Part shown: one piece after another, positions 1-40,179 of the stretch
How positions within the stretch are numbered: the first letter of the stretch is position 1
Layout of the letters: each line of letters opens with the position of its first letter
From: Alphaproteobacteria bacterium
GTDB lineage: Bacteria; Pseudomonadota; Alphaproteobacteria; Rs-D84; SZUA-605
DNA: 40,179 nt
Direction of reading: 5' to 3'
Assembly (NCBI GenBank): GCA_003250835.1
Contig: QKJL01000010.1
Location: 1 to 40,179, forward strand
The notes under the pieces: generated by a model
Databases searched by the model: none
What the model was told of the DNA's origin: nothing
What the model saw: only the letters and a program-made list of their open reading frames with translations
Translations under genes and position numbers: made by a program

Positions 1-645
1 AATCTGTTTGATGAAGATGCCGTGATTATGCGCATTGAAACACCTCAGATTGCTGACGTTTGCACTGTTTCATCGTCTAAAAAGACTGCATATGATATTC
101 ATCAAGGATTTTATCCTACGCAACCGATGCCAACTGCACCTCATGTAACAGAAAATATTTTGGAACCTGTTTCTATTTTTGATACACCTGACGTTCCGCG
201 CGTACTCGGAACTCGTATTCACCAGATGTTGGAGTATTTCCCACATTTATCCGTAGATGAACGTACCACAATGATTGAAAAATCAATGCAATCTATTGAT
301 ATTCCAGAAGATAAAAAAGAACATTATATTCAATCGCTTAAAACAATATCAAGTGATCCAAAATTTGATTTTTTATTTAGCAATCAACTGAGCGAGGCTT
401 CATTTATTGAGCATCGTGACAATGAGCGTCACCTTCTTCTCCGTCCAGATAAAATCGTTTTCAATAATGATGAAATTTGGGTAATTGATTATAAAACGGA
501 CTTTAATCCACCCTCAAACGTGCCTGGACCTTATTTAAAACAGTTGACAGAATATAAAAACAAACTTACATTAGTTTATAATAATAATAAAATCCGATTA
601 TTTATCTTATGGATTTCAAATACAGAACTGAAGGAAATTGTGTAG
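1..645 (+). CDS. addA: AddA double-strand break repair helicase-nuclease, C-terminal nuclease domain (5' partial)
   Basis: The reading frame is open from the first base, so the N-terminal helicase part lies outside the window. The visible end looks like the RecB/AddA-type PD-(D/E)XK nuclease. It has a GTRIHQMLE helix, then RPDKIVF, the catalytic WVIDYKTD strand and a QLTEYK motif, in the order expected for the family. AddA with AddB processes DNA ends for RecA-dependent repair in most alphaproteobacteria. The stop codon directly abuts the ATG of the next gene, so the two are probably cotranscribed and translationally coupled. The family call is good; the identity as AddA rather than another PD-(D/E)XK helicase rests on the motif set and on the proteobacterial setting. 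Confidence 0.8.
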   Translation, partial: NLFDEDAVIMRIETPQIADVCTVSSSKKTAYDIHQGFYPTQPMPTAPHVTENILEPVSIFDTPDVPRVLGTRIHQMLEYFPHLSVDERTTMIEKSMQSIDIPEDKKEHYIQSLKTISSDPKFDFLFSNQLSEASFIEHRDNERHLLLRPDKIVFNNDEIWVIDYKTDFNPPSNVPGPYLKQLTEYKNKLTLVYNNNKIRLFILWISNTELKEIV

Positions 646-2814
646 ATGGGTGTAAATGAAAGTGGACAGCGTGGTGTTATTCCTCTGGAAGATTTAATCT
701 CCGGCGTCCTTTTATACAATCCCAAAGCAGATATCAAAATCCTTACCAAAGCCTATCATTTTGCTGAAAAGGTACATGCTGGACAAATGCGTCACAGTGG
801 TGATCCTTATTTTTCTCATCCTGTTGCTGCTGCTGAAATTTTAATCCAACAAAGAATGGATATTCCATCAATTTGTACTGCTTTATTACATGATGTAATT
901 GAAGATACTGATATTACCCGTGAACAATTGGAAAAAGAATTTGGGCAAGAAATTGCTTTCTTAGTTGAAGGGGTTACAAATCTTTCCAAAGTTAAATTGC
1001 AGTCTGATAAAGTTCATCAAGCTGAAAACTTCCGTAAATTTATTATGGCTGTGTCTGAAGATTTGCGCGTGTTGGTTATTAAATTGGCTGACCGTTTACA
1101 TAATATGCAAACTCTTTCATTCCACCCTCGCCCCAAAAGTCGTGCCCGTAAAGCGTTTGAAGTATTGGAAGTATATGCACCGCTTGCCGAACGTATCGGT
1201 ATGAACAACATTAAGGATTCATTAGAAGATACCGCCTTTGCGACATTGTATCCAGATGATTATAAACAAATTCAATCTGAATTATCTGATTTACGTAAAA
1301 ATGGAAAATCTGAAATTTCATCCATGATTAAGATTTTGAAAAAGATCATGAAAGACAATAATTTGGATATGGAAATTTATGGACGTGAAAAATCACCTTA
1401 TTCTATCTGGCGTAAAATGCGTTTAAAGAATCTCACATTTGATGAAGTATTTGATATCACAGCCTTTCGTTTTATCGTGCAAAATATTGATCAATGTTAT
1501 CGTGCCCTTGGGATTATCCATTCAGCGTATCGTATGATGCCTGGGCGTTTTAAAGATTATATCTCATCACCAAAACCGAATGGTTATCAATCTCTTCACA
1601 CCACGATTATTGGACCAGACGATCATCGTATTGAAATTCAGATCCGTACAGAAGCAATGCATCGCGTGGCGGAATTTGGTATTGCTGCTCACTGGCAATA
1701 TAAGACTGGTGAAAAATTAAGCGCTGGGGATATTCGCTGGCTTAAAAATATCTTGGAAGGAATTGCTTCGGCTGAAACAACTGATGAATTTCTTGAACAT
1801 ACCAAGATTTCTGATTTTAAAGATTCTGTCTTTGTATTTTCTCCGAATGGGGATGTATATTCATTACCATATGGATCAACTGCCCTTGATTTTGCATATG
1901 AAATTCATTCTGAACTTGGACACAAATGTGTTGGTGCGAAAATTAATCGTCGTATCGTAAATATCTATACCCCTTTAAACACAGGTGATCAAGTTGATAT
2001 TCTTACATCATCCACTCAAAAACCTCGTATGGAATGGTTGAATTATGTAAAGACAACAAAAGCAAAATCATACATTCGTCGTTTCCTACGTTTAGCCCGT
2101 CGTGATAAGATGATTGAACTTGGTAAACAATTGGTGGATATTTCATTTTCAAATGCGGGGGTTACTTTTTCTGAAAAAGAAGCTACTCCTATTTTAAAAG
2201 ATTTCCAAGCAAAGACCGTTGAAGATCTGTACGTGTTTATTGGTGAAGGTGATTATACAACTGATTCAGTTTTATACGCTTTGCACCCTGATAAACGTCC
2301 TGATCAAAAACGTAAGGGACAAACCCTTATTTCAAAACTTGCAGAAAAAGATACTCCGTCCCAGAAAGTTCAAACAAAGGGATTATTCTCTGACATTTCT
2401 TTGAAATTTGCAAAATGCTGTCATCCATTACCAGGGGATTCCATTGTTGGAATTATTCACACAGGATCTGGGATTACGGTTCACCGTCATGATTGTACAT
2501 CATTAGATAAATTCCAAGACTCTCCATCACGCTGGGTTGATTTAGATTGGAAACAAGTAAACCTTTCTAAAGAACACTTTGTTGGTCGTTTGAATATTAT
2601 GACTAATTACACACATGGCGCATTGAACAGTGTGACAAATGTTATTGCGATCCACAAAGCTCAAATTTTAGATATTAAGGTTTTGATGCGCACGACCCAA
2701 TTTATCGAATTCTTAATCGATTTAGAAGTAAAAGATCGTGCACACCTGGATGAATTAATTATGCATTTACGTAACACATCACTGGTTCGTAGTGTGGTAC
2801 GTAACAAATCTTAG
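646..2814 (+). CDS. spoT: Bifunctional (p)ppGpp synthetase/hydrolase (Rsh/SpoT)
   Basis: Long RelA/SpoT homolog of 722 residues that makes and degrades the stringent-response alarmone (p)ppGpp. Domains in order: HD hydrolase (about 40-160, with H58, H82-D83, E86-D87 and the LADRLHNM motif), synthetase (about 235-350, with NGYQSLHT and EIQIRT), TGS (about 394-455) and C-terminal ACT (about 645-720). The synthetase charged motif is RFKD (R301-D304), the form found in bifunctional Rel/SpoT rather than the ExDD of synthesis-only RelA. Both activities therefore look intact. The ATG follows the addA stop without a gap. Its own TAG overlaps the stop codon of the convergent phage-like gene. Confidence 0.95.
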   Translation: MGVNESGQRGVIPLEDLISGVLLYNPKADIKILTKAYHFAEKVHAGQMRHSGDPYFSHPVAAAEILIQQRMDIPSICTALLHDVIEDTDITREQLEKEFGQEIAFLVEGVTNLSKVKLQSDKVHQAENFRKFIMAVSEDLRVLVIKLADRLHNMQTLSFHPRPKSRARKAFEVLEVYAPLAERIGMNNIKDSLEDTAFATLYPDDYKQIQSELSDLRKNGKSEISSMIKILKKIMKDNNLDMEIYGREKSPYSIWRKMRLKNLTFDEVFDITAFRFIVQNIDQCYRALGIIHSAYRMMPGRFKDYISSPKPNGYQSLHTTIIGPDDHRIEIQIRTEAMHRVAEFGIAAHWQYKTGEKLSAGDIRWLKNILEGIASAETTDEFLEHTKISDFKDSVFVFSPNGDVYSLPYGSTALDFAYEIHSELGHKCVGAKINRRIVNIYTPLNTGDQVDILTSSTQKPRMEWLNYVKTTKAKSYIRRFLRLARRDKMIELGKQLVDISFSNAGVTFSEKEATPILKDFQAKTVEDLYVFIGEGDYTTDSVLYALHPDKRPDQKRKGQTLISKLAEKDTPSQKVQTKGLFSDISLKFAKCCHPLPGDSIVGIIHTGSGITVHRHDCTSLDKFQDSPSRWVDLDWKQVNLSKEHFVGRLNIMTNYTHGALNSVTNVIAIHKAQILDIKVLMRTTQFIEFLIDLEVKDRAHLDELIMHLRNTSLVRSVVRNKS

Positions 2815-3026
2815 ACACCCTTTTTACCTTGATCTATATATCTTTCAATCATTTTAACCAAGGCGCGTTGACCTTCTAGGTAACGCAAGGTTTCATTTGA
2901 AACATCTGGACCAATCACGCGTTCAATTGTATAATTACGCAGGTGATCCATGACTCGTTTTCCACCTTCTGTTGAAAATGTTTTTGCGTATTCACGCATT
3001 AAGTTTTTATCTGTTATCTTTGTCAT
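2811..3026 (-). CDS. Bbp19-like small phage protein
   Basis: Small protein of 71 residues with the pattern of the Bbp19 family found beside portal genes in podovirus-like prophages: TFSTEGGKRVMDHL, then a C-terminal helix RYLEGQRALVKMIERYI. The function in the family is not established. I chose the ATG at 3026, which has AAGGAA seven bases upstream, over the GTG two codons earlier. The gene overlaps the 3' end of the portal gene by 20 bp, as in an operon. Its stop codon overlaps that of the convergent spoT gene. Its place directly after the portal matches phage gene order. The family assignment is from motif memory. Confidence 0.7.
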   Translation of the reverse strand: MTKITDKNLMREYAKTFSTEGGKRVMDHLRNYTIERVIGPDVSNETLRYLEGQRALVKMIERYIDQGKKGV

Positions 3027-4614
3027 CTTCACGTTCCTTTTCTTTTAACTTGATAATTTCCATTAATTCTTTTTCAATTTGTTCTGGTGACATATTTAAA
3101 ACAGCATCGGTAATTACTGGATTTAAATTTTCAAGCAACACTTTTACCTTTTCCATTTTTACATTATCTTCTGCTTGAATTAATTCAGTTGGAATTTCAA
3201 ATTTTCGTGCCATCCATTTTGCTACTTTATTTTTATTCAACTGATTATCCATTCCTGTCCCACAAGATTGCATTGCTTTCATCCACCCCATTACTGTTTC
3301 AATTTCTTGATTAATTTTTAATCGTGAAAGTGGAGATTGATAATTTAATCGCAACACGCGTCCATCAATTCCGATTTTTTCAATTTCTCCTCTGCGTTGT
3401 AGGATTGAGATTGCTCGGTTGATTAATGGGGTTAATAGTTCACTTTGTAAACGTCCATAAATTGCTCCGAATACTCGCATTGATTCTGCTGAGCGTTCCA
3501 TAACCTCTGTTGCGCTCATACGTCCTGACATTGTGATGGGACCTAATTTATCCACCATTAATGCTTTTCGGATTCCTGCCCTCATATCATCTAAGACTAA
3601 ATTAGATACATCAAAATTTGCAGCAGGTTTTAAAGGTGTTAATCCACTTGATCCCACAGCCTTTGGAATAATTGCCCCCGGCACCATTTTGATATTTGCC
3701 AAATTTAAGACACCATCGTCTTCTGCTTGCCAAACACCTGTCACCGCCAGTGAGGCATTTTTCAAAATCAATTCCACAACCTTATTTGCCGTTTTAATAT
3801 CTGGTAAAACTTTCATTACCGGCGAACGCCCATACAATTCACTTGGCACTTTTGCAAAACGAAAAACGATAAATGGAGATGTTTCAAATTCGCCTTTTCC
3901 CAAAATAATTGGAGCATTTATTTCCGCACCATATTGATTGCTTTCATTTTCAATAAAGGCTGTATATTCATATCCCATCCCTGTTTCTTTTTTAATCACA
4001 GCTTCAATTACTTTTATTTTTTGAGCGGGATTTTGTTTTAATTTTTGAAACAATTCTTTCGTAAATATTTCTGTCCCAAATTTTTTCGCAATCCCTTCTA
4101 TCGTTAATGTAATTTGACGAAAGATTGAATCTGTTTTCCCATCATTTGTTTCCGCAATTAATACTTCACTCATTGGAATTGCTTTGAACTGAAATGCAGA
4201 TGATTGTCCAATTTGAGCTTCTTCAAATAACAAACACGCTGTTCCGATGATTGATAAATCTACATAACATTGATGTAATTCTTGTGCCATATTTGATTGA
4301 TCAAAATTAATTTGTAATTTTTCTTCCACCTCGTTTGTGTATCCGAACAAAATTTCTTTTTCATTTTCTTTAATATCTGATCCGCATGATAATTCAAACC
4401 ATTTTGACCATGGAGGCGTTAATTCACTTAACAGGCTGGATGCCAATACATCCACCCCATCACCTGCTGTTGAATCATACAAATCTTTTTGTGCAGATCT
4501 TTTATCCATTTTTTCGCCATAATTTGGAATGGTATATTCATAACATTCATTCCATAACGTTTCCCATTTTGCACGTCTTTCACGTGCCTTTTTATATTCT
4601 GAAAAAATATTCAT
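3007..4614 (-). CDS. T7-type portal (head-to-tail connector) protein
   Basis: Protein of 535 residues, the usual length of the podoviral head-tail connector family (T7 gp8 type). The portal forms the dodecameric ring through which DNA enters and leaves the capsid. The N-terminus (ARRAKWETLW-like helix, YTIPNY, then DSTAGDGVDVLAS and LTPPWSKWFEL) is characteristic. The ending is rich in charged helices. A strong site, AAGGAG, precedes the ATG. The 21 bases around this start (4607-4627) are identical to those of the holin-like gene at 25228. The gene lies 12 kb from the other virion genes, behind ftsZ, ruvB, amiC and others. The reading frame is intact. No clear promoter is seen between it and the terminator just upstream. 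Confidence 0.9.
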   Translation of the reverse strand: MNIFSEYKKARERRAKWETLWNECYEYTIPNYGEKMDKRSAQKDLYDSTAGDGVDVLASSLLSELTPPWSKWFELSCGSDIKENEKEILFGYTNEVEEKLQINFDQSNMAQELHQCYVDLSIIGTACLLFEEAQIGQSSAFQFKAIPMSEVLIAETNDGKTDSIFRQITLTIEGIAKKFGTEIFTKELFQKLKQNPAQKIKVIEAVIKKETGMGYEYTAFIENESNQYGAEINAPIILGKGEFETSPFIVFRFAKVPSELYGRSPVMKVLPDIKTANKVVELILKNASLAVTGVWQAEDDGVLNLANIKMVPGAIIPKAVGSSGLTPLKPAANFDVSNLVLDDMRAGIRKALMVDKLGPITMSGRMSATEVMERSAESMRVFGAIYGRLQSELLTPLINRAISILQRRGEIEKIGIDGRVLRLNYQSPLSRLKINQEIETVMGWMKAMQSCGTGMDNQLNKNKVAKWMARKFEIPTELIQAEDNVKMEKVKVLLENLNPVITDAVLNMSPEQIEKELMEIIKLKEKEREDDKDNR

Positions 4615-4667
4615 TTTCTTACTCCTTTTTTATGCATAGAAAATGCCGTTCATTTCTGATACGGCGT

Positions 4668-4695
4668 TAAAAAAAGCCCGCATATTTTGCGAGCT
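4668..4695 (-). terminator. Rho-independent terminator after the ftsZ operon
   Basis: On the minus strand AGCTCGC pairs with GCGGGCT (one G-U pair) around a seven-base loop and is followed by seven T. It lies between the small secreted protein and the portal gene and separates the two transcripts. Confidence 0.8.
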
Positions 4696-4715
4696 TTTTA
4701 TCTTTTAAATCCCTT

Positions 4716-5153
4716 TTATTTATTCGGGAATAATTTATATGTTTTCAATCCTTCTAAATTAAACTGAGGATCGATTCGATTTTTTTCTAATTGTTCAAGA
4801 TCCCAATCTTCTGTTACAGATCCTTTTTTAATACACACCCAACGAATTGGAAATGCCCCTTCAATATAAATATAACTTGTTAATTTTTGATGAATTATAT
4901 CATCTTCTTTCAGTGATACTAATTCTTCTGCTACTGTTTTTTCTACGTACTGTTGGCAAATTTCCCAATCTTGGTCGCTGTATTTTACTTTGTGCTCAGC
5001 CAAATATTGTTTCATTTCCAATTGATCAACTTGTTCGATATACATCAATTCACCTTGCCCATTGTATTCCAATTTTGCAGCATTGTAATTTGCCATTACA
5101 CTACTTGATGCCATCATTATTACACCCAGCAAAAATAATTTTACCTGTTTCAT
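4716..5153 (-). CDS. Small secreted protein of unknown function
   Basis: Protein of 145 residues with a clear Sec signal peptide (MKQVKLFLLGVIMMASSSVMA, cleavage after about residue 21). The mature part is hydrophilic with two cysteines (in WEICQQ and WVCIKK) that could form a disulfide in the periplasm. I recognise no family. The ATG has AAAGGAT upstream, and only three bases separate it from the preceding signal-peptide/lysozyme gene, so the two are surely cotranscribed with ftsZ. A terminator follows. It may be a partner or immunity-like protein for the lysozyme-domain protein; that is inference from position only. Confidence 0.75.
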   Translation of the reverse strand: MKQVKLFLLGVIMMASSSVMANYNAAKLEYNGQGELMYIEQVDQLEMKQYLAEHKVKYSDQDWEICQQYVEKTVAEELVSLKEDDIIHQKLTSYIYIEGAFPIRWVCIKKGSVTEDWDLEQLEKNRIDPQFNLEGLKTYKLFPNK

Positions 5154-5156
5154 TTT

Positions 5157-6305
5157 TTATCCTTTAGATTCTATCAACGCCAATACGTCACGTTCTTCTT
5201 TAATAAAACGATTGTACACCGCATTTTTCACAGCATCATTTGAGGCTCTGAAATATTGATTTACTTTACGTCTTTCCGCGTATACAGCACGTGCAATTTC
5301 TTGTTTAGATGAACTTTCAGTTAATCCATAATTTGCCACAGCTTTACTGATTACGTTTACCCCACCACCAGGTCCATGTTGAGTTGATAAACTGAATGCC
5401 ATACTTTGTAATGCAAAGCTGTTATTAATTTTATCTTTAATTCCTTGTGGTAATTTACGACTATCATTAATACGGCGGAACATTGGTTTTCCAAATGCTT
5501 CGTTATGATGTTGTTCCATAATGTTTTGAAAATCTTTTTGACGTGCTAGGTTTAAAAATGCTCCTTCAAATTTTCCAATATTTCCATCACGAGCCTTACA
5601 ATTATATGCATCTTGGATCCCGCCTGCTGACTGTAGCGTTTCATAATATTTTGTATGATGTTGTGCTAAATATTTTAAGAACATACTGAGTGAGCTTACA
5701 CGTACCGCCAACTGATATTTACCATATGAACATCCACCGGCTGTATCATATCCCACGATATCATAACGTCCACGTGATTCATATTTTGCTGATAAATCAC
5801 CAACGCCATTAAACATATTTACGTTTACATTTCCACCTGATGGCATTACTTCTTCCACCAATGATAAACCACCTGATAATTTTTTACTTATTTCTTTTAC
5901 TGATGTATCTTTTGATACACGGATTTTAGGACATGTTGGATTTTCAATATTTTTTCCTGTCATTACTTCCGTTAATGGGGTTAAGATTTGTGATGTTCCT
6001 AAGATTGATAACACAATAATTAATATTTTGATTAAATCTTTTTCTTTCCCACGGAAATAATTTACAACAGACAACACCAAATATAATCCAGCAGATAAAT
6101 ATAAAAAATGTCGCAAATATGTAATGAATAAAGCGATTTGTTTTGCGTAACAATTTTGATCTTCTAAAAGATATTCTGATCCGAGATCCGTTACCTTAAA
6201 TCCCATTTCATTGAGATAGGTCATATCAAGATCACCCACTGCATACGCGGATACCGTTGTCATTAATGCGACAAGTGCCGTGAATACAATGGGTGATTTT
6301 TTCAT
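5157..6305 (-). CDS. Signal-peptide, two-TM (VirB2-like) protein fused to a VgrG3-type lysozyme-like domain
   Basis: Protein of 382 residues. Residues 1-22 are a Sec signal peptide. Residues about 55-125 hold two membrane helices separated by a short basic loop (NYFRGKEKDL), the layout of VirB2/TrbC-type pilins. After a linker, about 175-380 resemble the peptidoglycan-hydrolase domain found at the C-terminus of VgrG3-like T6SS spikes and in some phage proteins, with the signature KYESRGRYDIVGYDTAGG followed by CSYGKYQLA; the glutamate of YES is the likely catalytic acid. The protein should cut peptidoglycan while membrane-anchored. It sits two bases downstream of ftsZ, which suggests a role at division, or else a remnant secretion or phage-injection role. 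The domain call is from motif recognition. Confidence 0.7.
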   Translation of the reverse strand: MKKSPIVFTALVALMTTVSAYAVGDLDMTYLNEMGFKVTDLGSEYLLEDQNCYAKQIALFITYLRHFLYLSAGLYLVLSVVNYFRGKEKDLIKILIIVLSILGTSQILTPLTEVMTGKNIENPTCPKIRVSKDTSVKEISKKLSGGLSLVEEVMPSGGNVNVNMFNGVGDLSAKYESRGRYDIVGYDTAGGCSYGKYQLAVRVSSLSMFLKYLAQHHTKYYETLQSAGGIQDAYNCKARDGNIGKFEGAFLNLARQKDFQNIMEQHHNEAFGKPMFRRINDSRKLPQGIKDKINNSFALQSMAFSLSTQHGPGGGVNVISKAVANYGLTESSSKQEIARAVYAERRKVNQYFRASNDAVKNAVYNRFIKEERDVLALIESKG

Positions 6306-6307
6306 TT

Positions 6308-8059
6308 TTATTCCTTTAAAAATGATGGAATATCATTGTCCATTTGTGATGGTTCTTTTGACCCACCGAAGAAATCCATCATCGATGTTTGTTGCATCTT
6401 TGTTAGCTTTGGTGAAGCTGTTTCATTTACTGCAATTGGTTCGTCGATAATATCTTCTTCGACAATTGTTTCTTCTGATAACATTGTCATTGAGTGTGGT
6501 GAAAATGTATGCACTTCTTCTTGCATATTATCGTCTTCAATAGTATCTCTGCCACCGAATTTAAAGAAATTTTTCAAACGATCAAAACTTTTTTCTTCTT
6601 CGTCTTTTTCTTCAAATTCTTGTTCAACTGATTGTTGAGGTTGGTCAAATTCTGATACAAATTCATCATCTTCATCTATAATTTCTTCTACGGCTTCGTG
6701 AATTGCTTTTTGCACTTCTTCTACCACTGGCTTTTCTTCTTCCATTGGTGCTGATTTAAATTCTGTACGATCAAAGTTTTGTCCCAAGATATCATCCAAA
6801 GATACTTCTTGTGTTTGGACTTCATCTTTTTCTTGTTTCACTTCGTCCATCACTTCTTTCATCACTTCTTTTACAGCCATGATATCTTCTTCATCGTCTT
6901 CCATTGATGGAGCGAATTGTTGTGCCATTGTTTCTGGTTCGAATGATTCTGGTTCAAATGTTTCAGTTTCTTCTACATATTCTTCCACTGGTTGAGACAT
7001 TTCTGGTTCCGGCATTACTTTTACAGTTTCTGTTACTGTTTCTCTTACTGAGAATTTAATTGGTGACGGATTAGACATCGGTGTATATGTTGGAACATAT
7101 CCAGTTGATGCTTTTACACCTGATGCAATTAATGACAGTACAACTTTTCCATTATATTCTTCTGTGAAATTTGTTCCGAATACCAAGTTATCCAATCCTG
7201 GTAATTTTGTACGAATTGCATTCATAATATTTTGAACTTCTTGTAATGATACATCCAATCCACCAGAGATTTGCACCAATACTTCTTTTGCACCCATTGC
7301 TTGACCGTTATCAAATAAATCGTTTGTGAGTACTTTTTCAGCCGCTTCAATTGCACGATTTTCGCCTTCTGCCACTGCTGAATTAATCATTACTTGTCCT
7401 GCATCTTTCAAAATAGAGCGCACATCTGCAAAGTCCAAATTGATTTGGCCAGAAATATTAATAATGTCTGTGATCCCTTGGATACCTGTTGAAATATTTG
7501 AATCCGCGAAACGGAATGCTTCGACCAATGGCATATTAATATCAAATATTTTAAAGAATTTTTGATTACTAATAATTGCATACGCATCCACAGAACTTTT
7601 CAATTTATCCAATCCTGATTGTGCAAGTTTCATTTTTTTATCTGCTTCGAAATCAAATGGTAAAGTTACGATTGCGACGGTTACAATTCCTTCTGCTTTT
7701 GCTTTTTGAGCAATTACAGGTACCGCACCAGTTCCTGTTCCACCGCCCATTCCGCCAGTGATAAAGATCATTTGGTATTCTTTTAATGCACTTGAAATTT
7801 CATCCAAACTTTCTTCGGCAGCAGCTTCCCCAATTTCTGGATTTCCACCTGAACCAAATCCTTGTGTTTTTTCTGATCCCAATTGGATCTTTTTTGAAGC
7901 TTCTGAACGTGCCAATGATTGCGCATCTGTATTTGCTACGATAAAATCCAATCCTTTTAGTCCGTCTTGGATCATGCTGTTTACAATATTAATTCCAGCG
8001 CCGCCAACCCCAAGGACTGCGATTTTTGGTATCATTAATTTTGATGTAAATTCGTTCAC
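6308..8059 (-). CDS. ftsZ: Cell division protein FtsZ
   Basis: Tubulin-like GTPase of 583 residues that polymerises into the division ring. The N-terminal GTPase core shows VANTDAQSL (41-49), the tubulin signature GGGTGTG (105-111) and the synergy-loop NLDFADVR. A long, very acidic, Glu/Val-rich linker of roughly 240 residues follows. The last residues DIPSFLKE match the conserved C-terminal peptide that binds FtsA and other partners. The start is GTG with GGGAGA eight bases upstream. No ftsA, ftsQ or mur genes are adjacent, so the gene is outside a classic division cluster. The downstream genes are a lysozyme-domain membrane protein and a secreted protein. Confidence 0.96.
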   Translation of the reverse strand: MNEFTSKLMIPKIAVLGVGGAGINIVNSMIQDGLKGLDFIVANTDAQSLARSEASKKIQLGSEKTQGFGSGGNPEIGEAAAEESLDEISSALKEYQMIFITGGMGGGTGTGAVPVIAQKAKAEGIVTVAIVTLPFDFEADKKMKLAQSGLDKLKSSVDAYAIISNQKFFKIFDINMPLVEAFRFADSNISTGIQGITDIINISGQINLDFADVRSILKDAGQVMINSAVAEGENRAIEAAEKVLTNDLFDNGQAMGAKEVLVQISGGLDVSLQEVQNIMNAIRTKLPGLDNLVFGTNFTEEYNGKVVLSLIASGVKASTGYVPTYTPMSNPSPIKFSVRETVTETVKVMPEPEMSQPVEEYVEETETFEPESFEPETMAQQFAPSMEDDEEDIMAVKEVMKEVMDEVKQEKDEVQTQEVSLDDILGQNFDRTEFKSAPMEEEKPVVEEVQKAIHEAVEEIIDEDDEFVSEFDQPQQSVEQEFEEKDEEEKSFDRLKNFFKFGGRDTIEDDNMQEEVHTFSPHSMTMLSEETIVEEDIIDEPIAVNETASPKLTKMQQTSMMDFFGGSKEPSQMDNDIPSFLKE

Positions 8060-8097
8060 TGTGATCTCCCTGATTTTTATTCTTTCTAGATTTTTCC

Positions 8098-8125
8098 ATT
8101 ATATCATAAATTCGTTACTTATCAA
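8098..8125 (-). promoter_or_regulatory. Sigma-70-type promoter of the ftsZ operon
   Basis: Minus-strand TTGATA and TATAAT separated by 16 bases, about 40 bases before the GTG of ftsZ. Confidence 0.75.
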
Positions 8126-8169
8126 AATAAAGATTTTTATTTTAATCTATTTTTTTCTTTAATTTGCTA

Positions 8170-8198
8170 TTTACAAACGTAGAAAAATATCTTAGAAT
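8170..8198 (+). promoter_or_regulatory. Promoter of tRNA-Phe
   Basis: TTTACA and TAGAAT separated by 17 bases. The predicted start lies about eight bases before the mature tRNA 5' end. It is divergent from the ftsZ promoter. Confidence 0.7.
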
Positions 8199-8213
8199 GT
8201 CCGTCATCTGGTT

Positions 8214-8289
8214 GGCCAGATAGCTCAGTTGGTAGAGCAAAGGACTGAAAATCCTTGTGTCGGCGGTTCGAATCCGCCTCTGGCCACCA
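8214..8289 (+). tRNA. tRNA-Phe (GAA)
   Basis: A complete 76-base cloverleaf. GGCCAGA (8214-8220) pairs with TCTGGCC (8279-8285). The D arm has GCTC/GAGC, the anticodon loop CTGAAAA gives anticodon GAA, and the T arm is GGCGG-TTCGAAT-CCGCC. The 3' CCA is encoded. No integrase or repeated tRNA end is seen nearby, so the tRNA is not visibly used as an attachment site. Confidence 0.97.
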
Positions 8290-8348
8290 TTTTTTTATGC
8301 CCTTTTTCAATATCCTACATTTCTTATGTGGGGTCTTTTTGAGTATTC

Positions 8349-8377
8349 TTGACATTTTTTTTAAAATCAACTACAAT
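8349..8377 (+). promoter_or_regulatory. Strong promoter of the TPR protein gene
   Basis: A perfect TTGACA and a near-perfect TACAAT with a 17-base spacer, about 30 bases before the start codon. Confidence 0.85.
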
Positions 8378-8407
8378 CCTTTGTTATACAGTTATAAGGG
8401 AGCTACT

Positions 8408-9439
8408 ATGACAAATACTAAAACTGACACACCTGAATTTGAACAAGCTGCTAATGCATTGGCAAATGAAACAGATTCAACTCTTGAAACACTCGAAGAT
8501 GCAATCGTATCTGAATCACCTGAACTTTACACATATAAAACTGGATCAAAACTGCTGATGGCAGGTCAATATCACGCGTCTATTAAAGAATTTGAACGTG
8601 TACTTGAACTTAATCCACAACATTGGGAGTCTTTGAATTGCAAAGGCTTTGCTTTTATGAAGATGGGGCGTTACAACGAAGCGATTGAGTCGTTTAACTC
8701 TGCTTATAAAATTAATCCACGTGAAACAAGTATTCTCACAAACAAAGGTCTTGCGCTTAGCTTGAATGGACTTTTCCAAGATGCAATTGATACATTTAAT
8801 ATTGCGATCCAAGTTGATCCAAATTGCATCGAAGCTTATAACGGAAAAGCAGTTGCTCTACAAAAGCTATACCAATTCAAAGATGCGCTTGCAGCCTTAG
8901 AAAACGTATTAAAAATTGACCCAGATCGTGTTGACACATTGCTCAGCATTGGGGTTACTCTTCAAAAACTTAAATTATTTGATAAAGCGATTGAATACTT
9001 TAACAAAGTTATCAAAATTGATGGTAAAAATATTCAAGCATGGAATGCAAAAGGTATTACTTACCACATGATGGAAAATCCTGATAAAGCGATGGAATGT
9101 TTCCAAAAAATCATCAAATTGAGTAAAAATCCTATTCCTGCGTACATTAGTATTGGTTACGTGTATCAGAAAAAAGGACAATTCCTTAAAGCATTGGAAG
9201 CTTATGAAAAAGCTGCTGCTCTTAACAATAACCGTTACCAACATAAAACATTTGAAGGTATTGGAAGTTGTTTAACAAAACTTGGTAAATTTGAACAAGC
9301 ATCTGAATACTATCAACGTATTGCAGATCGTGAACAAGGTCCAAAGAAATTTGCAGCAGAACGCTCACTTCGCTTTGTAAACAAATTAAAGCTTAAGGGT
9401 GCCAAACCAGATGGCATGACACCGCCACCAGCTGAATAA
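8408..9439 (+). CDS. Tetratricopeptide repeat protein
   Basis: Protein of 343 residues. After an acidic N-terminal 40 residues come about eight consecutive 34-residue TPR units (for example ALAALENVLKIDPDRVDTLL and KAIEYFNKVIKIDGKN), which form a superhelical protein-binding surface. No signal peptide is visible, so it is probably cytoplasmic. I chose the ATG at 8408: GGGAG lies just upstream, and the promoter at 8349-8377 starts transcription near 8384, so earlier in-frame codons inside the tRNA cannot be used. The binding partner cannot be told from sequence. The gene is monocistronic with its own promoter and terminator. Confidence 0.9.
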   Translation: MTNTKTDTPEFEQAANALANETDSTLETLEDAIVSESPELYTYKTGSKLLMAGQYHASIKEFERVLELNPQHWESLNCKGFAFMKMGRYNEAIESFNSAYKINPRETSILTNKGLALSLNGLFQDAIDTFNIAIQVDPNCIEAYNGKAVALQKLYQFKDALAALENVLKIDPDRVDTLLSIGVTLQKLKLFDKAIEYFNKVIKIDGKNIQAWNAKGITYHMMENPDKAMECFQKIIKLSKNPIPAYISIGYVYQKKGQFLKALEAYEKAAALNNNRYQHKTFEGIGSCLTKLGKFEQASEYYQRIADREQGPKKFAAERSLRFVNKLKLKGAKPDGMTPPPAE

Positions 9440-9441
9440 TT

Positions 9442-9470
9442 AAAAAAGGCTCCTTACGGAGCCTTTTTTC
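9442..9470. terminator. Bidirectional terminator after the TPR gene
   Basis: GGCTCC-TTAC-GGAGCC hairpin with six A before it and six T after it, so it can stop transcripts from both strands. Confidence 0.9.
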
Positions 9471-9672
9471 ATCTTTTTCCTGGAGACTTAATTAGTAATT
9501 GTCCTCCATACACCAGAATTCCTAACCCCATAAAGACGCTAATAACACGACAAGTAATTGCACAAATTTTAAGATTTTCAAGTATAATCGTTGTTAACAT
9601 TACAATTATACAAATCATTAATTTTATTGCATTAAACTTATCTTCTGATGTTTTAATAATTTTTTTATACAT
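9469..9672 (-). CDS. Putative small two-TM membrane protein
   Basis: 67 codons with two hydrophobic helices (about 17-36 and 43-60) and charged ends. No Shine-Dalgarno sequence is evident before the ATG, and the family is unknown. It ends against the bidirectional terminator. It is the last of three tiny membrane-protein frames in tandem on this strand. Support is the membrane-like composition and the terminator, so it is tentative. Confidence 0.4.
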   Translation of the reverse strand: MYKKIIKTSEDKFNAIKLMICIIVMLTTIILENLKICAITCRVISVFMGLGILVYGGQLLIKSPGKR

Positions 9673-9734
9673 TAGGTGTCATAATAATTAGGTTTTGTGT
9701 TAATGTATCATATTCACTTTATTTGTCTAGGATA

Positions 9735-9772
9735 AAATAAAATCCCCCGACTACATAAAGCAGTAAGGGGAT
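9735..9772 (-). terminator. Rho-independent terminator
   Basis: On the minus strand ATCCCC pairs with GGGGAT, with an inner ACTGC/GTAGT stem, followed by a T-rich tract. It lies just after the 74-codon frame that ends at 9788. Confidence 0.7.
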
Positions 9773-9787
9773 GACGATTATTAGAAA

Positions 9788-10012
9788 TTAAACAAGAATT
9801 ACGATGATCAATAAAACAATGGTAATCATTGCTCCTGCACTGCCTAATATTATCATTCCATTCCAATTACAGGAAATAGACATTCCAAATATCATCAATG
9901 TAAGTAATAAACAGATTGATAAAACATCGAGCATTCTGATATTCATCTTTTGTTTTAAGTAATTCATTTTTTTATTAGTTATAATGATAAAAAGATTTAT
10001 ACTCTTCACCAT
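9788..10012 (-). CDS. Putative small two-TM membrane protein
   Basis: Frame of 74 codons with two hydrophobic helices (about 30-49 and 53-74), the second reaching the C-terminus. A TTGACG/TATGGT promoter-like pair places the -10 box on the first ATG, so translation more likely starts at a later in-frame ATG (9967, 9946 or 9934). No strong ribosome-binding site is visible. A terminator follows directly, which supports a short transcript. No family recognised. Confidence 0.45.
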   Translation of the reverse strand: MVKSINLFIIITNKKMNYLKQKMNIRMLDVLSICLLLTLMIFGMSISCNWNGMIILGSAGAMITIVLLIIVILV

Positions 10013-10036
10013 ACACTATCTTTTATATTCGTCAAT

Positions 10037-10063
10037 AAAAAAAAGCCCGCATTATACGGGCTT
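10037..10063 (-). terminator. Rho-independent terminator
   Basis: Minus-strand AAGCCCG/CGGGCTT stem with a seven-base loop and a T tract, directly after the small gene ending at 10069. Confidence 0.85.
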
Positions 10064-10068
10064 TATTA

Positions 10069-10293
10069 TTAAGTTGTTATCTTTTTTATATGCAAGACTA
10101 ACGCCAGCAAAGATACAGCAGCAGCTGTAAAAGCTGACCATGTGACGGCGACAGGTATTTCTTTTGTTATTAAACTTGCTACCCCTATCCAAAATCCAAG
10201 AATACAAGGCACAAGCAATCTAAACGTCCAGCAATCTGGTCGCGTTCTTTTATTTTTCTCCATAACAATAGATTTAAGTGAGTAAGTTTGCAT
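10069..10293 (-). CDS. Putative small two-TM membrane protein
   Basis: Frame of 74 codons: a basic N-terminus (MEKNKRTRPD), then two helices (about 27-43 and 48-68) and a basic end. A TTGACA-16-TAAGAT promoter (10296-10323) would start transcription next to the first ATG, so the ATG at 10263 (MEKNKR) is the likelier start. A strong terminator follows. Function unknown. Being a monocistronic unit with promoter and terminator makes it more credible than its two neighbours. Confidence 0.5.
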   Translation of the reverse strand: MQTYSLKSIVMEKNKRTRPDCWTFRLLVPCILGFWIGVASLITKEIPVAVTWSAFTAAAVSLLALVLHIKKITT

Positions 10294-10295
10294 TT

Positions 10296-10323
10296 ATCTT
10301 ACATTATTTTATGTGTTTGTCAA
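10296..10323 (-). promoter_or_regulatory. Promoter of the small membrane protein gene
   Basis: Minus-strand TTGACA and TAAGAT, 16-base spacer. Confidence 0.6.
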
Positions 10324-10338
10324 ATACCTATATATCAT

Positions 10339-10479
10339 AAAAAAATCCCGCACACAGCGAGACTTTTTACTAGAAGGAGAGAGAACCCCGAAGCCTTAAG
10401 AGGAGAGAGAAAATAAGGAGGGAATTAAAAATTCCTAACTTCGGGGCTGTATTCGATCTGACGATCGAACTTTTTATAG
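10339..10479 (-). ncRNA. Candidate anti-Shine-Dalgarno small RNA (3'-UTR type)
   Basis: Minus-strand RNA of about 140 bases directly after the stop codon of the gene ending at 10483. It begins with the hairpin TTCGATC-GTCA-GATCGAA (10452-10469). Next comes a long hairpin closed by CCCCGAAG/CTTCGGGG (10386-10446), whose loop carries CCCTCCTT and TCTCTCCTCTT. A further single-stranded CTCTCTCCTTCT follows, then a terminator stem (10343-10365) with seven T. CUCCU copies mimic the 16S rRNA 3' end and could bind ribosome-binding sites of mRNAs, as proposed for the cuckoo/CcsR sRNAs of alphaproteobacteria. Only a weak -10 (TATAAA) lies in front, so it may be cut from the upstream mRNA. Confidence 0.6.
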
Positions 10480-10482
10480 GGC

Positions 10483-11094
10483 TTAGATATAAAGTTGCCC
10501 TTTAATTTTTGCAGTTTGTGGAATGCTGTGAAATCCTGTATCACCATAGATATACACATTTCCACCAACTTCTACGTTATCAGGAAAAACTACTTGGCGT
10601 GCATCTTTTACAAAGATATGCCCTTTTACTTCCAATCCTTTTGGTAAACGTAAGATACTTTTGATATTCAAAATATATAAATTTCCTGTGATTACTGTAT
10701 CTTCCGTTAAAACAGCTTTTGCACCTTTTGCAAGGATCATATTTCCTTCGTGCACTTTTTTAGCCACTTTTTCTTCTGATAATTTCTTTGTTGAGAAATC
10801 TAATACAGGGATTTTAGATTTTTTTACTTTTTTAGCAGCGATCACTGTACTTTTTTTAATTGCAGTTTTCTTAACATTGTTTGTTTTTACTACTAATTTT
10901 TCTTCAATTACGATTTTTTGTGGAGCAACTGATTCAGTTTTTGCCACAACTGGTTTAAATTCGTTTAAATCTTTTTGCGTGTTTGACGGTTTCGTTGGAA
11001 TCAATAAATAGATCATTACGCCAATTACTGTTGCTAAAAGAAACAAGTGGATTACCTGATTACGGTAAAATCGTTTAATTCTCGCCTCTGTCAT
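10483..11094 (-). CDS. Membrane-anchored protein with C-terminal beta-repeat domain
   Basis: Protein of 203 residues. A short cytoplasmic N-terminus, one membrane helix (about 15-35, HLFLLATVIGVMIYLLI), a Lys/Val-rich linker, then about 75 residues of repeats of the form LPxGLxVxGxxxV and FPDNVEVGGNVYI, a stacked-strand pattern seen in many bacterial surface and bactofilin-like proteins. It probably projects into the periplasm. I chose the ATG at 11094, which has AGAGGT upstream; the promoter at 11136-11163 starts transcription near 11129, too late for the earlier codon at 11130. The sRNA-like element follows its stop. Function unknown. Confidence 0.8.
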   Translation of the reverse strand: MTEARIKRFYRNQVIHLFLLATVIGVMIYLLIPTKPSNTQKDLNEFKPVVAKTESVAPQKIVIEEKLVVKTNNVKKTAIKKSTVIAAKKVKKSKIPVLDFSTKKLSEEKVAKKVHEGNMILAKGAKAVLTEDTVITGNLYILNIKSILRLPKGLEVKGHIFVKDARQVVFPDNVEVGGNVYIYGDTGFHSIPQTAKIKGQLYI

Positions 11095-11135
11095 ATTACT
11101 ACCTCTTAAGTGAGTTATCTTTTTTGTCAACTTTT

Positions 11136-11163
11136 ACTATATAGCAGATTTTATATTTGTCAA
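11136..11163 (-). promoter_or_regulatory. Promoter of the membrane-anchored repeat protein
   Basis: Minus-strand TTGACA and TATAGT with a 16-base spacer, about 35 bases before the chosen ATG. Confidence 0.75.
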
Positions 11164-11180
11164 TACTTAAATAATAAAAT

Positions 11181-11203
11181 AAAAAAAGAGGCTATTAAGC
11201 CCC
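11181..11203 (-). terminator. Terminator of the hydrolase-ruvB operon
   Basis: Minus-strand GGGGCT-TAAT-AGCCTC stem (one G-U pair) followed by seven T, 25 bases after ruvB. Confidence 0.85.
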
Positions 11204-11227
11204 TTTCTCAGTGTGTTAAGTTTATTT

Positions 11228-12217
11228 TTACGTTCTTTTTAAGTGATCGTATGCTAATTTTGTTGATAATCTTCCACGTGGAGAACGCTGAATTAAGCCT
11301 TGTTGTAATAAATATGGCTCTACTACATCTTCAATTGTTGCTGATTCTTCTGATAATGCAGCCGCCAATGTTTCAATTCCCACTGGACCACCATTATAAT
11401 TATCAATAATACATGCTAAATAACGCTTATCCATTTCATCCAAGCCCAATTTATCCACATGTAGACGTGATAATGCTTTATCTGCCAATTCTTTTGTAAT
11501 CACCTTTTGATCATCAATGATTGCAAAGTCACGCACACGTTTAAGTAAACGGTTTGCTACACGCGGTGTCCCACGTGAACGGCGTGCAATTTCCATTGCT
11601 CCACCCTGATCCATACCAATATTCAATAATTGCGATGAGCGTTCAACAACTAATGCTAATTCTTCTGCTGTATAAAAACGCATACGCAGAGGAATACCAA
11701 AACGTTCGCGTAATGGCGTTGTTAATAATCCTGTTTTTGTTGTTGCCCCAACCAATGTAAATGGAGGTAAGTCAATACGCACTGAACGTGCTGCTGGACC
11801 TTCGCCGATAATCAAATCTAATTGGAAATCTTCCATTGCAGAATACAACACTTCTTCAATTGCTGGGTTTAAACGATGGATTTCATCGATAAACAGCACA
11901 TCATTTGGTTGCAGATTTGTTAAGATCGCTGCCAAATCCCCAGATTTAGAGATCATCGGAGCCGCTGTTGCACGGAAACCAACGCCTAATTCCTTTGCCA
12001 CGATTTGTGCAAGTGTTGTTTTTCCTAATCCAGGAGGACCATGGAATAACACGTGATCCATCACACGACGTTCTTTTAAAGCTGCTTTGATAAATACAGA
12101 CAGGTTTTCTTTTACTTCGGTTTGACCGATCAATTCAGATAATGTTTGTGGACGCAGTGAGACAATACTGTCTTCTGGCTTTTTTTCAGCAGAAATAATG
12201 CGTTGTTCGTCCGTCAT
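11228..12217 (-). CDS. ruvB: Holliday junction branch migration ATPase RuvB
   Basis: 329 residues, close to the normal 330-345. RuvB hexamers, loaded by RuvA, drive branch migration at Holliday junctions before RuvC cuts. Motifs: Walker [10 protein letters not shown], Walker [10 protein letters not shown], the RuvB-specific [14 protein letters not shown], sensor [10 protein letters not shown] and arginine finger PLRERFG. The C-terminal winged helix is present ([11 protein letters not shown]). It starts one base after the stop of the alpha/beta-hydrolase gene. ruvA and ruvC are not in the window. Confidence 0.97.
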
Positions 12218-12218
12218 C

Positions 12219-12872
12219 TTAGATCAGTTTATGTTCCTTGTCTTGTTCTGTTGCGATATAATCCGTTAACAAACGGTGTAAATCAGGCAATGAAGCGTTA
12301 AATTTACCGTCTGCGCCACGTAAAATATGATATTTTACATTGATTTCTTTTTGTTCATTTAAGCGATCCACCAATGTTTTACGCATGATATGATATTCTT
12401 CATCATCTTTTTCACCATGTACAACTAAACCTGAAGATGGGCATAAGCTTAAAAATGAGAAATCAAATTCATGTAATGGAGGAGATAATGCGATAAATGA
12501 ATTGATACCTGGGCGACGGATTAATAATTGGAATGCAATATATGCCCCGAAATCCAACCCAGCAATCCAAACACTACGTGCTTTTTCATGTTGTTGTTGA
12601 ATCCAATCTAACGCAGCTGCTGCGTCAGCTAATTCCCCTTCACCATATGTAAATTCACCTTCGGAACGACCTGTTCCACGGAAATTAAAACGAAGAACTG
12701 CAAAACCTTGTTTCGCAAAGCTGTGATACATTGTGTATGCAACTTTTTCATTCATATGCCCACCGCGATCTGGGTGACCATGTAAGATCAAAGCAACCGG
12801 AGAGTCTTCGTGTTTACCTTTTTGATATGCACCATGTAAACGGCCATTTGCACCTGAGAATACTACTTCCAT
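12219..12872 (-). CDS. Alpha/beta hydrolase-fold protein with altered catalytic triad
   Basis: 217 residues of the COG2945-like alpha/beta hydrolase family. It shows the oxyanion loop LHGHPDRGG, the [11 protein letters not shown] motif and a nucleophile elbow. The elbow reads GLDFGA where relatives have GxSFGA, so serine is replaced by aspartate. The C-terminal ADHFF-type motif reads ADGKF, so the usual histidine is also missing. Esterase activity is therefore doubtful; an aspartate-nucleophile or non-catalytic role is possible. I chose the ATG at 12872 with AAGGTG upstream, since the promoter at 12911-12938 excludes the earlier codon. It is the first gene of an operon with ruvB. Confidence 0.85.
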
Positions 12873-12910
12873 ATTTACACCTTTTATTCTTTTAAATTTT
12901 ATATTTTCAC

Positions 12911-12938
12911 AGTATAGCAATAAAAATTTATGTGTCCA
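12911..12938 (-). promoter_or_regulatory. Promoter of the hydrolase-ruvB operon
   Basis: Minus-strand TGGACA and TATACT, 16-base spacer, about 30 bases before the chosen ATG. Confidence 0.6.
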
Positions 12939-13015
12939 GAAGAATCTTTATAACTATTTGAATAATCCATAAAAAATGCATTTTATCGGCAATTTATTGA
13001 CAATGCTAAATTATC

Positions 13016-14242
13016 TTAAATAAATGGATATTTATTCACTGATTTTGCAATCGATTTTGCAATTTGTGTTTGGTATGATTTTGTAAGCAAACGCTTTTCT
13101 TCGGTTGGATTAGAGATGAATCCAATTTCCACCAATGCTGAGGCAATTGGGGAACGTAATACCATAAACGGCGCTGATCGTTTTGGTTCTTTCAACTTTG
13201 TAATTGATTTCTGACTTTCTACTTCTTCAACTAATAAATTTGCAAAAATAATTGATTGCTCTTTTGTCATTGATTGTTTCATATCTCCTAAGATATCACG
13301 CACATCGGCTGCGTATCCGTCGAATCCTGAAATACCAATCAAATCGGCTGCGTTTTCACGCTCTGCTAAGTATGCAGATTCTTCGTCAGATGCTTTTTCA
13401 GATAATGTATAAACAGACAATCCCTTTGTCTTTGATTTTGGATGACTATCTGCGTGAATTGATAAGAACAAATCTGCGTGTTTTTGTTGCGCAATGCGTG
13501 AACGTTCTTTTAATTTCAAATATACATCTGTCGAACGCGTTAAATGCACTTCAAATCCCATTTGCTTCAATTCTTCTGCTAATTTCTTTGATGTTTGCAA
13601 TACAATATTTTTTTCATATGTTTGATGTTTTCCAATCGCACCTGGATCTTTTCCACCATGCCCGGGATCAATTACAATCACTTTTTTCTTTTTTTCTGGA
13701 GGTTCTTTTATATTGATTGCTTTTAATTCTGTTGATTTAGGCGCAGCTGCAACAGCAGCCCCTTTTCCAGCCAATCCTTCATTTTTAATTGCAGTATGTT
13801 CAATATCCACTACTAAGCGGTTTTTCGCCGTTTTACTTGGTGGCAATGTAAAATGTTTTTTAATTTTTCCTGATTTTGACAAATCCAATACAAAACGTGA
13901 TGTTCCTGTGCTTGATGTAGAGCGACGGATTTTTTCAATCACCCCACCAGATGCATTTTCATCTTTTACATTTGAGTATTCAAAATTTTGTACATCAATT
14001 ACCACACGTGATGGATTTGACAATGTTTCCAAGCTGTATGCTGGGTTTACTGGGATTTCCAATACAAAACGTGTCACTGTTGATGATTGAATACCAATAC
14101 GAGTCTTTGCTTCACCTTTTTTAGATGCTGCATGCAAGATTGATGGAAAAAAGACCAAAGAAACCCCAGCCAACGGCGCCATCTTTATTAGGCTGCGTCG
14201 ACTGATTTTTTTTGCTAATAATCCTTCAGTCTTTTTTGTCAT
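13016..14242 (-). CDS. amiC: N-acetylmuramoyl-L-alanine amidase, AmiC type
   Basis: 408 residues. A twin-arginine signal (KISRRSLIK, cleavage near ILHAAS), an AMIN domain (about 45-150) that targets septal peptidoglycan, a linker, and an Amidase_3 domain (about 190-408). The zinc ligands are visible: H in IDPGHGG, E in YEKN, H in SIHAD, with the catalytic E in VEIGF. It cleaves the bond between MurNAc and the stem peptide to split daughter cells, acting in the periplasm and exported by Tat. It starts four bases after the prepilin gene, so the two form an operon. Confidence 0.94.
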   Translation of the reverse strand: MTKKTEGLLAKKISRRSLIKMAPLAGVSLVFFPSILHAASKKGEAKTRIGIQSSTVTRFVLEIPVNPAYSLETLSNPSRVVIDVQNFEYSNVKDENASGGVIEKIRRSTSSTGTSRFVLDLSKSGKIKKHFTLPPSKTAKNRLVVDIEHTAIKNEGLAGKGAAVAAAPKSTELKAINIKEPPEKKKKVIVIDPGHGGKDPGAIGKHQTYEKNIVLQTSKKLAEELKQMGFEVHLTRSTDVYLKLKERSRIAQQKHADLFLSIHADSHPKSKTKGLSVYTLSEKASDEESAYLAERENAADLIGISGFDGYAADVRDILGDMKQSMTKEQSIIFANLLVEEVESQKSITKLKEPKRSAPFMVLRSPIASALVEIGFISNPTEEKRLLTKSYQTQIAKSIAKSVNKYPFI

Positions 14243-14246
14243 AATC

Positions 14247-14711
14247 TTATTTATAGTAAATTGTTACGTTATTTACCTGACCTTCGGCACATTGAGCTGT
14301 TAATGTGTTTGGTGCAGATCCATTAATGAAAATACTTTCAGCATCTTCCCATGTTACTGTTCCAAAATAAATACAGTCTGGACGAGACATATTTGGATAT
14401 GTGATTGCGAATTCTTCATTTGAATTAGCTGGACGTACTACAATTTCTTGGCCAAATGGATTTGTTTTGTTTTTAATTCCACCCATACGTTCCAAATATC
14501 CGATTGTTAGACCTTCGTATGATGTTTTACCCGCAAACAATGTACGGATATTATCCACCAATTCACTGATTTCATCGATTGATTGCATACGGAGCAATTT
14601 ATTACGGGCTTTTGTATAGATCCCGATTGATCCCACTGTTAAAATTCCCATGATTCCGATCACGGCCAATGTTTCAAGTAATGTACGCCCACTTTCACGT
14701 GTGTTATGCAT
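14247..14711 (-). CDS. Type IV prepilin-like protein
   Basis: 154 residues. The N-terminus ESGRTLLETLAVIGIMGIL is a class III (prepilin peptidase) signal. The conserved G is followed by RTLLE with glutamate at +5 and a hydrophobic helix. A globular domain follows with a C-terminal cysteine pair (DCIYF and AQCAEG) likely to form the disulfide loop of pilins. AGAGGAG precedes the ATG. No other pilus assembly gene is in the window, so it may be a lone minor pilin or pseudopilin. It is cotranscribed with amiC. The family call is firm; the system it belongs to is unknown. Confidence 0.85.
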   Translation of the reverse strand: MHNTRESGRTLLETLAVIGIMGILTVGSIGIYTKARNKLLRMQSIDEISELVDNIRTLFAGKTSYEGLTIGYLERMGGIKNKTNPFGQEIVVRPANSNEEFAITYPNMSRPDCIYFGTVTWEDAESIFINGSAPNTLTAQCAEGQVNNVTIYYK

Positions 14712-14794
14712 TTTGATACTCCTCTTATATTTTTTACTCTTATAAGTGTATCAAATTTTTAACGAATTATAAAGGAGAAATTATGCCTTTTTCG

Positions 14795-16282
14795 TTAGTC
14801 GTTGGACCAGCCCACTTTTTTCAAGAAGTCAGCATAAGAACCTTCGAATAAGAACACTTTTCCGCCATCAAATACGATTAAGCGTGTTGCCAAGTGATGT
14901 AAGAACATTTCATTATGGGTTACGAGTGCCACCGCCCCATCAAAATTATCAATCGCCGCAATCAACGCATCACATGATTCAGCGTCCAAGTGGTTTGTCG
15001 GTTCGTCGAGTAATAAGAAATTTGCTGGGTGTAATAAGATCTTTCCGAGTGATACACGGCTTTTTTCGCCCCCTGAGAGCACAGAGATTGGTTTCTTGGC
15101 TAAATCCCCACTGAACATCATGTTTCCACACATACGGCGAACTTTTCCATAATCTAGTGCTGGGTCGGCTGATTGGATTTCATCTTCTACCGTCATCTTA
15201 GGATCCAAGCGTTCAATATTTGTTTGCCCGAAGTATCCTTTTGCACAGTGCATATGATCCACAATTTCCCCGCTGTCCGGTGTGAGTTCGCCAGCGATTA
15301 ATTCCAATAACGTTGATTTACCTTTTCCATTCTTTCCAATAATTCCGATACGGTCGCCCTTTTCAATTGTGATTGATAGGCCTTTGATTAATTGGTTTTC
15401 CGGTGTATAGCCGAATGAAAGGTTATCAATTTTACAGATATTACGCGCACGGAATTCCGCAGCATTAAATTCAAAGCCCAATGTTTGGATTGTCTTTAGC
15501 TCTTCCAGTACTTTTTCCTTCTTTAGCTTTTTAATCTTTGATTGTACTAATGACGCCAGCGACGCTTTTGCACGGAAACGATTAATATAGGCTTCGATTT
15601 CTTGACGTTTCTTTGCTGCGTTGGCTGCTGTACGTTGATACATCTCTTCTTCTTCCGCAATTTGACCATATAGCTTTATCGTATCGCCTTCTGTCTTACG
15701 GATTGTTTGACGGTGTACTGCCATTGTATGTGTTGTAATACTGTTCATGATATTACGGTCATGGGTGATCAGGATTAATTCGCTTGGCCATTTCTTTAGG
15801 AATGATACTAACCAGCGGATCGATACAATGTCCAAATAGTTTGTTGGTTCGTCCAGTAATAACAGGTCTGGTTCAGATACCAATACCTTTGCCAGGTTTA
15901 GACGGATTTGATATCCCCCTGAGAAGTCTGAAGGTGCTTTATGGAAGTCTTCTGTTGAAAAACCTAATCCAGATAAGATCTTTTCCACTTTCCATACGTT
16001 ATATTCATCTTCTTCACGTAATCCGAGGCAACCTTCTTCCAATACTGTTGGTTGGGTAAAATGGAGATGTTGTTCCAAGTATCCGATACGGTAATCACGA
16101 GATGTTTCAATTTTTCCTTGGTCTGGTTCTAATTCACCTGTCAAAATACGGAGTAAAGTTGATTTACCCGTTCCATTTTGTCCGATTAGTCCAACGCGTT
16201 CCCCGTCTTTGATTTCCATTGATGTTTCGTCGAAGATAATTTGATCCCCAAACGCCAATGATAAGTCTTTGATTTGTATCAT
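14795..16282 (-). CDS. ABC-F family ATPase
   Basis: 495 residues with two ABC domains and no membrane segments, the ABC-F layout. Domain 1: Walker A GQNGTGKST, signature SGGYQIRLNLA, Walker B LLLLDEPTNYLD. A charged helical linker of about 80 residues follows (the P-site tRNA interaction motif region, IEAYINRFRAKASLASLVQS). Domain 2: GKNGKGKST, LSGGEKSRVSLG, LLLDEPTNHLD. ABC-F proteins act on the ribosomal E site as translation factors or resistance proteins. The short length, without the C-terminal extension of Uup, fits a YbiT/EttA-like housekeeping member. AAGGG precedes the ATG. Confidence 0.92.
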   Translation of the reverse strand: MIQIKDLSLAFGDQIIFDETSMEIKDGERVGLIGQNGTGKSTLLRILTGELEPDQGKIETSRDYRIGYLEQHLHFTQPTVLEEGCLGLREEDEYNVWKVEKILSGLGFSTEDFHKAPSDFSGGYQIRLNLAKVLVSEPDLLLLDEPTNYLDIVSIRWLVSFLKKWPSELILITHDRNIMNSITTHTMAVHRQTIRKTEGDTIKLYGQIAEEEEMYQRTAANAAKKRQEIEAYINRFRAKASLASLVQSKIKKLKKEKVLEELKTIQTLGFEFNAAEFRARNICKIDNLSFGYTPENQLIKGLSITIEKGDRIGIIGKNGKGKSTLLELIAGELTPDSGEIVDHMHCAKGYFGQTNIERLDPKMTVEDEIQSADPALDYGKVRRMCGNMMFSGDLAKKPISVLSGGEKSRVSLGKILLHPANFLLLDEPTNHLDAESCDALIAAIDNFDGAVALVTHNEMFLHHLATRLIVFDGGKVFLFEGSYADFLKKVGWSND

Positions 16283-16309
16283 TTCATACCCTTTTTTATT
16301 GTTAGGGCT

Positions 16310-16338
16310 ATCCTATCCGATCTTTCGGGATTTTACAA
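16310..16338 (-). promoter_or_regulatory. Promoter of the ABC-F gene
   Basis: Minus-strand TTGTAA and TAGGAT with a 17-base spacer, about 28 bases before the ATG. It overlaps an imperfect inverted repeat around CCGATCTTTCGG. Confidence 0.55.
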
Positions 16339-16348
16339 GGTTTAATGA

Positions 16349-17218
16349 CTATACCTTAAATCCACTTGTATCTACTGTATATGCACTCTGTTTTACTTTA
16401 TTATTAGGATGGCGGGTTGGGATTGGTTTATTGGGTGTTAAGATGGCTCCGGCGACGGCGTCCAGTCCATCATCCTTTCCATTGACGTTTTCGGGGCTAA
16501 ATTCTTCCATTTCTTGCAGGAAGAATGTTTGCGTGACCGATTGATGGAGCAATAAAAAACCCGCGTGTAGCGGGGCGTCAAATGCATCGAGGATGCGTTC
16601 GGATTTCTTTTGTTTTTGGTGCCACGGCTGGATTGTGATCATTTGCCCTTTTTCTTGGCTGTATTTCCGCATGAATTCGACCAGGAAGGCGCCTATGCCA
16701 TTGGTTTCGATATGAATATGCGTTACAAAGTTCTTTTCCATGATTTCCAAGACTTGGGTACATTGTTCATGGGCACTGTCGTTTGTATTGTGTACTTTTA
16801 GGTATATGACCTCTTGAATGTACATTTTTCCGAGTGCGTCCCAGAAGATGATTGCCAAGACACTGTTGTCCCGGCCTGTTTTTCCGAAGGCTGGGTCCCA
16901 GAAGCAGTTAACATGAGTTAATTCGATATCGCCCAGGTATAATTTAAATTTTCCATTGCTTTCTATGTATCTTAAATCGTTTTGATAAATATTAAAGTGA
17001 TTGGGATTTAATATACCCTCTGAAAGCGTCACAGGTTGTAATAACATTTGTGAAGAAAATTTGCGATTTCCTGAGCGAATCCGGATTTCTTTGATTTTTT
17101 CGAGTGAAAAACGTTCTGGCCAGGTAGGTCGAGTCGCATTATCTAGGACAGGTATCCTAAGTTCGTCAAAACCACGTAGAAAAGGCGCAGATTTTACACG
17201 TTTGTAGCGTGTGATCAT
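16349..17218 (-). CDS. Phage terminase large subunit, nuclease part (split gene)
   Basis: This is the C-terminal half of a T7-like large terminase. The start of the homology is SAPFLRGFDELRIPVLD with RPTWPERFS and KFSSQMLLQPV. The RNase H-like nuclease then shows its acidic residues in CFWDPAFGK, HIETNG and GKDDGLDAV, so the cutting domain looks complete. I chose the ATG at 17218, with AAGGA about ten bases upstream. A frame open from a GTG at 17272 would start inside the sRNA hairpin. The ATPase half is encoded 268 bases upstream. The break falls in the linker between the domains, so two separate chains could still work together. Confidence 0.8.
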   Translation of the reverse strand: MITRYKRVKSAPFLRGFDELRIPVLDNATRPTWPERFSLEKIKEIRIRSGNRKFSSQMLLQPVTLSEGILNPNHFNIYQNDLRYIESNGKFKLYLGDIELTHVNCFWDPAFGKTGRDNSVLAIIFWDALGKMYIQEVIYLKVHNTNDSAHEQCTQVLEIMEKNFVTHIHIETNGIGAFLVEFMRKYSQEKGQMITIQPWHQKQKKSERILDAFDAPLHAGFLLLHQSVTQTFFLQEMEEFSPENVNGKDDGLDAVAGAILTPNKPIPTRHPNNKVKQSAYTVDTSGFKV

Positions 17219-17250
17219 TTTATGCGAATCCTTGAAATTATTGAGGAAAT

Positions 17251-17363
17251 AAAAAAAGAAGTCCCAAGGCACTTAGAAGGAGAGAAGGAGGAAAGGAGAA
17301 AGAAGTGCCTTAGGATCTTTTAAGTTCTATGCATTGAGCATAGCCCATTTGTCATGGGATAGA
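17251..17363 (-). ncRNA. Promoter-driven small RNA with anti-Shine-Dalgarno loop, inside the split terminase gene
   Basis: Minus-strand RNA of about 113 bases with three hairpins in a row: CCCAT-GACAA-ATGGG (17344-17358), CTATGC-TCAAT-GCATAG (17327-17343), and a 9-bp stem AAGGCACTT/AAGTGCCTT (17266-17311). The 28-base loop of the third is pure pyrimidine and carries TCTCC, CCTCCTT and TCTCCTT. It ends in a run of seven T. The loop repeats the 16S rRNA anti-Shine-Dalgarno sequence, the hallmark of alphaproteobacterial cuckoo-type sRNAs, and could block ribosome-binding sites of target mRNAs. The purine-rich virion ribosome-binding sites nearby (AAAAGGAG) would be matching targets; that is inference. 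Confidence 0.7.
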
Positions 17364-17369
17364 ATCGCC

Positions 17370-17397
17370 ATTATAGACTTCTGTATGCGATTGTCAA
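17370..17397 (-). promoter_or_regulatory. Consensus sigma-70 promoter of the sRNA
   Basis: Minus-strand TTGACA and TATAAT, both perfect, with a 16-base spacer. The predicted start is near 17363. It is among the strongest-looking promoters in the window and fires inside the terminase gene. Confidence 0.85.
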
Positions 17398-17486
17398 CCC
17401 CCTAATTTAATTTTTTATTTAGCCTTATCAGCTATCTTATATATGGGGAGGGTTTTATTCTTTTCAAGTCCTCTGATTAAATTTTT

Positions 17487-18095
17487 TTATTTTATTTCAT
17501 AAATGGTATCAAATGTATGGGGTGTACCGATATAGAGCTGGAGCCCACCGGGGACGATAATGAAGTCTAATTCCGCAAGTTTTTCACGTAATTCTTCCCT
17601 TTTCAGCTTGGTATTGCTGTTTTTAGGCACCTCCACATCGTCACAAATAATCACGTCCGCCCGGGTTCCGGTGATATTTCCTTGTAATCCGGCAGCAATC
17701 ATAGAGGGATCCCGTAATTCTTTGTCACGTTGGATGGTAAATTGGTCGGATGCCCATTGTTCTTTCTTTTTAGGGACGATCCCCTCTAATAACGGGTGGC
17801 GTTCAATAATATGCTTTACATTGCGTACCATTTTTTTCGCCAGCGCATGATCAGCCGCCAAAATTAAGATCCGCGTATTGGGGTCTTTGTAAAATAGCCA
17901 GGCACAGAATAATCCGACGATACTTGATTTTCCTGCACTTCTGAATGCCATCAGTAATCCTTGGCGGTTCGGGCTTTTATAGATCTTTTCCAGCCATAAG
18001 CCCATCCATACATGGTGGCGCGGGGTTTGAAAGTCTTGTCCGGTGTTCCATTGTTCTATGAATTTAAGTAACCCTATCTGATGTTGTTTAGTCAT
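17487..18095 (-). CDS. Phage terminase large subunit, ATPase part (split gene)
   Basis: 202 residues covering the packaging motor ATPase. It has a Walker A variant FRSAGKSS (R52-S58), a Walker B strand DVIICDDVE with D152, D153 and E155, and the coupling motif LQLYIGTPH near the end. The frame then closes four codons later (IYEIK-stop), exactly where relatives continue into the nuclease domain encoded at 16349-17218. The ATG overlaps the tail-fibre stop by eight bases, so translation is coupled. The large terminase pumps DNA into the prohead. No small-terminase gene is visible. A truncated, non-functional product is the alternative. Confidence 0.85.
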   Translation of the reverse strand: MTKQHQIGLLKFIEQWNTGQDFQTPRHHVWMGLWLEKIYKSPNRQGLLMAFRSAGKSSIVGLFCAWLFYKDPNTRILILAADHALAKKMVRNVKHIIERHPLLEGIVPKKKEQWASDQFTIQRDKELRDPSMIAAGLQGNITGTRADVIICDDVEVPKNSNTKLKREELREKLAELDFIIVPGGLQLYIGTPHTFDTIYEIK

Positions 18096-18786
18096 AGTTA
18101 ACGGTTAATGTGGCTGTTTCCGATATCTCTCCGTAATTTTCTGTCAGCCCTGCTGTTTCCGTTACCCAGCCCATTTCATCAAATGAGTCAGGGTGATTAG
18201 ATCGAATAAGTTCTATCAGGTTTGATACCAGTCCTAATACCCCTGCATCAGCTGAGCCTGTTAATACATTCAGGATGTTTTGATACACTGTTTCTGCTTT
18301 TGTCGCTGATTGAGCCACTTCCCCTGCTAATTCAGTGATATTTACCTCTGTATTTTCTAGCCCATTTTCTTCTTCATTCCAGACAATCGCCTTGCCTGAC
18401 TCTGGAATTGGGAGTTCCATTTGATCTGCTGCGTGATTAATTGGCTGGATCGGTACCCTATTTAACTGTTCTTGCATATCTTGGAGGCAGGCAGTTAAGT
18501 AATCCAAATCAAAATTCAGGTCTGAGGCTTTGATAATTGTGCTTTGCTGAAAATCTGTTTGACGCTGGATATTTAATGTGCGGACAATGATAATCTGTGA
18601 TCCGCTTTCTGGGGCGGTTATAAATTCGATATTATTTTCATTTAATGTAAACCCTGATGTCATTTCAGTGCCATTTAAGTATACCTTTAGATTACTGGTA
18701 TCAAATACACGAAAAGTGAAATCAAAGACTGTTTGAGTCCCATCACCTGTATATTCATGTCGGGGAATTGTATGTGTTATCGTCAT
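18088..18786 (-). CDS. T7-type tail fibre N-terminal domain protein
   Basis: 232 residues. The first 110 match the T7 tail-fibre attachment domain: YTGDGTQTVFDFTF, VYLNGTEMTSGFTL, IEFITAPESGSQI and VRTLNIQRQTDF, then a helix ending in LQDMQEQLNRVP. This part fixes the fibre to the tail. The remaining 120 residues are helical and short, without the long receptor-binding region of T7 gp17 (553 residues). The virion would therefore have stub fibres, or the receptor-binding protein is encoded elsewhere. Two bases separate it from the internal protein gene and it overlaps the terminase start. Confidence 0.8.
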   Translation of the reverse strand: MTITHTIPRHEYTGDGTQTVFDFTFRVFDTSNLKVYLNGTEMTSGFTLNENNIEFITAPESGSQIIIVRTLNIQRQTDFQQSTIIKASDLNFDLDYLTACLQDMQEQLNRVPIQPINHAADQMELPIPESGKAIVWNEEENGLENTEVNITELAGEVAQSATKAETVYQNILNVLTGSADAGVLGLVSNLIELIRSNHPDSFDEMGWVTETAGLTENYGEISETATLTVNYD

Positions 18787-18787
18787 C

Positions 18788-19249
18788 TTAAAATCCTCCG
18801 ATCAATTTTGATAAATCTTCAACTGCACTCATCCCCTCTTGTGTGACTGTATATTGCGAGTTAATCAAATCCCCTTTCTTTTTCAACAGATTTCGTTGAG
18901 TGATATAATCCAAATCAGCATCAATATTTTTTATACTGAAATTGCTGAGGATACGACTGTCATCTATTTCTTCTGCTGATTCCTTTTGATACCCTTTGAT
19001 GAGTGATGTATTTGATTGCCCTGCATTGCCAACGCCACTTCCTCCGAAGATTGCTTTTTGAGATGCTATTTTTCTTTTTAATAAATTTTTACGCTCACGT
19101 TCTTCGATTTCCAGTTTCTTTTTTTCTTCTTCTTTTGCAAGGGCGGCTTTTTCACGTTCATATTTAATTTGGGCATCATATTGAGCTTCTTTATTTTTTC
19201 TATCTTTACGATCGTAATAGATTGTTGCGGCGCTTTCGACTGCTCCCAT
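18788..19249 (-). CDS. Putative podoviral internal virion protein
   Basis: 153 residues. A coiled coil rich in Lys, Glu and Arg (about 10-65) is followed by a small conserved-looking segment, AIFGGSGVGNAGQSNTSL, and a helical end. Proteins with this AxFGxSGV/GxxSxxxL pattern lie between tail tubular protein B and the fibre gene in podovirus-like prophages, where T7 has its internal core proteins. It is far shorter than T7 gp14-gp16 together. AAAGGAGT lies upstream of the ATG. Function assigned by place and pattern only. Confidence 0.6.
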   Translation of the reverse strand: MGAVESAATIYYDRKDRKNKEAQYDAQIKYEREKAALAKEEEKKKLEIEERERKNLLKRKIASQKAIFGGSGVGNAGQSNTSLIKGYQKESAEEIDDSRILSNFSIKNIDADLDYITQRNLLKKKGDLINSQYTVTQEGMSAVEDLSKLIGGF

Positions 19250-19272
19250 TTTTTTACTCCTTTATTTTTTAT

Positions 19273-21156
19273 TTAAACTGCTTGGATTTTAGATGCTGTG
19301 CTTAAGATGCAGGATGCATACGGTAGATTACTTTGAATTTTCCACAGTGGTATTTCAAAGCTTTGACGCCATCCAATTGCCTTGACCGCAATATCTTTGT
19401 TTACCGCTGATAATCCTGTATCCAGTACTTTATTATCCAATGGAATTTCCCTCATCCCATTGCCGGTATCAATTTCAATTGTTTTCGTTTCATGTAATCT
19501 GACAGTTAATTCAATCAGACGATATTTTTTAGGAATTTGATTTCCTTGAATCATAACAGGCATTGGTGCAATGGTATGGGTATATGATTTTCCCACATGG
19601 ATTTCATAACTTTCTTCATCCAATGTTAATTCATCGGATTCAATTGTTTGGGTTCCTATAAAATTTCCATCTGTTAAGATCTGTATTTCTTCATCTATCA
19701 GATGAGATAATCCCGATATACGACTGGTTGCTGTTTCACTGCTTTCGATAATTGTGCTATCGGTATAAATCCCCTCTTCAAATCGTTCCAGGTAATAAGA
19801 TCCATTTCGTTCGGTAACTACATATGTTTTGGTATCACATACCGCGACCGAGATGTATGCCCCGCTGGTTTCATATGCTGCCCAGGCTGTCATTCCATAT
19901 TTCTTATTCGATGTCATCACCGCCATTGTTCCATCATTCATCACAATATACAATTGACGAACGTTATCATTATAATCTTGATCCATTGGATATTTCATCA
20001 AATGTTGTGATAAGATTGCAATGTCATCAGATGTATAATTTTCATTAATTTCCCCATAGGTAAATTCACGAATTTCTACATTGTTTTTTGCTATAAAAAT
20101 CGTACTCCCTTCTACTTGTTTGGGTGGTAAATATCTGTCCGTTGGCGATCCAATATTTGTTTGACGCTTTAATTGAATTGACGATGGCGTTAATGGTTCC
20201 CCGACCACAATCCATTCAGATGCAGAGGTCAAGACTTGCAAATGACGTCCTGAGAAAATTGTTTGGATTTCTTCTTTTCCTTCTGCCAATAATGTGAATT
20301 CAATTGCTTCATCATCTAGGCCTTCACCAAAATCAAAGTTAAATAAATCTGATGTTTTGGAAAACCATATTTTATTTGGGTATTCTTTTGAGCCTCCGAT
20401 TACAAGACGGTCTTGATGAAAGGCTACGGAAGATGGGTATCCACGTGTTTCCGAAAATAATGGTTCTTGCCATTGATTCGATGATTCGAGAGATGTTAAA
20501 TCCTTTCGAATGATTGCCGTTGCGGATACTGTTGATTCAATACTGCTGATTTCAAGCTCTCCTTCATTTAATCTGAAACGTTCGCCGATGTGTTTAGATA
20601 TAAAAAAAGCCGCTGAAGCGGTCAAAGTAACTGTTCCAGTTGTATCACTTGGAGTTAAGATTATATTTTCCGTATCTTCGAATTGATCATACAGTTGCAT
20701 CACACGTTCATCTTCAGCGATTACATATTCCCAATTTTTTAATGTAAATTCAGTCTCTGATTCCTTTATCAATTGTTTGGATTTGAAATCTGAATGCACC
20801 AAGATCAGTTCATCAAATCTTTGCGTCCATTGAATCTTATTTAAAGATTCTTCTGTCCATTCAGTTGTTAATGTTGCAACCTTTTCTCCGTCTTTATAAA
20901 TTGTGCATAATAAATCGGAAAGCACAAGCACGTAGTCTTGATCTTGTGCTGCGAAGGCAATTAAACGGGATTTTCCATTTAATGTATCCATATAACGTGT
21001 CCCATTTCGACGCGCAATTCCACCGGTTGGTAAGATACTGACATTGCGTGCCAATAATAATCCTTGGTGATATGCTGATAAATCACCACGTGCGGATAAT
21101 TTTTCAGATACTTCCCCAAAGGAAAATGAATTTTGTGTATAATAAAATTGTGCCAT
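19273..21156 (-). CDS. T7-like tail tubular protein B (nozzle)
   Basis: 627 residues. The N-terminus (NSFSFGEVSEKLSARGDL, then RNVSILPTGGIARRNGTRY) is the typical start of gp12-like nozzle proteins, and the body is beta-rich, with GYPSSVAFHQDRLVIGG as another family hallmark. In T7 gp12 forms the hexameric end of the short tail. It lies four bases after the tail tubular A gene, in T7 order, and its frame is intact over its full length. Confidence 0.8.
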   Translation of the reverse strand: MAQFYYTQNSFSFGEVSEKLSARGDLSAYHQGLLLARNVSILPTGGIARRNGTRYMDTLNGKSRLIAFAAQDQDYVLVLSDLLCTIYKDGEKVATLTTEWTEESLNKIQWTQRFDELILVHSDFKSKQLIKESETEFTLKNWEYVIAEDERVMQLYDQFEDTENIILTPSDTTGTVTLTASAAFFISKHIGERFRLNEGELEISSIESTVSATAIIRKDLTSLESSNQWQEPLFSETRGYPSSVAFHQDRLVIGGSKEYPNKIWFSKTSDLFNFDFGEGLDDEAIEFTLLAEGKEEIQTIFSGRHLQVLTSASEWIVVGEPLTPSSIQLKRQTNIGSPTDRYLPPKQVEGSTIFIAKNNVEIREFTYGEINENYTSDDIAILSQHLMKYPMDQDYNDNVRQLYIVMNDGTMAVMTSNKKYGMTAWAAYETSGAYISVAVCDTKTYVVTERNGSYYLERFEEGIYTDSTIIESSETATSRISGLSHLIDEEIQILTDGNFIGTQTIESDELTLDEESYEIHVGKSYTHTIAPMPVMIQGNQIPKKYRLIELTVRLHETKTIEIDTGNGMREIPLDNKVLDTGLSAVNKDIAVKAIGWRQSFEIPLWKIQSNLPYASCILSTASKIQAV

Positions 21157-21160
21157 GACT

Positions 21161-21730
21161 TTAACCTCTTACATCTGTGAGTGGGTAGGATGTGATGTGT
21201 TCCGTTGTTTCTTGTTGGCTGTCGATTAAGCGTGCTGATTTTAATTCTTTGTCGGCTTGCTTGCCTAAAAAATCTGCGAGTGTTAAATTTTCTGTTAAAA
21301 TTGGTGCAAATTCTGCTGACAATTTTAGACGTAATACGTTTTGGAAAAATGCTGGTAAATATTCTTCTGAGACACGGGCGATATATTTCATTTTCACATC
21401 CTCTGCATTTGCATACAGCTTATCCCCGATGATCTTATATTCTAAGCCTTGGGATGTTGTTGAATAGCCTGCTGAGATAATTCGCAAAACGTCACTTGGT
21501 AATTGAGATACATAATCATAGTCAGCCAATGGTTCGTCCGTTGTTTGGGCAAGATCGGCAAACTTTGTTGCAAATGTCCATGGATGTGATGACAGTAATC
21601 CATCCTTTGTTGGATCATACAATGCTGCTGCGACACGGGCTTCGGCACTGCCATCTTCGAAAGAACTGATTGTATTGGCGCCAATTTTAATCAAGCTTTG
21701 CGCACAGATATCAATTGATGTTGTGGTCAT
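21161..21730 (-). CDS. T7-like tail tubular protein A (adaptor)
   Basis: 189 residues, near the 196 of T7 gp11. The protein forms the ring between portal and nozzle. Visible pattern: an N-terminal helix IDICAQSLIKIGANTISSF, then YDPTKDGLLSSHPWTFATK and YDYVSQLPSDVLRI, all typical of the family. The ATG follows AAAAAGGAGT. It is the first gene of a five-gene run (adaptor, nozzle, internal protein, fibre, terminase ATPase) with spacings of 2-23 bases or overlaps. It is divergent from the plus-strand gene at 21797. Confidence 0.85.
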   Translation of the reverse strand: MTTTSIDICAQSLIKIGANTISSFEDGSAEARVAAALYDPTKDGLLSSHPWTFATKFADLAQTTDEPLADYDYVSQLPSDVLRIISAGYSTTSQGLEYKIIGDKLYANAEDVKMKYIARVSEEYLPAFFQNVLRLKLSAEFAPILTENLTLADFLGKQADKELKSARLIDSQQETTEHITSYPLTDVRG

Positions 21731-21796
21731 TTTATTAACTCCTTTTTATTTATTTTTAAATATGTTATACTTTTTTGAAAATGAGAAAGGTGTCTG

Positions 21797-22321
21797 ATGA
21801 AACAGAAAATTATTTATTTTTTGGCTTTAATTGTTATTGTTTTAGGCTTTACTTTTAAACATGATAAAAAAACTCTTTCCCTCCCTTCTTTTCCGTTGTC
21901 TGACTATATTCATAATGAATATGAAGGATATATGGGCAAGTACTTTTTAAATGATCACGAACGCATTATTGGTGCAGATATTAATTGGAATGATCAAGAA
22001 AAAGGGAGTATTTACATCCTTGAACGCGACTTAGAAAAACCAGGTCATACATTATGGATGTGTTCTGAACCTCTTAAAAAAAGTAAATTAGGTGGTTATA
22101 TTTTCCAATGCGCTTCGCCTGATTATGTTGGAGATGTTTATATCAAATTAGATATGACTTATTTAGATGATTCAAAAATAGAAAAAATTATCTATGTTTC
22201 CATTACTGATAATCAAGAATGTATTGAAAAATATCATACGCTTAGTGATTTTGAAAAATATTGTAATCCTAAAACCAATCAGAATATTAAATATTTAAAA
22301 CTGTATAATCTCCACTTTTAA
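21797..22321 (+). CDS. Signal-anchored protein of unknown function, opposite strand within the virion cluster
   Basis: 174 residues. An N-terminal hydrophobic helix (KIIYFLALIVIVLGFTF) is a signal peptide or membrane anchor. The rest is hydrophilic with four cysteines (WMCSEP, FQCASP, QECIEK, KYCNP) that suggest a disulfide-bonded periplasmic fold. No family recognised. AAAGGTG lies before the ATG and a TATACT -10 at 21766-21771 gives it its own promoter, though the -35 is weak. It runs against the virion genes and meets the endolysin gene tail to tail. This is the layout of a 'moron' cargo gene of phages. Confidence 0.75.
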   Translation: MKQKIIYFLALIVIVLGFTFKHDKKTLSLPSFPLSDYIHNEYEGYMGKYFLNDHERIIGADINWNDQEKGSIYILERDLEKPGHTLWMCSEPLKKSKLGGYIFQCASPDYVGDVYIKLDMTYLDDSKIEKIIYVSITDNQECIEKYHTLSDFEKYCNPKTNQNIKYLKLYNLHF

Positions 22322-22325
22322 TTCT

Positions 22326-22964
22326 TTAATAACTATTTCCTCTTTTGATCCAACCATTCTTAAATTTTTTTTGGCTTGGATCTTTTTCAATAATTTCTCT
22401 GTATCGATTTATTACATTATGCTTAAATCCTTTATTTATTTCATCTATTCCCATTTCATTTATTTTATTTAATGTTTGAGATCCTAATATCCCATCAGCT
22501 TTTACACCGATCGCTTTTTGCAAATTTATAATTGCTGTTGGTTGTCCTTGATTTACAGCATTATCAAATACCTTATCCCTAATTCCATCTGGTAATTTAT
22601 CAATATTCGTTTTTTTATAATAATCTCTGTACAGTAAATAATTTACTCTCTCTTTTGTCAGATTTTTTATATCTTCATCAGGGTACCATTTCTTTGTGAT
22701 CCCATACTTTGTTTCTTTACCTTTATCATTTGTTTGATTTGAATATCCACCTTCAAAAGCTGATGTCTTTTTTAACGCTTTATGAAAAATAGAATCTGCT
22801 TCCATTTTTTTTGCTAATTTAGGATCAATATCTGTACCATATTTTTGTATCATTAGTTGATCACCCATATTCCACTCTTTTTTCATACGGCCAGTGGCAT
22901 CGTATTTTACTTCTTCGCCAGTAATCCTTCCCCACATATCTGCTATATAACTAAACCAACTCAT
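22326..22964 (-). CDS. Endolysin, glycoside hydrolase 108 type
   Basis: 212 residues. The N-terminal catalytic domain has the GH108 signature SAFEGGYSNQTNDKG with glutamate E as acid, then KYGITKKWYP and DKLPDGIRDKVFDNAVNQG. A C-terminal peptidoglycan-binding segment follows (LQKAIGVKADGILG). It should cut the peptidoglycan glycan chain to release particles. I chose the ATG at 22964 (MSWFSYIADMWG) with AAGG just upstream. The earlier ATG at 22988 lies inside a perfect hairpin. In T7 lysis genes sit elsewhere, so its place between capsid and tail genes is unusual. Confidence 0.8.
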   Translation of the reverse strand: MSWFSYIADMWGRITGEEVKYDATGRMKKEWNMGDQLMIQKYGTDIDPKLAKKMEADSIFHKALKKTSAFEGGYSNQTNDKGKETKYGITKKWYPDEDIKNLTKERVNYLLYRDYYKKTNIDKLPDGIRDKVFDNAVNQGQPTAIINLQKAIGVKADGILGSQTLNKINEMGIDEINKGFKHNVINRYREIIEKDPSQKKFKNGWIKRGNSY

Positions 22965-22987
22965 TTCATTTTCCTTATTCATATTCA

Positions 22988-23015
22988 TGACAGTTCTTAA
23001 TTAAAAGAACTGTCA
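22988..23015 (-). repeat. Perfect 28-bp inverted repeat before the endolysin gene
   Basis: TGACAGTTCTT and AAGAACTGTCA, 11-bp arms around AATTAA. No T tract follows on the minus strand, so it is not a standard terminator. It could be an operator, an RNase processing hairpin or a translation-control hairpin over the early start codon. Confidence 0.75.
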
Positions 23016-23030
23016 TTTTAGGGGGGATTT

Positions 23031-23279
23031 TTATACTAATGTTTCAGCAGTTACCACACCTGATGCATTTCCTGTGATTACCAACATTCCATTGGCTGGT
23101 GTCCCATCAGTATCCGCATTTAGCATTACCATATCGCCTATGTTTACGATGTTTGAAATTTCATCGAAGTAATTGGCTGTTAATACTTCTGCTTCGGTAT
23201 CTGTTGTTGTGTAGTGCCAGAGAGTGAACCCATTTGCATATGCCAATACACTTAAATTTTTTGAATCAATTGTTGCCAT
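23031..23279 (-). CDS. Small head-associated protein
   Basis: 82 residues, predicted all-beta: SVLAYANGFTLWHY, NYFDEISNIVNIGDMVML, then a short strand end. Proteins of this form (a GYF/NYF turn followed by GD) accompany the capsid gene in podovirus-like prophages and may decorate or stabilise the head. The exact role is unknown. It follows the capsid gene, from which it is separated by a hairpin terminator. Confidence 0.6.
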   Translation of the reverse strand: MATIDSKNLSVLAYANGFTLWHYTTTDTEAEVLTANYFDEISNIVNIGDMVMLNADTDGTPANGMLVITGNASGVVTAETLV

Positions 23280-23310
23280 TGTTTAAGTCCTTTTATTTTT
23301 TCTTAGATGT

Positions 23311-23340
23311 AAAAATCCTCTTCCCGAGTGAGAAGAGGAT
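23311..23340 (-). terminator. Hairpin terminator after the capsid gene
   Basis: Minus-strand ATCCTCTTC/GAAGAGGAT, nine perfect pairs with an eight-base loop, followed by TTTTAC. The short T tract suggests partial termination. Confidence 0.7.
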
Positions 23341-23395
23341 GTTAGGGATGAGATCTATTAACAGCTTTCTAAGCAATTGTCGCATCGTCATCACA

Positions 23396-24199
23396 TTAGA
23401 TTTTTACTGCGCCATTTGGATCAATTAATGCAGCCCCTTGGCTCATGCAATTTGATACAAAGTGAGCTGCTCGTTCGCCATGCCATGATACATCCGTTGC
23501 CACTTCTGATCCACTTGCGTGTCCCAATGCTGTGCGGTGATAGATATAGCATTCACGGTTTCCGTCTACTTCTGGTAAATCGTTATACAAGATCCAAATC
23601 ACACCCATCCATTTGCGGCATTCTGCGCCACCGATTAATGGATAGTTTTCGCCTACGTAGTCTGCGTTTGTGAATTCATCGATGTTTAACAATTCGCTGA
23701 ATTGATGCACGCCAATTACACCAAAACGTTGTCCATCGTCTGGTACATCTTGGGCATTTAGTATTTCCAACGCACTCATGATTTTTGCTTTTGTCAAACC
23801 TGCTGAACCTGCTGCTACTTCTTGTGTTGATCCTGATAATGCATTTAAGATCAATTCATCTGTTTTGCGACCCAATGCGTATGCACCTGCTGATGCGACT
23901 ACGCGGCGTTCGTCATGATTGATTTTTAATTCATCTAATGCATCTACCCAATCACCTGCATAGTAATCAGCCAATACACATTCCACTGGTGTGTGATCCA
24001 GATTCATCACCGGCACCATTCCATGACGTGCTTTTGTAGAGGCTGTTCCTTTACCCACTTTTTGGAATGTTGTTGATGTTCCGATCACGTTATTTTTTGA
24101 TCGAATTGTTCCGCGTAATTTAGTCCCCATTTGTTGGTATGCCAAATGTACGTCGGCTTCGAATTGTTTAATAAATGCTTGGTCAATTGTTGTCGACAT
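23396..24199 (-). CDS. Major capsid protein (Phage_capsid_2-like)
   Basis: 267 residues. It has the pattern of podovirus-type capsid proteins of the Phage_capsid_2 group: an N-terminal FIKQFEADVHLAYQQMG, TTFQKVGKGTASTKA, then DYYAGDWVDALDELK and the C-terminal GHASGSEVATDVSWHGER. It builds the HK97-fold shell. AAAAAGGAG lies upstream. The frame is complete. Terminators lie on both sides, so its mRNA may be made and ended on its own, as befits the most abundant virion protein. Confidence 0.85.
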   Translation of the reverse strand: MSTTIDQAFIKQFEADVHLAYQQMGTKLRGTIRSKNNVIGTSTTFQKVGKGTASTKARHGMVPVMNLDHTPVECVLADYYAGDWVDALDELKINHDERRVVASAGAYALGRKTDELILNALSGSTQEVAAGSAGLTKAKIMSALEILNAQDVPDDGQRFGVIGVHQFSELLNIDEFTNADYVGENYPLIGGAECRKWMGVIWILYNDLPEVDGNRECYIYHRTALGHASGSEVATDVSWHGERAAHFVSNCMSQGAALIDPNGAVKI

Positions 24200-24225
24200 T
24201 TATTATTCTCCTTTTTATTAAGTGT

Positions 24226-24274
24226 TAAAAAAAAATCACCTCTCTGTTATGCCTTTCGACGCAGAGACGTGATT
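24226..24274 (-). terminator. Long hairpin terminator between scaffold and capsid genes
   Basis: Minus-strand AATCAC-G-TCTCTG pairs with CAGAGA-G-GTGATT (one mismatch) and is followed by nine T. Another small hairpin, CGATC-AACG-GATCG, precedes it. The stem stands only about 25 bases before the capsid ATG. Confidence 0.8.
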
Positions 24275-24311
24275 ATGGTTACCTCTGGGCGATCCGTTGA
24301 TCGTTCCCCAA

Positions 24312-25031
24312 TTAGTCATTTTCCTTGGCATAGATTTTTTCAAATCCTTGGCGGATTTTATCCGTGTATTCAGGATCTTGATCTCGCCAGTATTTGGGAT
24401 TAGCCATCATCTTTTTCAAATTATCTTCTGTTAAATCTTCTGTTCCGCCAATCCCGTCTTTGATAATTTTGGGTTCAGTTGATTGCATCATTTCATACAG
24501 AGAGATAATTCCATCGGCATTTTGACACACCACATCCAACGAATTTTCCGTCATTTTCTTTCGCCCGAATGCCAATACTTGGTGTGCGATTTCATTGAAA
24601 CGTTCTTCCGATCCAAAGTAGGTATGTAATTTTTGCAATTCTGTTTTTTCTTGCAACTCTTGTTTCATTTTTTGAGCCAATGGAGATAGTTTTTCTGATG
24701 CTAAGTCATAAACAAGCTTCACCTGATCTTTTGTGAAACCTGCGGCTAAGAGTTTTTCATTTACATCTATATCCGCTTGAATTCCGCCTTCTTCGAACAT
24801 GTCATTATAGCCTTCAACACTTTCTGGCACCCCGCGAATTGATTCGATTTTCTTCAAATCGTCTTCGGTTAGATTTTCTTTTGGAATCAAATGTGAACAG
24901 CCTAATTTCTTTTCCAGTTCTGTATATGATTTTATTAAGGCATCCATACGAATTTCGCCAGTTTCACTGTTCCAAAACTTTTCCGGAATTTCGGTTGGAC
25001 GTTCTAATTTATTTTCTATGATTTCTGTCAT
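24312..25031 (-). CDS. Capsid assembly scaffold protein (T7 gp9-like)
   Basis: 239 residues, acidic and helical. The N-terminus reads IPEKFWNSETGEIRMDALI followed by KSYTELEKKLG, a hallmark of podoviral scaffolding proteins, and the end (MANPKYWRDQDPEY) is the family's shell-binding tail. The scaffold guides capsid assembly and then leaves the head. AAAAGGAG lies before the ATG. It stands directly upstream of the capsid gene, as in T7. Confidence 0.85.
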   Translation of the reverse strand: MTEIIENKLERPTEIPEKFWNSETGEIRMDALIKSYTELEKKLGCSHLIPKENLTEDDLKKIESIRGVPESVEGYNDMFEEGGIQADIDVNEKLLAAGFTKDQVKLVYDLASEKLSPLAQKMKQELQEKTELQKLHTYFGSEERFNEIAHQVLAFGRKKMTENSLDVVCQNADGIISLYEMMQSTEPKIIKDGIGGTEDLTEDNLKKMMANPKYWRDQDPEYTDKIRQGFEKIYAKEND

Positions 25032-25042
25032 TATCTCTCCTT

Positions 25043-25228
25043 TTATTTATTTTCAATTCCTGAACGCATGAAGATCATACTGGCTAATGGAAAGACTGTT
25101 TGGATCATATCTGTTAATCCCATGTCTCCACTGAGGTATGCTCCGATTGCGCCCAAAATTCCTAAACCTGATGTGATGTATGTTTTTTTGCCTTTTAAAA
25201 AACCGCCTGTTAGTAATTGCATATTCAT
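25043..25228 (-). CDS. Holin-like small membrane protein
   Basis: 61 residues with GKKTYITSGLGILGAIGAYL and a second hydrophobic segment ending FMRSGIENK. This GKKTY...LRxGI pattern is common in phage lysis cassettes and is thought to be a holin or holin-like protein. I chose the ATG at 25228 with AAGGAG upstream. The stop codon of the hydrolase gene lies inside this ribosome-binding region, so translation is coupled. The 21 bases around the start are identical to those of the distant portal gene. Confidence 0.7.
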   Translation of the reverse strand: MNMQLLTGGFLKGKKTYITSGLGILGAIGAYLSGDMGLTDMIQTVFPLASMIFMRSGIENK

Positions 25229-25232
25229 TTTC

Positions 25233-25688
25233 TTACTCCTTATTTTGATAGAAAAAAAAGGGATCAATCTGAATGATTAATCCCATGTGATGAGTCCATA
25301 GTGGAAACGTATCGTTTTTGTGATGTCTTATTGCCCCGTGTGTTAGATCATCCAATAATCCTTTTAATGCCCTGCCCGCCACGCGTGAACAGGTTTGAAA
25401 TTCAGGGTCAGTCGCCATCACTCTTTGTAATTGTTTTGCTTTGTATTTCCAGCATTCAAAAATTTCTTTATCCATACAGATCGCTTCAATTTTTTGATTT
25501 GGATTTTTTGTATGACGATTCATGATTACCGCGGCGATTGCTTCTTTTACTCTTAGACGCTCTCCCCTTGTCTCTCCATAAATCGTTTGTGCCATAATGT
25601 ATTGAGTTCGTGTATTCCGATTAATTTCTTTTTGAATTTTGGCTGCATAAACTTTTTGTGCCATGGGATTTGTTAGATCTAAATCCAT
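25233..25688 (-). CDS. SleB-type cell wall hydrolase
   Basis: 151 residues of the Hydrolase_2/SleB family: TIYGETRGERLRVKEAIAAV followed by IMNRH, then FECWKYK, and a C-terminal ALKGLLDDLTHGAIRHHK with a degenerate G-H-FY ending (IQIDPFFFY). The glutamate in GETRGE is the expected catalytic acid. It should degrade peptidoglycan, making a second lytic enzyme beside the GH108 endolysin. AAGGAT lies before the ATG, and four bases separate it from the preceding gene. Confidence 0.8.
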   Translation of the reverse strand: MDLDLTNPMAQKVYAAKIQKEINRNTRTQYIMAQTIYGETRGERLRVKEAIAAVIMNRHTKNPNQKIEAICMDKEIFECWKYKAKQLQRVMATDPEFQTCSRVAGRALKGLLDDLTHGAIRHHKNDTFPLWTHHMGLIIQIDPFFFYQNKE

Positions 25689-25691
25689 TTT

Positions 25692-25967
25692 CTATCCTTC
25701 TATTTTTTCTTCAATCCGTATAAGGTGATTAGTTAGACGTGCTTCCAAATCCCTGATGTAAGAAATTGATGTATAATTTTGTGCGACTTCTAATTTATGT
25801 TCCGCTAGGTTTTCACGCAGTCCATTTATTTGCTGTTCTACATTATCTCTGTGACGTTCAAGTGTCGTTTCAATTTGTGTTTTTTGGGATCGCAGCAATA
25901 AAAAAAGCCCCGCGAGGACGGGGACTTCGATTACTTGGATCCACCATGATATATCAATTGGTGGCAT
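25692..25967 (-). CDS. One-TM coiled-coil phage protein (spanin- or holin-like)
   Basis: 91 residues: one membrane helix (about 8-26) followed by a coiled coil and the conserved-looking end SYIRDLEARLTNHLIRIEEK. Proteins of this form occur in prophage lysis cassettes next to hydrolases. The layout (N-terminal anchor plus periplasmic helix) resembles an inner-membrane spanin. It is the first gene of the virion cluster. A promoter, a possible leader peptide and a terminator hairpin stand before it. Confidence 0.65.
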   Translation of the reverse strand: MPPIDISWWIQVIEVPVLAGLFLLLRSQKTQIETTLERHRDNVEQQINGLRENLAEHKLEVAQNYTSISYIRDLEARLTNHLIRIEEKIEG

Positions 25968-25983
25968 GCTTTATCCTTTATGG

Positions 25984-26040
25984 TTATTCTATTTGTGTAT
26001 AAAAAAAATCCACCGAATGGTGGAAATCTGATTTGGACAT
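25984..26040 (-). CDS. Possible leader peptide of 18 residues
   Basis: Minus-strand ATG with AGGG five to eight bases upstream; it encodes MSKSDFHHSVDFFYTQIE and stops 16 bases before the next gene's ATG. An intrinsic terminator lies inside it. It would be translated from the promoter at 26064-26092. Such a peptide over a terminator could couple translation to readthrough (attenuation). Its reality is unproven. Confidence 0.35.
   Translation of the reverse strand: MSKSDFHHSVDFFYTQIE
26001..26024 (-). terminator. Terminator or attenuator before the virion cluster
   Basis: Minus-strand TCCACC-ATTC-GGTGGA followed by eight T. It lies 40 bases downstream of a strong promoter and upstream of the first phage gene. 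Confidence 0.8.
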
Positions 26041-26063
26041 ACCTGTCCCTTTTGTTATTTTTT

Positions 26064-26092
26064 ACTATAGCAAAAAAAATTTCAAAAGTCAA
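26064..26092 (-). promoter_or_regulatory. Strong promoter before the phage cluster
   Basis: Minus-strand TTGACT and TATAGT with a 17-base spacer. It points into the lysis-head gene cluster. Confidence 0.75.
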
Positions 26093-26095
26093 CCC

Positions 26096-26127
26096 TAAAG
26101 TAGAAAATTTCATAAAATTCTACTTTA
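26096..26127 (-). repeat. Inverted repeat just upstream of the cluster promoter
   Basis: TAAAGTAGAA and TTCTACTTTA, ten-base arms with a 12-base spacer, ending four bases before the -35 box. It may be a regulator site, or the end of the outer-membrane protein transcript. Confidence 0.6.
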
Positions 26128-26138
26128 AGGCGTTTATT

Positions 26139-26659
26139 TTAAAATGACACGGTTGTTTTCAATAATATCGCAGATGCATTTAAATCAACACCGGAAATTG
26201 TCATTTCTTGCATACGATATTCTAATGCTAAATTGACAGGCATTACCGGAATGTCTAATTCTGCACCGATCATATATTGGAGAATAATTGGAGAATATCT
26301 TCATCTGAATACGTTGCAATACCATCAATCATAAAGTCAGCTTTTCCGACACCTATTCCAACATACGGTGATACAATTGGGATTGGTAGCATTGCATATC
26401 CATTTAATATTGTTGCATTTAATGTTGTATTATCAATTGGACCACGATAGCTTTCTATTTCCACTTTTAATGGTAATATTGGGATTTTATATCCAACCGC
26501 AATACTTTGTGCGAATTCAGATTGTGTTGTATCCCCTACTCCTACCATTTCTGCTTCGAGTGTTGAGCCTAATCCAATTGTACCATAAAACCCTGCATTT
26601 GCAGCTGTTGCACCGAATAAACCAGCGGCACACATTATGGCGAGTAATGATTTTTTCAT
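26139..26659 (-). pseudogene. Outer-membrane beta-barrel protein, frameshifted by an 11-bp duplication
   Basis: Paralog of the neighbour at 26798-27328, sharing the signal peptide start MKKSLLA and AGFYG, IAVGYKIPILPLKVEIE and PIVSPYVGIGVGKADF. The open frame ends after 129 residues (stop near 26270). The lost end continues in another frame: MIGAELDIPVMPVNLALEYR to the terminal TTVSF, matching the paralog's last 45 residues. The cause is visible: ATTGGAGAAT occurs at 26276-26285 and again at 26287-26296. Removing 11 bases restores a 169-residue barrel. Without the C-terminal aromatic strand the product cannot insert normally. Confidence 0.85.
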
Positions 26660-26692
26660 AACAACCTCCCTTGTTTCGGTTATCTATCTTTA

Positions 26693-26721
26693 ACTGTAAA
26701 ACCGATATATTCGAATTACAA
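26693..26721 (-). promoter_or_regulatory. Promoter of the frameshifted barrel gene
   Basis: Minus-strand TTGTAA and TACAGT with a 17-base spacer, about 35 bases before the ATG. Confidence 0.5.
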
Positions 26722-26750
26722 GGAGATCATATTCCTTTGAAATTGATATA

Positions 26751-26777
26751 AAAAAGCCTCCACAAGGGAGGCCTTTT
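26751..26777 (-). terminator. Terminator of the intact barrel gene
   Basis: GCCTCC-ACAAG-GGAGGC hairpin with A tract before and T tract after; it works for the minus-strand gene ending at 26798. Confidence 0.85.
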
Positions 26778-26797
26778 TATCTATCCGTCATTCTGTT

Positions 26798-27328
26798 TTA
26801 GAATGAAACTGATGTTTTCAGGAATACACCTGAAGTATCCATATTATCGCCATCCCAATCAATACGTGTTACACGATATTCAACAGCAAAATTTACTGGA
26901 ATCAATGGAATATCCAATTCAAGACCAACCATTCCTTGGATTGCACCTGTACGACCACTTGTTCCTACATAATCCACTGTCATATCACCTTGTCCAACAC
27001 CAATACCGATATATGGTGATACAATTGGAGTTGGTAATGCAGCATATGCATTAATCATTGTTCCATTTACGATTGTTGATGATCCAGCAAGTGTATCAAC
27101 TGATCCACCATCATAATGAAAGTTTTCTAATTCTACTTTAATTGGTAATAGAGGTACTTTATATCCAACAGCGATTAAATTTGAAAATCCACCGTTTGAT
27201 TCTGCTCCGCCTTCAAAGTCTACACCCATTGAGTTTCCAAGTCCTACTGAACCATAAAATCCTGCGTTTGCTGATGTTGCACCTAGTACGCCTGCTGCAC
27301 ACATTAATGCTAATAATGATTTTTTCAT
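26798..27328 (-). CDS. Outer-membrane beta-barrel protein
   Basis: 176 residues. A Sec signal peptide (cleavage after SANA), then about eight amphipathic strands of the Omp25/OmpW-like small barrel type, for example AVGYKVPLLPIKVELENF and GLELDIPLIPVNFAVEYR. It ends in KTSVSF, with the terminal phenylalanine recognised by the BAM machinery. AAAGGAG lies before the ATG. It lies beside the phage cluster, where phages sometimes carry Lom-like barrels, but a host porin-family role is just as likely. A broken copy follows it. Confidence 0.85.
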   Translation of the reverse strand: MKKSLLALMCAAGVLGATSANAGFYGSVGLGNSMGVDFEGGAESNGGFSNLIAVGYKVPLLPIKVELENFHYDGGSVDTLAGSSTIVNGTMINAYAALPTPIVSPYIGIGVGQGDMTVDYVGTSGRTGAIQGMVGLELDIPLIPVNFAVEYRVTRIDWDGDNMDTSGVFLKTSVSF

Positions 27329-27364
27329 GAGTTTTCTCCTTTTTTTAAAATAAACTCAAGAATC

Positions 27365-27393
27365 ACTTTAAGCAGAAAAATATGCAATTGCAA
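27365..27393 (-). promoter_or_regulatory. Promoter of the intact barrel gene
   Basis: Minus-strand TTGCAA and TAAAGT with a 17-base spacer. Confidence 0.5.
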
Positions 27394-27477
27394 GTTTTTT
27401 TTCTAACCCTTTATTTTTGCGTATTTATGAGAATAATTCCCTTTATTCACTTTATTGTATCTTTTTCAAAAAAGTCT

Positions 27478-27506
27478 TTGATATTCGTGATTTTTATCTT
27501 TAGAAT
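27478..27506 (+). promoter_or_regulatory. Promoter of mrcA
   Basis: TTGATA and TAGAAT with a 17-base spacer, about 38 bases before the ATG. Confidence 0.75.
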
Positions 27507-27544
27507 GAATCTCGATTTATATTTTAAACAATGAGGAATGCTTT

Positions 27545-30046
27545 ATGGAACCAAATTTTCCATTTTCAAATACGAATATACCAAGTCCAGAAAAACCACG
27601 TAAAAAAATTTCTAAACGTCGTTTATTTGCTAAGATCATTCTTGCTGGGGCTGCTTTTACTTTTTTAATTACTTTCTTACTTTTCTTACGTTACAGTGCT
27701 GGGTTACCTGATTATGAAAAATTAGCACAATTCCGCCCACCACTTACATCTAAGTTTTATGCAAAAGATGGGTCTTTGTTAACTGAATATGCAACAGAAA
27801 AACGTACTTATGTAAAATTGGATGAAATCCCACCTCAATTAATTAACGCTTTTATTGCGGCTGAGGATAAAAATTTCTGGCACCATAATGGAATTGATGT
27901 CATTGGAATTCTTCGCGCGATTATCATCAATATTCAAAATAAAATTGATGGTGCAAATCGTCCTATGGTTGGTGCTTCTACTATTACTCAACAGGTAGCA
28001 AAAAATTTCTTTCTTTCATCTGAACAATCTTTTGATCGTAAAATTAAGGAAATGATCCTTGCTTTGAAAATGGAACGCGCCTTTTCAAAAAACCATATTT
28101 TAACTCTTTATCTTAATAAGATTTACCTTGGCTATCATTCGTATGGAATTGCAGCGGCTGCTCAAAGTTATTTTGATAAATCATTAGATGCCCTTACTCT
28201 TTCTGAAATGGCATTTTTGGCAGCATTACCAAAAGGTCCAAACAACTATAACCCTGTGACTAAAAAAGATCGTGCGATTTCTCGTCGTAATTGGGTATTG
28301 TCTCGTATGGCAGACGATGGATATATCTCATCTGAAATGGCTCAACTTGCGATGGCCGAAGATTTAGTTGTGAGTGATCGTTTTAAAGAAAATCTTCATC
28401 GTTACTCAATGTATTTCTCTGAAGAAGTTCGTAAAACATTGGCAACACGTTTTTCAGAAGACACTCTTTACCAAGATGGATTTGCGGTATTTACTACCAT
28501 GCAGCCAGAGCTTCAAAAACAAGCTACTCTTGCTCTTCGTAAAGGAATCCTTGATTATGATCGTCGTCATGGATATCGTGGTCCAAAAGCAAATGTGGAA
28601 GATTTAACAGATGCAAATTACCAAGAAATTCTTGGAACATTTACTTCTTCTGGCTTACCTAAGACTTGGGTTCATGGGGCTGTTCTTTCTGTTTCAAAGG
28701 ATTCAGCAACTGTTGGATTACTTGATGGAGATCGCCGCCAACTTCCTTTTGAAAAGGTTAAATGGGCTGGAACTTTACAAGAACAACCTTTTAAAGTTAT
28801 TCCACCAACTTCAATTCATTCAGTTGTTAAACAAGGTGATATTATTTTAGTTGAACCAACAGATAATGGAATGTTGGAACTTCGTCAAGAACCAGAAGTT
28901 GAAGGTGCCTTGGTTGCGATGGAACCTCAATCAGGTCGTGTGCTTGCACTTGTTGGAGGATTTGCTTATGAACGCAGTGTGTTTAACCGTGCGACACAAG
29001 CCCTTCGTCAACCTGGATCAACGATTAAACCATTCGTTTATTTGACTGCTTTACAACGTGAAGATTACACACCATTTACTATTTTGTTAGATGCACCATT
29101 TGTGATGGATCGTACTGAATCAGAAGGTTTATGGAAACCTCAAAATTATGAAAAGAATTTCCGTGGGGATATGCCGCTTCGTCTTTGCTTGGAAAAATCA
29201 CGTAATTCTCCGACCCTTCGTTTGGGGCATGCAATGGGTACAAAAGCATTATCTAAAACTATGATGGATTTTGGCATTTATGATCATCCTCGTCGTGAAC
29301 TTGGGTTATCATTGGCTCTTGGTGCAGGTGAAACAACGCTTCTTAAAATGGTAACAGCTTATGCGATGATTGGAAATGGCGGACAAAAAATTTCACCATT
29401 TATGGTTGAAAAAGTGCAAGATCGTGATGGAAAGATGATTTATCGTGAAGATAAACGTAAATGTTTAAATTGTATCGCAGAATGGAATGATCAATTAATC
29501 CCTCCTGTACTTGAGGATAATCGTGAAACTGTAATGGATCCACAAACTTTGTATCAAATGACTTCTATCTTAAAAGGTGTGGTTAATTATGGAACGGGTC
29601 GTCATGCACGCGTGGATGACTTTATTATTGCTGGTAAAACTGGAACATCAGATGCTTATAAAGACTCTTGGTTTATTGGAATGACACCTGACCTTGTGGT
29701 TGGTTTATTCTTTGGATTTGATCAACCTAAGACATTAGGACCTGATTCATCTGGTGGTACTTTATCAGCCCCTACATTTCATAATTTCATGCAAGAAGCC
29801 GTTAAACAATATGAACCACGTGATTTTGATGTGCCGGAAGGTATTTCATTTGTAAAAATTAATAAAATGACAGGAACATTGCCGGCAGATGGCGATCCTG
29901 AATGGGCAATTATTGAAGAAGCCCTCAAAGAAGGTGAACTTGAATTACTTCCGATGCCATCTCATACTCCTGAAACGAAAGATGGGAAAAAAGAACAATC
30001 TCATCAACCGAATTATGATGATGCAAATGTGGGAGGATTTTATTAA
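27545..30046 (+). CDS. mrcA: Penicillin-binding protein 1A (class A, bifunctional)
   Basis: 833 residues. A short cytoplasmic tail, one membrane helix (about 28-50), a GT51 glycosyltransferase domain (EDKNFWHHNGID, GASTITQQVAKNFFL, RKIKEM, LYLNKIYLG), an OB-like linker and a transpeptidase domain with S492-TIK, S552-RN and K698-TG. It polymerises and crosslinks peptidoglycan in the periplasm. All catalytic motifs are present. GAGGA lies before the ATG. The stop codon overlaps the ATG of the HAD gene (TAATG), so the two are translationally coupled. Confidence 0.95.
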   Translation: MEPNFPFSNTNIPSPEKPRKKISKRRLFAKIILAGAAFTFLITFLLFLRYSAGLPDYEKLAQFRPPLTSKFYAKDGSLLTEYATEKRTYVKLDEIPPQLINAFIAAEDKNFWHHNGIDVIGILRAIIINIQNKIDGANRPMVGASTITQQVAKNFFLSSEQSFDRKIKEMILALKMERAFSKNHILTLYLNKIYLGYHSYGIAAAAQSYFDKSLDALTLSEMAFLAALPKGPNNYNPVTKKDRAISRRNWVLSRMADDGYISSEMAQLAMAEDLVVSDRFKENLHRYSMYFSEEVRKTLATRFSEDTLYQDGFAVFTTMQPELQKQATLALRKGILDYDRRHGYRGPKANVEDLTDANYQEILGTFTSSGLPKTWVHGAVLSVSKDSATVGLLDGDRRQLPFEKVKWAGTLQEQPFKVIPPTSIHSVVKQGDIILVEPTDNGMLELRQEPEVEGALVAMEPQSGRVLALVGGFAYERSVFNRATQALRQPGSTIKPFVYLTALQREDYTPFTILLDAPFVMDRTESEGLWKPQNYEKNFRGDMPLRLCLEKSRNSPTLRLGHAMGTKALSKTMMDFGIYDHPRRELGLSLALGAGETTLLKMVTAYAMIGNGGQKISPFMVEKVQDRDGKMIYREDKRKCLNCIAEWNDQLIPPVLEDNRETVMDPQTLYQMTSILKGVVNYGTGRHARVDDFIIAGKTGTSDAYKDSWFIGMTPDLVVGLFFGFDQPKTLGPDSSGGTLSAPTFHNFMQEAVKQYEPRDFDVPEGISFVKINKMTGTLPADGDPEWAIIEEALKEGELELLPMPSHTPETKDGKKEQSHQPNYDDANVGGFY

Positions 30047-30714
30047 TGGATACTGTGGAAACACCTGATTTAAATAACGTTCCTCATTTAGCTGTTTATG
30101 ATTTTGATGGAACTGTATGTAAAGGCGACACCCTCCCTAATTTTTGGAAATGGTCTCTTAAAACAGGTGTGCTCCGTGCGTGGGGTCTTTTACCAACCAT
30201 TCCATTTTTATTTATCTTACGTATGTTTCGACTTATTTCATGGGATCGTTTCAAAGAATTGTTTATATGGACTTTTCTTACCCCATCAACTGTTCAAGCA
30301 CGTATGCAAGATTTTTGGCACTATGCTGAAGAAAATCTTTTATTTCCATGGGTTAAAAAACGTATTCAAGCCGACAGAGATCAAGGACTATACATTCTTT
30401 GCACTTCTGCTGGGACATTTTCGATGATGACTGATTTTGTTCAATCACTTGGATTTGATGCTTTTATTGCGACCCCTTTTAGTTTACAAACATTACGTTA
30501 TACGGGTGAACAAAATATTCGTCAGCATAAAGTTACAACTTTAAAAGATTGGGCAGCTTCTCAAGACATTGATCAATTTATTGTACAAAAGATGTATACT
30601 GATTCAATTAACGATAAACCATTACTTGATATTGCAGTTGAAGAATATTGGGTCATGAAAGATGGTACCTTACTTCGCAACCATCCCAACACTCGATGCT
30701 GTTGTCGCTTTTAA
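30046..30714 (+). CDS. HAD-superfamily hydrolase, subfamily IB
   Basis: 222 residues. Motif I is YDFDGTVCKGDT (nucleophile D19, acid D21), motif II is LCTSAGT and motif IV is YTDSINDKPLL. The helical cap between motifs I and II holds hydrophobic stretches (LLPTIPFLFILRMF). The family includes phosphoserine phosphatase and lipid or sugar phosphate phosphatases. Overlap with the PBP1A gene hints at a cell-envelope substrate; the substrate is not known. The C-terminus has a run of three cysteines (TRCCCRF), which is unusual. Confidence 0.85.
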   Translation: MDTVETPDLNNVPHLAVYDFDGTVCKGDTLPNFWKWSLKTGVLRAWGLLPTIPFLFILRMFRLISWDRFKELFIWTFLTPSTVQARMQDFWHYAEENLLFPWVKKRIQADRDQGLYILCTSAGTFSMMTDFVQSLGFDAFIATPFSLQTLRYTGEQNIRQHKVTTLKDWAASQDIDQFIVQKMYTDSINDKPLLDIAVEEYWVMKDGTLLRNHPNTRCCCRF

Positions 30715-30724
30715 ATCCAAAATA

Positions 30725-30775
30725 TTGACAAAATACGATTTTATGCTATTTTCCTCTTATACACTTAATAAGAGG
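30725..30775 (+). promoter_or_regulatory. Promoter with overlapping palindrome
   Basis: TTGACA (30725-30730) and TATTTT (30747-30752), 16-base spacer. Directly after comes CCTCTTAT (30753-30760), a 7-base gap and ATAAGAGG (30768-30775). The second arm contains the ribosome-binding site AAGAGG. The palindrome covers the predicted transcription start, as an operator would. Confidence 0.6.
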
Positions 30776-30782
30776 ATGATGT

Positions 30783-31667
30783 ATGATGCGTTATGAAACT
30801 CTTCTGGCCAATCTATTTAAAGATGAAGAGTTTAACCAATCAAAGTACGATATTTTAAATCCATTGTATGAAAATGCAATGATCGTTCAGCATGACTTTA
30901 ATTCAGAACTTGCATCGACTGTTTATAATGATACGCCCTTTTCTGTTTCATTGAACACCTCACCCTTAAAAAATCCTAAACGTACTTTGGAAAAGCTTCA
31001 CAATGATAAAAATAGTGATTTAGATAAGGTTTATGATATTGTACGTGCCAAAGTTATTGGACACAATGTACCTGAATTCTATGCGATCACTTCTGTTTTT
31101 CGTCAATCGGATACTTTTTCTATTTTTGAAGAACGCGATACTTATTATCCTGATATTCCGCAAATTGATTTTAAAGAAAAACCTAATTCTCGTTTTTATC
31201 GTGATATGAAGGTTATTTTGCAACACAATGTTACAGGATTAAAATGTGAACTTTTATTTGAGCTTTATTTCTTTGATGAAATTTATAAGGATACCCATAT
31301 CCTTTATGAAGAAAATCGTTCTCTTATTCCTGGTGTTTCTATTATGGGGGATAATTCACAGAAAAAATTGGATTATTTAAAGGTTATTCTTGATAATCGT
31401 ATCAATATTATCAAAATTAATGAAACACAGGTTCTAAAATATAATCAACGCCACCCCAGTGATCTTCAATTAGTGCCGGGATATGATTTAGTTCAACGTT
31501 ATGCGAATAGTCAAGTTGCTTATCAAAAATCTCATCATCCTGATTTACGTGCACTTTCAGATATTATCTCAAAAAAGATTCCATTTAATAAACGTTACAA
31601 AAAAGAACGTGATTTACTTTATAATCAGACAGAAAAATTACTTGAATATCTTCAAAAACAACGTTAA
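30783..31667 (+). CDS. Possible RelA/SpoT-fold nucleotidyltransferase-like protein
   Basis: 294 residues, cytoplasmic, no known family assigned with certainty. The middle resembles the RelA/SpoT synthetase fold: NPKRTLEKLHNDKNSDLDKV then YDIVRAKVIG (like the K..D..DIvR segment), SRFYRDMKVILQH (like the GYRD strand) and GLKCELLFELYFFDEI followed by HILYEENR (like the EiQ strand and its helix). The canonical NGYQSLH motif is absent, so activity on GTP is unproven. No HD hydrolase domain is present. It is monocistronic with its own promoter and terminator. It may be a small alarmone-like synthetase or a diverged transferase. Confidence 0.45.
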   Translation: MMRYETLLANLFKDEEFNQSKYDILNPLYENAMIVQHDFNSELASTVYNDTPFSVSLNTSPLKNPKRTLEKLHNDKNSDLDKVYDIVRAKVIGHNVPEFYAITSVFRQSDTFSIFEERDTYYPDIPQIDFKEKPNSRFYRDMKVILQHNVTGLKCELLFELYFFDEIYKDTHILYEENRSLIPGVSIMGDNSQKKLDYLKVILDNRINIIKINETQVLKYNQRHPSDLQLVPGYDLVQRYANSQVAYQKSHHPDLRALSDIISKKIPFNKRYKKERDLLYNQTEKLLEYLQKQR

Positions 31668-31692
31668 AAAAAGCCCCAATTAAGGGGCTTTT
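31665..31692. terminator. Bidirectional terminator between convergent genes
   Basis: AAGCCCC-AATTAA-GGGGCTT flanked by A and T tracts. It serves the plus-strand gene ending at 31667 and minus-strand gyrA ending at 31701. Confidence 0.88.
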
Positions 31693-31700
31693 CTTATTTC

Positions 31701-34583
31701 TTATAATCCGCCGAATAAATCGTCTTCATCTTTTTTAGATTCTGGTTCAGCTTCTTCTGAAACTTCTTCCGTTACCTCTTCCACAGTTGGTTCAACTGCC
31801 ACTTCTTCTGTTTCCACAGTTTCAGTTGTTGCTTCACCTTCTGTTGTTGGTGTTTCAATTGGATTTCCATTTTCATCCAATGGACGATTATCTTGTTCTG
31901 CATCCTCGTCTTCTTTATCAACTACGGCTACTGACACTACTTTTTCATCTTTATCAACTTTAAAGAGTGTTACACCCATTGTTGTACGACCAGCGACACG
32001 GATATTTGTGATTGGAATACGGATTAGTTTTCCTTGATCTGTTACCAACAACAATTGTTGCATATCATCGATTGGGAATGAACCCACCACCGTGTTACTT
32101 TTATCACCAAGTTTAATATTGGCAATACCAGACCCACCACGGTTTGTTACACGATATTCGTATGAAGATGTACGTTTTCCAAACCCAGTATCAGTCACAG
32201 ATAGGATAAATTGTTCTTTTCCTTCCATTTCTTTGAATTGTTCATCGGTCAATTCTACTGTTGTTTCGATTACTTCTTCTTCACCTGCATCTTCGCCTTC
32301 TACGCGACGTAGCGCTTTTGATTTTTTCAAGTATGCTGCTTTTGCTTCTGTTTCAGCCCCTACGTGATTGATTACAGACATTGAGATTACTTCATCGCCA
32401 TCAGATAATTTCACTCCACGTACCCCAACAGAATTACGTCCTGCGAAGATACGGATTGCTGTTACTGGGAAGCGGATACATTTACCATCACGTAATGTTA
32501 ACAATATATCTTGTTCTTCATCACATACATGAACGTTTACCAATTTATCGCCTTCTTCTAGTTTCATTGCGATTTTTCCGTTGGCACGTACATTTGTAAA
32601 GTCTGATAGACGGTTACGACGTACTGTTCCACGTGATGTTGCAAACATAATGAATAAATCGTTCCATGTTGCTTCATCTTCTGGTAATGGCATCATTGCT
32701 GTGATTGTTTCACCTTGTTCAAGTGGTAATACATTAATCATTGCTTTTCCAAGTGATGTCGGTGATCCCATTGGCAATTTATATGTTTTCATTTTATATG
32801 CCATTCCACGATCAGAGAAGAAGATCAATGGTGTATGTGTATTTGCTGCGAATACTGTTGTTACAAAATCATCTTCTTTTGTATTCATCGCATTACGGCC
32901 TTTACCACCACGACGTTGTGCACGGTATGTTGATAATGGTACACGTTTGATGTATCCAGTATTTGTTACTGTTACCACCATTTCTTCACGTGCGATCAAA
33001 TCTTCGATATCGTGTTCAAATTCGTTTTCAGAAATCACAGTTTTACGAGGTGTTCCGAAGTTTTCTTTTACTTCGTTTAGATCACCTTTTACAATTTCCA
33101 TGATTTTTTCGTTGCTGCCTAAGATTTCAAGATATTCTTTGATACGTTCACCAATTTCTTTGATTTCATCAGACAATTTATCTTGTTCCAATCCTGTTAA
33201 ACGGTGTAATTGTAAATCTAAGATCGCTTTTGCTTGTTGATCAGATAGTTTATACTTTCCATCAATAATTTGGCTCTTTGGATCATCCACCAATTTAATC
33301 AAGGCTTCTACACTGCTTGCATCCCAACTGCGTTCCATCAATTGATCTTTCGCAATTACAGGATCTTTCGCAGCACGAATTAATTTAATTACTTCGTCGA
33401 TATTTGCCACAGCAATTGATAATCCAACCACATTATGGGCACGATGACGTGATTTACGTAGATCGAACGCTGTACGACGGTGAATTACTTCTTTACGGAA
33501 GTTAATAAACGCAGTTAAAATTTCACGCAAATTCATTTGTTCTGGGCGGCCGCCATTAATTGCGAGCATATTTACCCCAAATGAGCTTTGCAATGGTGTA
33601 TATTTGAATAATTGTGCAAGTACTACTTCTTGTACCACGTCACGTTTCAATTCAATCACCATACGGATACCTTCACGGTCAGATTCATCGCGGAATGTTG
33701 AAATTCCTTCGATTTTTTTATCTTTTACCAATTCAGCGATCTTTTCAATCAATACTGTTTTATTTACTTGGTATGGGATTTCAGTGATTACAATTGCGTT
33801 ATGTCCGCCAATTTCTTCAAAATGCGTTTTTCCACGCATAATCACAGAACCTTTTCCAGTTGTGTAAGCACTGTGTGCCCCACGGCGACCTAAGATTTCT
33901 CCACCTGTTGGGAAATCTGGTCCAGGGATAATTTCAATCAATTCATCATCTGTAATATTTGGATTTTCCATCAATGCAACAGTTGCGTCACATACTTCAC
34001 ACAAGTTATGTGATGGGATATTTGTTGCCATACCTACAGCAATACCACCCGTTCCATTTACAAGTAATTGTGGGAATTTTACAGGAAGTACTTCTGGTTC
34101 TTTTAAACTTTCATCAAAGTTTAATCCCCATTCCACTGTATCTTTTTCTAAATCTTCAAGTAATGTTGTTGATACCTTTGCTAAACGTGCTTCTGTATAA
34201 CGCATCGCAGCCGGGCTATCTCCGTCAATTGACCCAAAGTTACCTTGTCCATCGACCAGCGGCACACGCATTGAGAAGTCTTGTGCCAAACGTACCATTG
34301 CGTGATACACAGCAGCGTCACCATGTGGATGGTACTTACCGAGCACGTCTCCAACTGTACGAGCTGATTTCTTATAAGCTTTGTTATACACGATCCCAGA
34401 TTCTTTCATCGCATATAAAATACGACGATGCACTGGTTTTAATCCGTCACGCACATCTGGCAACGCACGTGATACAATCACTGACATTGCGTATTCAAGA
34501 TACGCGTCTTGCATTTCTTTGGTAATTGCAACGCTTTCGATAGCGTCATTAGCGATAATATTATTTTCTGTTACATCAGACAC
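31701..34583 (-). CDS. gyrA: DNA gyrase subunit A
   Basis: 960 residues. The breakage-reunion domain has the active tyrosine Y129 in [10 protein letters not shown]. The GyrA box [11 protein letters not shown] distinguishes it from ParC. The C-terminal beta-pinwheel is followed by an acidic tail. With GyrB it supercoils DNA. The start is GTG with AGGGGA upstream. In the quinolone-binding region the residues matching E. coli S83 and D87 are A90 and H94. Alanine at the first is common in alphaproteobacteria; histidine at the second is unusual and should weaken quinolone binding. Confidence 0.97.
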
Positions 34584-34638
34584 AGCTATTTTCCCCTTTC
34601 TTTTCCCCGCTGAAACACGGGCTTTCTTTCACCATATC

Positions 34639-34667
34639 AGCATAGCAATTAGGGGAGTAAAACTCAA
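34639..34667 (-). promoter_or_regulatory. Promoter of gyrA
   Basis: Minus-strand TTGAGT and TATGCT with a 17-base spacer, about 55 bases before the GTG. Confidence 0.65.
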
Positions 34668-34700
34668 CAAAAAAAGGGGGAAAATTAAATAAAATTACAT

Positions 34701-35744
34701 CTAATTAGACCCCACCTCTATTAATATACAATTTAACTCTTTTTCAACACCTTGCGCATTTAAAAACTTTAAGAAAGGATTAGATTTTTGACGGTATTTA
34801 ATGGTTGATAATATTGGACAGTTATAACAGTTAGCACAATTGATACATTTTTGCGAATCAAACGCATATTTTTTACCATTAAATTCCTGAATAAATTCAT
34901 TTTTTTCTGTGATAATTTTTCCGTTATTGATATGATCTTTTTCAACTTTTACCTTCATTTTATCGAGCGTTTTGCTGAAATTATAGATTTTTGCATTATC
35001 AATATCATCGGTCATCATAATCCAATTATTACTATCCGCTCTGATCCCTTTTGATAAACAGATTTCATCTGGCATATTTCTGACACGGATTAGCGTTGGA
35101 TTTATTTTTTCTTTTTGAATCAGTAAGTCTTCCTTTCTCATCCAAATTTCTTCAATCACATTTAAAATGTTATATAATTTTATTGGGTATGAAGATGCTT
35201 TATCTGTCTTATTTAATTTTCCAGAAATAAGTAATACAGGTTCTTCCCCCGATCCATTTCCAATAATTTTTAGATTTTCCAGTTGCCCCCCTGTTAATTT
35301 CCATCGATCATCTGCTGTTTTTCGACCTTTTGATAATTTCCATTCATTCGGAAGCCCCTCGATTTCAACCTCTCCTTCTTTTTTTATTTCAGGAATATCA
35401 ATATTGAGGTCATATTCATTTTCTTTAAATGGGATTGGAATATATTCTGTATTGATAAATGGTCCCCAATCAATCTTATCCTGGTTGATATAGATATTTG
35501 CACAGTAATCTTGATAATCTTCCGTTTGTACAATGATTATGAACTGTGTTGCCACTTCATTGACTTCTATTTTAATTCCATTTTTGTATTGAGTTGTCAC
35601 TTCGAATAAGCCTTCGGCTGTTTCAGGTATACTGGGAATTTGAATTTTTGTTTCCCTCGATCGCAAGAGATAAACTTTTAAATTTTTGTTTCTTTCCGTG
35701 AGATATGTTGGAATATCAATATAAAGTGTATAATTCGACATCAT
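34701..35744 (-). CDS. Unknown protein with two adhesin-like repeats and a four-cysteine motif
   Basis: 347 residues, no signal peptide or membrane helix. Two copies of a 30-residue unit are visible: LPNEWKLSKGRKTADDRWKL and MPDEICLSKGIRADSNNWIM, each followed by a leucine- or isoleucine-rich strand. This LSxG...W.Lt pattern is known from repeats of large bacterial adhesins. Near the end is CINCANCYNCP, four cysteines spaced two apart, fit to bind zinc or an iron-sulfur cluster. AAGGAT precedes the ATG. It has its own strong promoter. Function not known; the mix of adhesin-like repeats with a reduced cytoplasmic cysteine motif is odd. Confidence 0.7.
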   Translation of the reverse strand: MMSNYTLYIDIPTYLTERNKNLKVYLLRSRETKIQIPSIPETAEGLFEVTTQYKNGIKIEVNEVATQFIIIVQTEDYQDYCANIYINQDKIDWGPFINTEYIPIPFKENEYDLNIDIPEIKKEGEVEIEGLPNEWKLSKGRKTADDRWKLTGGQLENLKIIGNGSGEEPVLLISGKLNKTDKASSYPIKLYNILNVIEEIWMRKEDLLIQKEKINPTLIRVRNMPDEICLSKGIRADSNNWIMMTDDIDNAKIYNFSKTLDKMKVKVEKDHINNGKIITEKNEFIQEFNGKKYAFDSQKCINCANCYNCPILSTIKYRQKSNPFLKFLNAQGVEKELNCILIEVGSN

Positions 35745-35761
35745 GCATCCTTTTTTACGTT

Positions 35762-35790
35762 ATTATAGATGCATTTCTCTTTTTGATCAA
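35762..35790 (-). promoter_or_regulatory. Promoter of the four-cysteine protein gene
   Basis: Minus-strand TTGATC and a perfect TATAAT with a 17-base spacer, about 18 bases before the ATG. Confidence 0.75.
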
Positions 35791-35820
35791 CTTATAATTA
35801 CAAATTAATATATTTTACAA

Positions 35821-36249
35821 CTATTGCGTGTAATCATTTTTAATTGTTGCAATATGAGTACCGTTTTCAATACTAAGGTGTATTTCAATGCGTTTTTTCG
35901 GTAAATAGTCCATTGCTATTTCAGGCCATTCAATTAATGTGATTTCATTTTGTGTATATTCTTCAAAATCAATTTCAGTTAATTCATCTGGATCAGATAG
36001 ACGATATAAATCAAAATGAGCAATTTCACCTTTTGCTGTTTCATATGTTTGAACAATTGTGAATGTTGGACTTGGTACGATTGTGTCTTCGCCAACCAAT
36101 GATTGGATAAAGGCACGGGCAAATGTTGTTTTTCCCGTACCTAAGTTTCCAAATAATGCGATACATGTTGGTGCGGAAACATCTTTTGCAATTTCATGCG
36201 CCAGCGCAATTGTATCTTTTTCTGATGGTAATTTAATTACTTTATCCAT
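35821..36249 (-). CDS. tsaE: tRNA threonylcarbamoyladenosine biosynthesis ATPase TsaE
   Basis: 142 residues, usual length about 150. Walker A LFGNLGTGKTTFAR, VPSPTFTIVQ and HFDLYRL are the family signatures. With TsaB and TsaD it makes the t6A37 modification of ANN-decoding tRNAs. It is the last gene of lolA-trpS-tsaE, three bases after trpS. No terminator is obvious after it. Confidence 0.95.
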   Translation of the reverse strand: MDKVIKLPSEKDTIALAHEIAKDVSAPTCIALFGNLGTGKTTFARAFIQSLVGEDTIVPSPTFTIVQTYETAKGEIAHFDLYRLSDPDELTEIDFEEYTQNEITLIEWPEIAMDYLPKKRIEIHLSIENGTHIATIKNDYTQ

Positions 36250-36252
36250 CGA

Positions 36253-37263
36253 TTATCCTTTACGTGGAATAAACCCAACGGCATCATATACTTCCGCCAA
36301 TTTGACTTTTGCAATGCTTTCAGCTTTCTTTGCCCCACGTTCCAAGATATCATCCAAGTATGCTGGATCTGCTAGCAATTCTTTTACCTTTTCTCCGATT
36401 GGTGCGATTTTTGCCACAACCACTTCCGCCAATGCAGGTTTAAACGTTCCAAAATTTGCGCCAGCGTATTTATCCAATACATCTTGCATAGAGATATCTG
36501 CACATGAAGCGTAGATTTGTACTAAGTTCTTTACTTCTGGACGATCTTTTAAATCTTCCAATTTTGCTGGCATTGGTTCACTATCTGTTTTTGCCTTTTT
36601 AATCTTTTGTGTAATTGAGTCTGCATCATCTAATAAATTGATACGTGTTGCATCCACAGGATCTGATTTAGACATTTTCTTTGTTCCATCACGTAATGAC
36701 ATAATACGTGCACCTTCTTTACGTAATACTGGCGCTGGAATTGTAAAGATATCCGATGCATAATCATGATTAAATTTTTGAGCAATATCACGTGCCAATT
36801 CTACGTGTTGTTTTTGATCATCCCCTACTGGTACATGTGTTGTATCATACAATAAGATATCCGCAGCCATTAATGATGGGTATGCATATAATCCAAGTGA
36901 TACGTTTTCTTTATTCTTTCCAGCTTTATCCTTGAATTGTGTCATACGATTCATCCATCCGATACGTGCTGTACAGTTTAAGATCCATGCTAATTCTGCA
37001 TGTGCTGGTACATGGCTTTGAATAAAGAGAGTTGCTTTTTCTGGATCAATTCCACATGCAATATAAATTGCTGCAATTTCTCGTGATTTTTGACGTAATT
37101 CTTTTGGGTCTTGAGTTACTGTAATTGCATGCATATCCACAATACAATATAGTTGTTCATCTATACTTGGGTCTTTATGCATTTCCACCCATTGTTGGAT
37201 TGCCCCAATATAATTTCCAATTGTTAAGTCTCCGCTTGGTTGAATACCTGAAAAAATTTTCAT
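36253..37263 (-). CDS. trpS: Tryptophan-tRNA ligase
   Basis: 336 residues, a normal class I TrpRS. The HIGH-type motif reads SGDLTIGNYIGA, and the KMSKS loop is GTKKMSKSDPVDATRI. GDDQKQHVELARDIA and a C-terminal helical anticodon domain complete it. It charges tRNA-Trp with tryptophan. Eleven bases separate it from lolA, with AAGGAAA before the ATG. Confidence 0.97.
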   Translation of the reverse strand: MKIFSGIQPSGDLTIGNYIGAIQQWVEMHKDPSIDEQLYCIVDMHAITVTQDPKELRQKSREIAAIYIACGIDPEKATLFIQSHVPAHAELAWILNCTARIGWMNRMTQFKDKAGKNKENVSLGLYAYPSLMAADILLYDTTHVPVGDDQKQHVELARDIAQKFNHDYASDIFTIPAPVLRKEGARIMSLRDGTKKMSKSDPVDATRINLLDDADSITQKIKKAKTDSEPMPAKLEDLKDRPEVKNLVQIYASCADISMQDVLDKYAGANFGTFKPALAEVVVAKIAPIGEKVKELLADPAYLDDILERGAKKAESIAKVKLAEVYDAVGFIPRKG

Positions 37264-37274
37264 TTTCTTTTCCT

Positions 37275-37895
37275 TTAGTAAAATCCGTTTGTATCTTTTA
37301 CGCCGTCTGTTGTATAGACTTTGTGGCGTTTAATTTTGAAAAAGTCACTTCCTTTTGCACTTGTTGTTTCTACATTTTCAAGTGTAATACGTGTGACGAG
37401 GCCTGATGCGTCTTTTACTTGCCAACCACGTAGTTCAAATGGCGCTTCTTTGAAGTACATTTTCAAGCTGCCGATCCCAGGGTCGCCCGCCATTGTCACA
37501 GTCACCTCCACATAGTTATTTTTCTTTTTAGTGCTGAGAACTTTAATATCACGTCCATCCAAACGAATGTTTGAGCGGAATAGAATACCTGCTGGAATTG
37601 CATCAAGGGAAATATGTGTTAATTGATCCAAGTTCTTATCATGATAGATCAAGTTTTTTCCGTCTGATACAACTTCCATCGGAGAATTATATACTAATTT
37701 TAATTTACCTGGACGTGAGAGCCAGAATGTCCCACTGTCATGTGATCCGTTTGATGAGCTTTGAATAAACTTTCCAGTTAGGTTTTGAACCTTATTTAAA
37801 TAGCTTTCAGTTTTTTGAACATACTTTTGATCAATATCTGATGCATATGATGCCATTGATGATAACAAAGTGATTAAAAAAATTATGCGTTTCAT
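37275..37895 (-). CDS. lolA: Outer-membrane lipoprotein carrier protein LolA
   Basis: 206 residues with a Sec signal peptide (cleavage after SYAS). The motifs GKFIQSSSNGSHDSGTFWLS and RPGKLKLVYNSPMEVVSDGK are those of LolA. It carries lipoproteins through the periplasm from LolCDE to the outer membrane. AGAGGAAA lies before the ATG. It is the first gene of the operon with trpS and tsaE. Confidence 0.93.
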   Translation of the reverse strand: MKRIIFLITLLSSMASYASDIDQKYVQKTESYLNKVQNLTGKFIQSSSNGSHDSGTFWLSRPGKLKLVYNSPMEVVSDGKNLIYHDKNLDQLTHISLDAIPAGILFRSNIRLDGRDIKVLSTKKKNNYVEVTVTMAGDPGIGSLKMYFKEAPFELRGWQVKDASGLVTRITLENVETTSAKGSDFFKIKRHKVYTTDGVKDTNGFY

Positions 37896-37924
37896 TCAAT
37901 TTCCTCTTTGATTTATATCATTCA

Positions 37925-37953
37925 TTTATACGACACAGCCCCCAACAAAGCAA
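37925..37953 (-). promoter_or_regulatory. Promoter of lolA-trpS-tsaE
   Basis: Minus-strand TTGCTT and TATAAA with a 17-base spacer. Confidence 0.6.
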
Positions 37954-37978
37954 GAGTCTTTTGATTTTTTACCTAAGT

Positions 37979-38007
37979 TTCGCATTTTATTTTATTTGTG
38001 CTATACT
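37979..38007 (+). promoter_or_regulatory. Promoter of sodB
   Basis: A good -10, TATACT, with a weak -35, TTCGCA, 17 bases away. AGGAG follows before the ATG. Confidence 0.5.
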
Positions 38008-38044
38008 TCGTTTATTAAAACACTTAAACAAATAGGAGAAATCT

Positions 38045-38653
38045 ATGATTGAAAAACCTCATTTACCTTTTAATTCCAATGATCTTATGCCATTTATTTC
38101 AGAAGAAACGATTGATTTCCATTATGGTAAGCATCATTTAGGGTATTATAATAAATTAATTGGCATGCTTAAAGATCGTCCAGACCTGGCAAATATGAAC
38201 CTTATTGATTTGATCCGTCATTCACATGGACGCGACGATATGGTTGGGATTTTCAATAATGCTGCTCAGATTTACAATCACAGCCTCTTTTGGGATTCTC
38301 TTTCTGTTAGTCCTCAGAAATGTTGCTCTACTGCGGCTAAATTAATTCAAGACAGCTTTGGTGATTTAGATCACTTTAAAAAAGAATTTAGTTCTGCTGC
38401 CGCTGGGTTATTTGGATCTGGGTGGGTTTGGCTTGTAAAAAATTCTGCTGGTAAACTTGAGATTATTACAACGCAAAATGCGAAAACACCAATTACCAAT
38501 CCTACTCTTACTCCACTTCTTGTTTTAGATGTATGGGAACATGCTTATTACATTGATCATCGTAACAATCGTCCTCAATTTATTGAAGACTTTGTCGATC
38601 ATATGATTAACTGGGATAATGTTTGCAAAATTCTTGGTAAAGTCTGTCATTAA
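38045..38653 (+). CDS. sodB: Iron superoxide dismutase
   Basis: 202 residues. It turns superoxide into oxygen and hydrogen peroxide. The metal ligands are visible: H in DFHYGKHH, H in IYNHSLFW, and D and H in DVWEHAYYIDHRNN. The iron-type glutamine lies in NNAAQIYNH, and AAGLFGSGWVWLV is the family core. No signal peptide, so it is cytoplasmic. Monocistronic with its own terminator. Confidence 0.95.
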   Translation: MIEKPHLPFNSNDLMPFISEETIDFHYGKHHLGYYNKLIGMLKDRPDLANMNLIDLIRHSHGRDDMVGIFNNAAQIYNHSLFWDSLSVSPQKCCSTAAKLIQDSFGDLDHFKKEFSSAAAGLFGSGWVWLVKNSAGKLEIITTQNAKTPITNPTLTPLLVLDVWEHAYYIDHRNNRPQFIEDFVDHMINWDNVCKILGKVCH

Positions 38654-38682
38654 AAAAAATCCCCCGATTGGGGGATCTTTTT
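38652..38682. terminator. Bidirectional terminator between convergent genes
   Basis: ATCCCCC-GATT-GGGGGAT flanked by eight A and six T, between sodB and the minus-strand gene ending at 38682. Confidence 0.9.
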
Positions 38683-40179
38683 TATTCATATGGTCTTAAA
38701 GTATTCGTCGCCAGGTTCCCTCCTGTATTTGTTGACATTACTGTACTATTCTTTTTTTTTACTTTAATATACACTTTTCCATTTGCTTTTGCATGACGTG
38801 ATACTTCTGCATCTGGTGATGTAATTTGACTTGTTACCAAATCTGCTACAGCTGAATTAGAAACCTTAAATTCTTTTTCCTTTCCAGCTTTTTCTTTTGC
38901 AATGAATTTATTGATTTTTGGTACAACTTTTTCAGCTTCTTTTTTATTTTTTTCAACCAGAGTTGTTTGGGTATTCGTTTTTTCTTCAATTACACTTTCA
39001 AGCTTTTCTTTATACTCTACAATCGGAGCCAAATTATATGCACCAAACTTTTGTGTAAATCGTGTTTGCACCCCCTCTAAATCTGTAACTGAAGAACTTT
39101 GTAAGATCGGATTAACTAAACGCCATTGTTCGAAATTTCGAATCACACGTGCATCAATTGTACTTTGATCAATTTTTATCAAAATTCCCTTTTGATTATT
39201 TTGAGTTGTTACCACTCCTTCTACTCCTACTGGAATATGATCAGCCATTATATTTGCCAAAATCACATCATCTGTAATTGGAAAAAACTTTTCCAACTGT
39301 CCATTTGGTGAACTAACAAATGCTAAGATCTCTCTTGCTTTTGCATCAATTCTATCTGCATAAGCTTGATTTGCTCCACTTGTTATTAACTGTAAACCAA
39401 CTTCTTTATCACCACGAATTAACAATTTTGTTTTTCCTGAAGTAAGGTGGTACCCTTCATTTCTCCATTTAGCAACTACTTGATCACGCACCTCTTTTGA
39501 TGATGCTTCGAAATACTTTTCTTTCACATCTGTTACACTTAAATTATCTTCAATAAACTTCTTCAAATCTGCATAAATTTTATCAATTTCTTGTTTACTC
39601 TCTTCCAAAACTTTTTGTTTTTTTACTCCAATTGCTTTATCTAATTCCTTTTCATAATCTTGAGCAGCTTTGATAGATAAAAATGGTGTTAAACGAGTTT
39701 TAATTACTTCTAAATCAGCTACTGATGTATTTGCATTAAATTTGTTTTCTACCTTTTTCAACCACGCAGTATATTCATCATTTAACTTTTTTGTTTCTTC
39801 TACTGTTTTCTTTTCAGCAATTTCTTTTTCTTTATTTACAATTGCCTCATCAATTTTTTTACCCAATTCTTCTGCTTCTGGTAATGAGGCAAACTTACTA
39901 AAATCATCCTTAATAGCATTTAATTCATCCAGCGATTTTCCCGATAAATTTGGCTTTGGCCAATCAATATAAGCTTTTTGTAAATTCTTTAATTTTAATG
40001 CATCAATTTCAGTATTTAAGTCAGTTAGAGATTTTTCTTCTGCAACTGTCTTTTTCTTTTTATTCATCGCAAGACCAAAAGTTGTTGCCGTTGCAGCGGT
40101 TCCAACTGCCGTTGTTCCGATAAAGACATTACGATTTTTTTTGAATTTTTGATAATCAGCTTGCAAGCTCTGTTGCTTT
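38682..40179 (-). CDS. Repetitive coiled-coil membrane protein (5' partial)
   Basis: The frame is open to the window edge, so the N-terminus is missing. About 499 residues are visible: a coiled-coil stretch, one membrane helix (VFIGTTAVGTAATATTFGLA), then a long Lys/Glu-rich helical region. At least three copies of a 60-70-residue module are visible, with the shared line SVADLEVIKTRLTPF, SVTDLEGVQTRFTQKF and a more diverged KSLDELNAIKDDFSKF, each followed by YEKELDKAI or YKEKLESVI. A globular segment (about 215-330, LLIRGDKEVGLQLITSG) interrupts the modules. No family recognised. The modules probably form helical bundles in the periplasm or at the surface. Confidence 0.75.
   Translation of the reverse strand, partial: KQQSLQADYQKFKKNRNVFIGTTAVGTAATATTFGLAMNKKKKTVAEEKSLTDLNTEIDALKLKNLQKAYIDWPKPNLSGKSLDELNAIKDDFSKFASLPEAEELGKKIDEAIVNKEKEIAEKKTVEETKKLNDEYTAWLKKVENKFNANTSVADLEVIKTRLTPFLSIKAAQDYEKELDKAIGVKKQKVLEESKQEIDKIYADLKKFIEDNLSVTDVKEKYFEASSKEVRDQVVAKWRNEGYHLTSGKTKLLIRGDKEVGLQLITSGANQAYADRIDAKAREILAFVSSPNGQLEKFFPITDDVILANIMADHIPVGVEGVVTTQNNQKGILIKIDQSTIDARVIRNFEQWRLVNPILQSSSVTDLEGVQTRFTQKFGAYNLAPIVEYKEKLESVIEEKTNTQTTLVEKNKKEAEKVVPKINKFIAKEKAGKEKEFKVSNSAVADLVTSQITSPDAEVSRHAKANGKVYIKVKKKNSTVMSTNTGGNLATNTLRPYE

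Follow-up and report, generated by a model that had tools for sequence, protein, structure and literature searches.

In the alphaproteobacterial order Rs-D84, the large terminase of a phage-derived gene cluster is encoded as two chains, one carrying the ATPase core and the other the nuclease. The case for a genuine two-chain terminase, one that is real, ancient and maintained, is strongly supported. The explanation favoured here, and considered probable, is that the cluster derives from a domesticated T7-type podovirus, probably now a gene transfer agent (GTA), whose terminase was broken once in the ancestor of the order and has been run as two chains. The analysis starts from a stretch of 40,179 nucleotides from one such genome (the window) and extends to 201 genomes of the order, which represent 23 genera and are mostly 0.5–1.1 Mb in size; 126 of them are of high quality.

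Two halves of a T7-type terminase

The two open reading frames (ORFs) map to adjacent stretches of one T7-type terminase profile, phrog_38 (Table 1), and almost nothing is therefore missing from the terminase. The ATPase half contains the Walker A (FRSAGKS), Walker B (CDDVE) and coupling (GTPH) motifs, all conserved in alignment A1. Its residues F51, R52, G55, K56 and S57, D152, D153 and E155, and G190, T191, P192 and H193 are invariant among aligned order members, as are the metal-binding acids D126, E189, D267, D268 and D271 of the RNase H-like nuclease, conservation being judged on alignments of 16 and 20 order members. The nuclease half also matches PF17289/PF22530. The single polypeptide in which a T7-type terminase joins both domains is replaced across the order by two ORFs. 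ATPase-half relatives within the order are 46–63% identical, and the IMG/VR contig L022 carries the identical split at 100% identity to the window. No second terminase of the phrog_38 kind was found in the window's own genome, which gave single matches only, and no small terminase was identified.

Translation of the nuclease half may begin at a GTG at position 17272, giving 307 residues, or at an ATG at 17218, giving 289. The ATG, accompanied by AAGGA at 17233–17229, is the more likely start. The preliminary description had reported this ATG and AAGGA, as well as the presence of all key residues in both halves, and on both points it is confirmed.

Table 1. Terminase halves, gap elements and phage-derived cluster genes in the window
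Feature	Position	Strand	Evidence or remark
Terminase nuclease half (NsubII tail + RNase H-like nuclease)	17272-16349	-	phrog_38 468-712, E 1.1e-34
Terminase ATPase half (NsubI core)	18095-17487	-	202 aa ORF; phrog_38 274-458, E 1.6e-41
Stem-loop, putative small RNA gene, in gap	17254..17321	-	pyrimidine anti-Shine-Dalgarno loop CTTTCTCCTTTCCTCCTTCTCTCC, then T run
Sigma-70-type promoter TTGACA-N16-TATAAT, in gap	17370..17397	-	sole 12/12 match in 16000-22500
Second RNA of same kind (model R1)	10382..10448	-	E 2e-7 in own genome
Portal (head-tail connector)	3007..4614	-	PF12236 E 2.9e-111
T7 tail-fibre N-terminal-like protein	18088..18786	-	PF03906 E 3.5e-6; overlaps ATPase start
153-aa conserved cluster protein	18788..19249	-	position conserved in relatives
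Tail tubular protein B-like	19273..21156	-	phrog_376 E 7e-119
Tail tubular protein A-like	21161..21730	-	phrog_394 E 9e-47
GH108 endolysin	22326..22988	-	PF05838 E 1.2e-19
82-aa conserved protein, between capsid and tail genes	23031..23279	-	41-58% identity in relatives
Major capsid protein	23396..24199	-	PF19821 E 5e-73
Scaffold (T7 capsid assembly)	24312..25031	-	PF05396 E 1.3e-11
Cell wall hydrolase (Hydrolase_2)	25233..25688	-	PF07486 E 6e-9
91-aa conserved cluster protein	25692..25967	-	phrog_29007 E 4e-24

Position of the break

The ATPase half ends 9 residues past GTPH in the window and 7–23 residues past it in relatives, mostly 8. In T4 gp17 the coupling motif lies at the junction of NsubI and NsubII, the latter acting as the transmission between the ATPase and nuclease domains (PMC3012670). 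Thus, the break most likely falls inside the motor, at the NsubI/NsubII junction. With the gene broken some 8 residues after the coupling motif, the tail of NsubII must go with the nuclease, and the nuclease chain probably also carries about 50–60 residues of the motor's transmission subdomain (PFLxGF...WPERF...KFxSQMxLxP). It had been proposed that the split lies exactly between motor and nuclease, with the ATPase protein ending four codons past the coupling motif region. The two separate, intact ORFs and the end soon after the motif stand, but the distance is longer than the four codons given and the domain border is displaced by one subdomain.

In AlphaFold models, the FLxGF...SQMxLxP segment has a pLDDT of 81–95 in the intact relative L027 versus 57–76 in the window's nuclease chain alone, a comparison that spans jobs with different alignments and serves as supporting evidence only. 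The low value in the lone chain is as expected if the segment docks on the ATPase core. In structure searches the nuclease-chain model matches the PhiV-1 terminase and the RB49 gp17 nuclease, while the intact-relative model matches the PhiV-1 terminase (8dgc_E, E 2e-29) and T4 gp17 (E 2.4e-12) in Foldseek. Both models have as their best structural match PDB 8dgc, a terminase whose structure was determined in complex with the immune sensor Avs3.

Distribution and origin of the split

The ATPase half is found in 183 of the 201 order genomes (122 of the 126 high-quality ones), with frames of 198–249 residues among the matches listed; for the nuclease half the corresponding numbers are 180 and 121. 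Both halves occur in 176 genomes, the ATPase half alone in 7, the nuclease half alone in 4 and neither in 14, a joint count that combines two lists and takes one unlisted genome as G200; incomplete assemblies contribute to the missing halves. Outside the order, strong relatives in a sample of 385 genomes of the class have frames of about 400–670 residues, with one exception that is cut by a contig end. The terminase is one ORF at 41 of 42 IMG/VR loci, the sole split one being the window's own sequence, and at 74 of 80 named genome loci, the other six of which belong to the order (G002, G005, G007, G010, G013 and G023). One-ORF loci include those of Magnetospirillum, Azospirillum, Terasakiella, Defluviicoccus, Caenispirillum and many gut metagenome-assembled genomes (MAGs). 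The window is thus not a lone broken copy among intact relatives: the order shares the split and intact genes lie only outside it. As the census shows, the break is more than a chance event.

In a tree of 104 ATPase domains the split/whole label changes once, at a branch with support 96, against a mean of 25.5 changes in shuffles; the tree has long branches and the position of family f4 in it is unsure. The simplest reading is a single origin of the split in the ancestor of the order. The near-constant distance between GTPH and the end of the ATPase half is expected from one ancestral break.

Family f6 departs from the general pattern. Its genome G005, which is 99% complete, retains the ATPase half, portal, capsid and tail genes, with the portal directly after the ATPase half. 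A nuclease half was not found in this family (G005, G009, G012; L098), in G005 not even by profile search. In G006 (L099) there are in-frame stops at about 9595 in the ATPase N-terminus (TAG for an expected Trp) and at about 6972 in tail tubular protein B, reflecting decay, sequencing error or recoding.

Selection and packaging

Median dN/dS in genus g5 is 0.114 for the ATPase half, 0.179 for the nuclease half, 0.062 for the portal and 0.050 for the capsid; these are rough values, calculated by the Nei-Gojobori method for pairs with dS < 2. Judged by these ratios, both halves are under purifying selection.

According to the favoured explanation, the large terminase gene would have been broken once in the ancestor of Rs-D84, just behind the coupling motif. 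Chain 1 would then comprise the RecA-like ATPase core (NsubI), and chain 2 would begin with the end of NsubII and continue into the nuclease/translocation domain. At the portal, chain 2 would use its NsubII segment to dock onto chain 1 and so rebuild the motor non-covalently, while its nuclease domain would grip and cut DNA. Reassembly of the two chains into a packaging motor, the packaging of DNA and function as a GTA are what we infer from these data. A loss of packaging specificity, suggested earlier in the form of non-specific headful packaging, is plausible since the cluster as a whole resembles a domesticated phage. Nothing in the sequence links such a loss to the split, and the data speak neither for nor against headful packaging as its result.

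The main doubt is whether both chains still package DNA. When T4 gp17 is split at the domain linker, the ATPase and nuclease activities remain and translocation is lost (PMC3012670); two chains need not, therefore, package DNA. The halves may have been kept for something other than joint packaging, either with particles that are DNA-free or repurposed, or with an ATPase and a nuclease that work independently of each other, perhaps in DNA processing or defence. This alternative deserves to be taken seriously, at a probability well short of that of the favoured explanation. It would accord with the T4 result, with the ATPase half of f6 where no nuclease is detectable and with the drifting apart of the halves within genomes. 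However, T4 gp17 was cut elsewhere, in the domain linker and not at the NsubI/NsubII junction, and the ATPase, coupling and nuclease residues have all stayed invariant. The cluster has also kept its portal, scaffold, capsid and tail genes, with portal and capsid under strong purifying selection, and across the order the halves are mostly retained or lost together.

Putative stem-loop RNAs in the gap

The gap between the halves contains, in addition to a promoter, a stem-loop with a 19-bp stem, a loop rich in anti-Shine-Dalgarno repeats and a fold z of -5.2. Promoter-like sites and the same kind of stem-loop element are present in the gaps of G001, G006 and G003. The f3 genomes have two such RNAs downstream of the ATPase half, with a loop near-identical to that of the window. 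An RNA model, R1, built on the first of these two, has at most one match per genome, in 13 of 59 genomes. In most f2/f3 genomes the match lies 100–800 bp behind the ATPase half; that in G017 lies elsewhere, and that in the window's own genome is the second RNA of Table 1. Among 95 loci whose terminase is intact, R1 gave no convincing match. The R1 stem covaries, with both partners altered in 6 of 11 pairs and a covariation score of 0.51 versus 0.22 in shuffles, and the RNA family has no match in Rfam. Some f5 genomes have similar RNAs at the head of the cluster (L110 16745-16783; 16752 and 16815).

Further members of the family occur in L095 (5339-5390 and 6713-6771), and promoters lie upstream in many cases. 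A MITE or other repeat as the gap insert was rejected, a DNA search having found no second gap copy in the window's own genome.

Insertion of the RNA gene may have caused the break in the terminase. A role for the RNA in the packaging machine or in the timing of the chains is speculative. It is rather unlikely, though worth stating, that the two-chain motor of a new podovirus-type GTA employs the stem-loop RNA as a scaffold resembling phi29 pRNA, or as an anti-Shine-Dalgarno timer of both chains.

The cluster as a candidate gene transfer agent

The gene order of the cluster is largely conserved in relatives. The capsid gene is present in 178 of the 201 order genomes, nearly always as one copy, and its products are 66–74% identical. 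Together with the ATPase half (183 of 201) and a tree that follows host families, this describes a set of phage-derived head and tail genes that the host lineage has inherited vertically. In the window the portal lies about 12 kb from the nuclease half, amid spoT, ftsZ, ruvB and other host genes; in relatives it adjoins or is near the nuclease half. The cluster is thus interleaved with host genes, and the window contains no recognised integrase or phage replication gene, such loci being possible elsewhere in the genome. These are the genomic features of a GTA, and the cluster, known from genes alone, is a candidate podovirus-like GTA.

An ordinary infectious temperate phage with a split terminase would also have head, tail and lysis genes, all present here, and related contigs are listed as viral in IMG/VR. 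This is nevertheless very unlikely for a cluster that is near-universal and mostly single-copy in the order, tracks host families, has its portal and nuclease embedded among ftsZ, ruvB, spoT and dnaB, and has no recognised integrase or phage replication gene in the window.

A related podovirus-like cluster with an intact terminase (L115-L193) occurs in about 50 of the 385 sampled alphaproteobacterial genomes, usually as one copy. PBP1 lies upstream in four gut-type intact-terminase loci and in the window. Domestication may thus be older than the order itself. Two genes from the portal is a gene for a protein with a VgrG3-like C-terminal domain (5157-6305, minus strand), which may belong to the particle or lysis set. 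Several families have a prepilin-like gene close to the nuclease half (window 14247-14711, minus strand; L094 14149, L096 10949, L099 11679, L109 11034).

Separation of the halves

The gap between the matched stretches is about 0.2 kb in the window's own genome and G003, and 0.4–0.6 kb in G001 and G006. It widens to 3–8 kb in f3, where it contains FtsZ, and to about 3.4 kb in most genomes of f5, where genes for a DnaB helicase and an HTH protein lie in it on the opposite strand; in G032 it reaches 15.6 kb. With host genes in the gap, some of them on the opposite strand, splicing or frameshifting cannot rejoin the halves, which on this arrangement are predicted to act in trans.

Production of a single terminase across the gap by splicing, an intein, ribosomal bypass or frameshifting might be imagined where the gap is short (0.2–0.6 kb) and holds a structured RNA, as in the window's own genome, f2 and f4, and introns are common in phage genes (PMC11878797). 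Besides the kilobases with host genes in f3 and f5, a promoter and a hairpin resembling a terminator are present within the gap, and no intron was matched in Rfam; such rejoining is so improbable that it can be treated as ruled out. Least credible of all is that a single decaying prophage was locally damaged or misassembled: the assembly is a draft MAG of 39 contigs and the gene is intact in relatives outside the order, but other order genomes share the split with nearly the same end point, the same sequence stands in an IMG/VR record, and the order census together with dN/dS well below 1 rules out both assembly error and a pseudogene.

Significance and comparison with known systems

Models of packaging motors hold that ATP hydrolysis can drive DNA movement only if the ATPase and nuclease domains are linked, a view that the engineered T4 split supports. 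Some 200 sampled species that seem to run, or at least retain, a two-chain version constitute a natural experiment on motor coupling, and the split suggests that the motor chain can be broken at the NsubI/NsubII junction. The data also point to a new, order-wide podovirus-like GTA candidate among alphaproteobacteria whose genomes measure about 1.1 Mb at most, and to a cluster-linked RNA family absent from Rfam. The system was not described in the literature found on split terminases, podovirus-like alphaproteobacterial GTAs and Rs-D84/Enterousia phages, in a search that most subscription papers fell outside.

Like the FpGTA of Faecalibacterium (PMC12946183), the present cluster has its genes in separate operons. 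FpGTA, however, belongs to a Firmicute host, its terminase homologue is described without mention of a split, and packaged host DNA has been detected for it. With the RcGTA-like agents (Rhodogtaviriformidae) the cluster shares vertically inherited alphaproteobacterial phage head-tail genes under purifying selection. Whereas the RcGTA terminase is of a headful, P22-related type (PMC7947584), that of Rs-D84 is T7/podovirus-like and in two chains. The gene families present here (PF19821 capsid, T7 portal PF12236 and T7 tail proteins) argue against membership of the Rhodogtaviriformidae, a distinction drawn from families and not from direct comparison with RcGTA genes. From both agents the cluster differs further in that only its genes are known.

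The closest relatives of the terminase are T7 gp19 and the PhiV-1-type enzymes (phrog_38), which both halves resemble in sequence and fold, with profile matches to T7 gp19 and the PhiV-1 terminase, and T7-like portal, scaffold and tail tube genes accompany it as in T7-type systems. The known members are one polypeptide, in contrast to the two genes found here, with their break after the coupling motif. The artificially split T4 gp17 (PMC3012670) provides the nearest parallel, in that motor and nuclease are separate chains, each expected to stay catalytically active. There the cut was made at the domain linker and translocation was lost; the natural break sits further upstream, where NsubI meets NsubII, and selection maintains it.
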